From Azospirillum brasilense (GTDB lineage Bacteria > Pseudomonadota > Alphaproteobacteria > Azospirillales > Azospirillaceae), in assembly GCF_001315015.1 (NCBI RefSeq), contig NZ_CP012914.1, forward strand, positions 2,600,501 to 2,664,500: a stretch of 64,000 bases of DNA. The letters are read 5' to 3'. Of this stretch, positions 1 to 64,000 are shown one piece after another. Position 1 is the first letter of the stretch; each line of letters opens with the position of its first letter. The notes under the pieces are model-generated. The model saw only the letters and a list, made by a program, of their open reading frames with translations. It had not been told where the DNA came from and ran no database searches. The position numbers and the translations under genes were made by a program.

Positions 1-704
1 GCACCGTCACGCCACTCCAGAAGCCACAGCCCCGGACGCCCGCCCCGGCAGCGCTCCAGTTCGGCGCGCCAGCGCGGATCGCCGACGCCCGGCTCCGCCG
101 TCCAACTGGGCGCCGGCGCGATCCGCCAGCGGGTGACCGCCGCGCTCGCCGCCGAGCGGCGGTTCGCATTCCGCGACGCATCCTGCAACAGGATTCCCGT
201 TACACCCGACGATTCGGCGGCCAACTGCAACCGCCGGCTCGCCGTCAGGTCGACTCCCCCGACCTCCCCCAGCACGGCGGACAGCCGCTTGCAGCGCAGC
301 GCCTCCTCCATCGCCCACAGGGCGTCGGTGTCGCGGGTCGCGCGCACGGCGATCAGCCGGTCGGGCGTCAGCCCATAGGCGGCCAGCCCGGCTGCGTGGA
401 GGTCGCGCCCGCGCACGACCCACAACGCGGGCGCCGCCGCGCTGGCGAGGCGGGCCAACAGATACGCGGCGAAAGCCGTCCCCGCCCCCGGCTCCTCCCC
501 CGCCACCTCGTGCAGGCAGCCGAGCGGCAGCCCCCCCGCCGGAAAGGCCCCGTCGAAGTCCGGCAGGCCGAAGGGCAGCACCCGCGCCCCCTCCCCGCCC
601 AGCCCTTCCAGGCCCCGGATGCGGGCGCGCAGATCGGCCAGAACGGCCGCCCGGTCTGCCGGGATTGCTTCTTCGCAAGACTCGGACGCGGGACATTCGG
701 GCAT
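1..704 (-). CDS. imuA: ImuA, accessory protein of the SOS mutasome (C-terminus outside window)
   Basis: The minus strand encodes about 234 residues from an ATG (MPECPASESC...) and runs off the left edge without a stop. Segments such as LPFGLPDFDGAFPAGGLPLG, GCLHEVAGE and LHAAGLAAYGLTPDRLI, followed by a block around KRLSAVLGEV, resemble the RecA/SulA-like fold of ImuA. In this family ImuA works with ImuB and DnaE2 in damage-induced translesion synthesis; imuB and dnaE2 are expected just beyond the edge (inference). A canonical LexA box lies 27 bp upstream of the start, which supports both the start choice and SOS control. Assignment rests on motif recognition plus the box, with no database comparison. 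Confidence 0.8.
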   Translation of the reverse strand, partial: MPECPASESCEEAIPADRAAVLADLRARIRGLEGLGGEGARVLPFGLPDFDGAFPAGGLPLGCLHEVAGEEPGAGTAFAAYLLARLASAAAPALWVVRGRDLHAAGLAAYGLTPDRLIAVRATRDTDALWAMEEALRCKRLSAVLGEVGGVDLTASRRLQLAAESSGVTGILLQDASRNANRRSAASAAVTRWRIAPAPSWTAEPGVGDPRWRAELERCRGGRPGLWLLEWRDG

Positions 705-730
705 GACTCGATTCCGTCTGGCAGGTATTT

Positions 731-745
731 GTTCCTGCTATGTTC
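731..745 (-). promoter_or_regulatory. LexA (SOS) box upstream of imuA
   Basis: The sequence GTTC-CTGCTAT-GTTC is an exact match to the GTTC-N7-GTTC direct repeat bound by LexA in alphaproteobacteria. It sits just upstream of the imuA start, where it would block transcription until RecA-stimulated LexA cleavage. Identification is by consensus and position. Confidence 0.8.
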
Positions 746-780
746 TATCATGTCCCATCTGCCCAGGGGAGTCCGGAAAT

Positions 781-810
781 GCGAAAGGGGGCGCCCTTTC
801 GGACGCCCCC
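781..810 (-). terminator. Rho-independent terminator of the Tim44-domain gene
   Basis: Read on the minus strand, GGGGGCG and CGCCCCC form a 7-bp G/C stem around a 10-nt loop, followed by TTTCGC. It lies about 30 nt after the stop of the Tim44-domain gene and separates it from the imuA promoter region. The T-run is short. Confidence 0.55.
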
Positions 811-840
811 CCGCAAGACCGGTTGAGGAGTGGAGAGTGG

Positions 841-1917
841 TCAGCCGGCCTGTTGGATCGCCGACAGGACCCAGCGCCCACCGCGCGGACGGGTGAAGGT
901 CCAGATTTCCGTGGCTTCGACCGGACGGTTCGGGTCGCCTTCGACCACGCGGTTGCTCGCGCGGTCCACCGTCACGTCGGTCAGCGAGAAGCGCATCGCC
1001 ACGGTGGCGTATTCCGCGTTGCCCTCGCGCCACGCCTCGGCCAGGTCGCCCTGGAGCAGGCGGACGTCGGACAGGCGGTTGACCACGCCGCGGTTGTGGT
1101 TGGCCGCCAGTTCCTCGGTGAAGTAGGAGGCCATCTCCGGCGTCACGGCGCCGCGCAGGGCCATCAGGTCCTCGTTCCCGTAGGCGGTCTGGACCGTGAC
1201 CAGCGTCTGCTCGAACGCCTGATAGTCGGCCGGGCCGATGCCCAGGTCGTCACGGCGCACGCCTGGGCGGCCGGAAGAGGCCGGACCCGCCGCCGCACCA
1301 CCGCGGGCGCCACCGCCCATCGGGTTTGCGCGCGCGTCCACCGCCTCGCGGTTCATGGCAGCCGGATTCGGGCCGGCATAGGCGGCGTTGGAAGCGCCCA
1401 TGCCCGCCGGCCGCGCCGCGCCCGCCGAGCGGTTGCGGAAGAAGCGCATGGCCAGACGGACGAGGAAGACGACCAGCAGGATCTGGAGGATGAAGCCCAG
1501 GATGCCCGCGAAGCTGCCCAGCCCGTCGAGGAAGCCGCCGCCGAACAGCATGCCGGCGATGCCGGCGCCGATCAGGCCGCCCATCAGCGCCGGCATGAAG
1601 CCCCCGCGCGAGAAGAAGCCCCCGCGCTGCGCCGCCGCCGGGGACGCCATGCCCGGCTGCTGCATGCCCGGCTGCTGCGCGCCCGGGGTCTGGGCCGGGG
1701 CGGCCGAGCGCTCCATCGGAGCGGCGCGCGGCGCGGTGTTGGTTTGGGCCGGCGCCTCGTAGGTGCGCGAGCCGCGGCTGCCCACGGAGCTGCTCTTGCC
1801 CGCGCGGGCATCGGCGGTGCCGGCGGTCAGCGCCACGGCCAGCGCCAGAGCAACGGCGCCGAAGGCGCGGGCCGGAGTGCGGGTGACGGAGCGGGGGGAT
1901 CGCGTTTTCTGGATCAT
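841..1917 (-). CDS. Tim44-like domain membrane protein
   Basis: A 358-residue protein. Residues about 15-37 form a signal or anchor helix (FGAVALALAVALTAGTADA). A low-complexity Ala/Pro/Gln/Gly stretch follows, then two hydrophobic segments (about 108-128 and 135-160, the second ending in LAMRFFRNRS). The C-terminal 130 residues have the bacterial Tim44 pattern (YQAFEQTLVTVQTAYGNEDL, then ATEIWTFTRPRGGRWVLSAI at the end). In mitochondria Tim44 is an import motor adaptor; bacterial relatives are inner-membrane proteins of largely unknown role. It is monocistronic, with its own hairpin terminator. Confidence 0.75.
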   Translation of the reverse strand: MIQKTRSPRSVTRTPARAFGAVALALAVALTAGTADARAGKSSSVGSRGSRTYEAPAQTNTAPRAAPMERSAAPAQTPGAQQPGMQQPGMASPAAAQRGGFFSRGGFMPALMGGLIGAGIAGMLFGGGFLDGLGSFAGILGFILQILLVVFLVRLAMRFFRNRSAGAARPAGMGASNAAYAGPNPAAMNREAVDARANPMGGGARGGAAAGPASSGRPGVRRDDLGIGPADYQAFEQTLVTVQTAYGNEDLMALRGAVTPEMASYFTEELAANHNRGVVNRLSDVRLLQGDLAEAWREGNAEYATVAMRFSLTDVTVDRASNRVVEGDPNRPVEATEIWTFTRPRGGRWVLSAIQQAG

Positions 1918-2055
1918 GGCCGTGTTCGGAAAAGCCCTCGGTTCAGGGGGACGCTCATCATGTAGCGTCCTCCTATATGGTATGGCTGCCCTGCTGTTTT
2001 AGAGGGACCACAACCAAACCGGCCAAAAAATACGCAGACCGCGTGCGGCGCCCGA

Positions 2056-2292
2056 TCAGGCGGAGGCGCGCTCCCACACGATTTCCCCCCTATGGAAAGA
2101 CCCCGCACCGGCCGGAACCACCGGCGTCAGCGGTGCTGCGCCCGTCCGTTCCGCTGCCCGCAGCGACGTCCAGACGCGGCGGCGGACCTCGATCTGGCGG
2201 CGGCAATCGCGCGAGCAATAGAGCGGCGCCGGCCCGCGCGGCGAACTGCGGCGGAACGGCTGTCCGCAGCAGGCGCAATAAAGCGTGGTCAT
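2056..2292 (-). CDS. Small zinc-finger-like protein
   Basis: A 78-residue protein starting MTTLYCACCGQPF. Two cysteine pairs, CACC and YCSRDC, resemble a treble-clef/zinc-ribbon knuckle of the kind seen in YacG-like or MYND-like small proteins. The start is chosen because GGGAGG lies 6 nt upstream of this ATG; the frame stays open further upstream but without a ribosome site. The C-terminal half is Arg/Ala rich and shows no domain. Function unknown; a metal-binding regulator or assembly factor is possible. Confidence 0.6.
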   Translation of the reverse strand: MTTLYCACCGQPFRRSSPRGPAPLYCSRDCRRQIEVRRRVWTSLRAAERTGAAPLTPVVPAGAGSFHRGEIVWERASA

Positions 2293-2775
2293 GATGATCC
2301 TCCCTGTTTTTTTCCGATGACTGGTGCCCCGCCCATCACCCTGTGGAGCGGGTGCCCGTTCGGTTCTTTTCGGTCTTAAGCCTCGACCTGCGCGCACCAT
2401 TGTTGTGCTTTGGGACGCCCCAGACCAGAGATGCCTTCGGCATATGGCCGTCCGAGAACCCGGCGATACCGGAAAAATCGTCGAAACAACAATTGCTTAG
2501 CTTCCGCAAATCCGGATCGCGCGTCCATTCGCCGCATCCGGTCCGCCACCCCCTCTCCGTTCGGACGATGACCTTGCGTCCGCCCGATCATCCGTATGAC
2601 GGCGGACCCGCCCGGGACGTGAGCGCGTCGGAGGTGCCGGACACCCGATGGAGATAGGCCGGGAACCGCCGGGCACAGCCGCGGGTTGCTCAACCCGACA
2701 CGCCCGACCGGCTCCGCCCACGGCTCCACCCGCCGGCGGCTCCCCACGGCGGCTCTCCTGCTCCGGTGAAGCCCC
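2293..2775. other. Intergenic region without a recognised gene
   Basis: About 480 bp between divergent genes. Open frames here have no ribosome site and no recognisable protein pattern, and no clear terminator, tRNA or operator was found. It contains a locally less GC-rich patch near 2460-2520 (AAAAATCGTCGAAACAACAA), which could hold promoters for the flanking genes; no convincing -35/-10 pair was identified. Confidence 0.4.
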
Positions 2776-3198
2776 ATGAGCGACATCCGCACGCGTCCCG
2801 CGCCCGCCTCCACCCTCTCGGGCGTCGCCACGGCGCCGCCGGTCATCCACATCGACCTGGAAAGGCTGGAGCGGCTGCGCCGGCTGACCCGGCTGATGGA
2901 CACGCGCTGGCGCGTTCCCGGCACCCGCATCCCCTTCGGGCTGGACGGCATCGCCGCGCTGGTCCCGATCGCCGGCAGCACGGCGACCACCGTGGTGGCC
3001 GCCTACATCGTCATGGAGGCCGCCCGCTTCGACCTTCCGAAAAGCCTGATCGCCCGGATGATCGCCAACATGGCCGTGGATTGGGCCGGCGGTTCGGTCC
3101 CGGTGATCGGCGCCCTCTTCGACATCGGCTTCAAGGCCAACCGCCGCAACCTGAATCTGCTGCTGGAGCATCTGGAGAACCGGCTGGCGGCCGCCTGA
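2776..3198 (+). CDS. DUF4112 family membrane protein
   Basis: A 140-residue protein with the DUF4112 signature: LERLRRLTRLMDTRWRVPGT, then PFGLDGIAALVPIAGS, a hydrophobic helix (TTVVAAYIVMEAARF) and VPVIGALFDIGFKANRRN near the C-terminus. The family consists of small predicted membrane proteins of unknown function. The first ATG follows a purine-poor region with no strong ribosome site, so the start is moderately certain. The FNR box of hemN begins 33 bp after its stop. Confidence 0.8.
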   Translation: MSDIRTRPAPASTLSGVATAPPVIHIDLERLERLRRLTRLMDTRWRVPGTRIPFGLDGIAALVPIAGSTATTVVAAYIVMEAARFDLPKSLIARMIANMAVDWAGGSVPVIGALFDIGFKANRRNLNLLLEHLENRLAAA

Positions 3199-3230
3199 CG
3201 GGCGAACCTGACCGGCGGGCGTTCGAACGC

Positions 3231-3244
3231 TTGACTTGTGTCAA
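3231..3244 (+). promoter_or_regulatory. FNR/Anr-type box upstream of hemN
   Basis: TTGACTTGTGTCAA is a perfect inverted repeat TTGAC-N4-GTCAA, matching the FNR/FnrL/Anr consensus. Its centre (3237.5) lies 42 bp before the ATG at 3280. If it acts as a class II activator site at -41.5, transcription would start at or next to the A of the start codon. The box overlaps a GTG that would otherwise extend the hemN frame, arguing against that longer start. Confidence 0.8.
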
Positions 3245-3279
3245 AGCGGCGGACGGCGGTCTGCACGATCCTCCCCGCC

Positions 3280-4683
3280 ATGAACGCGATCTCCCCCGTG
3301 GCCTGCGCCACCGCCCCGACCGCCCCGCTGAACGCCGCTCTGCTGGCCAAGTACGACGGGCTGCGGGTGCCCCGCTACACCAGCTACCCGACGGCGCCGC
3401 ACTTCACGGCCGCCGTGGGGGCGGAGCGCTACGCGGACTGGCTGGCGGAGCTGGACACGGCGGCGCACACGGGGTCGCTGTACCTGCACGTGCCCTTCTG
3501 CGCGAAGATGTGCTGGTACTGCGGTTGCCACACCAAGATCGTCGCCCGCTACGCCCCCATCGCCGAGTATCTCGGCCATCTGCGCCGCGAGATCGGCATG
3601 GTCGCCGACCGCATTTCCGGACGGCTGCGGGTGCGGCACATCCATTTCGGCGGCGGCACGCCGACCATGATGGCGCCGGACGACTTCGAATCGCTGATCG
3701 CCCTGCTGCGCGAGCGCTACGACGTGACGCCGGACGCCGAGATCGCGGTGGAGATCGACCCGCGCACCCTGACCCGCGAGATGGCCGAGGCGCTGGGCCG
3801 CGCCGGGGTCAACCGCGCCTCGCTCGGCGTGCAGGACTTCGACGCTTCGGTGCAGGCGGCCATCAACCGCATCCAGCCGCGGGAGCAGACCGAGCAGACG
3901 CTGGAATGGCTGCGCGCCAACGGCATCCGCCACATCAACCTCGACCTGATGTACGGCCTGCCCGGCCAGTCGGTTGAGAGCGTCGCGCGGTCCGCCGAGA
4001 TCGCCCTGACCATGGCGCCGGACCGGCTGTCGGTCTTCGGCTACGCCCATGTGCCGTGGATGAAGACGCACCAGAAGAAGATCGACGAGTCGGCGCTCGC
4101 CGGCACGCTCGGCCGCTGGGAGCAGTTCGCGGCCATCGCCGCTGTGCTGACCGACGCCGGCTTCCAGCCCATTGGCCTCGACCACTTCGCCCGGCCCGAC
4201 GACGAGCTGGCCGTGCAGCAGAGCGAGGGGCGGCTCAGCCGCAACTTCCAGGGCTACACGACCGACGACGCGGAGGTGCTTCTGGGCTTCGGCGCCTCCT
4301 CCATCGGGGCGCTGCCGCAGGGCTATGTGCAGAACGCCGTTCCCTTCGACCAGTACGCCCAGGCCGTCGAGGCCGGAACCTTCCCGACTGGCAAGGGGCT
4401 GACGCTGACCGCCGACGACCGGCTGCGCCGCGACCTGATCGTGCGGCTGATGTGCGACCTGTCGGTGGATGTCGGCGCGGTGGCCGAGGCCCACGGGCTG
4501 GCCGCCGGGACCTTCGACGCCGACCTGGAGGCCATGGCCGATCTGGTGGCCGACGGGGTCGCCGTGGTGGAGGGCCGCCGCGTCCATGTGCCGGAGCCCG
4601 CCCGCCCGCTGATGCGCATCGTCGCCGCGCGCTTCGACACCTACCTGTCCACCGGCGCCGGGAAGCACAGCCGCGCGGTGTGA
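3280..4683 (+). CDS. hemN: Oxygen-independent coproporphyrinogen III oxidase (radical SAM)
   Basis: 467 residues, close to the usual HemN length of about 457. The enzyme oxidatively decarboxylates coproporphyrinogen III to protoporphyrinogen IX when oxygen is absent, using S-adenosylmethionine and a 4Fe-4S cluster. The cluster motif CAKMCWYCGC is at residues 74-83, preceded by RVPRYTSYPTAPHF and followed by HFGGGTPT and the QDFD/INLDLMYGLPGQ blocks typical of HemN. The start at MNAISPV is chosen because the upstream GTG lies inside the FNR box; no Shine-Dalgarno is visible, so the message may be leaderless. Anaerobic induction by an FNR-family regulator is inferred from the box. Confidence 0.93.
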   Translation: MNAISPVACATAPTAPLNAALLAKYDGLRVPRYTSYPTAPHFTAAVGAERYADWLAELDTAAHTGSLYLHVPFCAKMCWYCGCHTKIVARYAPIAEYLGHLRREIGMVADRISGRLRVRHIHFGGGTPTMMAPDDFESLIALLRERYDVTPDAEIAVEIDPRTLTREMAEALGRAGVNRASLGVQDFDASVQAAINRIQPREQTEQTLEWLRANGIRHINLDLMYGLPGQSVESVARSAEIALTMAPDRLSVFGYAHVPWMKTHQKKIDESALAGTLGRWEQFAAIAAVLTDAGFQPIGLDHFARPDDELAVQQSEGRLSRNFQGYTTDDAEVLLGFGASSIGALPQGYVQNAVPFDQYAQAVEAGTFPTGKGLTLTADDRLRRDLIVRLMCDLSVDVGAVAEAHGLAAGTFDADLEAMADLVADGVAVVEGRRVHVPEPARPLMRIVAARFDTYLSTGAGKHSRAV

Positions 4684-4702
4684 GCGTGACACCCCTGTGA
4701 TC

Positions 4703-4731
4703 GGCAGGCAAAAAGGCGCTTTTTGCCTGCC
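4703..4731 (+). terminator. Perfect 13-bp hairpin after hemN
   Basis: GGCAGGCAAAAAG and CTTTTTGCCTGCC form a perfect 13-bp stem with a 3-nt loop, 20 bp after the hemN stop. Because the A/T run is inside the stem rather than after it, this is not a textbook intrinsic terminator, but it probably ends or stabilises the hemN transcript. Confidence 0.5.
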
Positions 4732-4760
4732 TCTGGCCTTCCGTGCGCAAATCGGCGAAA

Positions 4761-4810
4761 CTGGAGCCTGTTGAACGCCTTTGCGGACATGGCAAAGGGA
4801 CAGGCTCCAG
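4761..4810 (+). promoter_or_regulatory. Nested hairpin in the leader of the GST gene
   Basis: An 11-bp perfect outer stem (CTGGAGCCTGT with ACAGGCTCCAG) encloses a 7-bp inner stem (CCTTTGC with GCAAAGG) with a 7-nt loop and a small asymmetric internal loop. The structure ends 12 nt before the ATG of the GST gene, so in RNA it would abut the ribosome site. Function is unknown: translational control, attenuation, or an inserted palindromic repeat are all possible. Confidence 0.5.
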
Positions 4811-4822
4811 GGACGGGCACCG

Positions 4823-5443
4823 ATGATCACGCTCTACACCTTCGCCTCGCCGAATGGGCAAAAGGCTTCGATCCTGCTGGAAGAGCTGGGTCTCACCTAC
4901 AAGGTCCACAAGGTCGACCTCGTGGCCGGCGAAGGCCGTCAGCCCGACTATCTGGCGGTCAGCCCGATCGGCAAGATTCCCGCCGTCGTCGAGGATCTGC
5001 CCGGCGGCAGGAAGCGCCGCCTGTTCGGGTCGGGGGCCATCCTGCTGCATTACGCGGAGCGCACCGGCCGCCTGCTGCCCGAGGACGAGGACGAGCGGGC
5101 GGAGGCGCTGAGCTGGCTGATGCTGGGCGTCAGCGACCTCGGCCCCTCGGGCTTGAGCAAGTTCCGCTTCGCCGTCATGGCGCCGGAGAAGATCCCCTAC
5201 GCCATCGACTATTTCAAAGGCGAGCTGCAGCGCATCCACGCCGCAATGGAGGAGCGTCTGGGCGTGTCGGACTATCTGGCCGGCGGCGCCTTCTCCATCG
5301 CCGACATCGCCTGTTTCCCCTTCGTCGCCGTGGCCGCCAAGGCGGAGGGCAACGTGCTGGACCGCTACCCCAACCTGAAGCGCTGGCACGACGCGGTCGC
5401 GGAACGCCCTGCGGTCAAGCGCGGCATGGCGGTGCCGGAGTGA
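4823..5443 (+). CDS. Glutathione S-transferase, YfcG/YghU-like (Nu class)
   Basis: 206 residues. The N-terminal thioredoxin fold has YTFASPNGQKASILLEELGL, matching the (T/S)PNG-K-SI-LEE pattern of Nu-class enzymes, and the cis-proline loop SPIGKIPAVVED. The helical C-terminal domain contains FSIADIACFPF. Nu-class members bind two glutathiones and act mainly as disulfide reductases. The start at MITLYTF is chosen from family alignment; upstream codons belong to the leader hairpin. The gene is followed closely by a lipoprotein gene, probably co-transcribed. Confidence 0.85.
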   Translation: MITLYTFASPNGQKASILLEELGLTYKVHKVDLVAGEGRQPDYLAVSPIGKIPAVVEDLPGGRKRRLFGSGAILLHYAERTGRLLPEDEDERAEALSWLMLGVSDLGPSGLSKFRFAVMAPEKIPYAIDYFKGELQRIHAAMEERLGVSDYLAGGAFSIADIACFPFVAVAAKAEGNVLDRYPNLKRWHDAVAERPAVKRGMAVPE

Positions 5444-5451
5444 GCCGCCGC

Positions 5452-5916
5452 ATGACCCGCCCGACCGCCGCCCTGCTTGCCCTCGCCGTGACGCTTCCCC
5501 TTCTCGGTGCCTGCCAGACCGCCCCGGACGGGGCGGAGGCGCAGTCTCTGCTCCCCGCCGACGCCGATCCCGGCACCTATTGGCAGGGCGACCGCAGCCA
5601 AGCCTACGAGCGCGCCTATGTCGTCGCCCGCAACCCGCAGGAATGGAACGATCTCTGGGCCCGCGTCGGCGAGGCCGCGCCGGGTCCCCTGCCCGGCGAC
5701 CGCATGGCCGCGGCGGTCTTCCTCGGCCCGCGCGACACCGGCGGCTACGGCGTGTCCATCGTCAGCGCGCGGGCGTCCGGCGGCGACGTGGTCGTCGGCT
5801 ACCGCGAGCGCGTTCCGGGCCCGGCCCAGGCGGTGGCGCAGATGCAGACGTCGCCTTATGCGGTGCGGCTGATCCCGATGGCGGCGGGAGCGGCGAAGTT
5901 TCAAAGGGAGAAGTGA
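5452..5916 (+). CDS. PrcB-like lipoprotein
   Basis: 154 residues with a lipoprotein signal peptide (MTRPTAALLALAVTLPLLGA followed by Cys21; lipobox LLGAC). The C-terminal part (YVVARNPQEWNDLWARVG, then AAVFLGPRDTGGYGVSIVSA and VVGYRERVPGP) matches the PrcB C-terminal domain, first known from a protease-complex subunit of spirochaetes and widespread as a small periplasmic module. Function here is unknown. It starts 8 bp after the GST stop, suggesting an operon, and ends just before a palindromic repeat shared with the convergent dppC. Confidence 0.75.
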   Translation: MTRPTAALLALAVTLPLLGACQTAPDGAEAQSLLPADADPGTYWQGDRSQAYERAYVVARNPQEWNDLWARVGEAAPGPLPGDRMAAAVFLGPRDTGGYGVSIVSARASGGDVVVGYRERVPGPAQAVAQMQTSPYAVRLIPMAAGAAKFQREK

Positions 5917-5929
5917 GGGGGCGCGGTTG

Positions 5930-6040
5930 CCCCCACCCTTCCCACGGCTTCGCCGCGGGCCCCTTCCCTCCCCCGCTTCGCAGGAGAGGGAGATTATCCC
6001 CTCCCCTGCGCAGCGGGGGAGGGTCAGGGAGGGGGCAAGA
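5930..6040. repeat. Dispersed G+C-rich palindromic intergenic element, copy 1
   Basis: Two facing copies of a C-rich/G-rich motif (core CTCCCCCGCTTCGCAGG and CCCTGCGCAGCGGGGGAGGG) between the convergent PrcB-like and dppC genes. The arms can fold into adjacent hairpins and a larger stem. The same core recurs near 7.98, 22.84, 38.16, 40.19, 52.05, 55.33 and 63.89 kb. It may serve as a bidirectional transcription end. Confidence 0.7.
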
Positions 6041-6050
6041 CCTCGCCCCC

Positions 6051-6959
6051 CTACCGCTTCCCCACCACCCGCGGATCCAGCGCGTCCTGCAGCCCGTCGC
6101 CCAGCAGGTTGACGGCGATCACCGTCAAAAAGATCAACAGCCCCGGCCACACCGCCAGCAGCGGCGCGGTTCCCACCAGCTCCTGCGCGTTGGTCAGCAT
6201 GTTGCCCCAGGAGGGCAGCGGCGGCTGGATGCCCAGCCCGAGGAAGCTCAGCACGGACTCCAGCAGGATCACGTTGCCGACCGTCAGCGTCGTCGCCACC
6301 ACGGCGGGGGCCGCGACGTTCGGCAGGATGTGGGCCAGCATGATGCGGCGGCTGCCCGCCCCCATCGCCACCGCCGCCCGCACATAGTCGCGCCGCCGTG
6401 CCGACAGGGTGGCCCCGCGCACCAGCCGCGCCACCGTCGTCCAGCCGAACAGCGCCACCAGAACGACGATGCGCAGCAGGCTGGCGTCCTCCGATCCCGC
6501 CACCTCCGGGGGGATGCCCAGCCGCGTCAGATCGATGGCACCCAGCACGATCAGCAACGGCAGCAGCGGCAGCGCGATCAGCCCGTCGGTGACGCGCATC
6601 AGCAGATCGTCGAGCCGCCCGCCGAAATAGCCGGCCAGCAGCCCGATCCCCGTGCCGATGACGGCGGAGGCCAGCGCCGCCGTCACGCCGACGAACAGCG
6701 ACACCCGCCCGCCGTAGAGCAGCCGCACCAGCACGTCGCGCCCCAGCTCGTCCGTGCCCAGCGGGTGCAGGGCCGAGGGCGGGCCGAAGCGGTCGAGCAG
6801 GCTGATGCCCGTCGCCTCCACCCCCAGCCAGTGTTCCACCCAGGGCGCCGCCACCGCGGCGACGGCCAGGACCAGCAGCAGCAGGGCGCTGGCCACCGCC
6901 AGCCGGTGGCGGGCGAAGCGCCGCAGGAAGCGCCCAGCCTTCAAGCGCCCGGCCCTCAC
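6051..6959 (-). CDS. Peptide/nickel ABC importer permease, DppC type
   Basis: 302 residues, inner membrane. A basic N-terminus (LKAGRFLRRFARHR) precedes the first membrane helix (LAVASALLLLVLAVAAVAAP), then LHPLGTDELGRDVLVRLLYG, the classic DppC/OppC signature, and a cytoplasmic EAA-type loop AAVAMGAGSRRIMLAHILPN for contact with the ATPase. The C-terminus ends in NLLGDGLQDALDPR, also family-typical. The GTG start overlaps the dppB stop by 4 bp (GTGA), indicating translational coupling. It is the last gene of its cluster; no ATPase gene follows. Confidence 0.9.
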   Translation of the reverse strand: MRAGRLKAGRFLRRFARHRLAVASALLLLVLAVAAVAAPWVEHWLGVEATGISLLDRFGPPSALHPLGTDELGRDVLVRLLYGGRVSLFVGVTAALASAVIGTGIGLLAGYFGGRLDDLLMRVTDGLIALPLLPLLIVLGAIDLTRLGIPPEVAGSEDASLLRIVVLVALFGWTTVARLVRGATLSARRRDYVRAAVAMGAGSRRIMLAHILPNVAAPAVVATTLTVGNVILLESVLSFLGLGIQPPLPSWGNMLTNAQELVGTAPLLAVWPGLLIFLTVIAVNLLGDGLQDALDPRVVGKR

Positions 6960-7921
6960 GCCCCGTCCCCCTTGAAGGAGATGCGCGGGTCCAGCCCCGC
7001 GTAGGCGGCGTCGGCCAGCAGGTTGCCAGCCAGCGTCGTCAGCGTGGCGAACAGCAGCGCCACCAGCGCCACGTTCAGGTCGTTGCCCATGATGCTGTCG
7101 TAGATCAGCTTGCCCATGCCCGGCCAGGCGAACATCGTCTCGGTCACCAGCGCGCCGGAGAAGAGGGCGCCGAACTCCAGCGCCACGATGGTCACGATGG
7201 GGATGGTCGCGTTGCGCAGCGCGTGGCGCCAAACCACCCGCCCCTCCCCCAGCCCCTTGGCGCGGGCGGTGCGGATGTAATCCTGGCGAAGCTCCCCCAT
7301 CATCGCGGCGCGGACGTAGCGCGTGTAGCCGCCGATGCTCGCCAGGGTCAGCGAGGCCACCGGCAGCACGAGGTAGGGCAGCCGCTCCCACCAGCCCTCC
7401 CCGCCCACCGGGCCGAGACCGGAGGCGGGCAGCCATTGCAGTTCCACCGCGAAGAGCAGGATCAGCAGCAGCGCCAGCCAGAAGGCCGGGACGGAGATGC
7501 CGGCGAAGCAGAACAGGTTGATGGCGTTGTCCGCCCAGCCGTAGGGCCGCCGCGCCGCGTAGACGCCAAGCGGCAACGCCACCGCCAGGGTCAGCGCCAT
7601 CGCCGCGCCGAGCAGCAGCAGCGTGTTGCCCAGCCGCGGCAGCAGGATCGTCAGCACCGGCTGCGCGTAGAGCCGGGAGAAGCCGAAATCCCCCATCAGC
7701 GCCGCCTGGAGCCAGTGCCAGTAACGGTCCAGCAAGGGCTTGTCGAGGCCGTAGAGCGCCTTCAGCCGCGCCGCGTCGGCGGGCGTGGCGCGGGGATTGC
7801 CGGCCAGCATCATGTCCACCGGATCGCCCGGCATCAGCGTCATCAGGACGGTGATGACGAAGCTCATCAGCAGCAGGACGACCAGAGCCTGGAGCAGGCG
7901 GGAGGCGAGGAAGCGGGTCAT
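6956..7921 (-). CDS. Peptide/nickel ABC importer permease, DppB type
   Basis: 321 residues with six predicted membrane helices. The N-terminus TRFLASRLLQALVVLLLMSF and the motif LMPGDPVDMML are characteristic of DppB/OppB; the EAA-type loop is ARAKGLGEGRVVWRHALRN and the C-terminus has LADAAYAGLDPRI. It pairs with the overlapping dppC to form the channel for substrates delivered by the upstream binding protein. The start ATG is set by family alignment; about 130 bp containing a palindromic repeat separate it from the binding-protein gene. Confidence 0.9.
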   Translation of the reverse strand: MTRFLASRLLQALVVLLLMSFVITVLMTLMPGDPVDMMLAGNPRATPADAARLKALYGLDKPLLDRYWHWLQAALMGDFGFSRLYAQPVLTILLPRLGNTLLLLGAAMALTLAVALPLGVYAARRPYGWADNAINLFCFAGISVPAFWLALLLILLFAVELQWLPASGLGPVGGEGWWERLPYLVLPVASLTLASIGGYTRYVRAAMMGELRQDYIRTARAKGLGEGRVVWRHALRNATIPIVTIVALEFGALFSGALVTETMFAWPGMGKLIYDSIMGNDLNVALVALLFATLTTLAGNLLADAAYAGLDPRISFKGDGA

Positions 7922-7946
7922 GGAGTGTTGAGGGCGTTGCTGAGCG

Positions 7947-8034
7947 GAGCCCCCCTCCCAACCTCCCCCCGCTGCGCAGGGGGAGGAGCCATTCCCTCCC
8001 CTGCGCAGCGGGGGAGGGTTAGGGTGGGGGCAAT
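7947..8034. repeat. Dispersed G+C-rich palindromic intergenic element, copy 2
   Basis: Arms CCCCCCTCCCAACCTCCCCC and GGGGGAGGGTTAGGGTGGGG enclose an inner pair around GCTGCGCAGGGGGAGG. It lies between the binding-protein gene and dppB within one transcriptional direction, so it could reduce permease expression relative to the binding protein. Confidence 0.65.
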
Positions 8035-8051
8035 CGCCGGCATGCCTTTCC

Positions 8052-9728
8052 TCACTCCTTCGCCTTCCACGTCTCGATCCACAGCGTGCTGGAATCCAGA
8101 TGCCCGGTCGGCACCACGCCCTCCAGCCAGGGCGGGAGGATGAACGGATCGGCGCGGAAGAACAGCGGCAGGTTCGGCAGGTCCCGAGCGTAGAGCGTCT
8201 GCAGCTTCGCCCAGAGCGCGCGGTTGGCGTCGGGCTCGCAGACATGCTCCAGGTCCTCCAGGACCTTGTCCATCTCCGGGTTCCTGTAGCCGGTGTAGTT
8301 CTGGCCCGCCCAGTTGTTGGCCTCCGTCGGGATCATGCTGGAATGCAGGATGGTGCGCGGGATGTTCTCCGGCGCGCTGATCCAGGCGAACAGCGCCATC
8401 GACTTGAAGCGGCGCTTCTCCAGCGTCTCGCCGAACAGCACGCGGGCCGGCTCGTTGACGATGCGCACCTCGATCCCGGCCTGCCGCCATTGCGCCTGGA
8501 GCACCTGCTGCAACACCTCGCGGGAGCGGTTGCCGGCGGTCGTCATGATCTCCAACGACAGCCGTTCCCCCTTGGCGTTGTGGCGCACCCCGGCGCGCCG
8601 CTCGCTCCAGCCCGCCTCGTCCAGCAGCCGGCCGGCCAGCGCCGGGTCGAAGGCGTAGGTCGGGTAGCCCGGCGCGTGCACGCGGTCGAGCGGGCTGATC
8701 TCGTTGTGGGCGACCGGCTGCCGGCCGTCGTAGAGCTGCTTGGAGATCGCCTCGCGGTCGATGGCGTGGAGCAGCGCCCGGCGCACCCGCACGTCGGCCA
8801 GCGCCGGGTTGTCGAGGTTCAGCTCGACATGCTCGAAGAACAGGCCCGGCTTGTAGAAGACGTTGTAGCGGCTGCCGTGCCGCTTCTCGAAGGCGAGCAC
8901 CTGATCGAGCGGCAGGCCGGTCTCCCCCGGCACCATGTCGACCTGCCCGGCCAGCAGATTGGCCTCCAGCGCGGCGGTGTTCTCGATGGACTTCACGATC
9001 ACCCGCTTGAAGGCCGGCTTGGCCCCCCACCAGGTCGGGTTGGGCTCCAGCACCACATGGCTGCCCGGCTCGACCTGGGCGATGCGGTAGGGACCGAACC
9101 ACAGGCCGGGATTCGTCGTGTCGGTCTCGTACTTGGAGCGGTTGCGGTAGGTCGCCGGGTCGGCCTCGAACACCGCGCGCTCCAGATGGGCGGGCAGGAC
9201 CTCGAAGTCGTTGATCTCGGCGTAGCTGCACACCGCCTTGTCGCGGTGGATGGTGAAGGTGCGCTCGTCCTTCGCGTCGATCGCCACGATGTCGCGGGCG
9301 AACAGGTCGAAATTGCTGTAGCCGCTTTGCGGGTGCTTGCCGACCGTCCAGGTGAACAGCACGTCCTCGGTCGTCACCGGCGTGCCGTCGCCCCAGGTCG
9401 CCTTGGGGTTGATGGTGTAGGTGACCTTGATACCCTTCTTGCCGTCGGCCCGCGTCTCGACCTCCGCGGTGCCCTTGTCTAGCGCCGGCAGCTCGGTGCA
9501 GAGGAGGCAGGTCAGCCGCCAGTCGGGGTCGTAGGCGGTGAAGGGCCGGCGCGCCATGGACAGGACGTAGCTCTTCGCCATCATCGCTTCCATGGAGGGG
9601 TGCCAGTTGGACGGGAACTGGGTCATGCCGATCACCAGCTCATCCTTCGCCGCCAGCGCGGGAGTGCCTATGAGGGCGGCGGCCAGGGTAAGGGCGGCTA
9701 TTCCCGTTCGCGCCAATCCCGTTTGCAT
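8052..9728 (-). CDS. Periplasmic substrate-binding protein, family 5 (peptide/nickel type)
   Basis: 558 residues with a Sec signal peptide (ALTLAAALIGTPALAA, cleavage likely after ALA about residue 26). The mature protein has family-5 features: an early RRPFTAYDPDWRL strand, YTINPKATWGDGTPVTTEDV, the domain hinge around NPGLWFGPYRIAQVEPGSHV, and RRALLHAIDREAISKQLYDG. It would deliver peptides or other small substrates to the DppBC-type channel encoded downstream. The exact substrate cannot be told from sequence. It is the first gene of a three-gene cluster that lacks an ATPase. Confidence 0.88.
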   Translation of the reverse strand: MQTGLARTGIAALTLAAALIGTPALAAKDELVIGMTQFPSNWHPSMEAMMAKSYVLSMARRPFTAYDPDWRLTCLLCTELPALDKGTAEVETRADGKKGIKVTYTINPKATWGDGTPVTTEDVLFTWTVGKHPQSGYSNFDLFARDIVAIDAKDERTFTIHRDKAVCSYAEINDFEVLPAHLERAVFEADPATYRNRSKYETDTTNPGLWFGPYRIAQVEPGSHVVLEPNPTWWGAKPAFKRVIVKSIENTAALEANLLAGQVDMVPGETGLPLDQVLAFEKRHGSRYNVFYKPGLFFEHVELNLDNPALADVRVRRALLHAIDREAISKQLYDGRQPVAHNEISPLDRVHAPGYPTYAFDPALAGRLLDEAGWSERRAGVRHNAKGERLSLEIMTTAGNRSREVLQQVLQAQWRQAGIEVRIVNEPARVLFGETLEKRRFKSMALFAWISAPENIPRTILHSSMIPTEANNWAGQNYTGYRNPEMDKVLEDLEHVCEPDANRALWAKLQTLYARDLPNLPLFFRADPFILPPWLEGVVPTGHLDSSTLWIETWKAKE

Positions 9729-9894
9729 CGCGGCGTCGTCTCCGTCCGGTGAAGTCCCGGCTACGAACTATGGGGACCCGCGGGCTTCCGGTCCAGAGTG
9801 GAAGCGAAGTCTGCGAAGTCCTTGACGGAACGGGGCTGCGGGTGTTTGTGGTCTGCCCCATACGCAACCGAATGGATGGGGAGCCCGACAGGCC

Positions 9895-10674
9895 ATGGCC
9901 GGCACCGTGACCCTGAGCCGCGACGGCGTCGTCGCCACGCTGACCCTCAGCAACCCCGACAGGCTGAACGCCTTCGACAAGCCGATGTGGCTGGCGCTGA
10001 TCCCGCTGCTGCGCCGGCTCGGCGCCGACGAGACGGTGCGCGCGGTGGTGCTGCGCGGGGCCGGCGGGCGGGCCTTCAGCCCCGGCGCCGACATCTCCGA
10101 ATTCGAGACGGAGCGCAACAGCCCCGAACAGGGCGCCGACTACGGCGTGCTGATGGACGAGGGGCTGGCCCTGCTGCGCGACCTGCCGCACCCGACGCTG
10201 GCGGCCATCCAGGGCGCCTGCTGCGGCATCGGTCTGGCCGTGGCGCTGGCCTGCGACCTGCGGGTCTGCACCGCGGGCAGCCGCTTCGGCGTGCCGGTCA
10301 GCCGGCTCGGCATCTCCATGGCGCTGCCCGAGCTGAAGCTGCTCCACGACATCGCGGGCGGCCCGGCGGCGCTGGAAATCCTGCTGGAGGGCCGCGTCTT
10401 CGGCGCGGAGGAGGCCAAGGACAAGCGGCTGGTCCACCGCCTCGTGGCCGACGAGGCCTTCGAGGGTGAGATCGCCGCGACCTGCGAGCGCATCGCCGGG
10501 GGCGCCCCGCTGGCCGCCCGCCTGCACAAGCAGTTCGTCCGCCGCCTGTCCGACCCTGCCCCGCTGTCGGAGGCGGAGATCGCCGAATGCTACCACTGCT
10601 TCGGCACGGAGGATTTCCGCGAGGGCTACCGGGCCTTCCTGGAGAAACGCAAGCCGGTCTTCAAGGGGCGGTGA
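9895..10674 (+). CDS. Enoyl-CoA hydratase/isomerase family protein
   Basis: 259 residues, crotonase fold. The N-terminal strand VTLSRDGVVATLTLSNPDRL, the CoA-binding loop RAFSPGADISEFE and the oxyanion-hole block QGACCGIGLAVALACDLRV are clear. The C-terminus (YHCFGTEDFREGYRAFLEKR) is typical for family members acting on enoyl-CoA or related thioesters. The catalytic Glu positions of true hydratases are not obvious, so an isomerase or other crotonase reaction is equally possible. It starts divergently from the ABC binding-protein gene and may be co-transcribed with the exporter downstream. Confidence 0.8.
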   Translation: MAGTVTLSRDGVVATLTLSNPDRLNAFDKPMWLALIPLLRRLGADETVRAVVLRGAGGRAFSPGADISEFETERNSPEQGADYGVLMDEGLALLRDLPHPTLAAIQGACCGIGLAVALACDLRVCTAGSRFGVPVSRLGISMALPELKLLHDIAGGPAALEILLEGRVFGAEEAKDKRLVHRLVADEAFEGEIAATCERIAGGAPLAARLHKQFVRRLSDPAPLSEAEIAECYHCFGTEDFREGYRAFLEKRKPVFKGR

Positions 10675-10776
10675 GCGCCCGCGCATGCCAGGGTTCGCGC
10701 CATAGCGGTGGTTTCCGGACGGGGGAAGTCCAGATTGGAAAAATTGCCTCCCCCGTCCCACCGCTCCCACCCCGCC

Positions 10777-12216
10777 ATGCCCCGCGCCACCCGCTACATT
10801 CCCTTCATCATCGCCTGCGCCCTGTTCATGGAGAATCTGGACGCGACGGTGATCGCCACGGCGCTGCCGGAGATCGCGCGGTCGATGGGCGAGGACCCGC
10901 TGCGCCTCAGCCTCGCCATGACCTCCTACATGCTGGCGCTGGCGGTGTTCCTGCCGGTCAGCGGCTGGATGGCCGACCGCTACGGCACGCGGACGGTCTT
11001 CGCGGCGGCGATCGGGGTGTTCACCGTCGGCTCGATCCTCTGCGGCCAGTCGGACGGGCTGTACGAGCTGGTGGGTGCGCGCATCGTCCAGGGGCTGGGC
11101 GGGGCGATGATGGTGCCGGTCGGCCGGCTGATCCTGCTGAAGACGGTGCCCAAGGAGAAGCTGGTCGCCGCCATGGCCCAGATGACCCTGCCGGCGCTGA
11201 TCGGCCCGGCGCTGGGGCCGCTGGTCGGCGGCTTCATCGCCACCTATGCCTCCTGGCGCTGGATCTTCTACATCAATGTGCCGATCGGGCTGATCGGGAT
11301 CGCGCTGGTGCTGACCCTGATCCCCAATGTGCGCGAGACCGAGCGCGACCCCTTCGACGGCCGCGGCTTCATGCTGAGCGCGCTGGCCCTGGCCGCGCTG
11401 ATGTTCGGGCTGGAGAATGTCGGCCGCGGGGTGCTGCCGCCCGCCGCGGTCGCCGGGGTGCTGGGGCTGGGCTTTGCCGCCGCGTGGCTCTATCTGCGCC
11501 ACGCCCGCGGGATGGAGCGGCCGGTGCTCGACCCCTCGCTGCTGCGGCTGCCGACCTATTTCGCCTCGGTCATGGGCGGCACGCTGTTCCGCATCGGCAT
11601 CGGCGCTGTGCCCTTCCTGATGCCGCTGATGCTCCAGGTCGGCTTCGGGCGCACGCCCTTCGAGTCCGGGGCGCTGACCTTTGCCGGGGCCGCCGGGGCG
11701 CTGACCATGAAGGCGCTGGCCGGTCCCATCCTGCGCCGGCTGGGCTTCCGCCGGGTGCTGACCGCCAACGCGCTGATCAGCGGCCTGATCCTGGCGAGCT
11801 ACGCCGCCTTCCGGCCCGAGACGGCGCACTGGGTCATCCTGGGCGCGCTGCTGATGGGCGGCTTCTTCCGCTCGCTGCAGTTCACCGGCCTGAACAGCCT
11901 GGCCTACGCCGAGGTGCCCAAGGAGTGCCTGAGCCGCGCCAACACGCTGGCCAGCGTGATGCAGCAGGTCTCGCTCAGCCTGGGCGTGGCGGTCGGGGCG
12001 ACGGTGCTGCACCTCACGCAGAGCGTCACCAGCGGCCCCGGCGCTTCGCTGACGCCCACCGACTTCGTGCCGGCCTTCCTGACGGTCGGCGGGATGGCCT
12101 GCGTGTCGGCCCTGTTCTTCCTGCGGCTGCCGCCCGACGCCGGCGCGGAGATCAGCGGCCACCGCGCCCGCGCGCGGGCCAAGGAGCCGCCGCGCGCGCT
12201 CGAAGCCGCCGATTGA
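10777..12216 (+). CDS. DHA2-family MFS exporter (EmrB/QacA type)
   Basis: 479 residues, about 14 membrane helices. The first helix carries FIIACALFMENLDATVIATA, the motif D1 of 14-helix drug:H+ antiporters; motif A appears as SGWMADRYGTR and motif C as LPALIGPALGPLVGG. Family members expel hydrophobic drugs or metabolites using the proton gradient; the substrate is unknown. The ATG at MPRATRYIPF is preferred over an earlier GTG because membrane proteins of this family start just before helix 1. It follows the crotonase gene at about 100 bp. Confidence 0.87.
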   Translation: MPRATRYIPFIIACALFMENLDATVIATALPEIARSMGEDPLRLSLAMTSYMLALAVFLPVSGWMADRYGTRTVFAAAIGVFTVGSILCGQSDGLYELVGARIVQGLGGAMMVPVGRLILLKTVPKEKLVAAMAQMTLPALIGPALGPLVGGFIATYASWRWIFYINVPIGLIGIALVLTLIPNVRETERDPFDGRGFMLSALALAALMFGLENVGRGVLPPAAVAGVLGLGFAAAWLYLRHARGMERPVLDPSLLRLPTYFASVMGGTLFRIGIGAVPFLMPLMLQVGFGRTPFESGALTFAGAAGALTMKALAGPILRRLGFRRVLTANALISGLILASYAAFRPETAHWVILGALLMGGFFRSLQFTGLNSLAYAEVPKECLSRANTLASVMQQVSLSLGVAVGATVLHLTQSVTSGPGASLTPTDFVPAFLTVGGMACVSALFFLRLPPDAGAEISGHRARARAKEPPRALEAAD

Positions 12217-12242
12217 TCCGCAGCCGGATCAAATGGGCCGGA

Positions 12243-12488
12243 TCAGCGGTCTTCCCAGTCCGGCTCGTCGGCCTTGAGAAGTTCCAGGAGCCGGGCGACC
12301 CGGCCCGAAGGAGGATGCTGCGTCGCCTCCCCCATGTAATCGTCGGCGCCGGTCCAACTGGCGGCCTCCATCAATTCGGCAGGCGTTGCGCCCGTGCCGA
12401 TGATGCTGGCGATGCGCATGTCGTCCAGGCGCCCGCAGATGTCGATCACCTGATCGCGGGTGAGCGCCGGCTGATGCTGATCGGGCAT
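12243..12488 (-). CDS. Small acidic hypothetical protein
   Basis: 81 residues starting MPDQHQPALTRDQVIDICGR and ending ADEPDWEDR. The ribosome site AGGAGG lies about 9 nt upstream, which fixes the start. The body has a predicted helix (QVIDICGRLDDMRIASII) then TGATPAELMEAASW; no membrane segment or Cys cluster. I recognise no family. It is convergent with the MFS gene, with 26 bp between stops. Confidence 0.65.
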   Translation of the reverse strand: MPDQHQPALTRDQVIDICGRLDDMRIASIIGTGATPAELMEAASWTGADDYMGEATQHPPSGRVARLLELLKADEPDWEDR

Positions 12489-12892
12489 TCGGAACCCCCT
12501 CCTTCCAAATTCCGCATCCCCACGATTAGCGGCCCGTCTCCCGGCCGGCGCAACGGCGCAAGGGTGGAAGCCCCGCCGCAACAAGGGGGATGCTCTCTCC
12601 CGAGTCCCCTGGTCCCGCACCGGCCCTCGATTGTCCTCCGAGCAAATCCAGCGCGGCGACGTCGTCCTTCGGTTGCGAAATAGGCAAAAATCCCACAATG
12701 CGGGATAAGCAAATGTGCGCTCTTCGCAGCACAACGGAAAATTCTTACCAAGCTTGGCTCTTTTTCGTGCGGTGAGCCTTTGGTTGGGGGTGCGTTCGCC
12801 GCGCGTTCCCGGTATAAATGAGCATGGCGGCTATGCGCCGTCTTCAGAATAAACGGGAGGCTCCCCGCCAGGGCGCGGGCAGCAAGACAGGC
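12489..12892. other. Promoter-containing intergenic region upstream of the LysR gene
   Basis: About 400 bp with divergent genes on each side. The part from 12670 to 12830 is distinctly richer in A+T (for example GCAAAAATCCCACAATGCGG and TATAAATG at 12813) and probably carries the LysR promoter. A longer in-frame start for the LysR gene exists at 12818 but lacks a ribosome site. No other gene is supported. Confidence 0.4.
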
Positions 12893-13786
12893 ATGATGGA
12901 CTGGGACAAGCTTCGGGTCTTCCACGCCGTGGCCGAGGCTGGAAGTTTCACGCACGCCGGCGAGACGCTGAACCTCAGCCAGTCGGCGGTCAGCCGCCAG
13001 ATCAGCGCGCTGGAGGAGAGCCTCGGCGTGCCGCTGTTTCACCGGCACGCGCGCGGCCTGATCCTGACCGAGCAGGGCGAGCTTCTGCACCGCACCGCCC
13101 GCGATGTCTTCGCCAAGCTGTCGATGACCGAAGCGATGCTGACCGAAAGCCGGGAGCATCCGAAGGGTCCGCTGCGCGTGACCACCACGGTGGCCTTCGG
13201 CTCGACCTGGCTGACCCCGCGCGTCAACGAGTTCCTGTCAATCTACCCGGACATCCAGCTCACCCTGCTGATCGATGACAATGAACTGGATCTGGCGATG
13301 CGCGAGGCGGACATCGCCATCCGCATGAACACGCCGCGCCAGCCCGACCTGATCCAGCGCCACCTGATGTCGGTGCATTTCCATCTCTACGCCCACCAGG
13401 AGTATCTGAAGAAGCGCGGCGCCCCGAAGATCCCCGCCGACCTGGACGGGCACGACATCGTCGCCTATCCGCCGGACGTCCGCGCGCCCATCGCCAACGT
13501 CAACTGGATCAACGAGGTGGGCGACCCGGCACCGGGCGTGCGCAAGCCGATTCTGCAGGTCAACAGCATCTATGCCATGTACCGCGCCGTGGAGAGCGGC
13601 CTGGGCATCGCCGCCCTGCCCGACTTCCTGGTGGACGGCAGCAAGGAGCTGACGCGCGTCCTGCCGGACGTGGACGGCCCCAAGGTCGACGCCTACTTCG
13701 TCTATGCCGAGGAGTTGCGTCATTCCAAGCGCATCGCGGTGTTCCGCGATTTCCTGGTGAAGAAGGTGGCGGAGTCGGCCTTCTGA
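12893..13786 (+). CDS. LysR-family transcriptional regulator
   Basis: 297 residues. The N-terminal winged helix is textbook: MMDWDKLRVFHAVAEAGSFT, then LNLSQSAVSRQISALEESLG and LFHRHARGLILTEQGE. The C-terminal effector domain (VTTTVAFGSTWLTPRVNEFL onward, through VESGLGIAALPDFLV) is a periplasmic-binding-protein-like fold. The start is set by family length; 25 extra residues upstream are open but atypical. Target and effector are unknown: no divergently transcribed partner enzyme is adjacent. A strong intrinsic terminator follows. Confidence 0.88.
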   Translation: MMDWDKLRVFHAVAEAGSFTHAGETLNLSQSAVSRQISALEESLGVPLFHRHARGLILTEQGELLHRTARDVFAKLSMTEAMLTESREHPKGPLRVTTTVAFGSTWLTPRVNEFLSIYPDIQLTLLIDDNELDLAMREADIAIRMNTPRQPDLIQRHLMSVHFHLYAHQEYLKKRGAPKIPADLDGHDIVAYPPDVRAPIANVNWINEVGDPAPGVRKPILQVNSIYAMYRAVESGLGIAALPDFLVDGSKELTRVLPDVDGPKVDAYFVYAEELRHSKRIAVFRDFLVKKVAESAF

Positions 13787-13836
13787 CCAAGCTCAGCCTT
13801 TGGGCAGACATGATGTTTGCCTGTTTTTTATGCACA

Positions 13837-13872
13837 GGCGCCCAGCAAGCTATGCCGGGCGCCTTTCTTTTT
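13837..13872 (+). terminator. Rho-independent terminator of the LysR gene
   Basis: GGCGCCC and GGGCGCC pair around a 13-nt loop and are followed by TTTCTTTTT. It sits about 50 nt after the LysR stop codon. Confidence 0.8.
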
Positions 13873-14079
13873 GTACGGATTGTACCGAAACCCCTCCCCC
13901 ATCTTTGCAATCCGGTTGCCGTTTTCTGTCCCCAGCCACCCACCCTTCAGCACCATACGCCCCCGCACGCCATTTTTTCGCTTTTCTTCAACGCCTTACA
14001 AGCTATGCGGTTCTCGCATGGCCGAATTGGATATTTGGGGATGGAATCCTTTGGGCAGAATGGTCAAATCTTGGGCGTT

Positions 14080-14218
14080 GGATGTTGCGCCGCAGCATCC
14101 GGCGTTTCGTCCCGGAAGCCCGCTTCCGGGGTTGGGTCCTCGGACCCAGCGTCTCCCAGACGTGAAGCCTCCCTGTTCAACTCGCCGGCTAATCAATGGG
14201 TTAGCCGGCAGTTTTTTG
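14080..14218 (+). ncRNA. Candidate structured small RNA with tandem hairpins
   Basis: No coding frame with a ribosome site covers this stretch, but it contains a close-packed series of hairpins: 14080-14100 (9 pairs including one G-U, loop GCC), 14111-14130 (9 pairs, CCCGGAAGC with GCTTCCGGG), 14131-14150 (9 pairs including one G-U), 14150-14162 (5 pairs, loop CCC), then an intrinsic terminator whose stem is GCCGGCTAA/TTAGCCGGC followed by AGTTTTTTG. The U-run fixes the plus strand. A single-stranded CCTCCC at 14168-14173 could pair with Shine-Dalgarno sequences. The 5' end is uncertain and may lie further upstream. It lacks the SRP, tmRNA and RNase P motifs I know; a 6S-like role cannot be excluded. 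Confidence 0.55.
14184..14218 (+). terminator. Rho-independent terminator ending the small-RNA candidate
   Basis: A perfect 9-bp stem GCCGGCTAA/TTAGCCGGC with an 8-nt loop, directly followed by AGTTTTTTG. No plus-strand coding gene ends here, so it implies a non-coding transcript, or readthrough from LysR. Confidence 0.8.
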
Positions 14219-14250
14219 TCGGGACGGTCCGGAGGGGAGCGGTAGACCCG

Positions 14251-14646
14251 TCATCGGGCGCCGGGGAGCCGGGCGCCCTCGCGCGCATAGATCTGACGCG
14301 GCGCGCAATATTCATCGAGTTGCACCACCACGGCTCCGGGCTGGCTGTTCAAGCCCACCCAGGCATCGTAGCCGACGATGTCCCCCGGTATGTTGCGATA
14401 CAGGCCATAGGCGAGATAGCGGACATCGGACACCGGTATCCGCACCCCGGCGAGGGACGAGGCGACGGCCCCGTTGCAGCGGTTGGGACTCAGCCGATCC
14501 AGGGCGCTCACCGCGCCGGGCTCGGGTGTGGCCTGTGGTGGCGGGCTCAGCCCGGCGCAGGCGGCCACAAGAACCATCAACGCGACGGCTCCCCCCAGCT
14601 GGAGCACCCGGAGGCACCCTGCCCTTCCGACTGTTCCGCCCCTCAT
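14251..14646 (-). CDS. Predicted lipoprotein, hypothetical
   Basis: 131 residues starting MRGGTVGRAG. The signal peptide contains a long hydrophobic core and the lipobox LVAAC, so the mature protein would be lipid-anchored. Notable segments are NRCNGAVASSLAGVRIPVSD and GDIVGYDAWVGLNSQPGAVV, then CAPRQIYAREGARLP. The start is chosen because GGAGG lies 8 nt upstream; a GTG 18 bp earlier overlaps that site. I do not recognise the family. Probably periplasmic. Confidence 0.65.
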   Translation of the reverse strand: MRGGTVGRAGCLRVLQLGGAVALMVLVAACAGLSPPPQATPEPGAVSALDRLSPNRCNGAVASSLAGVRIPVSDVRYLAYGLYRNIPGDIVGYDAWVGLNSQPGAVVVQLDEYCAPRQIYAREGARLPGAR

Positions 14647-14817
14647 CGGATCGTCCTCCAGCACGCCGTTCCTTCGTCCCCTCGGATCAACAGGCAGGAG
14701 GACGTCCTGTGCCAGAGCGCCAACCCAGGGCCGACCGCCTCAGCTCACCACTTTTCAAACCAGAGTCTTTTCAAACCGACCCCCTTGAAGCGGAGGGCAT
14801 TGAAGCGGACCGGCCCG

Positions 14818-15222
14818 TCACCAGCCCCTGCCCGACGACCATCCGCCATAGAATTGCACGCTCGGCCCCGGATAGGGGCGGGGTCCCCAATCGTTGCGCC
14901 AGGCGCGGTGATGGTGATGACGGGGCGGCGGCCCCCAATAGGGAGGTGGGGCGACCACGATGGGCGGCGGGGGGCGGTAGCCCGGCACGACGATCACCCG
15001 GCTCCCCGGCGGCGGCACGATCACCGAAGGACCGCCATAGGGAGAACCGCCGTACCAGGAGCCACGGTCACGCGGGCCATGCGCGTCCGCCGCCGCGGGA
15101 AAAACGGCCAGCGCCAGCGCACCGGCGGCGCCCAGCACCGCCATACGGGCCGCCGAACGAAAAGCCGCAGCCACGCCCGAAGGACGCATGCGGTGGAGGA
15201 ACGTGGGGATCAGCGCGCTCAT
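14818..15222 (-). CDS. Secreted Pro/Gly/Tyr/His-rich protein
   Basis: 134 residues. A signal peptide (ARMAVLGAAGALALAVFPAA, cleavage near ADA) precedes a low-complexity mature region rich in Pro, Gly, Tyr and Trp, with RPPPPIVVAPPPYWGPPP and a HHHH tract that could bind metal. GAAGGA lies about 8 nt before the chosen ATG. Such short proline/tyrosine-rich exported proteins are common in alphaproteobacteria and have no assigned role. Low complexity makes homology calls unreliable. Confidence 0.6.
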   Translation of the reverse strand: MSALIPTFLHRMRPSGVAAAFRSAARMAVLGAAGALALAVFPAAADAHGPRDRGSWYGGSPYGGPSVIVPPPGSRVIVVPGYRPPPPIVVAPPPYWGPPPRHHHHRAWRNDWGPRPYPGPSVQFYGGWSSGRGW

Positions 15223-15363
15223 GCCGGCTTTCCTTCGCAGGTCCGGCGGCGCCCGTCGACCGAAGTCCGGCGCCGCCTCACTGGGATGAACAGGCGGCCC
15301 TGCCGGACTATTCCCGGCCAGACGACTCCCGGACAAGCCGGCGACCGGACGGTTCAGTGGGCC

Positions 15364-16203
15364 TCAATGGCTCATCAGGACCGGAACCGTCATGTGCTCC
15401 AGCATGTAGCGGGTCATGCCGCCCAGCACCTGTTCGCGCAGCCGCGAGCGGCCATAGGCGCCCATGACCAGAAGATCGCAGGATTCGTCGGCGACCGTGT
15501 TCAGCAGCGTGTCGCCCGGATCGATCTGGTCGGTCACGATGTGGGTGGCCTCCACCCGGCAGCCATGGCGCGACAGGTGCTTGGCGATGTCGGCGCCCGG
15601 CTCGTCGCCGATGCCGGCGGGGCCGGCCTTGGGGTTGACGGCCATGACCACCACGCGCTTGGCGGCGGTGAGGATGGGCATCGCGTCGGCCACCGCGCGG
15701 GCCGCTTCGCGGCTGCCGTTCCAGGCGACCAGCACGCGTTCCCCGATGTGGGGGAAAGAGCCGGCGTAGGGCACGACCAGCAGCGGACGCCCGCATTCGA
15801 ACACCAGATCCTGCGGAACCGCGATCGGGCGGTCACGGTCGCGGTGCGGATCGGCCTGCCCAACCACCACCACGTCGGCGTAGCGTCCATGCAGCGCCGC
15901 GCTGTCCGTCGGGTGACCGTAGAGGACCCGCCATTCCGAGCGGTCGGTCAGGCCGTTGCGGCGCACCGCGTCGGCGAAGAGAGCCTCCGCCCTGGCGGTC
16001 TGGTTCTCGGTGTAGCCGCGCTGCATGGCGCGCACCTCGTCCGGCAGTTCCGCCTCGACGTAGCCCGGCAGGGTCAGCGGAACGACGGGGTAGAGGCCGG
16101 TGATGTGGCCGTCGGTGCGCGCGGCCAGTTGGGCGGCGGCATCGATTCGCGCCGCAGCGGCGGCGGTGTCGTCGACGACCACCAGCAGGTCCTTGAGTGC
16201 CAT
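15364..16203 (-). CDS. Tandem universal stress protein (UspA family)
   Basis: 279 residues containing two Usp-like halves. The first half (KDLLVVVDDTAAAAARIDAA) is divergent; the second (RVLVAWNGSREAARAVADAM, then VMGAYGRSRLREQVLGGMTR) has the G-2x-G-9x-G(S/T) ATP-binding pattern in altered form. Tandem Usp proteins respond to starvation, oxygen limitation or redox stress. The start is supported by GGGAGA upstream. A TATAAT and an FNR/CRP-like palindrome upstream suggest control by an FNR-family protein (inference). Confidence 0.87.
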   Translation of the reverse strand: MALKDLLVVVDDTAAAAARIDAAAQLAARTDGHITGLYPVVPLTLPGYVEAELPDEVRAMQRGYTENQTARAEALFADAVRRNGLTDRSEWRVLYGHPTDSAALHGRYADVVVVGQADPHRDRDRPIAVPQDLVFECGRPLLVVPYAGSFPHIGERVLVAWNGSREAARAVADAMPILTAAKRVVVMAVNPKAGPAGIGDEPGADIAKHLSRHGCRVEATHIVTDQIDPGDTLLNTVADESCDLLVMGAYGRSRLREQVLGGMTRYMLEHMTVPVLMSH

Positions 16204-16271
16204 GGCGATTCTCCCTCGCTCGCGCGGGTGGGCGATCGTTGTGCACCACCTCTTCTCGCGCATTGGTCGAA

Positions 16272-16309
16272 ATTATAGCCCGGCATGGCCGTCTCTGACG
16301 ATGGTCAGA
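16272..16309 (-). promoter_or_regulatory. Putative uspA promoter with FNR/CRP-like palindrome
   Basis: On the minus strand TATAAT occurs at 16277-16272. Upstream, TCTGAC-GATG-GTCAGA (16294-16309) is a perfect 6-bp inverted repeat with the TGAC-N4-GTCA core of FNR-like sites, though the outer bases differ from TTGAC/GTCAA. Its centre lies about 36-41 bp from the start point expected from the -10, close to a class II activator position. Confidence 0.5.
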
Positions 16310-16661
16310 ATGGGGAACGCTGGCATGCCGCCTCTGCGCGCGCCACCGGTCCGGTCAACAGCCTAGAATTCGACCATTCGTGGCCTTTCACAGGGCCGGC
16401 AACCTGCCGTGGTCCGGCGCGGAACGCCACGCCGCTGCCGGCCCCGGGCGCCGCCGATGCCGCAAAATCAATCATCGCCAATCAAAACATCAACCGTGAT
16501 TTGCATGAATACCCGAGTATGAAGGTCGGTTCTGTCATCGGGCAACTATAGTGGGGCGATGCTTTCCACCGTCTTCGGCGGCTTTGGTTTTGACGGGCGG
16601 GCATTCTTTCGCGTAAGTGTTGATCGTCGTTTTCCCAACGGTGTCTCGACCATTCGCGCCC
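16310..16661. other. Intergenic region between divergent uspA and the EAL gene
   Basis: No coding frame with a ribosome site was found. The segment 16465-16545 is relatively A+T-rich (CAAAATCAATCATCGCCAAT) and is the likeliest place for the promoter of the PAS-GGDEF-EAL gene, but no clear -35/-10 pair was assigned. Confidence 0.35.
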
Positions 16662-18410
16662 ATGAAGCCGGACCCTCACCTCGCCTCCCTTGCCGCAGCC
16701 CTGTCCGGCACCGCTTCCGGGGCTCCGGCGCTCGACACCCTGCGGCAGCTTCTCGACGTCATGCCGGCGATGGTCGGCCTGCTCGACACGCAGCGGCGGC
16801 ACCTCTACGCCAACCAGGCGTATCTGGACTATATGGGCCGCAAGCTGGACTCCCTCATCGGGACCACGGTGGGCGACATCCTCGGGCCGGAGACCCAGCG
16901 CAACAACAGCGCCGCGGTTGAACGCGCGCTGGACGGCGAGACGGTGCAGGTGGAAGGCTGGCTTCCCCGGTCCGGCGGCGGCAACGACTACGTGACGCGG
17001 GTGCACGCGCCCTACCGCGGCCCGGACGGTTCCATCGCCGGCTATTTCGTCATCATGCAGAACATGACGGAGCGGCGGCGCACGCAGGACGACCTCTTCC
17101 GGCTGGCCTACTACGACCCGGTGACCGGGCTGGCGAACCGGCTCCTGCTGGTCAAGCACATGGCCGACTTCCACGGTATGGGGGAACCCTTCACGCTGGT
17201 CATCGTGGATTTCGACCGCTTCGTCGACGTGCGCACCAGCCTGGGCCAGAGCTTCGCCAACGAGATCCTGACCGACGTCGCCACGCGGCTGAGTGTGCGG
17301 GCCGGTTCGGTGGACCTGATCGCCCGCATCAGCGACCACGCCTTCGCGCTGCTGATCGGCGGAACGCAGGACCCGCTGGCGGTGGAGGAGCGGCTGTCCA
17401 CCATCGCATCCCTGGTCCGCTCCGCCAAGACGGCGTCGGGCGCCTCGGTCTTCCTGTCGGCCAGCATCGGGGTCGCCGCCTCCTGCGACACCCACACCCG
17501 GCCCGAGGACGTGCTGCGCGACGCGGAGATCGCCACCGGCCGCGCCCGCGAGCAGGGCGGTGGGCGCCACGCCTGGTTCGACCCGGCCATGCACGCCCGC
17601 GTCGTCGAGCAGGTGCGGTTGGAGCACGACCTGCGCCGCGCGCTGGAGCGTGGTGAGGAGTTGTGGGTCGCCTACCAGCCGATCGTCGAGATGGTCACCG
17701 GCGGCTTGGCCGGGTTCGAGGCGCTGGTGCGCTGGAACCATCCGGAGCGCGGCAACATCCCCCCCGGCGTCTTCATCCCGATCGCCGAGAGCACCGGCCT
17801 GATCGTCACGCTGGGCGCCTGGGTGCTGCGCGAGGCGTGCCGGCAGATCGCCGAATGGCAGGACAAGCGCCTGCCCGGCTCCGCCAACCTGTTCATGAGC
17901 ATCAACCTGTCCACCCGCCAGCTGAACGACCCCGACATGGTCTCGCTGGTGCGCGAGGTGCTGCGCGAGACCGGGGCCGAGCCGTCCTGGATCAAGCTGG
18001 AGATCACCGAAAGCGCGGTCATGGAGAAGGCCGAGCAGTCGATCCGCCTGCTGCAGACCCTGCGCGGGCTGGGCATCAAGATGTCCATCGACGATTTCGG
18101 CACCGGCTATTCGTCGCTGTCCTATTTGCACAAGTTGCCCATCGACAGCTTGAAGGTGGACCGCTCCTTCGTCATGGCCATGCACCAGTCGGAGGAAAAC
18201 CGCGCCATCGTCCGCATCATCATGGATCTGGCGCGGCTTCTCGGCTTCGACGTCATCGCCGAAGGCATCGAGACGAGCGCCGACGCCAACCTGCTGCGCG
18301 CGCTCGCCTGCGACTATGGGCAGGGCTACCATTTCGCCCGCCCCATGCCCGCCGCCGACGCCGACCGGCTGGTCGGGGCGGAGCATCTGCCCTGGCAGGT
18401 GCCGCGCTAA
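16662..18410 (+). CDS. PAS-GGDEF(degenerate)-EAL cyclic-di-GMP phosphodiesterase
   Basis: 582 residues. PAS domain about 28-135 (DVMPAMVGLLDTQRRHLYAN), GGDEF-like domain about 140-310, EAL domain about 320-575. The GGDEF loop reads SDHAF in ARISDHAFALLIGG, so cyclase activity is not expected; such domains often bind GTP and regulate the EAL. The EAL domain keeps FEALVRWNHPE, EITESAV, IDDFGTGYSSL, KVDRSFV and IAEGIET, the metal- and substrate-binding set, so hydrolysis of c-di-GMP to pGpG is predicted. The ATG at MKPDPHL is preferred, but neither it nor the earlier GTG has a good ribosome site. Cytoplasmic: no membrane segment seen. Confidence 0.87.
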   Translation: MKPDPHLASLAAALSGTASGAPALDTLRQLLDVMPAMVGLLDTQRRHLYANQAYLDYMGRKLDSLIGTTVGDILGPETQRNNSAAVERALDGETVQVEGWLPRSGGGNDYVTRVHAPYRGPDGSIAGYFVIMQNMTERRRTQDDLFRLAYYDPVTGLANRLLLVKHMADFHGMGEPFTLVIVDFDRFVDVRTSLGQSFANEILTDVATRLSVRAGSVDLIARISDHAFALLIGGTQDPLAVEERLSTIASLVRSAKTASGASVFLSASIGVAASCDTHTRPEDVLRDAEIATGRAREQGGGRHAWFDPAMHARVVEQVRLEHDLRRALERGEELWVAYQPIVEMVTGGLAGFEALVRWNHPERGNIPPGVFIPIAESTGLIVTLGAWVLREACRQIAEWQDKRLPGSANLFMSINLSTRQLNDPDMVSLVREVLRETGAEPSWIKLEITESAVMEKAEQSIRLLQTLRGLGIKMSIDDFGTGYSSLSYLHKLPIDSLKVDRSFVMAMHQSEENRAIVRIIMDLARLLGFDVIAEGIETSADANLLRALACDYGQGYHFARPMPAADADRLVGAEHLPWQVPR

Positions 18411-18430
18411 GGCGGCACCCCACTGCCCCC

Positions 18431-19066
18431 TCAGTAATAGGGGGCGCCGAGTCCTTCCGCCTCGAACGCCGCCTTGACCGCGGGACGCTCCAGCACGCGG
18501 GCGAGGTAGGGGCCGAGGTTGGGCAGGCGGCGCGCCGGCGTGCCCATGAAGCGGGTCCAGCGGGCCAGCATGAACAGGTAGGGATCGACGGCGCTGTAAT
18601 CGCCGCCCAGGAACCACGCCTTGCTCCCCAGTTCGCGGTCCAGCAGCGTGAAACGCTCCAGCAGCCGCGCCTCCGCCATCGCCTTGACCGAGGCCTGCGC
18701 CTCCGCCCCCTCGGCGTGACGCTCCGGGTAGAAATAGACCAGCATGTCGGCCTGGACGGTGTTGGTCAGGAAGACCAGCCACTGGTAGAAATGCGCCCGC
18801 TCCGCCGTGCCGGGCGCGGGGGCCAAGTCGGCGGCCGGATGCGAGTCGGCGAGGTGCAGACAGATCGCTGCTGATTCGAACAGCACCAGATCGCCGTCGA
18901 CCAGCGTCGGCACCCGTCCGTTGGGGTTCAGGCGCAGATAGTCCGGCGCCTTGTGCGCGGCGGTGGCGCGGTCCAGCAGGACCAGGTCAAAGGGCAGCCC
19001 GATCTCGCGCAGCAGGATGTGCGGCGCCATCGACGCGCTGCTCGGCATTCCATACAAGGTGATCAT
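18431..19066 (-). CDS. Glutathione S-transferase
   Basis: 211 residues. The thioredoxin-fold half starts MITLYGMPSSASMAPHILLR, with a Ser-rich active-site loop and the cis-proline segment NPNGRVPTLVDGDLVLFES, where ES binds the glutathione gamma-glutamyl group. The helical half includes FLGGDYSAVDPYLFMLARW and ends LERPAVKAAFEAEGL. This resembles beta-like bacterial classes; the substrate is unknown. The start is taken at the family-consistent ATG; the open frame extends 37 codons upstream without support. It converges on the EAL gene with 20 bp between stops. Confidence 0.85.
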   Translation of the reverse strand: MITLYGMPSSASMAPHILLREIGLPFDLVLLDRATAAHKAPDYLRLNPNGRVPTLVDGDLVLFESAAICLHLADSHPAADLAPAPGTAERAHFYQWLVFLTNTVQADMLVYFYPERHAEGAEAQASVKAMAEARLLERFTLLDRELGSKAWFLGGDYSAVDPYLFMLARWTRFMGTPARRLPNLGPYLARVLERPAVKAAFEAEGLGAPYY

Positions 19067-19274
19067 CGTTCCCCGTCTCTTCCGAATCTCCGGAGCTTGC
19101 GCAACGGGCCCGGGCGCCATGCAGGATGGGAATGCCCGCCCCACCCCCCGATTCTCCGGCTTTGTCAGGAGGGCCAACCATGCCTATGATCGGAGGCGCC
19201 GTTTAACATTTTCAACAGCGGCGAACCAGCATCGGCAACGACCGACTCCGGCAGCGAACACAGGGATAGAGATC

Positions 19275-20675
19275 ATGACCGAACAGGGCGCCGCGGCGAC
19301 TGAAAGTTTTGGGGCTGGAAACTCCGCCGCCAGCCGCGACAAGGCGTATTTCCTCCACCCCTATACCAACCTTCACGCGCACGAGACCCAGGGCCCGCTG
19401 ATCATTGAGCGCGGCGAGGGCGTGCGCGTCTTCGACGACAGCGGCAAGGAATACATCGAGGGCTTGGCCAGCCTGTGGTGCGTGTCGCTGGGCTGGGGCG
19501 AGGAGCGCCTTGTCGAGGCCGCCACCCGGCAGATGCGCAAGCTGCCGACCTACCATGTGTTCGGCCATAAGAGCCACGAGCCGGGCATCGACCTCGCCGA
19601 GCGGTTGATCAAGCTGGCCCCGGTGCCGATGTCCAAGGTGTTCTTCGCCAATTCCGGGTCGGAGGCGAACGACACCGCCGTCAAGCTGGTCTGGTACTAC
19701 AACAACGCGCTGGGCCGCCCGGAGAAGAAGAAGATCCTGTCGCGTGTGAAGGCCTATCACGGCGTCACCGTGGCGACGGCCAGCCTGACCGGCTTGGTGA
19801 ACAACCACCGCGATTTCGACCTGCCCATCGCGCGCATCCATCACACCGACTGCCCACACCACTACCGCTTCGCCGAGCCGGGCGAGAGCGAGGAGGCGTT
19901 CGCGACCCGTCTGGCGGAAAGCCTGGAGGCGCTGATCCTGGCCGAGGGGCCGGACACCATCGCCGCCATGTTCGCCGAGCCGGTGATGGGGGCCGGCGGC
20001 GTCATCGTACCGCCTGAGACCTACTTCGCGAAGATCCAGCCGATCCTGAAGAAGTACGACATCCTTCTGGTCGCCGACGAGGTGATCTGCGGCTTCGGGC
20101 GCACCGGCAATTTCTGGGGCAGCCAGACCATGGGCATGCAGCCGGACATCATAACCTGCGCCAAGCAGCTGTCCTCCGGCTATCTGCCGATCTCCGCCGT
20201 GATGGTGTCGGAGGCGGTCTACCGGGCTTGCGTCGAGGAGAGCAAGACGATCGGCACCTTCGGCCACGGCTACACCTACTCCGCCCATCCGGTGGCGGCG
20301 GCGGTCGCCGTGGAGACGCTGAAGATCTACGAGGAGCGGGACATGGTCGGCCATGTCCGTGCCGTGGCCCCGCTGTTCCAGCGCCGGCTGAAGGCTCTGG
20401 CCGACCATCCGCTGGTCGGCGAGGCGCGCGGCATCGGGCTGATCGGCGCCCTTGAACTGGTCGCCGACAAGGAGACCAAGGCCCCGTTCGATCCGGTGGG
20501 CCGGGCCGGCGCCGTCGTGAACGGGCTGAGCCAGGAGAACGGCCTGATCATCCGTGCCATGGGCGACAGTGTGGCGGTCTGCCCGCCGCTGGTCATCGGC
20601 GAAGAGGACATCAACCTCATGTTCGACCGCCTGACCACGGCGCTGGACGCCGCGATCCCCGTCCTGCGCGGGTAA
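19275..20675 (+). CDS. Class III PLP-dependent aminotransferase (omega-amino acid:pyruvate type)
   Basis: 466 residues. The protein shows DKAYFLHPYTNLHAHETQGP at the N-terminus, FFANSGSEANDTAVKLVWYY (PLP phosphate region), AYHGVTVATASLTG, the LVADEVICGFGRTG metal-free PLP ring-binding motif, and the catalytic Lys in CAKQLSSGYLP. These point to the subgroup that transfers omega-amino groups of diamines, GABA, beta-alanine or taurine to pyruvate; the actual donor is unknown. The start MTEQGA is family-consistent; no strong ribosome site is seen. A strong terminator follows, so it is likely monocistronic. Confidence 0.87.
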   Translation: MTEQGAAATESFGAGNSAASRDKAYFLHPYTNLHAHETQGPLIIERGEGVRVFDDSGKEYIEGLASLWCVSLGWGEERLVEAATRQMRKLPTYHVFGHKSHEPGIDLAERLIKLAPVPMSKVFFANSGSEANDTAVKLVWYYNNALGRPEKKKILSRVKAYHGVTVATASLTGLVNNHRDFDLPIARIHHTDCPHHYRFAEPGESEEAFATRLAESLEALILAEGPDTIAAMFAEPVMGAGGVIVPPETYFAKIQPILKKYDILLVADEVICGFGRTGNFWGSQTMGMQPDIITCAKQLSSGYLPISAVMVSEAVYRACVEESKTIGTFGHGYTYSAHPVAAAVAVETLKIYEERDMVGHVRAVAPLFQRRLKALADHPLVGEARGIGLIGALELVADKETKAPFDPVGRAGAVVNGLSQENGLIIRAMGDSVAVCPPLVIGEEDINLMFDRLTTALDAAIPVLRG

Positions 20676-20698
20676 CGCCGGGCTCCGCGACGACGAAC

Positions 20699-20734
20699 GG
20701 CCGCCCCGCCCATCCGGCGCGGGCGGCCCTTTTC
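20699..20734 (+). terminator. Rho-independent terminator after the aminotransferase gene
   Basis: A G+C stem of about 12 pairs (GGCCGCCCCGCC with GGCGCGGGCGGCC, one bulge) around a 5-nt loop is followed by CTTTTC. Its U-run is short but the stem is strong. Confidence 0.75.
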
Positions 20735-20749
20735 ATTCGAAGGCAGGCG

Positions 20750-21151
20750 TCAGGAACGGGCGGTGTTGATGACGTGCGACGAGACCGGGACGCCCGCCGC
20801 CGCCGCATCGCGGATCAGCGCGTCGGCGGTCGGCCAAACCATGCGCCCGCCCAGTTCCACCAGGGTATCCTCACGCACGGCCATGTAGCCGCCCACACTC
20901 GCCATGTAGATCAGCCGCGCCAGACGCTCGGGCCGCGGCGTGGACTCCGCCGGCGGGGCCACCCCATCGGCGCGGGCCGGAGACGGCACCGCGGGGCGCC
21001 GCGGCAGGGACGGCGCTGGGGAAACCGCCGCGGCGGGGGCCGGATGGAAGGGGATGACCTTGCTGCCGCCGGGACCGATGGCACCATGGCTCAATTCCGG
21101 GCCGGACATTCGCCGGCTACGCGCGCTGTCGAACGTCAGAACGGCACTCAT
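20750..21151 (-). CDS. Hypothetical protein
   Basis: 133 residues starting MSAVLTFDSARSRRMSGPEL. The first 75 residues are Pro/Ala rich and probably disordered; the last 60 (RPERLARLIYMASVGGYMAV through WPTADALIRDAAAAGVPVSS) look folded, with a predicted helix and a strand. No signal peptide. I do not recognise the family. Convergent with the aminotransferase gene and sharing the terminator region; codon use is typical for the window, which supports it as real. Confidence 0.5.
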   Translation of the reverse strand: MSAVLTFDSARSRRMSGPELSHGAIGPGGSKVIPFHPAPAAAVSPAPSLPRRPAVPSPARADGVAPPAESTPRPERLARLIYMASVGGYMAVREDTLVELGGRMVWPTADALIRDAAAAGVPVSSHVINTARS

Positions 21152-21480
21152 CGCGCAACACTCCCCATCAACGACTTAACTGAACCCTCTCACTTACCCC
21201 CTCTTTCGTCCATACGACCTTGTTCGTAAAAGAACACAACAAAGGTATTTGGCACAATCGGACAGGAGACGCCTCTGCCTTTGCTGTCCGTTATACCTCA
21301 TGGATATTCACAATCACTTGCGATCACCAATGGAATGACAGGAAGAAAGGGTGTTTCCCGCCCTCCGCAATGGCATGACGGGTGACGGACATGAATCGCT
21401 CCGCGCGGACGATCATCCATAGGTCGAATGGCCTCGCGGCGGCGGATCGGCGAGAATTGCCTCCTTGCCGGGCGGACCTA

Positions 21481-21494
21481 TTGACATCGGTCAA
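21481..21494 (+). promoter_or_regulatory. FNR/Anr-type box upstream of hemA
   Basis: TTGACATCGGTCAA is a perfect TTGAC-N4-GTCAA inverted repeat centred 119 bp before the hemA start codon. At a class II position it would give a leader of roughly 78 nt. FNR-type control of hemA is established in Rhodobacter; here it is inferred from sequence. The rest of the 450-bp intergenic region shows no gene. Confidence 0.8.
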
Positions 21495-21606
21495 TGCCGG
21501 GTGGCAACGCGGCGACGATCATGCCATCTTCCTAACGTGCTAGGCCCGGTGGCTGGACCGCCCGGACTGCACCCGCCCCTTCGGATGAACGCGAACGGAA
21601 CGCGCG

Positions 21607-22821
21607 ATGGATTACGAGAGCTTTTTCCGCACCCAGATCGCCAGCCTGAAGCAGGATGGCCGCTACCGGGTCTTCGCCAACCTCGAACGGCAAGCGGGGA
21701 ACTTTCCGAAAGCCACCTTCCGCGACGCCGCCGGGAAGGAGCGGGAGGTCACCGTCTGGTGCTCCAACGACTATCTGGGCATGGGCCAGAACCCGGTCGT
21801 CCTGAAGGCGATGCACGACGCCATCGACGGCGTGGGCGCCGGCGCCGGCGGCACGCGCAACATCTCCGGCACCAACATCTACCACGTGCTGCTGGAGCGC
21901 GAACTGGCCGACCTCCACCGGAAGGAGGCGGCGCTGCTCTTCACCTCCGGCTACGTGTCCAACGACGCGACGCTGGGGACGCTGGGCAAGCTGCTGCCGA
22001 ACTGCGTGATCCTGTCCGACGCGCTGAACCACAATTCGATGATCACCGGCATCCGCAACAGCGGCGCCGAGAAGCACATCTTCCGCCACAACGATCCCAA
22101 GCACCTGGACGAGCTGCTGTCGCAGATCGCCCCGGACCGCCCGAAGGTCGTGGCCTTCGAGAGCGTCTATTCCATGGACGGCGACGTCGCCCCGATCCAT
22201 GACCTGTGCGACGTCGCCGACAAGCACGGCGCCATGACCTACCTGGACGAGGTGCACGCGGTCGGCATGTACGGCCCGCGCGGCGGCGGCGTGGCGGAGC
22301 GCGACGGCGCCATGGACCGGCTGACCATCATCGAGGGCACGCTGGGCAAGGCGTTCGGCGTCCAGGGCGGCTACATCACCGGCTCCACCGCGCTGGTCGA
22401 CTGCATCCGCAGCTTCGCCGCCGGCTTCATCTTCTCCACCTCCCTGTCGCCGGTCCTGGCCGCCGGGGCGCTGGCCAGCATCCGCTATCTGAAGCAGAGC
22501 CAGACGGAGCGCGACCAGCACCAGGAGCGCGCGGCGACGCTGAAGCGGCTGATGGCCGAGGCCGGCCTGCCGGTGATGCCGTCGGCCAGCCACATCGTTC
22601 CGGTGATGGTTGGCGACGCCCACCGCTGCAAGCGCGCCTCGGACGAGCTGATGGAACGGCATGACATCTATGTTCAGCCGATCAACTACCCGACCGTGCC
22701 GCGCGGCGGCGAGCGCCTGCGTTTCACCCCGACCCCACTGCACAGCGACGCCGAGATGGCGCGGCTCGTCGACGCCCTGCTCGACGTGTGGAGCCGCCTG
22801 GAGCTGCGTCTGGCGGCGTAA
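21607..22821 (+). CDS. hemA: 5-Aminolevulinate synthase
   Basis: 404 residues, the usual length for the alphaproteobacterial enzyme. It condenses glycine with succinyl-CoA to 5-aminolevulinate, the first step of tetrapyrrole synthesis by the C4 route, with PLP. The catalytic Lys is K248 in [13 protein letters not shown]; the glycine-rich [21 protein letters not shown] and [10 protein letters not shown] blocks are diagnostic. The start [10 protein letters not shown] matches family N-termini. An FNR box upstream ties expression to oxygen level, and the product supplies both haem (hemN is in this window) and cobalamin (cobT/S/C are in this window). Confidence 0.95.
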
Positions 22822-22822
22822 C

Positions 22823-22863
22823 CTCTCCCCCCTCCTCCGCGCCCCGCCCGTGCGGGGGAGGGG
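22823..22863. repeat. Dispersed G+C-rich palindromic intergenic element, partial copy 3
   Basis: CTCTCCCCCCTCCTCCGC and GTGCGGGGGAGGGGA directly after the hemA stop resemble one half of the longer elements elsewhere. It may end the hemA transcript. Confidence 0.5.
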
Positions 22864-22942
22864 ATTCGGTGATCTCCCTGCGATGATGGCATCGGCGCTC
22901 TGGACTTGTGGGCCGGGGCGCCTTACCTTTAGACGTTGATGA

Positions 22943-22960
22943 GAACGTTTCGCAACGTTC
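22943..22960 (+). promoter_or_regulatory. 18-bp palindrome, possible operator of the PadR-like gene
   Basis: GAACGTT-TCGC-AACGTTC is a perfect inverted repeat 54 bp upstream of the regulator's start, flanked by further ACGTT/AACGT half-sites at 22933 and 22969. The spacing and symmetry suit a dimeric winged-helix repressor, possibly autoregulation. Confidence 0.5.
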
Positions 22961-23013
22961 GGTCCGCAAACGTCGACAGCCGCTGTCCAATTGCCACCGC
23001 CCAGGGGTTCGCC

Positions 23014-23559
23014 ATGTACCGTGACAACTCGCTGATGCCGAAGGAGGCCGTGCGCCTCGCCGTCCTGGGCACGCTGATCCAGAACGGGCCACAGCGTTAC
23101 GCCGAGCTGGCCGGCGCACTCCGCCATTTCCTCGACCGCATCGTCGGCCCGTCGCTCGACCTCATGGGCACGTCGCTGGAGATGCTGCGCTACGAGGGGC
23201 TGATCGAGGCGCTCGACGGCACCGGCATGGAGGACAACGCCCTGCTCGGCGCCACTGAGGCCGGACGGGCGGAATTCGACACGCTGATGCGCGCCAACGT
23301 GCGCGCCCCGTCGGCGGACGGCCTGAACAAGCTGGTCATCGCGCTGAAGCTGCGCTTCCTGCACCTGCTGGACGTCGAGTCGCAGCGCGACCAGATCGAC
23401 CACCTCGCCTCCCTGTGCGAGACGGAGCTGGCCCGGCTGGGCGACCTGAAGCGGGCGAGTGCGGGAACCGACGGCCATTTCGCCGATTGGCTGGAGCACG
23501 ACATCGCCCAGGCCGAGGAACGGCTGAACTGGTTCAACAATCTCCTGTCGCGGTTGTGA
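23014..23559 (+). CDS. PadR-like winged-helix regulator
   Basis: 181 residues starting MYRDNSLMPKEAVRLAVLGT. The first 85 residues form a winged helix (KEAVRLAVLGTLIQNGPQRY, then EMLRYEGLIEA and a wing), and the last 90 a helical dimerisation region (LRFLHLLDVESQRDQIDHLA, WLEHDIAQAEERLNWFNNLL) like the C-terminal domain of PadR/virulence-activator-alpha proteins. AGGGG lies 6 nt before this ATG; an earlier ATG at 22936 would run through the putative operator. Target genes unknown; autoregulation through the upstream palindrome is plausible. Confidence 0.75.
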   Translation: MYRDNSLMPKEAVRLAVLGTLIQNGPQRYAELAGALRHFLDRIVGPSLDLMGTSLEMLRYEGLIEALDGTGMEDNALLGATEAGRAEFDTLMRANVRAPSADGLNKLVIALKLRFLHLLDVESQRDQIDHLASLCETELARLGDLKRASAGTDGHFADWLEHDIAQAEERLNWFNNLLSRL

Positions 23560-23672
23560 TCGGCGCGGCGTTTTAGCCGCGTTTCATGCGGGAGTTTGTT
23601 TCGCGTTAGGGTTCTGGTGTAACTTTCGGGGCCATAATGCCTAACCCGAAAGCATAGTCAGGACCCCCTCCC

Positions 23673-24449
23673 ATGGCTTCCAACCTGTCGCCCGACGATC
23701 TTGAAGACCGCCTGCGCGTCGAATTCATGGACGACGCCCGCGACCGGCTGGAAGTGATGAACGCCGCCCTGGAAGGTTTGTCCAAGGGCACGCGGGAGGA
23801 AAGCGCAGTCATCGGTGTGCTCCGGCTGGAGGCCCACAACTTCAAGGGCATGGGCACCAGCTTCGGCTACCCCACCGTCAGCCTCGTCGCGCACCGCCTG
23901 GAGGATTACCTGTCCGGCCTGAAGCGGCTGGAGGCGCGCGAGCTGAACGACGCGCAGACCTTCGTGGACCGGATCGCCGAGCTGGTGGACCGCGCCGAGC
24001 AGCCCCAGGTTGCGGAAACGAACCGGATCATCCGCGCCCTGCCGGTGCGCTACCAGTTCGAGATCACCGACATCCAGATCAGCAACGTCGAAATCATGCT
24101 GGTCACCCCGTCCAAGGTCGTCGCCAAGAAGCTGGGCAGTGAGCTGGCGGCCTGCGGCTTCCGCACCGTGACGGTCAGCGACCCCATCGAGTCGATCAGC
24201 CTCGCCGTGCGCGTCCCGCCGGACATGCTGATCGCGTCGATGGTCATGGACGGCCTGTCCGGCCTGGACCTGATCCGCGGCCTGCGCGCGATGAGCGTCA
24301 CCCACAACGTACCGATGGCGCTGCTGACCTCGATGAGCCTGGACAACCCGGCCCTGAAGGAGATCCCGCACGGCGTTTCGGTCATCCGCGTCGGCGAGCA
24401 TTTCGGCGACGACTTCGCGGCGGTGGTGGCGAAGCACAACCTCGGCTGA
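23673..24449 (+). CDS. HPt domain fused to a receiver-like domain lacking the phosphoacceptor Asp
   Basis: 258 residues. Residues about 10-115 are a helical HPt domain with the phosphohistidine motif H55-N-F-K-G (LEAHNFKGMGTSFG). Residues about 130-258 resemble a response-regulator receiver: MLVTPSKVVAKKLGSELAAC, PDMLIASMVMDGLSGLDLIR and MALLTSMS. The position of the phosphorylated Asp is occupied by Ser (LIAS-MVM) and the N-terminal acidic pair is missing (VTPSK), so the second domain is a pseudo-receiver. It probably takes phosphate on His55 from or to an unlinked partner. No kinase gene is adjacent. Confidence 0.7.
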   Translation: MASNLSPDDLEDRLRVEFMDDARDRLEVMNAALEGLSKGTREESAVIGVLRLEAHNFKGMGTSFGYPTVSLVAHRLEDYLSGLKRLEARELNDAQTFVDRIAELVDRAEQPQVAETNRIIRALPVRYQFEITDIQISNVEIMLVTPSKVVAKKLGSELAACGFRTVTVSDPIESISLAVRVPPDMLIASMVMDGLSGLDLIRGLRAMSVTHNVPMALLTSMSLDNPALKEIPHGVSVIRVGEHFGDDFAAVVAKHNLG

Positions 24450-24479
24450 GGTTCAGGACTCTTGCGGGCAAAATGACGT

Positions 24480-24620
24480 CACGGATTTCGCGGATTTAGA
24501 GCACGGATTACACGGATTTTTCTTTGATGCTCGCCCAGTAGTGGCTTGTCGAGGAGCCATTGCTGAGCAAGCGATCTAAAAAATCCGTGAAATCCGTGAA
24601 AAGATCGGTGAAATCCGTGT
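24480..24620. repeat. Imperfect long inverted repeat built of ATCCGTG units
   Basis: Two arms of about 42 bp (24480-24521 and 24579-24620) contain repeated CACGGATT / AATCCGTG units and are near reverse complements, separated by 57 bp. It is much more A+T-rich than its surroundings and lies between convergent genes. In RNA it would form one long stem; on DNA it could form a cruciform. Similar ATCCGTG-rich repeats occur in other bacterial genomes, to my knowledge without a known role. Confidence 0.7.
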
Positions 24621-24667
24621 GAATCTTGTGATCCCAGTCCGTCACTCGCAACGGGCAACCACCCGCC

Positions 24668-25405
24668 TCAATACAGGTGCTGCCCGCCGGTGATGAACAT
24701 CTCCGTCCCGGTGACGTAGCCCGAATCAGGACCGCACAGGTAGAAGACCACCGCCGCCACGTCCTCCGGCGTGCCCATGCGCTTCAGCGGGATGCGCGGG
24801 ATCAGCACGTCGTATTCCGGGCCGGTCATGGCGGTCTCGATCTCGCCCGGCGCTACGGCGTTGACGCGCACGCCGATCTCGGCGAACTCCACGGCCATCT
24901 CGCGGGTCAGGCCGGACAGCGCCGCCTTGGAGGTCGAATAGGCCGACCCCGCGAAGGGGTGCACCGAGTGGCCGGCGATCGAGGTCACGTTGACGATCGC
25001 CCCTTTCGCCCGCGACAGCGGCGCCGCGAAGCCGCGGGCCAGCACCAGAGGGGCGAAGAAGTTCAGTTCGAACACCCGATGCCAGCCTTCGATGGCCCCG
25101 TTCAGGCAGCCGAGGCGCTCCTTGATCGGCGTCTTGGGCGAAATGCCGGCGTTGTTGATCAACGCGTGCAGCGGCCCGCCGTCCAGCGCGCGGTTGGCCT
25201 CCTCCAGGAAACGGGCGCGGCTGTCCGGATCGGACAGGTCCGTCGGGATGTGGTGGGTCCAGTTCGGATCGCGCCGGCAATGGTCCGGCACCTCCTCGCG
25301 GGAACAGGAAATGACCCGCCAACCCTCGGCGCTGAAGCGCTGCACGGTGGCGTGGCCGATGCCCCGGCTCGCGCCGGTCAGAATGACGGTTTTACGGTGC
25401 GGCAT
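24668..25405 (-). CDS. Short-chain dehydrogenase/reductase (SDR)
   Basis: 245 residues, classical SDR. The nucleotide-binding TGASRGIG is at residues 10-17, NNAGIS at mid-sequence, and the catalytic YSTSK follows NVTSIAGHSVHPFAGSA. The C-terminal block TPEDVAAVVFYLCGPDSGYV and the family-typical end TGGQHLY are present. FabG-like oxidoreduction of a hydroxyl/keto group with NAD(P)H is predicted; the substrate is unknown. The ATG at MPHRKTV is preferred; the frame continues upstream without support. It is divergent from the ChaN-PDZ gene. Confidence 0.87.
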   Translation of the reverse strand: MPHRKTVILTGASRGIGHATVQRFSAEGWRVISCSREEVPDHCRRDPNWTHHIPTDLSDPDSRARFLEEANRALDGGPLHALINNAGISPKTPIKERLGCLNGAIEGWHRVFELNFFAPLVLARGFAAPLSRAKGAIVNVTSIAGHSVHPFAGSAYSTSKAALSGLTREMAVEFAEIGVRVNAVAPGEIETAMTGPEYDVLIPRIPLKRMGTPEDVAAVVFYLCGPDSGYVTGTEMFITGGQHLY

Positions 25406-25546
25406 GATGTCCACGATACCCCGCTTCGCCGCACCGCGCCAGCGCGGCCGTTGCCGGTCAGACCATGCACCGTTGACGGGCGCCCTCCACCGCCCAACCT
25501 TCAGCCTGGGTCCAACCGTTTCACCGAGTCCAGGAGGACCGCCGAC

Positions 25547-26734
25547 GTGCTCCCCCGTTTGATGGCCGTCCTTCTGCTCTCCGGTCTGCTCTCCGGCAGC
25601 CTCTTGGCCGGCCTGGGCGACGCCACCGCGGCGAAGGCCGCCGCCCAGACCAATGCCTGTGTGCCGCCCGGCGGCTGGTCCGACGCCGCCGCCCGCCCGC
25701 TGAACGCCGCCGACCTGCTGCGCCGCGCCGCGGCGTCGCCCGCCGTGCTGCTGGGGGAGCGGCACGACAACGCCGACCACCACCGCTGGCAGCTTCACAG
25801 CCTGGCGGCCCTGCACGCGCTGAATCCCGATCTGGCGGTCGGCATGGAGATGTTCCCGCGCAGCGTCCAGCCGGTCCTCGACCGCTGGAGCGCCGGGCAG
25901 CTGACCGAGGCGGAGCTGCTGCGCGAGACCAACTGGCCGAAGGTCTGGGGCTACGACGCGCGCTTCTACCTGCCGATCCTGCATTTCGCCCGGATGAACC
26001 GGCTGCCGGTGGTCGCGCTGAACGTCGACCGCGGGCTGGTCAGCCGCACCGCCCGCGAGGGCTGGGCCGCCGTCCCCGCCGGCGAGCGGGAAGGCGTGGG
26101 CGACCCGGCCCCTCCCCCGGCCTCCTACACCGAGCGGCTGCGCCAAGTGATGGCCGCCCACGGCCCGACCGAGCGCCGCTCCGGCAGCTTCGAACGCTTC
26201 GTCGAGGCGCAGTCCGTCTGGGACCGCGCCATGGCCGAGCGGATCGCCGAGACCCACCGCCGGACCGGCCGCACCGTCGTCGCCATCCTTGGCCAGGGGC
26301 ACATCGAGGGGCGCGACGGCGTCCCCCACCAGCTGGCCGACCTGGGCATCCGGAACAGCGTCGTCCTGCTGCCCTGGGACGAGGACCGCCCCTGCGCCGA
26401 GCTGGACGGGCGGATCGCCGACGCGGTCTACGGGCTGGGCGAGAGCGAGGCGCCGGCCGAGACGCCGCGCCCCCGGCTGGGCGTGATGCTGGAGCCGGGA
26501 CCGGACGGGGTGCGCGTGCGCTCCGTCACCGAGGGCAGCGTCGCCGCCGCCGCCGGCCTGACGGCGGGCGACCTCGTGGTCGCGGCGGCGGGGTCCCCGG
26601 TGCGCGAGGCCTCCGACCTGACGACGGTGGTGCAGCGCCAGGCCCCCGGCACTTGGCTGCCGCTGACCGTGAAGCGCGAGCAGGGCACGGCGGAGCTGGT
26701 GGCGAAGTTCCCCGCTGCGCCGGTGGTGGAGTGA
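25547..26734 (+). CDS. ChaN-like haem-binding domain protein with C-terminal PDZ domain
   Basis: 395 residues. A signal peptide (MAVLLLSGLLSGSLLAGLGD region) leads to a ChaN/DUF399 domain at about 50-285: AVLLGERHDNADHHRWQLHS, VGMEMFPRSVQPVLDRW, and VAILGQGHIEGRDGVPHQL. In the ChaN family, residues of this domain bind haem. A PDZ domain fills about 300-390 (LGVMLEPGPDGVRVRSVTEG, then AAAAGLTAGDLVVAAAGSPV). The GTG start is chosen because GGAGG lies 9 nt upstream; the ATG five codons later is too far from it. Likely periplasmic; the PDZ may recruit a peptide partner or protease. Confidence 0.8.
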   Translation: MLPRLMAVLLLSGLLSGSLLAGLGDATAAKAAAQTNACVPPGGWSDAAARPLNAADLLRRAAASPAVLLGERHDNADHHRWQLHSLAALHALNPDLAVGMEMFPRSVQPVLDRWSAGQLTEAELLRETNWPKVWGYDARFYLPILHFARMNRLPVVALNVDRGLVSRTAREGWAAVPAGEREGVGDPAPPPASYTERLRQVMAAHGPTERRSGSFERFVEAQSVWDRAMAERIAETHRRTGRTVVAILGQGHIEGRDGVPHQLADLGIRNSVVLLPWDEDRPCAELDGRIADAVYGLGESEAPAETPRPRLGVMLEPGPDGVRVRSVTEGSVAAAAGLTAGDLVVAAAGSPVREASDLTTVVQRQAPGTWLPLTVKREQGTAELVAKFPAAPVVE

Positions 26735-26740
26735 TCGGAG

Positions 26741-27325
26741 TTAGAGCATCCGCTCCCACTGCGCCAGCACGTCCGGCGTGGGGTTCATCGCCGGGGCGAA
26801 ATCCTGGCGGCCCAGCCGCGACCGGTGCTCGCGCAAGGCCCACTGGACGGTCGGGAAGGCCAGATCGTCCCAGGGGATCTCCTCCCAGCCGAACAGCCCG
26901 ACCTCCTGGCTTTCCGGCCCGGCGGACACGTCCGGCGACAGCAGGCGGGCGCGGAAAATCAGCTGCACCTGGCTGATGCGCGGGATATCGTAGACGGCCA
27001 GCAGCGAGTCGATGGCGATCTTGGCCCGCGCCTCCTCCCACGCCTCGCGGGCGGCACCCTCCATGGTGCTCTCCCGTTCCTCCATGAAGCCGGCGGGCAG
27101 CGTCCAGTAGCCCTTGCGCGGTTCAATGGCGCGGCGACACAGCAGGATGCGGTCCTCCCACGTCGCCACCGACCCGACGACGATCAGCGGGTTCTGGTAG
27201 GCGATGTAGCCGCAGTCCGGACAGGTCAGCCGCTCACGGTCCTCGCCGGGCGGGACGGTGCGGAGCCGGGGGCCTTTGACGGGGCCGGGAGGAAGACCGG
27301 AGGGGGAGGACGGATCGTCGGGCAT
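26741..27325 (-). CDS. Nudix hydrolase
   Basis: 194 residues. The Nudix box is G-FMEER-E-STMEGAA-REAWEEA, matching GX5EX7REUXEE; it binds Mg2+ for cleavage of a nucleoside diphosphate linked to another moiety. Before it, LTCPDCGYIAYQNPLIVVGS carries one CxxC of the zinc ribbon common in this subgroup, related to NADH pyrophosphatase-like proteins; the second cysteine pair is absent. A Pro-rich N-terminus (SSPSGLPPGPVKGPR) is probably disordered. Substrate unknown. Convergent with the ChaN-PDZ gene, 6 bp between stops. Confidence 0.85.
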   Translation of the reverse strand: MPDDPSSPSGLPPGPVKGPRLRTVPPGEDRERLTCPDCGYIAYQNPLIVVGSVATWEDRILLCRRAIEPRKGYWTLPAGFMEERESTMEGAAREAWEEARAKIAIDSLLAVYDIPRISQVQLIFRARLLSPDVSAGPESQEVGLFGWEEIPWDDLAFPTVQWALREHRSRLGRQDFAPAMNPTPDVLAQWERML

Positions 27326-27499
27326 CCGTCGGATATGGCGCAGACGGGGTCGGCGGGCAAGCCCGCATCACCGAGCCTCGGTGCAGGCGGAACGGGCTTT
27401 GGAGGGGTTCTTCTTTGTTCATCGCCCGTTCTCTTTCCTGATTCGTTCCTGTAACCTCGCCTCTGGTCTCGGCATTTGCAGCGTTCTTCGGGGAATTTC

Positions 27500-28975
27500 A
27501 TGCAGTTCGCGTTCGACGCACAGTCGGTGCTTCTCGGCGGCCTTGCCGGCGCCCTTCTTGGGGCGATCCTCGCCGGCATGATCGTGCGCCTGTACGCCGC
27601 ACGCGCCGAGGCGGAAGCCGCCGCCATCCACGCCGAACTGGTCACCCGGCTCGACGTCGCCGAGCGAATCGAGGGCGACCTGCGGGAGGAGGTGGAAGCC
27701 CGCGACCACCAGATCACCCGGCTGACCGGTGAGCTGTCCGCCGCCCGCGAACGGCAGGCGGAACTGTCCACCACGCTGGCCCGTGAGCGCGCGTCGGCGG
27801 CGGAGAAGCTGGCCCTTCTGGAGCGCGCGCAGGCCACCCTGTCCGACAGCTTCAAGGCCCTGTCGGCGGAGGCCCTGCGCTCCAACAACCAGAGCTTCCT
27901 CGACCTCGCCAAGGAGACGCTGACGACCTTCCAGGAGCAGGCGCGCGGCGACCTGGAGAAACGGCAGACCGCCATCGCCGACATCGTCGCCCCGGTCCGC
28001 CAGTCGCTGGAGCGCATGGACGGCCAGATCCAGGAGATGGAACGCAGCCGCGCCGGCGCCTATGAGGGGCTGAAGCAGCAGGTGCTGTCGCTGGTGGAGA
28101 CCCAGTCCCAGCTCCGCGCCGAGACCGGCAACCTCGTCCGCGCCCTGCGCAGCCCGGTGGCGCGCGGACGCTGGGGCGAGATCCAGCTTCGCCGGGTCTG
28201 CGAGATGGCCGGCATGCTCGACCACTGCGACTTCGTGGAGCAGATGAGCGTGGAGGCCGCCGGCGGGCGGCTGCGCCCCGACCTCGTGGTCAAGCTGCCC
28301 GGCGGCAAGACCATCGTGGTCGACGCCAAGACGCCGCTGGAAGGCTATCTCGACGGGGTGCAGGCAGCCGACGACGGCGCCCGCCGCGACGGGTTGTCGC
28401 GCCACGCCCGCCATGTGCGGGAGCATATGAAGCAGCTCGGCACCAAGGCTTATTGGGACCAGTTCGCGGATTCGCCGGAATTCGTCGTGCTGTTCCTGCC
28501 CGGCGAGAACTTCTTCTCCGCGGCGCTGGAGCACGACCCGGCGCTGATCGAGGCGGGCATCGACCACCGGGTGATCCTCGCCACCCCGACGACGCTGATC
28601 GCGCTGCTGCGCGCCGTCGCCTATGGCTGGCGGCAGGAGCGGTTGACCGACAGCGCCCGCGAAATCAGCGCCTTGGGGGCCGAGCTGTACAAGCGCCTGC
28701 ACGACCTGGGCGGCCACATGGAGCGGCTGGGCGGGCAGCTCGACAAGGCCGTGGGCTGCTACAACGGGGCGGTCGGCAGCCTGGAGTCCCGCGTCCTGGT
28801 CACCGCCCGCCGCTTCCGCGACCTGCACGCCACCCCGGACAGCGCCGAGGAGATTCCCCTGCTGGAACCGCTGGACCACGCCCCGCGCCCGCTACAGGCG
28901 CCGGAGCTTCGCACGGCTGAGCCTCGGGCCGCGGATCTGCGAGCGGCGGACCTGCGAGCGGCAGCCAGGGCGTAG
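27500..28975 (+). CDS. rmuC: DNA recombination protein RmuC
   Basis: 491 residues. An N-terminal membrane helix (SVLLGGLAGALLGAILAGMI) is followed by a long coiled coil (about 40-215, for example LTGELSAARERQAELSTTL) and the RmuC nuclease-like domain about 215-440: RGRWGEIQLRRVCEMAGM, VDAKTPLEGYLDG, FVVLFLPGENFFSAALEHDP and LIALLRAVAYGWRQERL. The family is linked to limiting DNA inversions. The C-terminal tail contains short repeats (RAADLRAADLRAAARA). The start MQFAFDAQ is chosen for the GGGGA about 5 nt upstream. Confidence 0.92.
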   Translation: MQFAFDAQSVLLGGLAGALLGAILAGMIVRLYAARAEAEAAAIHAELVTRLDVAERIEGDLREEVEARDHQITRLTGELSAARERQAELSTTLARERASAAEKLALLERAQATLSDSFKALSAEALRSNNQSFLDLAKETLTTFQEQARGDLEKRQTAIADIVAPVRQSLERMDGQIQEMERSRAGAYEGLKQQVLSLVETQSQLRAETGNLVRALRSPVARGRWGEIQLRRVCEMAGMLDHCDFVEQMSVEAAGGRLRPDLVVKLPGGKTIVVDAKTPLEGYLDGVQAADDGARRDGLSRHARHVREHMKQLGTKAYWDQFADSPEFVVLFLPGENFFSAALEHDPALIEAGIDHRVILATPTTLIALLRAVAYGWRQERLTDSAREISALGAELYKRLHDLGGHMERLGGQLDKAVGCYNGAVGSLESRVLVTARRFRDLHATPDSAEEIPLLEPLDHAPRPLQAPELRTAEPRAADLRAADLRAAARA

Positions 28976-29022
28976 AGCCGAAGCCAGCAACCCGGATTTG
29001 CCCGTCTTGTTTCGCCTTGCAA

Positions 29023-29151
29023 AGGAGGGAAGCGGTCCCAATTTCCCTCCTGTCATTCTGCTTCGGACTGCCGGCCTGCTACGCCTTCGGGTGCCCAGAT
29101 CGTCGCTATGCCTGGACACAGTCTGATGCGCCGCACCGGCCGATGCGGCGC
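29023..29151 (+). promoter_or_regulatory. Structured leader of the cold shock gene
   Basis: Two hairpins precede the cold shock gene: AGGAGGGAA with TTCCCTCCT (29023-29051, 9 bp) and GCGCCGC with GCGGCGC (29128-29151, 7 bp, followed by CTTTC). The first could be the rmuC transcript end; the second is 25 nt before the start codon. Long folded leaders are typical of cold shock mRNAs, where structure changes with temperature. Confidence 0.45.
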
Positions 29152-29176
29152 CTTTCATACGAAACGGAGAGCAATC

Positions 29177-29386
29177 ATGCCCGTCGGTACCGTCAAGTGG
29201 TTCAACAGCACCAAGGGTTATGGCTTCATTCAGCCGGACAACGGTGGCGCGGACGTCTTCGTCCACATCTCCGCGGTCGAGCGCGCGGGCCTGCGCAGCC
29301 TGAATGAAGGCCAGAAGGTGTCCTACGAGGAGCAGCGCGATCCGAAGCGCGGCAAGACCTCGGCGGAGAACCTGAAGGCCGTCTGA
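29177..29386 (+). CDS. Cold shock protein (CspA family)
   Basis: 69 residues, one OB-fold cold shock domain. RNP1-like KGYGFIQ and RNP2-like VFVHIS are intact in [19 protein letters not shown] and [14 protein letters not shown]. It binds single-stranded nucleic acid and acts as an RNA chaperone. The start MPVGTVKW is fixed by the family N-terminus and GGAG upstream. A strong intrinsic terminator follows and the leader is folded, consistent with post-transcriptional control. Confidence 0.95.
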
Positions 29387-29414
29387 GCCACGTCTCACGG
29401 CACGGCATCGGAGG

Positions 29415-29440
29415 GGGCACCGGGAAACCGGTGCCCTTTT
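29415..29440 (+). terminator. Rho-independent terminator of the cold shock gene
   Basis: A perfect 9-bp stem GGGCACCGG/CCGGTGCCC closed by a GAAA tetraloop, followed by TTTT. Confidence 0.9.
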
Positions 29441-29494
29441 CCGTTGCGCGCTTTTCCTCTACAAGCACCCCCCTGACGTTCGGAGTTTCCCCCC

Positions 29495-29725
29495 ATGGCC
29501 AAGACCAAGAAGAAGCAGCCGGTGGACAGCGCCTTCGTGCTGTTCGACGTGCTGTACGAAGACGGCGCCCGCACCTCCAACCGCAAGGTCCCCGGCACGC
29601 TGGTCGGCGGCCTGGACGGCGACGAGCCGGCCCGCGGCTTCATCGAGGAGCAGGACCGCAAGATCGCCGAGATGTCCGGCAATCCCCGCGGCCCCATCAA
29701 GTCGATCACCCGCTCGCCCCTCTGA
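29495..29725 (+). CDS. Small conserved hypothetical protein
   Basis: 76 residues: MAKTKKKQPVDSAFVLFDVL, then YEDGARTSNRKVPGTLVGGL and IAEMSGNPRGPIKSITRSPL. The basic start and regular strand pattern suggest a small globular protein of the kind conserved among Rhodospirillales, but no function is known to me. GGAG lies about 10 nt before the ATG. It is in front of def with 126 bp between, possibly transcribed separately. Confidence 0.65.
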   Translation: MAKTKKKQPVDSAFVLFDVLYEDGARTSNRKVPGTLVGGLDGDEPARGFIEEQDRKIAEMSGNPRGPIKSITRSPL

Positions 29726-29851
29726 GGTGCGGCCGTCCCGATGGGATCGGCGGGTCGCCGCGGGTTGTGCCTTGCGCCTTCCTTGACCTCGTGGCCCGCC
29801 CCCCATATTTTGACGGATTGTCGCACCTCCACGCACCGTTGCTGAGTTCCC

Positions 29852-30358
29852 ATGGCCGTTCTTGATATCCTCGTCGCCCCGCACCCCGTCCTGAAGCAAA
29901 AGGCGAAGCCCGTCGAAAAGGTCGACGCCCGCATCGCCAAGCTGATGGACGACATGGTCGAGACCATGTACGCCGCGAAGGGCATCGGCCTCGCCGCGCC
30001 GCAGATCGGCATCCTGGAGCGGGTGATCGTCGTGGACGTGCACGACAAGGACGAGAAGCCGAACCCCATCCGCCTCGCCAACCCGGAAATCGTCTGGAAG
30101 TCGGACGAGACGTCGGTGTGCGAGGAGGGCTGCCTGTCGGTGCCCGACCAGTATGCCGAGGTCACCCGTCCGTCCTCGGTCCGCGTCCGCTATCTGGACG
30201 AGACCAACGAGACCCGCGAGATCGAGGCCGACGGCATGCTGGCCACCTGCATCCAGCACGAGATCGACCATCTGAACGGCGTGCTGTTCGTCGATTACCT
30301 GTCGATGCTGAAGCGCAACATGATCCTGCGCAAAGTCCAGAAGATGCAGCGCGCCTAA
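29852..30358 (+). CDS. def: Peptide deformylase
   Basis: 168 residues. All three metal-site motifs are present: [17 protein letters not shown] and QHEIDHLNG (the Cys and two His bind Fe2+, the Glu is catalytic). It removes the formyl group from the N-terminal Met of new proteins. The start [14 protein letters not shown] is standard for the family. It begins the def-fmt-truA cluster; the fmt start follows 24 bp after its stop, and the reaction reverses the modification made by fmt. Confidence 0.96.
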
Positions 30359-30382
30359 CCTTCCGACGTTGGACGACTCTTC

Positions 30383-31351
30383 ATGACGCCGCTCCGCCTC
30401 GTTTTCATGGGCACGCCGGACTTCGCCGTGCCCAGCCTGCGCGCCCTGGCCGATGCCGGGCACGAGGTGGTCTGCGTCTACAGCCAGCCGCCCCGCCCCG
30501 CCGGGCGCGGGCAGCAGGTCCAGAAATCCCCGGTCCACCGCTTCGCCGAGGAGCGCGGCATCCCCGTGCGCACGCCCAAGTCGCTGCGCAACGCCGAGGC
30601 CCAGGCGGAGTTCGCCGAACTGAAGGCCGACGCCGCGGTGGTCGCCGCCTACGGGCTGATCCTGCCGCAGCCGATCCTCGACGCGCCGCGGCTGGGCTGC
30701 CTGAACGTGCACGGCTCGCTGCTGCCGCGCTGGCGCGGCGCCGCCCCGATCCAGCGCGCGATCCTGGCCGGCGACGCCGAGACCGGCATCACCATCATGC
30801 AGATGGACATCGGGCTGGACACCGGGGCCATGCTGCTGAAGGACGCGGTGCCGATCACCGCCGGGACCACCGCCAGCAGCCTGCACGACGCGTTGGCCGA
30901 CATGGGCGCCCGCCTGATCGTCGAGGCGCTCGACGGCCTCGCCGCCGGCCGCCTGACCGCCGAGCCGCAGCCCGAGGCCGGCGTGACCTACGCCGCCAAG
31001 CTGACGCGCGAGGATGGCCGGCTCGACTGGACGCGCGACGCCGCCTCTGTGGAGCGGCAGGTCCGCGCCCTCACCCCCTGGCCCGGCTGCTGGTTCGACG
31101 CCCCGACGCCGACCGGCGGGGTGGAGCGCATCAAAGTTTTGAAAGCCGAATTGGCGCCGGATCCCCGCAAGGCGGCGCCCGGCACGCTGCTGGACGACCG
31201 CCTGACCATCGCCTGCGCCGACGGCGGCGTGCGCCTCACCCTGGTGCAGCGACCCGGCAAGGCCCCGGTGGACGGCGCCGCCCTGCTGCGCGGCTTCGCC
31301 CTGCCCGTCGGCACCCGTCTCGGCGACGCCGCATGCAGCGCTGGAAACTGA
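30383..31351 (+). CDS. fmt: Methionyl-tRNA formyltransferase
   Basis: 322 residues. It formylates initiator Met-tRNA using 10-formyltetrahydrofolate. [20 protein letters not shown] begins the Rossmann half; the catalytic Asn and His are in [20 protein letters not shown] and the Asp in MDIGLDTG. The C-terminal OB-fold domain (about 205-315) binds tRNA. It lies between def and truA, overlapping the truA start by 19 bp, so the three are probably one operon with coupled translation. Confidence 0.96.
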
Positions 31352-32070
31352 CCCTCGAGTATGACGGCCGGCCCTTCGTCGGCTGGCAACGGCAGGACAA
31401 CGGCCCCTCCGTCCAGCAGACGCTGGAGGAGGCCATCGAGCGCCTGTCGGGCGAAACCGTGCGCGTTCACACCTCCGGACGGACGGACGCCGGGGTGCAC
31501 GCGCTGGGGCAGGTCTGCCATTTCGATCTGGAAAAGCCCTTCACCGGGCTGAAGCTGCGCGACGCGCTGAACTTCCATCTGAGGCCCGCCCCCGTGGCCG
31601 TCCTGCTGGCCGAGGCCGTGCCGGAGGACTTCCACGCGCGCATGACCTGCCTGGGGCGCAGCTACGTCTTCCGCATCGTCAACCGCCGCGCCCCGCTCGC
31701 CCTGGAGACGGGCCGCGCCTGGCACGTCATGCGGCCGCTGGACGCCGAGGCGATGCACGCCGCCGCTCAGGTCCTGGTCGGCCGGCACGACTTCACCAGC
31801 TTCCGCGCCGCGCTCTGCCAGGCCAACTCTCCGGTCAAGACGCTGGAGCGGCTGGCCGTCGAGCGGGTCGGCGAGGAGGTCCGGGTGCACGCCGCCGCCC
31901 GCTCCTTCCTGCATCATCAGGTGCGCAACATGGTGGGCACGCTGGAGCTGGTCGGGGCCGGCAAGTGGAGCGCCGACGACCTGCGCCGCGCGCTGGAGGC
32001 CCGCAACCGCTCCGCCGCCGGGCCGACCGCCCCGCCGGACGGCCTGTATTTCGTCAACGCCCGCTACTGA
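31333..32070 (+). CDS. truA: tRNA pseudouridine(38-40) synthase TruA
   Basis: 245 residues. It converts uridines 38-40 of the tRNA anticodon stem to pseudouridine. The catalytic Asp is in [17 protein letters not shown]; the N-terminus [18 protein letters not shown] and the block [14 protein letters not shown] are diagnostic. The ATG lies 19 bp inside fmt, and no ribosome site separate from fmt coding is visible, suggesting translational coupling. Last gene of the def-fmt-truA group. Confidence 0.95.
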
Positions 32071-32153
32071 CACTCCCAAGGCGGCGTCTGGCGTTCGTCG
32101 CCAATTGCCGATAGACTCCCAGGCGAAGCACAACCGGCCGGGTTTCCGTCGCC

Positions 32154-33485
32154 GTGCACCGCCGTCCGCCGCGCCTGTTCCCGCCGTTCCTTCTGCTGAT
32201 TGCCGTCCTGCTGCTGACCGGCTGCGGCGTGGACGGCGATCAGGCTGCGCTGTGCGGCAAGCTGATCCCCGCCTTCGAGTCCGGACCCATCACCATCCTG
32301 GGCACGGAAGCGCTGGGCGGTGACGAGCCGGCGCTACGCCTGACCTACCGGGCGGAGACCGGGACCCACTGGATCGCCTGCCGCTTCGGCGGACGCTTCT
32401 TCGATTCGCGCCGGCACGAGCTGGTGATGGTGGCGACCGACCGCATGGGGCGGCTGCGGCCCATGCAATTCACCATGCTGCGCATCTGGGCCGGCCTGCC
32501 CGCCGCCCGCCTCGGCCTGCCGCCGGACACGGCCGGGCCGGAACGCGGGCCGCAAACGGACTGGGCGCCGCTGCTCTTCTTCCTGCAACAGCTCATCAAC
32601 GCCGCCACGGTGGCCTGCGTCTACGGGCTGCTGGCGCTGGGCTACACGCTGGTCTACGGCATCCTGGGGCAGATCAACCTCGCCATGGGCGAGCTGACCA
32701 TGATCGGCGCCATGCTGACCGCCATGGGCGCGGCGGCGCTGGGCATGGCCGGGCTGGGCAGCCTGCCGCTGGCGGTTCTGGGCGTCTTCGCCACGGTGAT
32801 GGCCTTCACCGCCGTCCAGGGCTGGACGATGGACCGGCTGGTGTTCCGCCGCCTGCGCCGCACCCACAACCACACGCCGCTGATCGCCGCGGTGGGACTG
32901 TCCATCGCCTACCAGGAGGGAATGCGGCTTCTGCACGGCGCCCGCGACTGGTGGCCCGCCCCCTTCCTGGCCGACCGGCACGAACTGCTCAGCGACGGCG
33001 CCTTCACCGTCACCGCACTGACCTCGCAAGCCGTGATCCTGCTGATGACCGGCGGGCTCTACGCCCTGCTGTGGGCGATCATGCAGCGCACCGCCTACGG
33101 CCGCGCCCACCGCGCCTGCGCCGACGATGTGGGCGCGGCGGAGCTGGTCGGGGTGGATGTCGACCGCACCGTCGCCACCACCTTCGCGGTGGGCGGCGCG
33201 CTCGCCGCGGCGGCGGGGGCGGTGATCGCGCTTTACTATGGCGGGGTCAATTTCTACACGGGCTATCTGATCGGCTTCAAGGCGCTGGCCGCCGCGGTGG
33301 TCGGCGGCATCGGGTCGGTTCCGGGCGCCATGCTGGGCGGCGCGCTGCTGGGGTTGGTGGAGACCTTCTGGTCAGCCTATTTCGCCATCGCCTACAAGGA
33401 CATCGTGGCCTTCGGCCTGCTCACCCTCTTCCTGATCTACCGCCCGGACGGTCTGATGGGCCGAAGCCGCGGGCGGGGGGACTGA
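32154..33485 (+). CDS. LivH-type branched-chain amino acid permease with an N-terminal lipoprotein-like domain
   Basis: 443 residues. The first 20 residues are a signal sequence with lipobox LLTGC, then about 110 residues of periplasmic-looking domain (CGKLIPAFESGPITILGTEA to MQFTMLRIWAGLPAARLG). From about 145 the protein is a typical LivH permease: FFLQQLINAATVACVYGLLA, YTLVYGILGQINLAMGELTM, RRLRRTHNHTPLIAAVGLSI, GRAHRACADDVGAAELVGVD and FKALAAAVVGGIGSVPGAML. About 8 membrane helices follow. The GTG start lacks a clear ribosome site. No livM, livG, livF or binding-protein gene is adjacent, so the partners must be elsewhere. Confidence 0.78.
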   Translation: MHRRPPRLFPPFLLLIAVLLLTGCGVDGDQAALCGKLIPAFESGPITILGTEALGGDEPALRLTYRAETGTHWIACRFGGRFFDSRRHELVMVATDRMGRLRPMQFTMLRIWAGLPAARLGLPPDTAGPERGPQTDWAPLLFFLQQLINAATVACVYGLLALGYTLVYGILGQINLAMGELTMIGAMLTAMGAAALGMAGLGSLPLAVLGVFATVMAFTAVQGWTMDRLVFRRLRRTHNHTPLIAAVGLSIAYQEGMRLLHGARDWWPAPFLADRHELLSDGAFTVTALTSQAVILLMTGGLYALLWAIMQRTAYGRAHRACADDVGAAELVGVDVDRTVATTFAVGGALAAAAGAVIALYYGGVNFYTGYLIGFKALAAAVVGGIGSVPGAMLGGALLGLVETFWSAYFAIAYKDIVAFGLLTLFLIYRPDGLMGRSRGRGD

Positions 33486-33507
33486 AGCCCCCCACGCCGG
33501 ACGCCGG

Positions 33508-33948
33508 TCAGCACAGAACCACCCCCATGGCCGCGGCGATGGTGCCCAGGTCGCGGTCGGTGACCGTGAACAGCCCGAAGCGGAACGGATAGCCCCAGTT
33601 CCGCACCCCGGCGGAGAAGTCCAGCCGGTCGAGCAGGGGCTGAATCGGCGTCTCCCGCCCGTCCAGCCACCGCACGTCGCGGCGGAAGGGAACGAAGCCC
33701 CCGCCCATGTCGAACGGGTAAGGGGCGCCGTCCCGCACGATCCCAACGGCGGTGAAGGACTGCAGGCGGTCCTTTCCCTGGAAGCGCTCGGTCGGCGAGT
33801 AGTAGGCGACGCGGTCCCCCGGGCGGATGCGGCGCAGCGGCACCGCCTTGCCGTGGCAGACCTGCATGAAGCCCTCCGCCCGCCCCCTCCGGACATGCTC
33901 GGCGGAGGCGACGGCGATCCAGCTGCGGCTGGCGGTGGCCGGATCCAT
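33508..33948 (-). CDS. EVE domain protein
   Basis: 146 residues, a complete EVE (PUA-like) domain: RSWIAVASAEHVRRGRAEGF, RIRPGDRVAYYSPTERFQGK, FTAVGIVRDGAPYPFDMGGG and LDRLDFSAGVRNWGYPFRFG. EVE domains recognise modified bases in nucleic acids through a hydrophobic cage; many are stand-alone proteins near stress or defence genes. It starts 8 bp after the VOC stop with GAGG spanning the gap, so the two are translated from one message under the WYL regulator's control (inference). Confidence 0.85.
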   Translation of the reverse strand: MDPATASRSWIAVASAEHVRRGRAEGFMQVCHGKAVPLRRIRPGDRVAYYSPTERFQGKDRLQSFTAVGIVRDGAPYPFDMGGGFVPFRRDVRWLDGRETPIQPLLDRLDFSAGVRNWGYPFRFGLFTVTDRDLGTIAAAMGVVLC

Positions 33949-33956
33949 GGCGGACC

Positions 33957-34334
33957 TCACGCTTCCGTCGGGGCGAAGACGCGCAGGCGATGCCCGTCCG
34001 GGTCCAGCGCGACGAAGGTGTGGCCGAAATCCATGGCGGTCGGCGGCTGGGCAATGATCAGGCCACGACGCACCCAGTCGTCGTGAAGGGTCTGCACCGC
34101 CTCGGCACCGGCCACGCGGAAGCCGATCTCGCCGCTGCCGCCGAGCGGTCCCGCGGAGGCCACCGGCTGCACCGTGTGGCGCGACCACAGCCCGAGCATG
34201 ACGCCGGAGTCCAGGGCGAACATGGCGAAGGTGGGCGACGCCTCGACCGGCGGCTTGCCGGTCAGGTCGGCGTAGAAGGCGGCGCTGGCGGTCGGGCTGT
34301 CCACATAGAGAAGGATGATGTTGGCGCTGAACAT
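33957..34334 (-). CDS. VOC/glyoxalase-fold protein
   Basis: 125 residues. Two beta-alpha-beta-beta-beta modules: IILLYVDSPTASAAFYADLT with FAMFALDSGVMLGLW, and GEIGFRVAGAEAVQTLHDDW with GHTFVALDPDGHRLRVFAP. The C-terminal Asp-Pro-Asp-Gly-His segment is typical for dioxygenase- or resistance-like VOC members; a metal site is not certain because the usual His/Glu ligands are only partly kept. A palindromic operator lies 70 bp upstream, on the side of the WYL regulator. Confidence 0.8.
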   Translation of the reverse strand: MFSANIILLYVDSPTASAAFYADLTGKPPVEASPTFAMFALDSGVMLGLWSRHTVQPVASAGPLGGSGEIGFRVAGAEAVQTLHDDWVRRGLIIAQPPTAMDFGHTFVALDPDGHRLRVFAPTEA

Positions 34335-34403
34335 GGGCTGCTTTCCTCGCTGGTCTCCGGCACGGGCGATCCCGTCCGGCGAAGACCACGCTAGGGCAAT
34401 ACA

Positions 34404-34420
34404 CTGACAGTTTCTGTCAG
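34404..34420. promoter_or_regulatory. 17-bp palindromic operator CTGACAG-TTT-CTGTCAG
   Basis: A perfect 7-bp inverted repeat with a 3-bp spacer, between the WYL-regulator stop and the VOC start. Its position and symmetry indicate an operator for the regulator. I recall similar CTGACA/TGTCAG palindromes upstream of YafY-regulated VOC genes, but cannot verify this here. Confidence 0.65.
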
Positions 34421-34439
34421 CAGTCGTGCGCGCAGGCTC

Positions 34440-35129
34440 TCACCGCGCCGGGATGCCCTCGGCCTCGCGCCACTCCTTGAGCAGCGCCTGCCGCCGCCGC
34501 GGGTAGCGGGACTCCAATGCCGTCACGAAGACGATGCGGTCGGCGCGGAAATGGCGGATCGCCCCGCGCAGCTCGCACCACGCGACCATGACGCGCAGCC
34601 GGTCGAAGAAGCCGAGAGCAAAGGGCCAGACGATGCGCTCGCTGGCGGCCCCGTCGCGGTCGCGGTAGGCGATGGACAGTTTGCGCTCGCCGCGGATGGC
34701 CCGCCGGACCACGGCAAGGTCGACGCCGTCCCCGACGATCGGCTCCCCCGGCCCGACGAGCAGCGCCGAGGCGTCCATGCGGTCCCGGAGGTCCGGCGGC
34801 AGCACCGCCGCGATCTTGGCGAGCGCGTTCTGCGCCGCCGCCCCCAGCGCGCCGTCCGCCCGGTCGGCGACCCAGCGGATGCCCAGCGCGAGCGCCTCGA
34901 TCTCCTCCTCCGCGAACATCAGCGGCGGCAGCAGGAAACCGGGCTGGAGGAGATAGCCGACGCCCGGCTCGCCGTCGATGCGGGCGCCCTGCGCCTGGAG
35001 GGTGGCGATGTCGCGGTAGATCGTGCGCAGGCTGACGCCGAGTTCGTCGGCGAGGGCATGCCCGCTGACCGGCCGGCGATGGCGCCGCAGGCACTGGATC
35101 AGGTCGATGAGGCGTTCGGCGCGCGACAG
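34440..35129 (-). CDS. YafY-type HTH-WYL transcriptional regulator (CTG start)
   Basis: 229 residues. The HTH reads SRAERLIDLIQCLRRHRRPV, then ALADELGVSLRTIYRDIATL and the wing GARIDGEPGVGYLLQPGF; the WYL domain occupies about 125-215 (LSIAYRDRDGAASERIVWPF). In-frame TAG lies five codons upstream of the first conserved residue and no ATG, GTG or TTG occurs before the HTH; CTG with AGGGG 9 nt upstream is the only plausible start. The next ATG would delete the HTH. WYL domains bind nucleic acid or ligands. Predicted regulator of the VOC-EVE pair. Confidence 0.75.
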   Translation of the reverse strand: MSRAERLIDLIQCLRRHRRPVSGHALADELGVSLRTIYRDIATLQAQGARIDGEPGVGYLLQPGFLLPPLMFAEEEIEALALGIRWVADRADGALGAAAQNALAKIAAVLPPDLRDRMDASALLVGPGEPIVGDGVDLAVVRRAIRGERKLSIAYRDRDGAASERIVWPFALGFFDRLRVMVAWCELRGAIRHFRADRIVFVTALESRYPRRRQALLKEWREAEGIPAR

Positions 35130-35140
35130 CGGAGGATGCC

Positions 35141-35184
35141 CCTAAAAACGACGAAGCGGGGACGGCTGGAAGACCATCCCCGCT
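35141..35184 (-). terminator. Rho-independent terminator of leuC
   Basis: On the minus strand AGCGGGGA pairs with TCCCCGCT over a 14-nt loop; TTTTT follows after seven bases (CGTCG spacing included). It lies 30 nt past the leuC stop and its T-run is only a few bases before the WYL gene start. Confidence 0.6.
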
Positions 35185-35213
35185 CCGGGCGTCACAGCGG
35201 ACCGTGAGAGAGC

Positions 35214-36617
35214 TTACAGACTGCGAACGTCGGTCAGGTGCCCGGTCACCGCCGCCGCGGCGGCCATGGCCGGGCTGAGCAAGTGGGTGCGCCCGCCGCG
35301 GCCCTGGCGGCCCTCGAAGTTGCGGTTGGAGGTCGAGGCGCTGCGCTCGCCCGGCGACAGGCGGTCGGCGTTCATGGCGAGGCACATGGAACAGCCCGGC
35401 TCACGCCACTCGAAACCGGCCTCGGTGAAGATCTTGTCCAGACCCTCTTCCTCCGCCTGCTCCTTGACGAGGCCCGAGCCCGGGACGACCAGGGCGCGCA
35501 CGCCCTCGGCGACCTTGCGGCCCTGGGCGATCACCGCGGCGGCGCGCAGATCCTCGATGCGGCCGTTGGTGCAGGAGCCGATGAAGACGGTGTCCACCTT
35601 CACGTCGGTCAGCTTCTGGCCGGGCTCCAGGCCCATGTAGGCCAGCGAGCGCTCGACGGCGGCGCGCTTGCCGGCGTCGGCCACGTCGGCCGGGTTCGGC
35701 ACGGTCGCGGTGATCGGCAGCACGTCCTCCGGGCTGGTGCCCCAGGTGACCTGCGGAACGATGTCGGCGGCGTTCAGCACGACGGTGGTGTCGTAGACCG
35801 CGCCCTCGTCCGACGGCAGGGTCTTCCAGTACTCCACCGCCTGCTCCCAGGCGCCGGCCTTCGGGGCCAGGGCGCGGCCCATCACATACGCGAAGGTCTT
35901 CTCGTCCGGGGCGATCAGGCCGGCGCGGGCGCCGCCCTCGATGGCCATGTTGCAGACGGTCATGCGGCCTTCCATCGACAGGCCGCGGATGGCGTCGCCG
36001 GCGAACTCGATGACGTGGCCGGTGCCGCCGGCGGTGCCGATCTTGCCGATGATCGCCAGCACGATATCCTTGGCGGTCACGCCCTCCGGCAGCTCGCCGT
36101 CGACGCGCACCAGCATGTTCTTGGCCGGCTTCTGCAGCAGGGTCTGGGTGGCCAGCACATGCTCCACCTCAGACGTGCCGATGCCGAAGGCCAAGGCGCC
36201 AAAGGCACCATGAGTCGCCGTGTGGCTGTCGCCGCAGACGATGGTGGCGCCGGGCAGCGTGAAGCCCTGCTCCGGACCGACGATGTGCACGATGCCCTGG
36301 CGGACGTCGTCCATCGGGAAGTAGCGGACGCCGAAATCGCGCGCGTTCTTGTCCAGCGTCTCGACCTGGATGCGGCTTTCCTCCTCGACGATGCCCTTGG
36401 AGCGGTCGGTGGTCGGCACGTTGTGGTCGGGAACGGCGAGGGTCGCTTCCGGACGGCGCACCGGACGGCCGGCAAGCCGCAGCCCCTCGAACGCCTGCGG
36501 GCTGGTCACCTCATGGACCAGATGGCGGTCGATGTAGAGGATGCAGGTGCCGTCGTCCTGACGGTGGACGACGTGGCTGTCCCAAATCTTGTCGAACAGG
36601 GTGCGCGGCTTGGACAT
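35214..36617 (-). CDS. leuC: 3-Isopropylmalate dehydratase large subunit
   Basis: 467 residues, the full length of LeuC. It isomerises 2- to 3-isopropylmalate with LeuD in leucine synthesis. 4Fe-4S cysteines are in [13 protein letters not shown] and [31 protein letters not shown] and [13 protein letters not shown] are family blocks. The start [10 protein letters not shown] follows GAGAGAG. The usual leuD and leuB are not adjacent: the next genes are the WYL-VOC-EVE module. leuC shares its neighbourhood with rplS, as in many relatives, but a zinc-ribbon and a DMT gene intervene. Confidence 0.96.
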
Positions 36618-36769
36618 AGCAACTCTCTCTCGCGGCAATTCTCTCTCGCAAACCACAGACCGGACGAACGAAGCGTGCGGTAAGAGGGCCGCACAATAGC
36701 CGTCTCTTTCAACCAGGACAAGGCCGAGCCTGTGGAAAACACTCCCCATCCCGCAGCGAAAAATCGCAG

Positions 36770-36803
36770 CCTCCCCGCCCAGCCCATCGGCTGGCGGGGA
36801 AGG
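36770..36803. terminator. Strong hairpin upstream of leuC
   Basis: CCTCCCCGCCCAGCC and GGCTGGCGGGGAAGG form a stem of about 12 pairs with one bulge around a 4-nt loop. On the minus strand it is followed by CTGCGATTTTTCGC. It could be an attenuator in the leuC leader or a stop for minus-strand readthrough; no leucine-rich leader peptide was found. Confidence 0.4.
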
Positions 36804-36865
36804 CGCTCCTTATGGTAGCGTCCGGCCACCGATCTCCATTGCCCCATTCGATGAAGGGTCATCCC

Positions 36866-37063
36866 GTGACGGACCCCACTGTCCGCTGTGAACGCTGCGA
36901 CCGGCCTTATCCCGCCGAGCTTCCCGGCTGCCCGAACTGCCGGCGCATCCGCCAGACCAACATCGCCATCGCCACCACCATGATCCTTCTGGTGCTGTTC
37001 GCCATCGGCGGCTGGTTCGGCATCCAGGTCTTCACCGGCTTCTCCACCGGCGGCACGCCGTAA
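36866..37063 (+). CDS. Small zinc-ribbon membrane protein
   Basis: 65 residues. The N-terminus RCERCDRPYPAELPGCPNCR holds two CxxC pairs forming a zinc ribbon; then a single membrane helix (IAIATTMILLVLFAIGGWFG) and a short Gly-rich tail. The GTG start is preferred because AAGGG lies 7 nt upstream; an ATG five codons earlier is also possible. Function unknown; zinc-ribbon plus anchor proteins of this size are often envelope-associated. Divergent from leuC. Confidence 0.65.
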   Translation: MTDPTVRCERCDRPYPAELPGCPNCRRIRQTNIAIATTMILLVLFAIGGWFGIQVFTGFSTGGTP

Positions 37064-37158
37064 CGCCGGCCCCTCGCGGGGCTGCCGCACCGGGAACGCA
37101 GACCTCCCGCCCCCACCCGCGCCGTAGGATGCGGCAAAATTCAGGGTTGGGAGGACTC

Positions 37159-38088
37159 ATGGCGGATCAGGCCATGCCACGCGCCACGGCCGGCCAGGGA
37201 CCCGTGGGCGGTCCGGGCACCGTGGTCTACGCGCAGCTCGCGGGAATCGTGCTGTTCTGGGGGGCCAACTGGCCCCTGATGAAGCTGGCCCTGTCCGACA
37301 TCGGGCCGCTGACCTTCTGTTTTCTGCGCTTCGCCGGGGCGGCGGCGGTGCTGGCCCTGCTGTCGCGGGTGCTGCGCTTTCCCCTTCTGCCGCCGCCGGG
37401 GGAGCGTTGGCCGCTGGCCCTGGTCGGGCTGCTCCAGATCGCCGGCATGCTGGACCTCAGCTCCATCGCGCTGCGGGTGGTGCCGCCGGGACGGGCCGCG
37501 GTGCTCGCCTACACCATGCAGATGTGGGCGCTGCCGCTGGGCGTGCTGCTGGCTGGGGAGCGCTTCACGCGCGGGCGGGTGATCGGTGCGCTGCTGACCT
37601 TCGCCGGCGTCCTCGTCTTCTTCAACCCGGCGCTGATGGACTGGAGCGATCCGGCGGTGCTGCTCGGCAACGGGCTGCTGCTCGCCTGCGCGCTGAGCTG
37701 GGCGCTCGGCGCCACCCTCTACCGCCGCCGGCGCGGCGGCTGGCGCACACCCTTCTGGACCCAGACCTTCTGGCAGATCGCCGTCAGCGCCGTGGCGACC
37801 GCGCCGCTGGCCCTGGCGGCGGAGCACGCCCGGCCGATCCACTGGACGCCCGCGCTGGGCACCGTCCTGGCCTTCAACTGGGTGATCGCGACGGGCCTGT
37901 GCTTCTGGTGGTGGGCGAAGTCGCTGACCGCCATGCCGGCCGCACAGGCCGGACAGATCATCTGCCTCGTCCCCGTCACCGCCCTGCTGCTGAGCGCGGT
38001 CTTCATGGGCGAGCCGCTGACCGTCGGCGTGATGGTCGCGGTGGCGCTGATCGGCGCGGGGATCCTGACGACGATGCGGGCGCGGTAG
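37159..38088 (+). CDS. DMT-superfamily transporter (EamA, 10 helices)
   Basis: 309 residues with ten predicted helices in two EamA repeats: YAQLAGIVLFWGANWPLMKL (first helix), FCFLRFAGAAAVLALL, and in the second half LAFNWVIATGLCFWWWAKSL and GQIICLVPVTALLLSAVFMG. Family members export amino acids or other metabolites; the substrate is unknown. GGGAGG lies 4-5 nt before the ATG, which fixes the start. Followed by a palindromic repeat and converging with rplS. Confidence 0.87.
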   Translation: MADQAMPRATAGQGPVGGPGTVVYAQLAGIVLFWGANWPLMKLALSDIGPLTFCFLRFAGAAAVLALLSRVLRFPLLPPPGERWPLALVGLLQIAGMLDLSSIALRVVPPGRAAVLAYTMQMWALPLGVLLAGERFTRGRVIGALLTFAGVLVFFNPALMDWSDPAVLLGNGLLLACALSWALGATLYRRRRGGWRTPFWTQTFWQIAVSAVATAPLALAAEHARPIHWTPALGTVLAFNWVIATGLCFWWWAKSLTAMPAAQAGQIICLVPVTALLLSAVFMGEPLTVGVMVAVALIGAGILTTMRAR

Positions 38089-38118
38089 GAGAGGTGATCG
38101 GGGAGTGGCTGGTGTGGG

Positions 38119-38218
38119 CCCCCCACCCAACCCTCCCCCGCTCTCGGCGGACCAAAGGTCCGCCTGCCGCGTCAGCGCAAGCTTCGCTTGCGCGAGAGCT
38201 TCGCAGGGGAGGGCTTTT
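38119..38218. repeat. Dispersed G+C-rich palindromic intergenic element, copy 4 (interrupted)
   Basis: The outer motif CCCACCCAACCCTCCCCC is matched by CGCAGGGGAGGGCTTTTTT at the other end, but the middle contains two extra hairpins (GGCGGACC with GGTCCGCC, and GCGCAAGC with GCTTGCGC). It ends in a T-run and lies between convergent genes, so it may terminate the DMT transcript. Confidence 0.65.
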
Positions 38219-38233
38219 TTCTTCCCCAACGCC

Positions 38234-38264
38234 AAACACCCGCCCGGATCGCTCCGGGCGGGTG
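38234..38264 (-). terminator. Rho-independent terminator of the rplS operon
   Basis: On the minus strand CACCCGCCCGG and CCGGGCGGGTG form a perfect 11-bp stem with a 6-nt loop, followed by TTTGG. It lies 35 nt past the rplS stop. Confidence 0.75.
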
Positions 38265-38298
38265 CTGGTATAGGCGTACCGAACGAAAGGGCGCCGGA

Positions 38299-38694
38299 TT
38301 ACTCCGCGGCGGCCTTCGTGTTGTTCATGCCGCGGCCGGTCGTGCGCTCGGCGATACGGGCCGACTTGCCGCGACGGTCGCGCAGATAGTACAGCTTGGC
38401 GCGGCGGACGGCGCCCTTGCGGACCAGCTCGATCGACTCCAGACGCGGGGAGTAGAGCGGGAACACGCGCTCCACACCCTCGCCGTAGCTGATCTTGCGG
38501 ACGGTGAAGGACGAGTTCACGCCGGCGTTCCGGCGGGCGATCACGACGCCCTCGTAAGCCTGGACACGCTCGCGCGTGCCCTCGACCACCTTCACGTTCA
38601 CGCGGACGGTGTCGCCCGGCGAGAACACAGGAATGGTCTTGCCGCCGAGGGCCTTCTCGATCTGCTCCTGCTCGAGCTGCTGCAACAGGTTCAT
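38299..38694 (-). CDS. rplS: 50S ribosomal protein L19
   Basis: 131 residues: [40 protein letters not shown], the L19 signature [20 protein letters not shown], and [21 protein letters not shown] 20-residue C-terminal extension ([20 protein letters not shown]) is common in alphaproteobacteria. AAGGGG precedes the start. It closes the rpsP-rimM-trmD-rplS group and is followed by a strong terminator; the protein sits at the 30S-50S interface. Confidence 0.96.
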
Positions 38695-38734
38695 GACACT
38701 ACCCCTTTCCATCGGTGCGCCTCGCGGCGGACCG

Positions 38735-39535
38735 TCACTCTGGTTTCGGGCCGCGCCGGCGACCCCGTTTCCCAATCTGACCCTCGGCCTTGCGCCCCGC
38801 CTCGTAGCGGTCCCACAGGTCCGGTCGCCGGGCCTGGGTGATCCGCTCCGCCTCGGCGAGCCGCCAGGCGCGAACCTTCTCGTGGTGGCCGGACAACAGA
38901 ATGTCCGGGACCGACCGTTCCACACCCTGCCCGTCGGTCCAGACCGCGGGCCGGGTGTAGTGGGGGTATTCGAGCAACCCCCGTTCGAAACTTTCCTCGC
39001 CCGCCGTCTCCACATTGCCCATGACGCCGGGGAGCAAGCGCACCACGGCGTCGATCAGGCACAGGGCGGCGGTCTCGCCGCCGGACAGCACGAAATCCCC
39101 GAGGCTGACCTCCTCAAGGCCGTGCGCGTCCAGCACCCGCTCATCCACCCCTTCGTACCGGCCGCAGAGCAGGGTGACCACCGGGGTGGCCGCCAGCTCC
39201 TTGACCAGCTCCTGGTCGAGCACCCGTCCGCGAGGCGACAGGTAGATCGCCCGTCCGCGTCTAGGAGTGCCCGGAGGACCCGCCGTCGCGGTCAGAGCCG
39301 CGTCCAGCACGTCGGGCCGCATGACCATGCCGGCCCCTCCGCCGAAGGGGGTGTCGTCGACGGAGCGGTGTTTATCGCGCGCGAACGAGCGAATGTCCAC
39401 TGATTCCAACGCCCAGACTCCATTTTCCAGCGCCTTTCCCGCGAGGCTGAGCCCCAGCGGACCCGGAAACATCTCCGGGAACAGCGTCAGAACCTTGGCC
39501 GTCCAGACAAGAGAACCGGAAGCGCCGTGATTCAC
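38735..39535 (-). CDS. trmD: tRNA (guanine(37)-N1)-methyltransferase
   Basis: 266 residues, SPOUT-class knot enzyme. [51 protein letters not shown] and [15 protein letters not shown] form the AdoMet knot; it methylates G37 of tRNAs reading CNN codons. The GTG start overlaps the rimM stop (GTGA), so translation is coupled. A longer-than-usual basic C-terminal tail ([11 protein letters not shown]) is present. Confidence 0.95.
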
Positions 39536-40137
39536 GGGCGGGTTCCCTTGTCTTGAACGTCGTCTTGAGCGTCTTCAGCGCCATCCGCGCCCTCCGGCGC
39601 GTCCGCTCCGTCCTTTTCCGCCTCGCCTTCGCGCGCTTCGATGACCGCGGGAAGATCGACCACGACGCGGCCTCCCTTCACATCGACCACCGGAACGCAG
39701 GCGCGGGTGAAGGGCAGCATCTCCAGCGGCCCCGATTCCGTGCGGATCTCCAGCACGTCGCCGGCTCCGAAGTCGTACAGCGCCTTCACCGTGCCCCAGA
39801 CGGTGCCGTCGGCGAGTTCCGCACGCAGGCCGATCAGGTCGGCGTGGTAGAACTCGTCCTCGTCCTCCGTCTCGGGCAGGGCGGAACGGTCCACATAGAG
39901 CCGGACGCCGGTCAGTTCCTGCGCCTGTTCGCGCGTGGCGATGCCATCGACGCGGACCAGGAACAGGTCCTTCATGGTGCCCTGAAGCGTCAGCGCGAAG
40001 CGCCGGGCGCCCCGCTCGTCCGAGAGGGGGCCGTAGGACGCCACGGACGCCGCATCCTCGGTGAAGCTTTTCACCTTCACGAGGCCGCGGACGCCGTGCG
40101 CCCCGGCGAATTGGCCGACGCAGACTTTTGTGGACAT
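39532..40137 (-). CDS. rimM: 16S rRNA processing protein RimM
   Basis: 201 residues. The N-terminal domain has [20 protein letters not shown] and the C-terminal PRC-barrel has [17 protein letters not shown] and [20 protein letters not shown]. It binds S19 during 30S head assembly. The acidic tail (about 30 residues, [15 protein letters not shown]) is unusual in length and probably disordered. Between it and rpsP lie 96 bp with a partial palindromic repeat. Confidence 0.94.
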
Positions 40138-40168
40138 GGCTTGAGCGTGTGCGTTGCGGGGCGTCGCT

Positions 40169-40214
40169 TGCCCCTCCCTACCCCTCCCCCGCTTCGCAGG
40201 GGAGGGAATGGGGA
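40169..40214. repeat. Dispersed G+C-rich palindromic intergenic element, copy 5 (half)
   Basis: CCCTCCCTACCCCTCCCCCG and CTTCGCAGGGGAGGGAATGG form a single hairpin inside the rpsP-rimM gap. In a ribosomal operon it could tune the ratio of S16 to RimM. Confidence 0.65.
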
Positions 40215-40233
40215 AGGCCGACGCCGATCCCTA

Positions 40234-40587
40234 TCAGCCCTCGGCGGCGGCCTTGGCGGCGGCCTCGGCCTTCAGACGCTCCTGCGCCTTGGCCTTCGGG
40301 GCGGACTTCTTCGGGGTCTCGCGGATTTCCGGCTTGGCAATCAGGCCGGCGTTCGCCAGGAACAGGGCGACGCGGTCCGTCGGCTGGCCGCCGACCGACA
40401 GCCAATGCTTGGCGCGCTCGGCGTCCAGGACGATGCGCTGCTCATGCTCGCGCGGCAGCATCGGGTTGTAGGTGCCGATCTTCTCGATGAAGCGGCCGTC
40501 GCGCGGGCTGCGGGCGTCGGCAACGACGATCGAGTAGAACGGGCGCTTCTTGGCGCCGCCACGGGCGAGACGGATCTTCAGGGACAT
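40234..40587 (-). CDS. rpsP: 30S ribosomal protein S16
   Basis: 117 residues. The family core is complete: [40 protein letters not shown] and [21 protein letters not shown] lysine/alanine-rich extension of about 30 residues ([19 protein letters not shown]) follows, common in alphaproteobacteria. First gene after ffh in a conserved order. Confidence 0.96.
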
Positions 40588-40668
40588 GGGACAGTCGCTT
40601 CCTTGGTGTAGTCGCTTGACAGACGGTTGAACGTGATCGCGCTCATCGCGCGGTGCGGTCGCCGGGGA

Positions 40669-42036
40669 TCAGTTCGGTCCCCGGAAATTCTTCGGCAGGA
40701 GGCTCTGCAGCCCGTGGCGCATCAGCCCCTTCTGCCCCAGCTTCTGCACCTGCTTCATCATACCGCGCATGGTGTCGTACTGCTTGAGCAGCTTGTTCAC
40801 CTCCTGCACGCTGGTGCCGGAGCCGGCGGCGATGCGCTTGCGGCGCGACGCCTTGATGAGCTCGGGGTGCTTGCGCTCCTTCTTCGTCATCGAGGAGATG
40901 ATCGCCTCCTGGCGCTTGATCACCCCGTCGTCGATGTTCGCGTCCTTGAGCTGGTTCTTGATCTTGCCGATGCCCGGCAGCATGCCCATCAGGCCGGACA
41001 TGCCGCCCATCTTGCGCAGCTGCTTGAGCTGGGAGGCCATGTCGTCGAGGTCGAAGCCCTGGCCCTTCTCCATCTTGCGGGCGAGCTTCTCGGCCTCTTC
41101 CTTGTCGATGCTCTCGGCGGCCTTCTCGACCAGCGACACCACGTCGCCCATGCCGAGGATGCGGCCGGCGATGCGGTCGGGGTGGAAGGCCTCCAGGGCG
41201 TCGATCTTCTCGCCCATGCCCAGCAGCTTGATCGGCTTGCCGGTGATCTGGCGCATCGACAGGGCGGCGCCGCCGCGGGCATCGCCGTCCACGCGGGTCA
41301 GCAGGATGCCGGTGATGCCGACCTTGTCGTTGAAGTTGGTGGCGACCGTCACCGCGTCCTGGCCGGTCATGGCGTCGGCGACCAGCAGCGTTTCCGCCGG
41401 CTTGGTCGCGTCGCGCACGGCCGCGACCTCGGCCATCAGCTCCTCGTCGATGGACAGGCGGCCGGCGGTGTCGAGCATGACCACGTCGTAGCCTTCGCGC
41501 CGGCCGGTCTCGATGGCGCGGCGGGCGATGGCGACGGGGTCCTGGCCAGGAACGATCGGCAGCGTGGCGACGCCGGTCTGCTCGCCCAGCACCTTCAGCT
41601 GCTCCTGGGCCGCCGGACGGCGCACGTCCAGCGAGGCCATCAGGACCTTCTTGCGGTCCCGGTTCTTCAGGCGCAGCGCGATCTTGGCGGTGCTGGTGGT
41701 CTTGCCCGAGCCCTGCAGGCCGACCATCAGGATCGGCACGGGGGCGGCGGCGTTGAGGTTGATCTCCTCGCCCTGCCCCAGCATCTCCACGAGGTTGTCG
41801 TGGACGATCTTGATGACCTGCTGGCCGGGGGTGATCGAGCGCAGGACCTCCTGGCCGATCGCGCGTTCCTTGACCTGGTTGACAAACTGCTTGACCACCG
41901 GCAGGGCGACGTCGGCCTCCAGCAGCGCCACGCGCACCTCGCGCAGCGCGGCGTTGACATCCTCCTCGCTCAGCGCGCCGCGGCGGCGCAGCTTGTCGAA
42001 GATGTCGCCCAGGCGTCCGGTCAGGCCATCGAACAT
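40669..42036 (-). CDS. ffh: Signal recognition particle protein Ffh
   Basis: 455 residues. N domain 1-85, GTPase domain with GLQGSGKTT (G1), DTAGRLSIDEELM (G3) and LTRVDGDARGGAAL (G4, Arg-Val replacing the commoner Lys-Leu), then the Met-rich M domain (LKQLRKMGGMSGLMGMLPG and a C-terminal MRGMMKQVQKLGQKGLMRHG) that binds signal sequences and 4.5S RNA. It delivers nascent membrane proteins to FtsY. Start MFDGLTGRLGD is universal. Upstream region of about 390 bp shows no gene. Confidence 0.97.
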   Translation of the reverse strand: MFDGLTGRLGDIFDKLRRRGALSEEDVNAALREVRVALLEADVALPVVKQFVNQVKERAIGQEVLRSITPGQQVIKIVHDNLVEMLGQGEEINLNAAAPVPILMVGLQGSGKTTSTAKIALRLKNRDRKKVLMASLDVRRPAAQEQLKVLGEQTGVATLPIVPGQDPVAIARRAIETGRREGYDVVMLDTAGRLSIDEELMAEVAAVRDATKPAETLLVADAMTGQDAVTVATNFNDKVGITGILLTRVDGDARGGAALSMRQITGKPIKLLGMGEKIDALEAFHPDRIAGRILGMGDVVSLVEKAAESIDKEEAEKLARKMEKGQGFDLDDMASQLKQLRKMGGMSGLMGMLPGIGKIKNQLKDANIDDGVIKRQEAIISSMTKKERKHPELIKASRRKRIAAGSGTSVQEVNKLLKQYDTMRGMMKQVQKLGQKGLMRHGLQSLLPKNFRGPN

Positions 42037-42430
42037 GGGTCAGCGGTCCTCAGTTTCGGTCTCCATCCGCTCGAACGCGATCGGCTCAAGCACAAACGAG
42101 CCAGTGCGCGAAACTCGCGGACTGGCGGAGGTCCCCGGCACACAGGCCGATGGTACCCGGTCGATGGCTCGACGGATGCAGGTCGGCGGACCATACGCAT
42201 CGCGGGGGGCGGAGTCAACAACCCAACGACCACGCCCCGCTGGACCCTCTTGCGCAACGCCCCGCGAAGGGTCACTATTTCCTTAAACAACCAAGGGCTT
42301 TGCGGCCCGGGAACAGCGCCCGCGATGGAACGCATTCGAGGCGTACTTGAATAAAGCGTTACCGATTGTTAACTTTTTCTTCGCGGCTCCCCTTTAGAGT
42401 GTGCCGCGACTCCAACCCGGGATTTCCCTG
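42037..42430. other. Intergenic region between divergent ffh and the pentapeptide gene
   Basis: About 390 bp without a supported gene or RNA. The last 90 bp are relatively A+T-rich (TTGAATAAAGCGTTACCGAT, then GTTAACTTTTTC) and probably hold the promoter of the pentapeptide-repeat gene. No terminator or operator of known type was identified. Confidence 0.4.
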
Positions 42431-43795
42431 ATGCCCCCCGCGCAAGGCTTCGGAACGAACACGCCGCGCACGAAGCTGACGCAGAGTCAGCTGAACACGA
42501 TCCTGCTCCGCCATCAGGCTTTCCGGAAAAGCCAGCCGGGCGGTGTGCGCGCGAACCTGAAGATGCGCGACCTGTCGCATCTGGACCTGTCCGGCATCGA
42601 CCTGTCCGACGCCGACCTGTCCGGGGCGAAGCTGTTCAGCGCCCGGCTGACCCGGGCCAACCTGACCAACGCGAACCTCTACGCCGCCGACCTGCGGCTG
42701 GCGAACCTGGAGAAGGCTGACCTGCGCCGCGCCGACCTGCGCGGCGCCTGCCTGCGCGGCGCCGTGCTGTCGGAAGCCATGCTGGTCGAGGTGGACCTGC
42801 GCGACGGCACGCTGCTGCATTACACCCCGTCGGGCGAGATGATGCCGCACAACTTCGAGGATTCGGTCCTGACCTCGGAGCTGACGGCGGCGGTCATCCG
42901 TGGCGCCGACCTGTCGCGGGCCAAGGTGGCGAACGCCTTCGTGATGCAGACCGACCTGACCGACGCGATCCTGCGCGGCACCAAGTTCATGCGCGCAAAC
43001 CTGACCAACTCCAACCTGACGGGCTGCGACCTGACCGACGCCGACCTGTCGGAGGCCAACCTGTCCGGCGCCCGGCTGTCCGGCGCGGTGATGACCAACT
43101 GCGCCATCGGACGCGCCAACTTCACCAACGCCAACCTGATCGGCGCCATCCTGGACGCGGCCCAACTCCGCTCGCCCAACCTGTCCGCCGCGGTGATGGC
43201 GAAGGTTCTGGAGAATCCGGACGACGATCTGCGCAACATCCTGACCCTGCACCTCTCCTGGATCGACAGCGGCGGCAAGGACGGCAAGCGCGCCGACCTC
43301 TCCTCGCTCGACCTGTCGGGGCGCAAGCTGGACGGCATCAACCTGTCGGCCGGCATCCTGCAATGCGTCACGCTGCGCGGCGCCTCGATGATGGGCACCT
43401 CGCTCGCCATCGCCGACCTGTCGCTGTCGGACCTGCGCAAGGTGAACTTCACCAAGGCCGACCTGCGCGGCGTCAACTTCGAGCGGGCGACCCTGACCGG
43501 CGCCAACCTGACCGAGGCGCAGCTTGGCCCCGTGCACATCCAGGGATCGAGCAGCCATGTCTGGCGGGCCAACCTGCAGCGCGCCCGCATGGGCATGGCC
43601 ATTCTGAAGGACGCCGACCTGCGCAAGGTCAACCTGTCCGGCGCCAACCTCGCCGGGGCGGACCTGCGCGGCGCCAACCTGAGCGAGGCCGACCTGACCG
43701 GCACGGATCTGACCGGCGCGGACCTCGACGGGACGGTTCTGGACGGCACCAGCCTGACCGACGCCATCGGGATCGAGGAGATGACCGGGACCTGA
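42431..43795 (+). CDS. Pentapeptide-repeat protein
   Basis: 454 residues. After a 45-residue basic N-terminus (TKLTQSQLNTILLRHQAFRK), three arrays of A(D/N)LXX pentapeptides form right-handed quadrilateral helices: about 58-125 (LSGIDLSDADLSGAKLFSAR), 160-245 (LTGCDLTDADLSEANLSGAR) and 290-445 (ANLAGADLRGANLSEADLTG). The linkers YTPSGEMMPHNFEDS and MAKVLENPDDDLRN interrupt the repeats. Function is not predictable; some relatives mimic DNA. No membrane or signal segment. The ATG start is preferred over an upstream GTG. Confidence 0.85.
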   Translation: MPPAQGFGTNTPRTKLTQSQLNTILLRHQAFRKSQPGGVRANLKMRDLSHLDLSGIDLSDADLSGAKLFSARLTRANLTNANLYAADLRLANLEKADLRRADLRGACLRGAVLSEAMLVEVDLRDGTLLHYTPSGEMMPHNFEDSVLTSELTAAVIRGADLSRAKVANAFVMQTDLTDAILRGTKFMRANLTNSNLTGCDLTDADLSEANLSGARLSGAVMTNCAIGRANFTNANLIGAILDAAQLRSPNLSAAVMAKVLENPDDDLRNILTLHLSWIDSGGKDGKRADLSSLDLSGRKLDGINLSAGILQCVTLRGASMMGTSLAIADLSLSDLRKVNFTKADLRGVNFERATLTGANLTEAQLGPVHIQGSSSHVWRANLQRARMGMAILKDADLRKVNLSGANLAGADLRGANLSEADLTGTDLTGADLDGTVLDGTSLTDAIGIEEMTGT

Positions 43796-43808
43796 TCCTT
43801 TCCCGGAT

Positions 43809-44504
43809 TCAGGGCCGCCGCTGCGTCCAGGGGCCGGAGCGGTAGGCCGTGCGCACGTGGTTGATCAGCAGGTTGCGCGCGTCGATCAGTTGGGCCATGC
43901 GGTCGCGACAGGCAACCACGCCAGTGTCGGGGTGATAGACCGGGGCCAACTCGCGGAAGCGCTTCACCACCCGGTCCTCGTCGAAGCACCATTCGTTGAC
44001 GAAGCCGAACATCTGCGCGGCGTCGCGCACCTGGGTCAGCTTGCCGTCCAGCGGGCGGAAGGACACCCGCTCCAGCGCGTGGGCCAGCGCCTTGTTGCGG
44101 TAGGTCAGCGTTTCCACCGCGCCCTCCAGCCGCCCGGCCTCCTCGGCGGGCATCAGCCGGCAACCCGGTTCGGCCAGCGCCAGCGCCGCCGCCAGAGCCC
44201 GGCGGATCGCCGCGTCGCTGTGACCGGAGGGCAGCCTCAGGTCCAGCACCGCCTGCTCCGCATCATCTTGCGGCGCCCCCGGGTCGGGCGTCCGGTCGGG
44301 CGCCAGCAGCAGCGCGGCGGCGGTGAGCGCGGACAGGTCGGTTCCGCGCTTGGCGGCCAGACGGACCGCCGCCGCTGCGAAAGCCGGGGTACAGGAAACC
44401 CGGTAGGGGATGGCGGGCGGAACGCCGACGCTCCTGGCCGACGGGAAGAACCCGGCGTCCGCTTCGGTCAGCGCGGCGAAGGGATAGCCATCCGGAGCGG
44501 TCAT
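43809..44504 (-). CDS. Protein with a degenerate J-domain-like C-terminus
   Basis: 231 residues. The first 150 residues show no family I know (Ala-rich helices, for example AIRRALAAALALAEPGCRLM). The last 80 (VRDAAQMFGFVNEWCFDEDR, VVKRFRELAPVYHPDTGVVA, DARNLLINHV) contain an HPD tripeptide between helices, the hallmark of DnaJ J-domains, though flanking conservation is weak. If real, it would stimulate an Hsp70. The ATG at MTAPDGYPF lacks a ribosome site; TTG or GTG a few codons upstream are alternatives. Convergent with the pentapeptide gene. Confidence 0.6.
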   Translation of the reverse strand: MTAPDGYPFAALTEADAGFFPSARSVGVPPAIPYRVSCTPAFAAAAVRLAAKRGTDLSALTAAALLLAPDRTPDPGAPQDDAEQAVLDLRLPSGHSDAAIRRALAAALALAEPGCRLMPAEEAGRLEGAVETLTYRNKALAHALERVSFRPLDGKLTQVRDAAQMFGFVNEWCFDEDRVVKRFRELAPVYHPDTGVVACRDRMAQLIDARNLLINHVRTAYRSGPWTQRRP

Positions 44505-44651
44505 GAAGGGCACCAACGCGTCGTGCGTGTGGCGCGACTCTAACGCAATCTCCGGATTCCGCGCAACGGCCCACCCCGTCGCAGGAGGTGTAACGCGGAA
44601 CGCGTCATCCCCCGCCTGTCCGCGCTAGCACAGCCGCGCTCATCCGGCCGG

Positions 44652-45278
44652 TCAGCGGTGCATCAGCGCCGGCTTGGCGGGCAGCTTCTGCAGCATGTCC
44701 TCGATGTAGGCCTCGTCGCTCTTGCCCGACATGGCGGCGAAGCCCTTCAGCATCTGGCTGCCGAAACTGAAGACGCCGGTCAGGTCGATCTTCCAGGCCC
44801 CGCCCTCGCGCACGAAGTCGGCGGGAACCAGCGCCGGGCGGTTGTCGACCATCAGCAGGGCGGAGGCGCGGTCGCCGCGCACCCGCACCGGGCCGAGCCC
44901 GCTGCTGCCGATGACGTTGGGCCCGAGCCAGCCGTTCTTCATGCCGTGGTCGGCCAGCTCGCCCAGCGACATGCGGCGCAGGTCGGCCGGGCTGACGTAG
45001 CGGCGCAGGCCCATGGCGGCGAACTTCTCCGCCGGCTCCAGCTTGGCGAGGCCGGCGTCGTTGCCGCTGCGGGCGACGCCGCGCACCTGCTCCAGCTTGT
45101 CGACCGACGCGCGGGACAGCAGCGGAACGACCGACGCGCCGCGTTTCTGCGCCAGGGCGGAGCGGGCGCTTTCGAAGACCGCCGTGACCTCCCGCTCCTC
45201 CGGGGAGGCGGGCGGCGGGGCGGCAGCAGCGGGAAGAGAAAGACCGAGGAACAACAGCAGCAGGGCCAGGGCGCGCAT
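44652..45278 (-). CDS. Exported hypothetical protein
   Basis: 208 residues with a Sec signal peptide (MRALALLLLFLGLSLPAAAA, cleavage near AAA). The mature part has a helical segment (VTAVFESARSALAQKRGASV), SPADLRRMSLGELADHGMK and a beta-rich centre (PVRVRGDRASALLMVDNRPA, WKIDLTGVFSFGSQMLKGF). I do not recognise the family; a periplasmic binding or chaperone-like role is possible. It follows the DUF2336 gene in the same direction with 26 bp between, probably in the operon with the cyclase. Confidence 0.65.
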   Translation of the reverse strand: MRALALLLLFLGLSLPAAAAPPPASPEEREVTAVFESARSALAQKRGASVVPLLSRASVDKLEQVRGVARSGNDAGLAKLEPAEKFAAMGLRRYVSPADLRRMSLGELADHGMKNGWLGPNVIGSSGLGPVRVRGDRASALLMVDNRPALVPADFVREGGAWKIDLTGVFSFGSQMLKGFAAMSGKSDEAYIEDMLQKLPAKPALMHR

Positions 45279-45304
45279 GAAAGGGTCCGTGTGGTGGCGC
45301 GGCG

Positions 45305-46639
45305 TCAGACTTTCTCCTCAACTCCGAAGAAGGCGAGCTGCCAGCGCATCTCGTCGTCGGACATCGGGTAAAGGACGCCTTCCTTTGCCATAAGCGCGGT
45401 TTTTGGCGGAATCTGGGCGATGCGCAATTGCACCTGCCGGGCGAAGCGCATCGACAGGCCGCAGCGCCACACCAGCGAGGTGACGGCGCGCGGGGCGTGG
45501 GTGCCGATGATGCGGTCGATGATCGGCATGGGAAGCTGCGCCAGTTCGCCCAGCCCGGCCAGGACGAAGGCGCGGTCGCCCTCCGCCAGCGCGCCTTCCA
45601 GCAGCTTCTCCGTCAGCTTGCCTTCCTTGTTCAGCCGGGCCGCCTTGTCGGACGGGCGTTCGGCCGCCTTGTCCTTGTCGCCCGGCAGATGGCCAAGCTC
45701 CTCCTCCCCGAAATCGACGAGGCCGCGGGCCACGCCGGCTCCACCACCGCCGTTGCCCCCGGCCCCGCGGTTGACGCGCGCCCGCACGCCCTCGGCCAGG
45801 GCGCGGGCGGCGGCGGGGTCGAGGTCGGTGCGCTCCCGCAGGACCTTCAGCAGGTTGTCGGCGACGAAGCTTGCCAGACGCGCCACGGCGCGGGCCGGCA
45901 GGCGCGGCCGGCGCACCAGCGGGGCGTGCCAGGGCTCGTGCTGCGGCGCCTGATCGAGGATGCGGTCCAGCGTCTCCTCGCGGATCTGGGCCGAGGGGTT
46001 GGCGAGCAGAGCGGTCATCGCCGCCTCGTCGTCGGACCGCGCGATGGCGTCGGCGACGGAAGCCGAGATCTGCTTGCGTCCGGCGATGGCCGAGAGGGCG
46101 CCGGCCACCGGCCCGCGCATGATGATGTCCGACAGATCCTCGTCGGTCAGGATCGGCGAGAATTGCAGGACCGGGGCGCAGACCGACAGTTCCACATCGC
46201 GGGCCAGCGTGTTGATGACGCCGTGCGGCGCGCCGGGCAGCTCCTTCAGCGCTTCCGACAGGATGCCGCGCACCTCCGTCGCTTGGTCGCGGGCCAGCGC
46301 CTCCAGGCACTCCAGCGTCAACCGCTCGATCTGCGACGCCTGGTCGGCGGACAGGTCGGGCAGCAGCCGGGCGACCTTCTGGGCCAGGGCACCGCGCACC
46401 GCGACCTCCCGGTCCTTGGCCAGCATCAGGTCGGCCTGCCGCGGCGTTCCGGCGTTGGTGGCGATGGCCTGACGGACCTCCGTCACCGCGTCGGCGGCCA
46501 GGAAGTAGAGGAGTTCCGGGCGGGTCTCGGGCGACGCGGCGACGCGGCGGCGCACCGCCGGGTCGGCGCTGCGCGCCATCTGCTTGGCGGCCTCGTAGTC
46601 GGCGGGATCGAGAAGCTGGGGATCGTCGCAGGCGGTCAT
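45305..46639 (-). CDS. DUF2336 domain protein
   Basis: 444 residues, mostly helical HEAT-like repeats: DPAVRRRVAASPETRPELLY, DAVTEVRQAIATNAGTPRQA, DREVAVRGALAQKVARLLPD. This fits DUF2336, which is common in alphaproteobacteria and often sits near signalling genes. A Gly-rich linker (NRGAGGNGGGGAGVARG) divides the repeats from a C-terminal part ending in DDEMRWQLAFFGVEEKV. Its ATG overlaps the cyclase stop (ATGA), so the two are translated together; it may be an effector or scaffold for c-di-GMP signalling (inference). Confidence 0.75.
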   Translation of the reverse strand: MTACDDPQLLDPADYEAAKQMARSADPAVRRRVAASPETRPELLYFLAADAVTEVRQAIATNAGTPRQADLMLAKDREVAVRGALAQKVARLLPDLSADQASQIERLTLECLEALARDQATEVRGILSEALKELPGAPHGVINTLARDVELSVCAPVLQFSPILTDEDLSDIIMRGPVAGALSAIAGRKQISASVADAIARSDDEAAMTALLANPSAQIREETLDRILDQAPQHEPWHAPLVRRPRLPARAVARLASFVADNLLKVLRERTDLDPAAARALAEGVRARVNRGAGGNGGGGAGVARGLVDFGEEELGHLPGDKDKAAERPSDKAARLNKEGKLTEKLLEGALAEGDRAFVLAGLGELAQLPMPIIDRIIGTHAPRAVTSLVWRCGLSMRFARQVQLRIAQIPPKTALMAKEGVLYPMSDDEMRWQLAFFGVEEKV

Positions 46640-48384
46640 GGGGACGCCTCCGCCGCCACGGCGGTGTCCATGGGGACCGGGGCGACGGCGTAATGGCCCT
46701 TCCCGCGCTTCTTGGCGTCGTACATCGCCGAGTCGGCGCGGTCGGTCAGTTCCTGCAGGGTCTCGCTTCCCACCTGGTGGACGGCAATGCCGATGGACAG
46801 CCCCAGCGGCTTGTCCGGCCCGGCGGAGAGGTGGCGCAGCGCGGCCATGCCGGCCAGCAGCCGTTCGGCCACCGCCACCGCCTGCGCCTCGTCGGTGCGG
46901 CCCAGCCACAGGACGAACTCGTCGCCGCCCAACCGCCCCGGCAGGTCGCCGGGCCGGACGCCGTTGGTCAGCAACCCGCCGATGGCCATCAGCACGGCAT
47001 CGCCCTGCTGGTGACCGTGCAGGTCGTTCACCGCCTTGAAGTTGTCGAGGTCCACATAGAGCAGCGCGGACGGCCCGCTGTCCGAACGGCCGAGCACCTC
47101 CTCCAGCCGCTCGAAGAAAGTGCGGCGGTTGAACAGGCCGGTCAGCCCGTCGCGCTCCGACAGACGGCGCAGCCGCTCCTGATAGGCCAGATGCGCGTGG
47201 GCGATGCCGATGTGGTCGGCCACGCCGGACAGCAGCATCCGATCCTCCTCGTCCCAGGGATCGGAATCGTCACCACGCCAGACCACCACCGCACCGTTGA
47301 CGGCCTGACGGTGCTCCGTCCGGGCGGCCAGCAGCCGGTTCGCCCCCAGGGTCAGCTCCTGCGCGTCCTCGCCGGCGGCGATCTCCTCCAGAACCGGCCG
47401 CGACAGGTCGGACAGCAACTCCTCCGGGATCTCCGCGGCGAAATCGGCGGCGGGACGCAGGGTGCCCGTTTCCGTCGCGCGGTAGATGCGGCAGCCGTCG
47501 GCGCCCAGCGCGCGGGCGGTCTCCACCGCGGCGACGCGCAGCGCCTGCTGGGCGTCGAGCTGGTCGCGCAGCGTGTGGACGATGTGGGCGAGCATCTTTT
47601 CGCGGTTGCGCACCCGCGCCAGCTCGGCGGAGCGCAGCACCTGCTCCGTCGTTTCCCGGCAGACGCCGCGCGCCCCAACCCAGTCACCCTGCGGCCCGAA
47701 CAGCGGCACCGCCGACACGACGAAGCAGGCGGGCAGGTCGTCCACCCGCTTCAGCCACAACTCCGCCTGATCGACGGGACGGCGGCTGTCGAACGGCAAC
47801 GGCAGGTCGCCCCACTCGGTCACCGCCAGATCCTTGGGGTTGCGACCAATCAACGCATCGGGGGTGTAACCCAGCGCGCCCTTGGGCGTGACGAAGACGA
47901 ATCGCCCGTCGCTGCCTGTTTCCCAGGCAAAATCGCTCGAAACCTCGACCAGATCCTTGTAGCGGCGGCGCGACTCGATCAGCGTCTGGCGGAGCTGCCG
48001 CTCCAGCGTGGCGTCGCGTCCGAGCAGCAGGATGTCCCCATCGGGCAGCGGCGTGGCCGCCCATTCGACGATCATCACGCCGCGCGGCAACTCCACCGGA
48101 AGGGAGCGCAGGCCCGGCGCCACGCTGCAGGTCGCCAGCCAGCCCTGGATGTCCGCCAGCCAGCGCCCGCCGGCAGACAGCAACTCGTCCGCGGCGGCGT
48201 TCGCGGCGGCAACCGCGTGAGCGGAATCCAACCGGATCGCCGGACCGGGGAAGGCGGCCAGAAGCGTGGAGGTCGGAAGGGGGCCGGGCGGATTGACCGG
48301 CGGAACGTCGGATGTTGGGTCTGCGGACACGGTGCGAACCTGAGACTGCGCGGCGCGGAGTATACCGGAAAAATGCGCAACCAT
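46636..48384 (-). CDS. PAS-GAF-GGDEF diguanylate cyclase
   Basis: 582 residues. A PAS-like segment at about 45-135, a second PAS at about 140-250 (RRYKDLVEVSSDFAWETGSD), a GAF domain about 265-415 and the GGDEF domain about 420-565. The active loop RLGGDEFVLWLG is intact and RPGD lies 5 residues before GGDEF, the classical I-site for product inhibition. It makes c-di-GMP from two GTP. The start MVAHFSGI is chosen over an upstream ATG that would cross the nucleotidase promoter region. Coupled to the DUF2336 gene. Confidence 0.86.
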   Translation of the reverse strand: MVAHFSGILRAAQSQVRTVSADPTSDVPPVNPPGPLPTSTLLAAFPGPAIRLDSAHAVAAANAAADELLSAGGRWLADIQGWLATCSVAPGLRSLPVELPRGVMIVEWAATPLPDGDILLLGRDATLERQLRQTLIESRRRYKDLVEVSSDFAWETGSDGRFVFVTPKGALGYTPDALIGRNPKDLAVTEWGDLPLPFDSRRPVDQAELWLKRVDDLPACFVVSAVPLFGPQGDWVGARGVCRETTEQVLRSAELARVRNREKMLAHIVHTLRDQLDAQQALRVAAVETARALGADGCRIYRATETGTLRPAADFAAEIPEELLSDLSRPVLEEIAAGEDAQELTLGANRLLAARTEHRQAVNGAVVVWRGDDSDPWDEEDRMLLSGVADHIGIAHAHLAYQERLRRLSERDGLTGLFNRRTFFERLEEVLGRSDSGPSALLYVDLDNFKAVNDLHGHQQGDAVLMAIGGLLTNGVRPGDLPGRLGGDEFVLWLGRTDEAQAVAVAERLLAGMAALRHLSAGPDKPLGLSIGIAVHQVGSETLQELTDRADSAMYDAKKRGKGHYAVAPVPMDTAVAAEASP

Positions 48385-48520
48385 CCTGAATCTTTCTTCA
48401 GGCGGTCCGGGTAGCTGCCATACGCAACCTCCCATTGAGCCCGCCACCGCGCGCGAACGGAATCGGGCCGTGCGGCGAAGCGGCTTGCGGGCGGGCCGGC
48501 GAACCCCCATTGTTCAGGCC

Positions 48521-49195
48521 ATGATGGCTTCCCTTCGCGACACCGGGGTCTGGATCTTCGACCTCGACAACACCCTCTATCCCGCCTCCTGCAACCTGTT
48601 CGCCCAGGTGGACCGGCGCATCGGCGATTTCATCGCCGGGCATTTCGGCATCACCTACGAGGAGGCGCGCGTCATGCAGAAGCGCTTCTTCCGGGAGCAC
48701 GGGACGACGCTGCGCGGCCTGATGGTGGAGCACGACGTCGATCCGGTGCCCTTCCTGGATTACGTCCACGACATCGACGTCAGCCCGGTGGCCCCCTGCC
48801 CCGGCATGGCGGACGCGCTGAACCGGCTGCCGGGGCGCAAGATCATCTACACCAACGGCTCCGTCCGCCACGCCGAGAACGTGACGCGGCAGCTGGGCAT
48901 CGACGGCTGCTTCGAGGCGACCTTCGGCATCGTCGAGGCCGGCTATGTGCCCAAGCCCGACCCGCGCCCCTACGACATCCTGGTGGATCACTACGACATC
49001 GACCCCGCCCGCGCCTGCATGGTGGAGGACATCGCCCGCAACCTCGTCCCCGCCCACGCCCTGGGCATGACGACGGTCTGGGTGCGCAGCGAGGCCGACT
49101 GGTCCCGCCCCGACGAGGGTGGAGTCGGCACCGGCAGCCACATCGACCACACCGTGGACGACCTGCCAGCCTGGCTGGAGGAGATCGCGGGCTGA
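48521..49195 (+). CDS. HAD-family pyrimidine 5'-nucleotidase
   Basis: 224 residues. HAD motif I is WIFDLDNTLYPASCNLFAQV; motif II is IIYTNGSVRHAENV; motif III/IV GYVPKPDPRPYDILVDHYDI and ACMVEDIARNLVPAHALGMT. It matches the group that dephosphorylates UMP/CMP-type substrates. Start MMASLRDTGVW follows AGG by 2 nt; a second ATG is next. It precedes dapD with 138 bp between that contains tandem repeats. Divergent from the cyclase gene. Confidence 0.85.
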   Translation: MMASLRDTGVWIFDLDNTLYPASCNLFAQVDRRIGDFIAGHFGITYEEARVMQKRFFREHGTTLRGLMVEHDVDPVPFLDYVHDIDVSPVAPCPGMADALNRLPGRKIIYTNGSVRHAENVTRQLGIDGCFEATFGIVEAGYVPKPDPRPYDILVDHYDIDPARACMVEDIARNLVPAHALGMTTVWVRSEADWSRPDEGGVGTGSHIDHTVDDLPAWLEEIAG

Positions 49196-49242
49196 GCGGC
49201 GGCCGCAAGGCCCCTCCTCCACCCAGTGGAAACCCTTTAAGG

Positions 49243-49277
49243 ACAAGGCAACGTTGACAAGGCAACGTTGACAAGGC
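49243..49277. repeat. Tandem 14-bp direct repeats upstream of dapD
   Basis: The unit ACAAGGCAACGTTG occurs twice in full (49243-49256, 49257-49270) and half again (ACAAGGC). Each unit has the palindrome AACGTT. It lies 57 bp before the dapD start; slippage or an operator role are both possible. Confidence 0.7.
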
Positions 49278-49333
49278 GGCGCGGCCCGGCCCATGTTCCG
49301 AACCCTCGAACAGACAGCCCAGCGAATGCCGCC

Positions 49334-50176
49334 ATGAGCCACGCCAGCCTCGAATCCGCCGTCAACGCCGCGTGGGAAACCCGCGACACCCTGAACGCTT
49401 CGACCAAGGGCGCCGTCCGCGACGCCGTGGAGGAGGCCCTGTCCGGCCTCGACTCCGGCGACCTGCGCGTCGCGCAGAAGACGGACGCCGGCTGGGTCGT
49501 GAACCAGTGGCTGAAGAAGGCGGTCCTGCTGTCCTTCCGCCTGAACGCCAACGAGACGATCCCCGGCGCGCCGGGCGGCGCCTCCTGGTACGACAAGGTG
49601 CCGCCGAAGTTCGAAGGCTGGTCCGAGGCGCAGTTCCAGGCCGCCGGCTTCCGCGCCGTTCCGGGTGCGGTCGTCCGCCGCTCCGCCTACGTCGCGCCGA
49701 ACGTCATCCTGATGCCCAGCTTCGTCAACGTCGGCGCCTATGTCGACAGCGGCACCATGGTGGACACCTGGGTCACCGTCGGTTCCTGCGCGCAGATCGG
49801 CAAGAACGTCCACCTGTCGGGCGGCGTCGGCATCGGCGGCGTGCTTGAGCCGCTCCAGGCCAACCCGGTCATCATCGAGGACGATTGCTTCGTCGGCGCC
49901 CGCTCCGAGGTGGTCGAGGGCGTGATCGTCGAGCGCGGCGCCGTACTCTCCATGGGCGTCTTCATCAGCGCCTCGACCAAGATCATCGACCGCAACACCG
50001 GCGAGGTCTTCGTCGGCCGCGTCCCGGCCTACTCCGTCGTGGTGCCGGGCACCCTGCCGGGCAAGCCGCTGCCCGACGGCACGCCGGGTCCGGGCCTCTA
50101 TTGCGCCGTGATCGTGAAGCGCGTGGACGAGCAGACCCGCGCCAAGACCTCCATCAACGACCTGCTGCGCGACTGA
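49334..50176 (+). CDS. dapD: 2,3,4,5-Tetrahydropyridine-2,6-dicarboxylate N-succinyltransferase
   Basis: 280 residues, typical for DapD. It succinylates tetrahydrodipicolinate in lysine and diaminopimelate synthesis. The N-terminal helical domain ([20 protein letters not shown]) precedes a left-handed beta-helix of hexapeptides ([40 protein letters not shown]). The start [14 protein letters not shown] is family-consistent; 19 bp after its stop dapE begins, so they form an operon. Confidence 0.96.
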
Positions 50177-50195
50177 CGCCGGGGAAAACGCCACG

Positions 50196-51377
50196 ATGAG
50201 CACCGCCGCCGCCGCTCCCTCCTTCGACCCCTGCGATCCCGTCGCGGTGGCGCAGGCCCTGATCCGCTGCCCCAGCGTGACGCCCGAGGACGGCGGCGCT
50301 CTGGGCGTTCTGGAGGCGGCGCTGGCGCCGCTGGGCTTCGTCTGCCACCGCCTGCGGTTCGAGGAGGAGGGCACGGCGCCGGTGGACAACCTCTACGCCC
50401 GTCTGGGCACGGAGGGGCCGAACTTCTGCTTCGCCGGGCACACCGACGTGGTGCCCCCCGGCGAGCTGAAGGGTTGGTCCATCGATCCCTTCGCCGCGGA
50501 GATCCACAACGGCCGCCTCTACGGCCGGGGTGCGGTGGACATGAAGGGGGCGATCGCCGCCTTCGTCGCCGCCGCGGCCCGCCACATTAAGGAAGGCGGC
50601 GCGCCCAAGGGCTCGATCAGCCTGCTGATCACCGGGGACGAGGAAGGGGTCGCCATCAACGGCACCCGCAAGGTGCTGGACTGGATGCAGGCCAAGGGTG
50701 AAAAACTCGATGCCTGCGTGGTCGGGGAGCCGACCAACCCCAAGGCGCTGGGCGACATGATCAAGATCGGGCGGCGCGGCAGCATGACCGCCTTCCTGAC
50801 CGTCCACGGCGCGCAGGGGCATGTGGCCTACCCGCATCTGGCCGACAACCCGCTGCCCCGGCTGGCCCGCATGCTGGCCGCCATCACGGCTGAGCCGCTG
50901 GACGCCGGCACCCCGCATTTCCAGCCGTCGAACCTGGAGCTGACCACCATCGACGTGGGCAACCCGGCGCACAACGTCATCCCGGCGCAGGGCAAGGCGA
51001 CGCTGAACATCCGCTTCAACGACCTCCACACCGCCGACACGCTGCTGGCGTGGCTGCGCGAGCGCCTCGACGGGGTGGGCGGCTCCTACGAGCTGGACCA
51101 TTTTGTGTCGGGCGACAGTTTCCTCACCCCGCCCGGCCCGCTGACCGAGCTGGTGGCGGACGCCGCGGAGCGCGTCACCGGGCGCCGTCCCGAATACTCG
51201 ACGACCGGCGGCACGTCGGACGCCCGCTTCATCAAGAATTTCTGCCCGGTGGTCGAGTTCGGCCTCGTCGGGCAGACGATGCACAAGGTGGACGAGCACA
51301 CCACGCTGGACGACCTGACCCGCCTGACCGACATTTACGGCGAGGTTTTGCGGAACGTCTTCGACCGGATCGGTTGA
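50196..51377 (+). CDS. dapE: Succinyl-diaminopimelate desuccinylase
   Basis: 393 residues, M20 metallopeptidase fold. Zinc ligands are in [28 protein letters not shown] and [12 protein letters not shown]; the dimerisation domain is about 195-310 and the last ligand His lies in [10 protein letters not shown]. It releases succinate from N-succinyl-LL-diaminopimelate, the step after DapD and DapC. Directly downstream of dapD. Confidence 0.95.
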
Positions 51378-51424
51378 CGTAAGGCTTCCTCCGCCCGTTC
51401 CCACCACCCTCCGGTGACCGCAAC

Positions 51425-51994
51425 ATGCCGCTGACCGCCCGGGACGTCGCCACCTCCGTCTTCGGCGCCTATCGTCTGGCCCGGTTCGACCCCACCGGAT
51501 TGCAGCATCTGGACCGCACCCCCGAAGGGGCGTGGAAGTCCTTCTACGCCGCGGTGATCGTCGCCCCGGCCTGGACGCTGCTGCTGGCGATCCGGCTGTG
51601 GGGCCAAGTGCCGGACACGCCGCTGTTCCAGCTCGTGGTGGTCGAGGCCATCGCCTACGTCATCAGCTGGACGGCCTTCCCCGTGGTCATGCACGGGGTG
51701 AGCGGGCTGCTCGACCGGCAGAACCGCTACATCGATTTCCTGTGCGCCTACAACTGGTCGTCGGTCGTGCAGATGGGCATCTATCTGCCGGTGGTGATCC
51801 TGGCCGCCACGGGGATTCTGCCCGGCCCGATCTCAGAAGGGCTGGTGTTCGGCATCATGCTGGCGATGCTGACCTACCAGTGGTTCGTCATGCGCACGGC
51901 GCTGGACATCTCCGGCGTCGCGGCGGCGGTCCTGGTGCTGCTGGACCTGTTCCTGTCGGCGCTCATCACCGATTTCGCCGACGGGCTCTTGTAG
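51425..51994 (+). CDS. Predicted membrane protein
   Basis: 189 residues with about four to five membrane helices (FYAAVIVAPAWTLLLAIRLW, LVVVEAIAYVISWTAFPVVM, MGIYLPVVILAATGILPGPI, VLVLLDLFLSALITDFADGL). The first 45 residues are cytoplasmic-looking. I recognise no family; a Yip1-like small membrane protein is a possibility. It follows dapE by 47 bp and may be co-transcribed. Ends before a palindromic repeat. Confidence 0.65.
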   Translation: MPLTARDVATSVFGAYRLARFDPTGLQHLDRTPEGAWKSFYAAVIVAPAWTLLLAIRLWGQVPDTPLFQLVVVEAIAYVISWTAFPVVMHGVSGLLDRQNRYIDFLCAYNWSSVVQMGIYLPVVILAATGILPGPISEGLVFGIMLAMLTYQWFVMRTALDISGVAAAVLVLLDLFLSALITDFADGLL

Positions 51995-52001
51995 CGGCGC
52001 T

Positions 52002-52092
52002 TGCCCCCTCCCTAACCCTCCCCCGCTTCGCGGTGGAAGGGATCAAGCCCCCTCTCCCGCGCAAGCGGGGGAGGGCCGGGGAGGGGGCAAGA
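52002..52092. repeat. Dispersed G+C-rich palindromic intergenic element, copy 6
   Basis: TTGCCCCCTCCCTAACCCTC at the left is matched by GAGGGCCGGGGAGGGGGCAA at the right, with an inner CCTCTCCCGCGCAAGCGGGG hairpin. It lies between the convergent membrane-protein gene and cobT. Confidence 0.7.
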
Positions 52093-52105
52093 ACGCTTGC
52101 CCGCC

Positions 52106-53134
52106 TCACACCCCGCGGGTGCTGACGCCCGCGTCGGCGAAGGTCGCCATGCCGGCGTGGCAGGCGCAGGCCGACTTCACGATGTTGATCGCCAGCGCCG
52201 CGCCCGAGCCCTCGCCCAGACGCATCCCCAGATCGAGCAGCGGCTCCTTGCCGATGGCGGCCAGCAGATGGTCGTGGCCCGGTTCGACCGAGCGGTGGGC
52301 GACCATGCAATGGTCGAGCGCCCGGCGGTCGGCCTTGAACAGCACCGCCGCCGCCGCCGTGCAGGCGTAGCCGTCGAGCAGCACCGGCACCCGCGCCATG
52401 CGGGCGGCCAGGATGGCGCCGGCGATGGCCGCCAGCTCATAGCCGCCGAAGCAGCGCAGCGCCTCGAACGGGTCGTCCTTGGCCTGCGGGTTGGCGGCCA
52501 GACCGGCCTCGACGGCGGCGACCTTGCGGGCCAGCCCCTCGTCGTCCACGCCGGTGCCGCGGCCCGTCCAGTCCTTGGCCTCGCCGCCGAACAGCGCGTG
52601 GCAGAGCGCCGCCGCCGCGGTGGAGTTGCCGATGCCCATCTCGCCGAGCGCCAGAAGCTGGACGCCCGTCTCCACGGCCATCATGCCGTAGGCCATGGCT
52701 TGGCAGCAGTCCTCCTCGCCCATCGCCGGCTTCTCGGTGAAGTCGGCGGTGGGGGTCTCCAGGTCCAGCTCGTAGACGCGCAGGTCGGCGTCGGCCACCT
52801 CGCAGAGCTGGTTCACGGCGGCGCCGCCGTTCTGGAAGTTCTGGACCATCTGGGCGGTCACCGCCGCCGGGTAGGCCGAGACGCCGCGGGCGGCGACGCC
52901 GTGGTTGCCGGCGAAGACGGCGACGCGCGGGCGGCGCACCTCCGCCGGGTGCTGGCCCTGCCACGTCGCCATCCACTGGGCGATCTCCTCCAACCGGCCG
53001 AGCGCGCCCGCCGGCTTGGTGAGCTGCCGTTCGCGCTGGAGGGCCGCCGTGCCGGCGTCGAGGTCCGGCCCCGGCAGGTTGCGCACCAGCGCGCGGATTT
53101 CCTCGAAGGTGATGGCGGGCTGCGTGTTGCTCAT
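52106..53134 (-). CDS. cobT: Nicotinate-nucleotide-dimethylbenzimidazole phosphoribosyltransferase
   Basis: 342 residues. It attaches ribose phosphate to dimethylbenzimidazole for the lower ligand of cobalamin. VAVFAGNHGVAARGVSAYPA, TAQMVQNFQNGGAAVNQLCE, LALGEMGIGNSTAAAALCHA and the catalytic Glu in LGMRLGEGSGAALAI are diagnostic. The start MSNTQPAITF follows a weak AGGA. Divergent from cobS-cobC, with which it completes the late nucleotide-loop steps. No B12 riboswitch was recognised in between. Confidence 0.95.
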   Translation of the reverse strand: MSNTQPAITFEEIRALVRNLPGPDLDAGTAALQRERQLTKPAGALGRLEEIAQWMATWQGQHPAEVRRPRVAVFAGNHGVAARGVSAYPAAVTAQMVQNFQNGGAAVNQLCEVADADLRVYELDLETPTADFTEKPAMGEEDCCQAMAYGMMAVETGVQLLALGEMGIGNSTAAAALCHALFGGEAKDWTGRGTGVDDEGLARKVAAVEAGLAANPQAKDDPFEALRCFGGYELAAIAGAILAARMARVPVLLDGYACTAAAAVLFKADRRALDHCMVAHRSVEPGHDHLLAAIGKEPLLDLGMRLGEGSGAALAINIVKSACACHAGMATFADAGVSTRGV

Positions 53135-53311
53135 GGCGAAGGGTCCTGGCGCTGACGGCAGAGGATGCGGTGAAGGGTAAACAGTGGAAAAAGCGGCGCG
53201 ACCTTGGACCATTCCCGATCCGCTGTCAAAGCGCCTCTCGTCCGGTCTGTCATCCGTTGTTGGGCTGTTATCCGTTGCGGCGGGCCTGGGGTTGCCGTAC
53301 TCCGAAGCGCC

Positions 53312-54091
53312 ATGTCCGCAGATTCCCCCGCCCCGCCCGTCTCCAACTGGATCGCCGATCTGGCGCTGGCCGTCGTCTTCCTGACGCGTCTGCCGCTGCG
53401 CCTGTCCGGCCCGCTGGCCGGGGACGCCCACGCCCGCGCCATGGGCTGGTTCCCGCTGGTCGGCGCCGGGGTCGGGCTGTGCGGCGGCGCCGTCTACGGA
53501 CTGGCGGCGCTGGCCCATCTGCCGCCGCTGCCGGCGGCGCTGCTGGCGCTGGGCGCCATGGTCTGGCTGACCGGCGCCCTGCACGAGGACGGGGCGGCGG
53601 ACGTCGCCGACGGCTTCGGCGGCGGGCGCGACAAGGCCCGCAAGCTGGAGATCATGCGGGACAGCCGGGTCGGCAGCTACGGCGTGCTCGCCATCGTCTT
53701 TTCGGTCGGCGTCCGCGCTTCGGCGCTGGCGGCGCTGGCCGAGCCGCGCATCGTCATCCCGGCCCTGCTCGCCGCGGGCGCCCTGTCGCGCGGCGGCATG
53801 GCGGTGATCGCCCGATTCATGGCCCCGGCCCGTGCCGACGGCCTCGCCGCCCGGCAGGGACGCCCGTCCCCCGGCACGTTGGCCCTGTCGCTCGCCTTGG
53901 CGCTGGCCGTGGCCGTGACGGCGCTGAAGGGGCTGGCGCCCGCCGCGATTCTGGCGGCGATCCTGGCGGTCGCGGCGGTGGCTTGGCAGGCGCGGCGGCA
54001 GATCGGCGGCCACACCGGCGACGTGTTTGGCGCCGCCCAGCAGGTGGCGGAGGCCGCCGTTCTGCTCACCCTGGCCGCGACTGTTGCATGA
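53312..54091 (+). CDS. cobS: Adenosylcobinamide-GDP ribazoletransferase
   Basis: 259 residues, integral membrane. It joins adenosylcobinamide-GDP with alpha-ribazole (phosphate). The Mg-binding motif GALHEDGAADVADGFGGG and DKARKLEIMRDSRVGSYG are characteristic; about seven helices (AVVFLTRLPLRLSGPLAG first). The start MSADSPAPPV is chosen because the upstream extension is not conserved in character. Its stop overlaps cobC (ATGA). Confidence 0.94.
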   Translation: MSADSPAPPVSNWIADLALAVVFLTRLPLRLSGPLAGDAHARAMGWFPLVGAGVGLCGGAVYGLAALAHLPPLPAALLALGAMVWLTGALHEDGAADVADGFGGGRDKARKLEIMRDSRVGSYGVLAIVFSVGVRASALAALAEPRIVIPALLAAGALSRGGMAVIARFMAPARADGLAARQGRPSPGTLALSLALALAVAVTALKGLAPAAILAAILAVAAVAWQARRQIGGHTGDVFGAAQQVAEAAVLLTLAATVA

Positions 54092-54714
54092 AGAACACTC
54101 GCTGGTGGCTCATCCGCCACGCTCCCGTCCCGAATCCGGGAAACGTGATCTACGGACGGAGCGATCCCGCCGCCGACACCGGCGATTCCGACGCACTGGC
54201 GGCGCTGGCGGCGCGGCTGCCCCCGCAGGCGGTCTGGGTGACCTCGCATCTGCACCGCACCCGGCAGACGGCCGCGGCGCTGCGGCTGCCCAGCAGCGAC
54301 ATGGCGCTGGTCGAGCGGGCTCTGGCCGAACAGGATTTCGGCCGCTGGGAAGGGCTTTCCCACGACGCCGTGGCGGAGCTGCACCCCGAGGAGGCCCGCC
54401 GCTTCTGGAGCGATCCCGCGGCCGAGGCCCCGCCGGACGGCGAGAGCTTCGCGGCGGTGATGGAGCGGGTGGCCGGCGCCGTTGCCCGGCTGACCGACCT
54501 CTACGCCGGGCGCGACGTCGTGGCGGTGATCCATGGCGGGTCGATCCGCGCGGCGCTGGCGCTCGCCCTGGACCTGACGCCTCAGGCGGCGCTGCGGCTG
54601 GCGGTGGCGCCGCTCTCGCTGTCGCGGATCGACCATTACGCCAACGAAGGGGACGGCTTCTGGTCGGTCGCGGCCATGAACGCGCTCGGAACCTTTCCGG
54701 GCAGCGGGCGTTGA
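54088..54714 (+). CDS. cobC: Alpha-ribazole phosphatase-like histidine phosphatase
   Basis: 208 residues, phosphoglycerate-mutase fold. The catalytic His is in WWLIRHAPVP; the second Arg in SHLHRTRQTA; the Glu in EQDFGRWEGL; the second His in VAVIHGGSIRAAL. Coupled to cobS by a 4-bp overlap, it probably removes the phosphate of alpha-ribazole-5'-phosphate or adenosylcobalamin phosphate, finishing the pathway started by cobT. Confidence 0.88.
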   Translation: MKNTRWWLIRHAPVPNPGNVIYGRSDPAADTGDSDALAALAARLPPQAVWVTSHLHRTRQTAAALRLPSSDMALVERALAEQDFGRWEGLSHDAVAELHPEEARRFWSDPAAEAPPDGESFAAVMERVAGAVARLTDLYAGRDVVAVIHGGSIRAALALALDLTPQAALRLAVAPLSLSRIDHYANEGDGFWSVAAMNALGTFPGSGR

Positions 54715-54750
54715 CCGGACTCCGTTGGGCTACCAATAGAGGGTCAGACC

Positions 54751-55260
54751 ATGGCAAGAAGCGCTGACGATCGCGAGGCCGCCGAGAAGCTCTGGGGCAT
54801 GATCAAGGGCGTCCGCATCTGCATGATGACGACGCTGGATGAGAACGGCATTTTGCACTCCCGCCCGATGGCCACCCTGCCGCACGCGGGATTCGACGAT
54901 GGAACCTTGTGGTTCTTTACCCGGGCCGACTCGCCGAAGGTCCATGAACTGAAGACGCACTGGCGCGTCAACCTGTCCTACGCCGACCCCGACAAGCAGG
55001 ATTACGTGTCGGTGTCCGGTGTGGCGGAGACGGTGCGCGACCGCGACAAGATCCGCTTCCTGTGGCGGGACATCCTGTCCACCTGGTTCCCGCAGGGGGT
55101 GGACGACCCCGATCTCGCGCTGTTGAAGGTCAGCGTCGATCAGGCGGAATATTGGGACAGCCCTTCGAGCGCGATGGTCTACGCCTACGGCTATGTGAAG
55201 GCGAAGATCACCGGCGAGCCGCCGAAGCCGGGCGATCACGCGAAGATCGCGTTCCAGTAG
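54751..55260 (+). CDS. Pyridoxamine 5'-phosphate oxidase-fold protein (general stress protein 26-like)
   Basis: 169 residues, split-barrel flavin-binding fold: RICMMTTLDENGILHSRPMA, LWFFTRADSPKVHELKTHWR, VNLSYADPDKQDYVSVSGVA and a C-terminal VYAYGYVKAKITGEPP. This is the general stress FMN-binding group rather than true PNPOx; some bind FMN or F420. AGAGG is near the ATG. It follows cobC but may be transcribed separately. A palindromic repeat follows. Confidence 0.83.
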   Translation: MARSADDREAAEKLWGMIKGVRICMMTTLDENGILHSRPMATLPHAGFDDGTLWFFTRADSPKVHELKTHWRVNLSYADPDKQDYVSVSGVAETVRDRDKIRFLWRDILSTWFPQGVDDPDLALLKVSVDQAEYWDSPSSAMVYAYGYVKAKITGEPPKPGDHAKIAFQ

Positions 55261-55270
55261 GAGCATCACA

Positions 55271-55386
55271 GGGGGCAGCGTTTGCCCCCACCCTTCCCTC
55301 CCCCGCTATCGCGGGGGAGGGAGTCATCTCCCGCGAACCTCTTCCCTCCCCTGCGAGAGCGGGGGAGGGTCAGGGTGGGGGCAAGT
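55271..55386. repeat. Dispersed G+C-rich palindromic intergenic element, copy 7 (longest)
   Basis: GTTTGCCCCCACCCTTCCCT on the left and GGGTCAGGGTGGGGGCAAGT on the right are near reverse complements, each with an inner hairpin (CTCCCCCGCTATCGCGGGGG and CCCTGCGAGAGCGGGGGAGG). It lies between the convergent PPOX-fold gene and lpxD. Confidence 0.75.
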
Positions 55387-55392
55387 GCTCCC

Positions 55393-56520
55393 TTACTTCT
55401 CCTCGACCGCCGGCTTCCCACCGCCATCCAGCGCCCCGACCCGCTTCTTCAGGTCGGTCACGTCCGCGTGCATCCGCTTCAGCCGGGCCAGCCCCTTGTA
55501 CTGGTCGAAGGCGCGGTCGCGCGGTACCGCCGGGTAGCCCATGTAGACGGCCTTGGCCGGGATGTCCGTCCCCACACCGGAATTCGCCGCCACCACCGCG
55601 TCGTTGCCGATCTTCACATGGTCGGCCACCCCAACCTTGCCGGCCAGCACCACGCGGTCGCCAATGGTCGTGCTGCCGGCGATGCCGACATGGCCGCACA
55701 GCATGCAGTTGGTGCCGATCTGCACGTTGTGGCCGATCTGCACGAGGTTGTCGATCTTGGTGCCGGAGCCGATGCGGGTCGCCGTGATGGTGCCGCGGTC
55801 GATGGTCGCGTTCGCCCCAACCTCCACGTCGTCGCCGAGGATCACCGTGCCGATGGAGTTCACCCGGTGGATCAGCACGTTGGTGCCGACCACCTTGCCC
55901 GTCGCCTTAGCCGACTCCACGCTGCCCGGCTCCGGCGTCACGAAGCTGAAGCCGTCGTTGCCGACCGCGGCGTTGGGGTGGATGATGCAGCGCTCGCCCA
56001 TCACCACCCGCTCGCCGATGCGGGCGCCGGGGTGCAGCAGGCAGTCCTTGCCGATCAGCGCCTCCGCCCCGACCGTGACGTGCGGCATGACGATCACGCC
56101 CTCGCCCAGCACCGCCCTCGGCCCGACATAGGCGAAGGGACCAACCGACACGCCCGCGCCCAGGATGGCCTCCGGCGCCACGAAGGCGGTGGGGTGAACC
56201 CCCGGCTCGGCGTGGACCGGCTTCTCAAAGACCGTGGTCAGGCCGGCCATGGCGAAGCGCGGGCGCTTCACGACGATCCAGCCCTTCAGGTTGGCCGGCA
56301 CCTCCGCCCCCTCCGCAATCACGGCGGCGACGGCCTTGCCGTTGGTCAGCAGCTCCGTCAGGCCCTTATCCATGGCGAGCGCCAGATCCTCCGGCCCCTC
56401 GGCCTCCGACGGGTGGACGGCGCGGGAGATTTGCAGGGTGCCGTCGCCCTCCAGCACCGCGCCCAGGGCGGCGGCGATCTCGGCGAGGGTGACCGGGGCG
56501 GCGGGGGAAACGGGAGTCAT
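55393..56520 (-). CDS. lpxD: UDP-3-O-acylglucosamine N-acyltransferase
   Basis: 375 residues. It adds the second acyl chain to UDP-GlcN in lipid A synthesis. N-terminal uridine-binding domain (EDLALAMDKGLTELL, GWIVVKRPRFAMAGLTTVF), a left-handed beta-helix from about 105 (HPTAFVAPEAILGAGVSVG), and the catalytic His in VQIGHNVQIGTNC. The C-terminal coiled segment is KRMHADVTDLKKRVG. Usually lpxD sits with bamA, fabZ and lpxA; here it is next to an ABC-2 exporter and may be a paralogue (inference). Confidence 0.92.
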   Translation of the reverse strand: MTPVSPAAPVTLAEIAAALGAVLEGDGTLQISRAVHPSEAEGPEDLALAMDKGLTELLTNGKAVAAVIAEGAEVPANLKGWIVVKRPRFAMAGLTTVFEKPVHAEPGVHPTAFVAPEAILGAGVSVGPFAYVGPRAVLGEGVIVMPHVTVGAEALIGKDCLLHPGARIGERVVMGERCIIHPNAAVGNDGFSFVTPEPGSVESAKATGKVVGTNVLIHRVNSIGTVILGDDVEVGANATIDRGTITATRIGSGTKIDNLVQIGHNVQIGTNCMLCGHVGIAGSTTIGDRVVLAGKVGVADHVKIGNDAVVAANSGVGTDIPAKAVYMGYPAVPRDRAFDQYKGLARLKRMHADVTDLKKRVGALDGGGKPAVEEK

Positions 56521-56600
56521 GGCGGGGCTCTGGCTGTCGGTCCGAAGAGGCCGGGACGCTAGCACGGCGGGCCGGTGCTGGCGAGGGCCAGCGCTTTTTG

Positions 56601-57413
56601 TCATTCCCCGGTCTGCAGCAGCGCCCCGCGCACCCGCGCCTGATGGAAGGAATAAAGGAAAGCCGCCGTGCACAGCCCCATGAACAGCGCGTTCAGCCCC
56701 ACCGCCCAAGCCAGATGGTCCCAGCGCATCGTGCCGTCGAACAGGATGGCGCGCATCCCTTCGAAGACGTGGGCGGAGGGCAGCGACAGGGCGACCCATT
56801 GCAGCCAGCCCGGCAGGACGCTGACCGGGTAGTAGACGGCGCTGACCGGGGCCAGCATGAAGACGACGATCCAGGCCAGCCCTTCCGCGCCCATGCCGTA
56901 GCGCAGGATCAGCGCCACGATGACCAGCCCCAGCGACCAGCCGAAGACGATCAGGTTGGCGAAGAAGCCGGCCAGCGGCAGCCCCAGGTCGAACAGCGAA
57001 TAGCCGAACAGCGGGATCGCCAGCAGCGCCGCCGGGACGACGCCGATGATCGTGCGGATCAGGCTCATCCCGAACAGCGCCGCCACCCATTCGCCGGGGC
57101 GCAGCGGGCTGACGAAGAGATGGCCCAGGTTGCGCGACCACATCTCCTCCAGGAAGGAGACCGACACGCCGAGCTGCCCGCGGAACAGCACGTCCCACAG
57201 CAGCACGGCGCTGACCAGCACCCCCGCCCCCTGCGCCACCCAGGCGCTGGAGGAGGCCATGAACTGGTTGATGTAGCCCCACAGGATCATCTGCATGGTC
57301 GGCCAGTAGGCCAGCTCCAGAAAGCGCGGCCAGGAGCCGCGCAGCAGATACCAGTAGCGCAGCACCATCGCCCCGACCCGGCGCAGCGAGAAGGCCGGAT
57401 TCGGGTGAACCAT
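56601..57413 (-). CDS. ABC-2 type exporter permease
   Basis: 270 residues, about six membrane helices: LELAYWPTMQMILWGYINQF, GVLVSAVLLWDVLFRGQL, MSLIRTIIGVVPAALLAIPL and VVFMLAPVSAVYYPVSVLPG. The amphipathic ABC-2 loop carries MWSRNLGHLFVSPLRPGEW. It starts 10 bp after its ATPase partner ends. Substrate unknown; neighbours (lpxD) could hint at envelope glycolipid, but this is weak. The start MVHPNPAFSLRR is taken from family length. Confidence 0.85.
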   Translation of the reverse strand: MVHPNPAFSLRRVGAMVLRYWYLLRGSWPRFLELAYWPTMQMILWGYINQFMASSSAWVAQGAGVLVSAVLLWDVLFRGQLGVSVSFLEEMWSRNLGHLFVSPLRPGEWVAALFGMSLIRTIIGVVPAALLAIPLFGYSLFDLGLPLAGFFANLIVFGWSLGLVIVALILRYGMGAEGLAWIVVFMLAPVSAVYYPVSVLPGWLQWVALSLPSAHVFEGMRAILFDGTMRWDHLAWAVGLNALFMGLCTAAFLYSFHQARVRGALLQTGE

Positions 57414-57423
57414 CGCAGCGGCG

Positions 57424-58224
57424 TCACTCGGCAGCATCGGCGGCCTCCCGGCTGACATTCTCCGCGCCGGCGCGGTCGCGGGCGATGTCGAGGAACACGT
57501 CCTCCAGCGAGGTCCGGCCATAGCGGGCCAGCAGCCCCGCCGGCGACCCGCGGTCGACGATCCGCCCCTGGCGCATCATCAGCACGTCGTCGCACATCCG
57601 CTCCACCTCCAGCATGTTGTGGGAGGCGAGCAGGATGGTGGCCCCCGACTCCAGGCGGTAGCGCTCCAGATAGGTGCGGATCCAGTCCGCCGTGTCGGGG
57701 TCGAGCGAGGCGGTCGGCTCGTCCAGCAGCAGAAGCTCCGGCCGGTTGAGCAGCGCCTTGGCCAGCGCCACCCGCGTCTTCTGCCCGGCCGACAGCCCGC
57801 CGGAGGGACGTTCGAGGAAACGGGTCAGCTCCAGATGCTCGGCCAGCTCCTCGACCCGCCGCTTCACTCCCCTCAGCCCGTAGAGATGGCCGTAGACGGT
57901 CAGGTTCTCCCGCACGGTCAGCCGGTGCGGCAGCTCCACATAGGGCGACGAGAAGTTCATGCGGGGCAGCGCCGCGTGGCGGTGGCGCACCATGTCCACC
58001 CCCAGCACCTCCACCGTGCCGGAGGTCGGCAGCAGCAGCCCGAGCAGCATGGAGATGGTCGTCGTCTTGCCGGCCCCGTTGCCGCCGAGAAGCCCGGTGA
58101 CCGACCCCGCCGCGACGGTGAAGGAGATGCCGTCCACCGCGGTGACCTCGCCGGACCGGGCGGTGCCGTAGCGTTTGGTCAGGTTCACGGCCCGGATGGC
58201 GTGCTGTTTTGCGCATTGATCCAT
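57424..58224 (-). CDS. ABC exporter ATP-binding protein
   Basis: 266 residues. Walker A is GLLGGNGAGKTTTISMLLGL, the signature is GGLSAGQKTRVALAKALLN (LSAGQ), Walker B LLLLDEPTASLDPD and the switch His in ASHNMLEVE. Such ATPases drive ABC-2 exporters, here the next gene. The segment encoding AKQH near the N-terminus is part of a 12-bp inverted repeat whose other copy is in the promoter region shared with regB. Confidence 0.9.
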   Translation of the reverse strand: MDQCAKQHAIRAVNLTKRYGTARSGEVTAVDGISFTVAAGSVTGLLGGNGAGKTTTISMLLGLLLPTSGTVEVLGVDMVRHRHAALPRMNFSSPYVELPHRLTVRENLTVYGHLYGLRGVKRRVEELAEHLELTRFLERPSGGLSAGQKTRVALAKALLNRPELLLLDEPTASLDPDTADWIRTYLERYRLESGATILLASHNMLEVERMCDDVLMMRQGRIVDRGSPAGLLARYGRTSLEDVFLDIARDRAGAENVSREAADAAE

Positions 58225-58277
58225 AGGCGGAGAATATGGCCGCTTGGCGCGCAAACGCCAGAGTGGCAAAACAGCAC
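58201..58277. repeat. 12-bp inverted repeat between the ABC exporter and regB
   Basis: GTGCTGTTTTGC (58201-58212) and GCAAAACAGCAC (58266-58277) are perfect reverse complements, 53 bp apart, with a smaller TGGCG/CGCCA hairpin between. They flank the start of the exporter gene in the divergent intergenic region with regB. Could be paired operator sites. Confidence 0.6.
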
Positions 58278-58344
58278 CGACAAATCGGCCAAGCGCCCCG
58301 ATACGAAGCCGCGGCGACAGCGGCCCTTGCTGGAAAGCCCGCCC

Positions 58345-59676
58345 ATGACCGTGACCGCCGCTTCATCCCTTCGCCACGCCATGACGCACGCGGGCCGACC
58401 GGGTCCGGCCCAGTGGACCAACCTGGACGGGCGCGTCACGTTGCGCACCCTGATCCTGATCCGCTGGATCGCCGTGATCGGGCAGCTCGCCACCGTGGCG
58501 ACGGTGCAGCTCGTCATGGGCTTCCCGCTGCCGCTGGGGCCGGTGCTGGCGGCCATCGGCGCCTCGGTCCTGCTGAACCTCGTGGCGATGGCCCAGCGCG
58601 GGGGGCGGCTGCGGCTGGCCGACCGCGACGCCGCGCTCTATCTCGGCTACGACATGCTGCAGCTCACGCTGCTGCTCTATCTCACCGGCGGCCTCGCCAA
58701 CCCCTTCGCCATCCTGCTGCTCGCCCCGATGACCGTGGCCGCGGCGATCCTGTCGCGCTACAGCGTGGTCCTGCTGACCGGGCTCAACCTCGTCTGCCTG
58801 ACCGTGCTGGCGATGTGGCACTTCCCGTTGCCCTGGCCGGAGCCGATGCCTTCGGTCGCCCCGCTCTATGCCTTCGGCATCTGGCTGTCGCTGTCGGTGT
58901 CGGCCGGCTTCATCAGCGGCTACGTCTTCCGCGTGGCCGAGGAGGCGCGGCGCTTCGCCAACGCCCTGTCGGCCTCGCAGGTGGCGCTGGCGCGCGAGCA
59001 GCGGCTGTCCTCGCTGGGGGCGCTGGCCGCCGCCGCCGCGCACGAGCTGGGGTCGCCGCTCGGCACCATCGCGGTGGTGGCGAAGGAGCTGCTGCACGAC
59101 ATGCCGCCGGACAGCCCCTTCACCGAGGACGTGGCGCTTCTGCAAAGCCAGGTGATGCGCTGCCGCGAGATCCTGGCGGAGCTGGCCCGCAAGCCGGAGG
59201 CCGACGGCGGCGACCCGTTCGAGCGGCTGCCCCTGACCGCGCTGGTGGAGGCGGCCGGCGCGCCGCACCGGCTGGGCCACATCCAGTTCACGGTCGAGCG
59301 CAGCGACGGTTCCGTGGGCGAGGAGCCCATCGTCCGCCGCAGCCCGGAGATCATCCATGGGTTGGGCAACTTCATCCAGAACGCCCACCAGTTCGCCGGC
59401 GGGCGGGTGACGGTCGCCGCGTCCTGGGACGCCAAGTCGGCGACCGTGGTGGTGATGGACGACGGGCCGGGCTATCCCGCCCATCTGCTGAGCCGCATCG
59501 GCGAGCCCTACCTGTCCGCAAGAAGCGAGCGGTCGGGCCATATGGGGCTGGGAATCTTTATTGCACAAACGCTGCTAGAGAAAACGGGCGCCCTTGTAGC
59601 CTTTAGCAATAACCGTAGCGGCGGCGCGCGAGTTGTCGTACGTTGGGACCGTGGTGTCTTAGAACCAGAGGACTAG
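58345..59676 (+). CDS. regB: Redox-sensing histidine kinase RegB/PrrB
   Basis: 443 residues with six N-terminal membrane helices. The ubiquinone-binding heptapeptide GGLANPF is at 115-121; the phosphohistidine H233 is in AAAHELGSPLGTIAVV; Cys273 in SQVMRCREIL matches the redox-active cysteine of RegB; the ATP-binding domain has GLGNFIQNAHQFA, DDGPGYP and GHMGLGIFIAQ. It senses quinone pool redox state and phosphorylates RegA. Start MTVTAASSL; regA starts 14 bp after the stop. Confidence 0.93.
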   Translation: MTVTAASSLRHAMTHAGRPGPAQWTNLDGRVTLRTLILIRWIAVIGQLATVATVQLVMGFPLPLGPVLAAIGASVLLNLVAMAQRGGRLRLADRDAALYLGYDMLQLTLLLYLTGGLANPFAILLLAPMTVAAAILSRYSVVLLTGLNLVCLTVLAMWHFPLPWPEPMPSVAPLYAFGIWLSLSVSAGFISGYVFRVAEEARRFANALSASQVALAREQRLSSLGALAAAAAHELGSPLGTIAVVAKELLHDMPPDSPFTEDVALLQSQVMRCREILAELARKPEADGGDPFERLPLTALVEAAGAPHRLGHIQFTVERSDGSVGEEPIVRRSPEIIHGLGNFIQNAHQFAGGRVTVAASWDAKSATVVVMDDGPGYPAHLLSRIGEPYLSARSERSGHMGLGIFIAQTLLEKTGALVAFSNNRSGGARVVVRWDRGVLEPED

Positions 59677-59690
59677 TGGTGGATAGCGCG

Positions 59691-60275
59691 ATGACCACGG
59701 ACGAGAGTCCAACGGGCGAAACCGCCAAGCTGACGTTCACGGGTGACGTTACCCGCAGCCTCCTCATCGTCGACGACGACGCGCCTTTCCGAACCCGCCT
59801 TGCGCGCGCAATGGAAAAGCGCGGTTTCAACGTGGTCGCCGTGGACAGCGTGCAGCTCGGCATCGACGTCGCCCAGGAATCGGCGCCGGCCTTCGCGGTG
59901 GTCGACCTGCGGCTGGCCGATGGCAGCGGCCTGGACGTGGTCAAGACCCTGCGCGACGCCCGCCCCGACGCCCGCATCGTCATGCTGACCGGCTACGGCA
60001 ACATCGCCACGGCGGTCGCCGCGGTGAAGGCCGGCGCGGTGGATTACCTGCCGAAGCCGGCGGACGCCGACGCCGTGGAATCCGCCCTGCTGGCCGATGG
60101 CCGCCCGCTGCCCTCGCCGCCGGAAAACCCGATGTCCGCCGACCGCGTGCGGTGGGAGCACATCCAGCGCGTGTTCGAGCAGTGCGACCGCAACGTCTCC
60201 GAAACCGCCCGCCGGCTGAAGATGCACCGCCGCACCCTGCAGCGCATCCTGAACAAGCACGCCCCGCGGGGGTGA
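59691..60275 (+). CDS. regA: Response regulator RegA/PrrA
   Basis: 194 residues. Receiver domain with the acidic pocket DDD (28-30), phosphoacceptor D72 in VVDLRLADGSG, T100 and K122 (YLPKP). After a Pro-rich linker, the Fis-type HTH is NVSETARRLKMHRRTLQRIL, which is almost invariant among RegA proteins. Phosphorylated by RegB, it controls photosynthesis, respiration, nitrogen fixation or hydrogen genes in relatives. GGA is before the ATG. A bidirectional terminator follows. Confidence 0.95.
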   Translation: MTTDESPTGETAKLTFTGDVTRSLLIVDDDAPFRTRLARAMEKRGFNVVAVDSVQLGIDVAQESAPAFAVVDLRLADGSGLDVVKTLRDARPDARIVMLTGYGNIATAVAAVKAGAVDYLPKPADADAVESALLADGRPLPSPPENPMSADRVRWEHIQRVFEQCDRNVSETARRLKMHRRTLQRILNKHAPRG

Positions 60276-60300
60276 CGCCGGTCACTTGACCATGAACGAG

Positions 60301-60334
60301 AAAAGGCCCCTGTCCTTGCGGAGAGGGGCCTTTT
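60301..60334. terminator. Bidirectional terminator between regA and the DUF2892 gene
   Basis: AAAAGGCCCCT and AGGGGCCTTTT form a perfect 11-bp stem with a 12-nt loop; U-runs exist on both strands, suiting the convergent genes. Confidence 0.85.
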
Positions 60335-60352
60335 CCTTTGGGGCGTGGCGGA

Positions 60353-60544
60353 TCACCTCTTGATCGCGCAACTCCTGATGCCGAACAGGCTGTAGGCCGG
60401 GCAGAAGCCGACCACCGCGGTCAGCAGCGGGACGAGGCCGATCCAGCCCCAGGGGGTCTGCGGCCCGACGAAGACGAGGGCGATCAGGACGAGGCCGACG
60501 ATGGCGCGCAGCGCGCGGTCGATGGTGCCGACGTTGACGGGCAT
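60353..60544 (-). CDS. DUF2892 (YgaP-like) small membrane protein
   Basis: 63 residues with two hydrophobic helices (ALRAIVGLVLIALVFVGPQT and GWIGLVPLLTAVVGFCPAYS) and the family motif CPAYSLFGIRSC. In YgaP this domain anchors a rhodanese; the stand-alone version is common in proteobacteria and often occurs beside Crp/Fnr or sulfur genes. It lies 77 bp after the Crp/Fnr gene in the same direction, probably under its control. Confidence 0.85.
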   Translation of the reverse strand: MPVNVGTIDRALRAIVGLVLIALVFVGPQTPWGWIGLVPLLTAVVGFCPAYSLFGIRSCAIKR

Positions 60545-60621
60545 GGGTGCACCTTAGGGGTTGGGGTGGGCGGTTGGTGCGCCCATTCAAGCCCCTTTCC
60601 GCCTGCCGGTCTGTGACTCCG

Positions 60622-61314
60622 TCACACGCCGTCCGTGCGCTCCAGCGCCAGCAGAGCGCCGGGATCGCACACCCCGACGCGCCCGCGCGACAGTTCCACC
60701 AAGCCGCGCCGCTCGAACTCCTTCAACTGGCGGCTGACCACCTCGCGCGCCGTACCCAGCTCGACGGCCAGTGTCTGGTGAGTGGTGTCCAGCCCGCCGC
60801 GGGCGTCGCGATGGTCGACCAGGAAGCGGGCCAGCCGCAGGTCGATGCGCCCGAAGGCCACCTCCTCCACCAGCATCATCATGCCGAGCAGACGCGTGCC
60901 GAAGGAGGCGAAGACGAAGTCGCGGAACACCGCGGACCGCGCCAGCAGGTTGTGGAAAGCCCCGGCCCCGAGCGCGATGGCGTCGAGGTCGGTTTCGGCC
61001 ACGCCCTCGGCGCTGTAGTCGGCGCGTGTCATCAGGCAGGCGGTGGTCAGGATGCAGGTTTCGCCCGCCCCGACGCGGTAGAGAACAATTTCCCGCCCGG
61101 TCTCGGCGGTCATCTGGACCCGCACCGTGCCGTCCAGCAGCATGAGAAAATTGTGGCAGAGGCTGCCGATGCGGAACAGAACCGTCCCGCGCGGCACCGC
61201 CATCCGCGTCCCCTGCGCGTGCAGAAGCGCCCCCGCGTCAGGCTCCAGCGCGGACAGCGCCGGAAACGCACCAACCCAGATACCGTCAATCTTTTCAATA
61301 TGTTGCGGCAGCAT
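60622..61314 (-). CDS. Crp/Fnr-family transcriptional regulator
   Basis: 230 residues. Cyclic-nucleotide-binding-like beta barrel at about 20-125 (VPRGTVLFRIGSLCHNFLML, GREIVLYRVGAGETCILTTA), long dimer helix, then the Crp HTH at about 165-225 (ELGTAREVVSRQLKEFERRG). The N-terminal FNR cysteine cluster is absent, so it is not an FNR oxygen sensor of the classical type. The ATG with AAGGGGG 6 nt upstream is preferred over one 30 bp earlier. Probable partner of the DUF2892 gene. Confidence 0.87.
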   Translation of the reverse strand: MLPQHIEKIDGIWVGAFPALSALEPDAGALLHAQGTRMAVPRGTVLFRIGSLCHNFLMLLDGTVRVQMTAETGREIVLYRVGAGETCILTTACLMTRADYSAEGVAETDLDAIALGAGAFHNLLARSAVFRDFVFASFGTRLLGMMMLVEEVAFGRIDLRLARFLVDHRDARGGLDTTHQTLAVELGTAREVVSRQLKEFERRGLVELSRGRVGVCDPGALLALERTDGV

Positions 61315-61539
61315 GTCCGGCCCCCTTCGATCGGCGATGACCATTATCCGCGAAGGGGCTTCTCCGGTCCACCCCGCCGGTCACTCTCCCCAATGGTGAC
61401 TCCGGGGAGGGTACCCAATGAGCGTGTCTTCCCCACCATATGCACTGCGGGCAGCATGAAACGGCCGGACGGTCGATGACGTTCTAGGGACCGTAACGCC
61501 CCGAACGGGGTGCCGTTCGGCATGCGAGGAGGACCCGCT

Positions 61540-63813
61540 TTGGCGACCCAGGACATTCAGGATCAACCCCAGCGGCGGCAGTCGGCACCGGTCCCGGGAC
61601 CGGTCTCGTTTGACCTGTCGACCGCAGCGGCCAGCGCGGTGCGCCGCACCACCGGCATGCTGCTGCGCCACAAGCTGCTGATCGGGACGGTGATCGTGCT
61701 GGGGACAGGCATCGCGGGTCTCGTCGCGCTGCGCATGACACCGCTCTACACCGCCCAGACCCTGATCATGGTGGAGCACCGCAAGAACCAGGTGATGAAC
61801 TACCAGGAGGTCGTCTCCGGCCTCTCGACGGAGTTGGGCGCCCTGCAGAGCGAGGTGGCGATCCTGAAATCCCCCGCCTTCGCGGAAAAGGTGGTCGACA
61901 AGCTCGGCCTGATGAACGACCCGGAGTTCAACGCGGCGCTGCGGCCCGAGCAGACCAACTGGTTCTACTACCTGAACCCGAAGAACTGGATGCCCGACTC
62001 CTGGTGGAACAGCGCCCGCGGCGACCGCCCCGAGATCACGCTGAGCCCGGAGGAGAAGACGGCCAACGAAAGGACTTCGGTCGTCAACAGCTTCATCGAG
62101 AATCTGGCGGTGCGCCCGCAGGGCCGGTCCTACGTCATTGCCGTGGATTTCGACAGCGAGGACCCGCGCAAGGCCTCCCTGATCGCCAACACCATCGGCG
62201 AGATGTACCTCGTCGACCAGCTCGACGAAAAGTTCAAGGCGGCCAAGCGCGCCACCGCCTGGCTGGAGGAGCGCATCACCGAGCTGCGCCGCGAGGCCAA
62301 GACGACCGGCGAGGCGGCGGAGAAGTACCGCGCCGAAAGCGGCCTGACCAACGCCAACGGCGAAACCACCCTGATCGCCCAGCAGCTGGCCGAGCTGAAC
62401 ACCAGCTACGTCCTGGCCCGCACCAAGCGGCAGGAGGCGGAGGCCAAGCTGCGCGAGGTGACCACCCTGGCGCAGAGCCCGCGCGGCGTGTCGGCCATCG
62501 GCGATGTGCTGGGGTCCCCCCTGATCCAGGCGCTGCGCCAGCAGGAGGTCGAACTTCAGCGCAAGATCGCCGACGCCGCCAACAAGTACGGCGCCCGCCA
62601 CCCGACGCTGACCGCGCTGCAGAGCGAGCTGCGCGACCTGCAGGGCCAGATCAAGGCCGACGTGGGCCGCATCGTCCAGAACCTGAGCAACGAGGTGGAG
62701 GTCGAGCGGGGACGCGAGGCCGCCCTGAAGACCAACCTCGACCAGCTCCAGGCCCAGCGCAACCAGCAGCAGGAATCCAACGTGACCCTGCGCACGCTGG
62801 AGCGCGACGCCGAGACCTCGCAGACCATGTACGAGGCGATGCTGACGCGCTTCCAGGAGATCGCCGGCCAGACCGAGATCCAGCAGCCCGACGCCCGCAT
62901 CGTGTCGGAGGCGGCGATCCCCCTGAACCCGTCGCAGCCCAACAAGAAGATGATCGTTCTGCTGGCCCTGATCGCCTCGGCCACGCTGGGCGTTCTGCTG
63001 GCGATGCTGCGCGAGCAGTCGGAGCGCGGCTTCCGCAGCCCGCACCAGTTCGAATCGGCGACCGGCGTGCGCTCCCTGGGCATCGTCCCGGCCATCGGGC
63101 GCCGCCGCCGCGGCACGTCGCCGGCCGACTACGCCATCGAAAAGCCGATGTCGGCCTTCGCCGAAGCGATGCAGAACCTGCGGACCACGCTGCTGCTCGC
63201 CAACCCGGACGGCCACCAGAGGGTGATCCTGTTCAGCTCCTCCGTCCCCGGCGAGGGCAAGAGTTCGATCGCCGCGGCCTTCGCCCGCATCTGCGCCAAC
63301 GCCGGGCAGAAGACGATCATCCTGGACTGCGACATGCGCCGCAAGGGGCTGCACCCGATGCTGGGGCTGGAGAACCGGCACGGCCTGTACGAGGTGCTGT
63401 CCGGCGAATGCGCGCCGAACGAGGTCATCCAGACCGACCCGCGCACCGGCCTGCATTTCATCGCGTCCGGCCGCGGCTCCGCCCTGCCGCAGGACATGCT
63501 GGGCTCCAGCCGGATGCACCAGCTCATCTCGCGGCTGGCGCTGGAGTACGACCGGGTGATCCTGGACAGCCCGCCGGTGCTGGCGGTGTCGGAGGGCAAG
63601 CTGCTGGCGGCGCTGGCCGACCAGACGGTCTTCATCGTGCATTGGGGCAAGACCAAGCGGGAGACCGCCATGGCCGGGCTGAAGGAGATCGTCGAGGCGG
63701 GCGGCGAGGTCGTCGGCGTCCTGTTCTCCCAGGTCGATATCCGCCGCCACGCCCAATACGAGTTCCCGGACAGCGGGCGCTACCACGGTTACCGCCGCTA
63801 CTACGCGAACTGA
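61540..63813 (+). CDS. Polysaccharide co-polymerase/BY-kinase (Wzc-like tyrosine autokinase)
   Basis: 757 residues, Wzz plus cytoplasmic kinase. TM1 is about 44-64 (LLIGTVIVLGTGIAGLVALR); the periplasmic coiled coil runs 90-460; TM2 about 470-490 (MIVLLALIASATLGVLLAML). The kinase has Walker A SVPGEGKSS (about 568-576), Walker A' ILDCDMRR and Walker B VILDSPPVL, and five Tyr in the last 18 residues. It controls polysaccharide chain length by autophosphorylation. TTG is chosen as start since GAGGAGG lies 7 nt upstream; ATG 18 bp earlier lacks a site. Confidence 0.9.
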   Translation: MATQDIQDQPQRRQSAPVPGPVSFDLSTAAASAVRRTTGMLLRHKLLIGTVIVLGTGIAGLVALRMTPLYTAQTLIMVEHRKNQVMNYQEVVSGLSTELGALQSEVAILKSPAFAEKVVDKLGLMNDPEFNAALRPEQTNWFYYLNPKNWMPDSWWNSARGDRPEITLSPEEKTANERTSVVNSFIENLAVRPQGRSYVIAVDFDSEDPRKASLIANTIGEMYLVDQLDEKFKAAKRATAWLEERITELRREAKTTGEAAEKYRAESGLTNANGETTLIAQQLAELNTSYVLARTKRQEAEAKLREVTTLAQSPRGVSAIGDVLGSPLIQALRQQEVELQRKIADAANKYGARHPTLTALQSELRDLQGQIKADVGRIVQNLSNEVEVERGREAALKTNLDQLQAQRNQQQESNVTLRTLERDAETSQTMYEAMLTRFQEIAGQTEIQQPDARIVSEAAIPLNPSQPNKKMIVLLALIASATLGVLLAMLREQSERGFRSPHQFESATGVRSLGIVPAIGRRRRGTSPADYAIEKPMSAFAEAMQNLRTTLLLANPDGHQRVILFSSSVPGEGKSSIAAAFARICANAGQKTIILDCDMRRKGLHPMLGLENRHGLYEVLSGECAPNEVIQTDPRTGLHFIASGRGSALPQDMLGSSRMHQLISRLALEYDRVILDSPPVLAVSEGKLLAALADQTVFIVHWGKTKRETAMAGLKEIVEAGGEVVGVLFSQVDIRRHAQYEFPDSGRYHGYRRYYAN

Positions 63814-63844
63814 CCGCGGCGCTTGAGAGAAGCGACGGTTTCGG

Positions 63845-63929
63845 GCCCCCACCCAACCCTCCCCCGCTTCGCAGGGGAGGGCTTCATCTCCTCCCCCTGC
63901 GAAGCGTGGGGAGGTCGGGAGGGGGGCCC
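63845..63929. repeat. Dispersed G+C-rich palindromic intergenic element, copy 8
   Basis: CCCACCCAACCCTCCCCCGC and GCGTGGGGAGGTCGGGAGGG flank an inner CGCTTCGCAGGGGAGGG. It follows the BY-kinase stop and precedes the next start. Confidence 0.7.
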
Positions 63930-63962
63930 GACACGACACGCCCACACACCCAAAAAGACCAA

Positions 63963-64000
63963 ATGACCGCCGGACGACGCATTTTCCTGAACATCCGCGC
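63963..64000 (+). CDS. Possible start of the next gene (truncated)
   Basis: An ATG begins MTAGRRIFLNIR and stays open to the window edge. No good ribosome site precedes it (AAAAAGACCAA). Following a BY-kinase, a glycosyltransferase or other polysaccharide gene is expected, but twelve codons do not allow a call. Confidence 0.3.
   Translation, partial: MTAGRRIFLNIR

Follow-up and report, generated by a model that had tools for sequence, protein, structure and literature searches.

The window, a stretch of 64,000 nucleotides of Azospirillum brasilense DNA, carries on its plus strand a gene for a LysR-type regulator of the VtlR/LsrB type and, 3′ of it, a predicted small RNA (sRNA); the features of this locus are collected in Table 1. 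The gene and the sRNA are separated by two terminator-like structures, the second of which is missing from the terminator scan, whose loop limit is 8. The scan found 3 terminators in the region scanned, with 1.4 expected. A minus-strand ORF (14251-14664) that ends beside the sRNA matches no Pfam or NCBIfam family, and the next gene-like plus-strand ORF starts at 16617. Since no plus-strand gene lies directly 3′ of the element, a leader role is unlikely, and the cis-regulatory leader was dropped as a candidate. Another contig of the same genome encodes a further LysR protein with 73% identity to that of the window (G000:C3:698235-699125). The sole Rfam match over its cut-off in the window is the RF01793 'ffh' sRNA at 42091-42142 on the minus strand (40.4 bits, cut-off 35).

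Table 1. Features of the sRNA locus, in window coordinates.
Feature	Position	Strand	Basis or remark
LysR-type regulator gene, VtlR/LsrB type	12893..13786 (start 12893 or 12896)	+	Pfam HTH_1 PF00126, LysR_substrate PF03466
Intrinsic terminator of LysR gene with T run	13801..13829 (structure 13801-13823)	+	Terminator scan, sequence
Second terminator-like hairpin, GGCGCCC...GGGCGCC and T-rich run	13837..13872 (structure 13837-13863)	+	Read from sequence
Dyad ATGC-N7-GCAT (T-N11-A), predicted LysR-type operator	14005..14019	.	Centre -65 from predicted start
-10-like TCAAAT	14064..14069	+	In the place of the homologs' CTTAnnTT box (dyad +58..+65); weak
Predicted sRNA, ~140 nt	14077..14216	+	Fold, alignment, dyad spacing; 5′ end inferred
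5′ hairpin GUUGGAUGUUGC GCC GCAGCAUCCGGC	14077..14103	+	Consensus structure and predicted-transcript fold
Hairpin 2	14111..14130	+	Helix 3 of covariation test: both-side changes in 4/8 pairs
Hairpin 3, directly 5′ of core	14131..14150	+	Helix 4: both-side changes in 2/6 pairs
Core hairpin CGUCUCCCAGACG with CUCCCA	14150..14162	+	Almost invariant in 25-sequence alignment
Linker UGAAGCCUCCCUGUUCAACU with anti-Shine-Dalgarno seed CCUCCCUGUU (14168-14177)	14163..14182	+	Alignment, accessibility, sequence
Intrinsic terminator of sRNA	14184..14217	+	Independent terminator scan; stem 14184-14209, then T6

A preliminary description had placed at 14080-14218 four packed hairpins, three of them of about 20 nt, followed by an exposed C-rich motif and a strong intrinsic terminator. 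The minimum free energy (MFE) of this stretch is -73.3 kcal/mol, compared with a mean of -47.91 (sd 3.71) for shuffled sequences (z -6.84), and none of 200 shuffles was as stable. RNA folding gives four hairpins and a terminator, as described, with the lengths corrected to 27, 20, 20 and 11 nt; the element itself stands, its 5′ end being better placed at about 14077, as suggested by the promoter spacing discussed below. The terminator was recovered by an independent scan, and its sequence varies among homologs. The motif CCTCCCTGTT occupies 14168-14177, and CCUCCCUG has a mean unpaired probability of 0.87 in the predicted transcript of the window, in agreement with the exposure first ascribed to it; over 69 loci the mean is 0.73, and the value is at least 0.7 in 42 of them. 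The predicted transcripts of these 69 loci have a median length of 138 nt (89-182), and 64 of them fold into 4-6 hairpins. A TGYTGC-N2-4-GCARYA hairpin, a relative of the 5′ hairpin of the window, occurs at 34 of 112 loci (0.0 in shuffles). The MFE structure adds a helix, 14104-14109 with 14163-14168, that encloses the middle hairpins; as helix 2 of the covariation test it receives no covariation support, 4 of its 5 pairs never varying in the genus alignment.

A DNA search with 14060-14225 found matches in 42 of 61 genomes, among them 36 of the 37 of the genus with the own genome included; the sole genus genome without a match is G010. In the alignment of these 36 sequences (31 distinct), 98.8% of the cells of the consensus structure are paired and 7 pairs show changes on both sides. 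Slid structures used as controls leave 33-49% of the cells paired, a comparison that favours the consensus structure since it was derived from the same alignment. The covariation score is 0.132 compared with 0.101 in shuffles, of which none of 500 scored as high; the number of further pair types is ordinary in this alignment (65 of 500 shuffles as high). Since the multiloop-closing helix and the core hairpin hardly vary, covariation neither supports nor contradicts them. The stems also covary in distant homologs. Of 86 distinct sequences, 61 form hairpin 3 as a perfect stem of 5 bp or more, G-U pairs included, and 18 different arm pairs occur among them; 50 shuffles gave a mean of 10.6 and a maximum of 17 such sequences. 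Any stem of this kind is missing from 21 of the 86.

The RNA has a conserved 3′ module, which consists of the hairpin GUCUCCCAGAC and of GUGAAGCCUCCCUG. At E≤0.01, a model of this module (R1) trained on 25 sequences has hits in 140 of the 289 alphaproteobacterial genomes, the weakest of these hits possibly being other anti-Shine-Dalgarno RNAs. The exact 20-base core pattern was found in at least 119 stretches of genome contigs; the invariance of the core in the resulting alignment is no evidence, since most core letters were required by the search pattern. Among the matches listed, the titles name Azospirillum, Roseomonas, Reyranella, Kiloniella, Thalassospira, Magnetovibrio, Nisaea and Pelagibius, and metagenome-assembled genomes named Acidiphilium, Inquilinus and Caedibacter also occur. 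None of four core strings, each 12-15 letters long, was found in the literature searched, whether written as RNA or as DNA; shorter core strings do occur, in 330 papers, and the 20 listed appear to be unrelated primers. In five Azospirillum genomes (L071-L075) the core is present in one or two additional copies, six altogether, which differ in their 5′ parts and lie some 10-45 kb away from the main copy, and no VtlR/LsrB-type LysR gene was found in the 9.5-11 kb fetched around these six copies. In two Minwuia loci (L115 and L129) a second seed copy, CGCCTCCCTGTTCAG, lies in the hairpin region 5′ of the core.

The linkage of the core with the LysR gene extends well beyond the window. An ortholog of this gene lies upstream of the core on the same strand at all 35 other loci of the genus (6.5-12 kb fetched), and at 24 of 30 loci from a search of the class (flanks of at most 1.5 kb), a set that includes the window's own locus and one more of the same genus. 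Among the matches listed, an ortholog within 600 nt upstream was found at 86 of 105 testable named loci and at 600-2000 nt in 4 more, 15 of the 105 core copies having no such gene nearby and 14 of the 119 stretches not being testable. A signature motif of thioredoxin reductase (trxB), which we take to be CATCDG-like, lies within 1.3 kb upstream of the LysR gene on the same strand at 66 of 77 loci with enough upstream sequence, and at none in the opposite-strand control. The 11 exceptions include all six testable Azospirillum loci. In the window trxB is not adjacent to the LysR gene, which is preceded by an MFS transporter gene and a minus-strand ORF. The LysR protein is a probable ortholog of VtlR/LsrB, as judged from synteny (trxB at the other loci) and similarity.

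Starting from the LysR gene gives the complementary view. Among 20 LysR loci, picked mostly for absent or weak core matches, R1 matches at E≤0.01 in 7, and within 700 nt CCTCCCTGTT is present in 5 and a perfect dyad in 7; a further seven LysR loci have CCTCCCTGTT in 5 cases and a perfect dyad in 6. Since there are LysR loci that lack the core, CCTCCCTGTT or the dyad, the module is not universal. At one locus of genome G161 (L253), the trxB signature, the LysR gene and the dyad are present with no CCTCCCTGTT within 700 nt, and a different RNA may take the place of the sRNA there.

The dyad is the second element that recurs with the core. A perfect ATGC-N7-GCAT lies 40-300 nt upstream of the core at 66 of 103 loci, and one with a single mismatch at 23 more, compared with 0.2 perfect dyads expected from letter shuffles. 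When 59 dissimilar loci are aligned on the dyad, C-T-T-A-n-n-T-T is preferred at +58 to +65, where a -10 box would lie. The -10-like box of the window agrees, by eye, with 3 of the 6 preferred letters, and from the spacing between dyad and box the start is predicted near 14077, which puts the centre of the dyad at -65. Of the published pattern GCAT-N3-TG-N3-T, 6 of the 7 fixed letters agree at 14016-14028, again by eye. Promoter motifs of the ECF and sigma-54 kinds, sought in the same way, were dropped.

Is the RNA transcribed from a promoter of its own, or is it cut from the LysR mRNA as a 3′-UTR-derived read-through product that lacks one? SorX is called a 3′-UTR-derived RNA in the title of the SorX paper, and a similar origin here would agree with the position of the RNA, which at most testable loci lies on the same strand a few hundred bases 3′ of the LysR gene. 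It would also agree with the promoter scan, which found no sigma-70 consensus promoter at the locus, a result that fits an activated promoter too without proving one. We nevertheless regard this origin as unlikely, because two terminator-like structures stand between the LysR gene and the RNA in the window, a conserved dyad and a -10-like box precede the RNA at a fixed spacing, two perfect dyads are present in each of three loci with tandem RNAs (family f42), and core copies exist where no such LysR gene lies nearby.

What would such an RNA act upon? The exact pattern AACAGGGAGG-N3-10-ATG occurs at 38 sites in 13 of 13 genus genomes, and the reversed pattern at 3, a ratio to be read in the light of the enrichment that any Shine-Dalgarno-like pattern would show. 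Among the 30 sites of the 38 that were read, four precede genes for ABC substrate-binding proteins, and most precede non-transporter genes. Pfam assigned 10 proteins at such sites as four ABC substrate-binding proteins, one dodecin, one 3-dmu-9_3-mt protein and four without a family; the dodecin site is the same in four genomes. A scan of the own genome for ACAGGGAGG-N3-10-RTG yields 23 rows, a few being double, and the seed-complement sites there include those of genes for a binding protein of the LivK type and a permease of the LivH/UrtB type. The extended complement ACAGGGAGG is not enriched before start codons, with 23 compared with 54 for C, G and T together (about 18 each), and GTAGGGAGG alone is rare there (1). 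Since the added A is not enriched, the link to transporter mRNAs is suggestive, and it is drawn mainly from analogy with AbcR1, SorX and SorY; livK of S. meliloti is an AbcR1 target (PMC3712013, PMC8844928). At 2290-2308 of the window, on the minus strand, a 78-aa ORF with the start MTTLYCACCGQPFRR has as its ribosome-binding site AACAGGGAGG, the complement of the full seed decamer, and this site is also kept in genome G005 (L299).

The CUCCC-rich core might instead bind a protein, Hfq for example, or further RNAs, and so act as a sponge or a sequestering RNA and not by repressing mRNAs. The core is conserved beyond what pairing with drifting targets would seem to need, and the Caulobacter sponge CrfA pairs with anti-Shine-Dalgarno-type alphaR8 RNAs (PMC12559287). 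However, the seed is anti-Shine-Dalgarno-like and predicted to be accessible, and mRNAs are the targets of RNAs that share this locus or the decamer (PMC8844928, PMC8307010), so that we consider this role improbable. It is very hard to believe that the element lacks a regulatory function, as a left-over strong terminator or hairpin or as the tail of a small coding gene, even though mechanical ORFs cross it, given that the hairpins change in length by amounts not divisible by three and show compensatory changes in the genus alignment, together with the conserved promoter-like elements upstream.

We therefore think it probable that 14077-14216 encodes a trans-acting sRNA of a variant AbcR/SorY type, controlled by VtlR/LsrB and acting by blocking ribosome-binding sites. 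The LysR protein, likely the activator of the sRNA, would bind ATGC-N7-GCAT at -65 and recruit polymerase to the weak -10 sequence, so that an RNA of about 140 nt would be made from its own LysR-activated promoter 3′ of the VtlR/LsrB ortholog and would end at its own terminator. The tandem hairpins would form a variable stabilising scaffold, and the functional part would be the conserved 3′ module, in which a small hairpin displays CUCCCA and CCUCCCUGUU stays unpaired. The seed CCUCCCUGUU would pair, perhaps with the participation of Hfq, with ribosome-binding sites of the AGGGAGG type and repress their translation, and the targets may plausibly include some ABC-transporter mRNAs among others, as for AbcR1 in rhizobia. 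The preliminary view of a regulatory RNA with an anti-Shine-Dalgarno-like motif is thereby supported as the best reading, given that the stems covary and no Rfam family reaches its cut-off at 14077-14216; the regular hairpin spacing then offered as a clue says less than the conserved 3′ module and the context of LysR gene, dyad and -10-like box.

The locus assigns a location, a probable regulator and a likely seed to an RNA family that no Rfam model recognises in the window and that recurs, among the matches listed, from Azospirillum and Roseomonas to Reyranella, Kiloniella and Thalassospira. RNA-seq of A. brasilense Sp245 is reported to have given about 468 candidates (PMC7685610). For the crop inoculant Azospirillum, the locus suggests a post-transcriptional switch under LsrB control that may act on nutrient uptake.

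Among known systems, AbcR1 and AbcR2 of the Rhizobiales (alpha-r15, RF02345) are closest in arrangement. The gene abcR1 lies directly 3′ of the VtlR/LsrB gene (PMC5461406, PMC7486931), in S. meliloti and Agrobacterium the AbcR genes adjoin the gene for the LysR protein (PMC5461406, PMC3712013, PMC8844928), and the RNA of the window also lies directly 3′ of such a gene. According to PMC8844928, LsrB drives abcR1, the promoter of abcR1 has a T-N11-A site, and anti-Shine-Dalgarno motifs of abcR1 repress transporter mRNAs; a T-N11-A LysR-type site lies upstream of the predicted promoter in the window too. According to PMC7486931, the order in Agrobacterium is trxB-vtlR-abcR1-abcR2 and trxB-vtlR is well conserved in Alphaproteobacteria, an order that is absent from the window. 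On S. meliloti, PMC7486931 and PMC8844928 are in conflict, which counts against the reading preferred here. In both RNAs a hairpin carries CUCCCA, and the linker has another C-rich segment of anti-Shine-Dalgarno kind that differs in sequence: Brucella AbcR has GUUCCC between hairpins, S. meliloti AbcR has UUCCCCUC, and the window has CCUCCCUGUU. The RNA of the window also has four hairpins and a terminator compared with the three hairpins described for AbcR in PMC3712013. The RF02345 model (cut-off 40 bits) gives no match in the window region up to E 5, and none over its cut-off in the 289 genomes of the class or in a set of 13 genomes. Set against AbcR1 by description, the RNA of the window looks like its Azospirillum counterpart.

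SorX (RF02784) and SorY (RF02651) of Rhodobacter share with the window CCUCCCUGUU followed by a terminator, and both act on transporter mRNAs (PMC8307010). The window scores 19.8 bits with the SorX model, below the cut-off of 46.6. In three genomes of family f23, a LysR homolog 46-48% identical to that of the window is followed by a dyad and a SorX/SorY-like RNA, with no trxB signature found upstream of the homolog. These RNAs score 41.5, 51.6 and 52.3 bits with SorX, two of the three over the cut-off, and 33.5-62.1 bits with SorY, short of its cut-off of 111; they are shorter than the RNA of the window and, by eye, lack the GUCUCCCAGAC...GUGAAG part of the core. The position at dyad start +72 precedes the SorX match by 5, 5 and 20 nt and the SorY match by 13, 18 and 4 nt, so that the spacing rule is a rough guide to the ends of known RNAs. 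At the loci of family f42 (L246, L247, L248), the LysR gene is followed by two or three tandem anti-Shine-Dalgarno RNAs matched by R1; their loops include TTCCTCCCAG, and they score below the cut-offs of SorX, SorY and suhB.

The alpha-r8 RNAs (MmgR, SisA-D; suhB, RF00519) likewise place a short anti-Shine-Dalgarno motif in a small RNA, and suhB gives sub-cut-off scores at some loci homologous to that of the window. At the window locus itself suhB (cut-off 41 bits) has no match, and the own genome (G000) has 11 suhB matches, 7 over the cut-off, none of them at the sRNA locus. These RNAs are numerous in Azospirillum, with 11 matches in G000 and up to 16 in G006, whereas PMC12559287 describes one copy for most species and several for some genera, and in most species a linkage of alphaR8 with a gene for N-formylglutamate amidohydrolase. 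The Cuckoo/CcsR and NfeR1 (alpha-r14) RNAs, which chain small hairpins with C-rich anti-Shine-Dalgarno motifs as the window does, are presumably the groups to which RS0680a and SmelA075/A099, respectively, belong. SmelA075/A099 of the Rhizobiales and RS0680a of R. sphaeroides have CCUCCUCCC-type motifs in several loops (PMC3927594). Neither CCUCCUCCC in several hairpin loops nor CCTCCTCCC is present in 14077-14216, and no Rfam family of the cuckoo/CcsR or NfeR1 kind is listed at the locus. 6S RNA, tmRNA, tRNA and other Rfam families reach no gathering score in the region, and a minus-strand hit to ar7 (19.3 bits, cut-off 60) was taken as chance.

By these tests, the RNA of the window appears to stand outside Rfam ar15, SorX and suhB and yet to work like AbcR1 and SorY. 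It also offers a connection, open to test, between the rhizobial AbcR RNAs and SorX/SorY of Rhodobacter, which have been described as separate groups. It is an evenly balanced proposition that the VtlR/LsrB regulator, the ATGC-N7-GCAT operator and an anti-Shine-Dalgarno sRNA form one ancestral module across much of the Alphaproteobacteria, of which AbcR1, SorX/SorY and the RNA family of the window would be diverged branches, the regulator and operator having been conserved while the hairpins of the RNA scaffold were replaced one by one around a seed that was retained.
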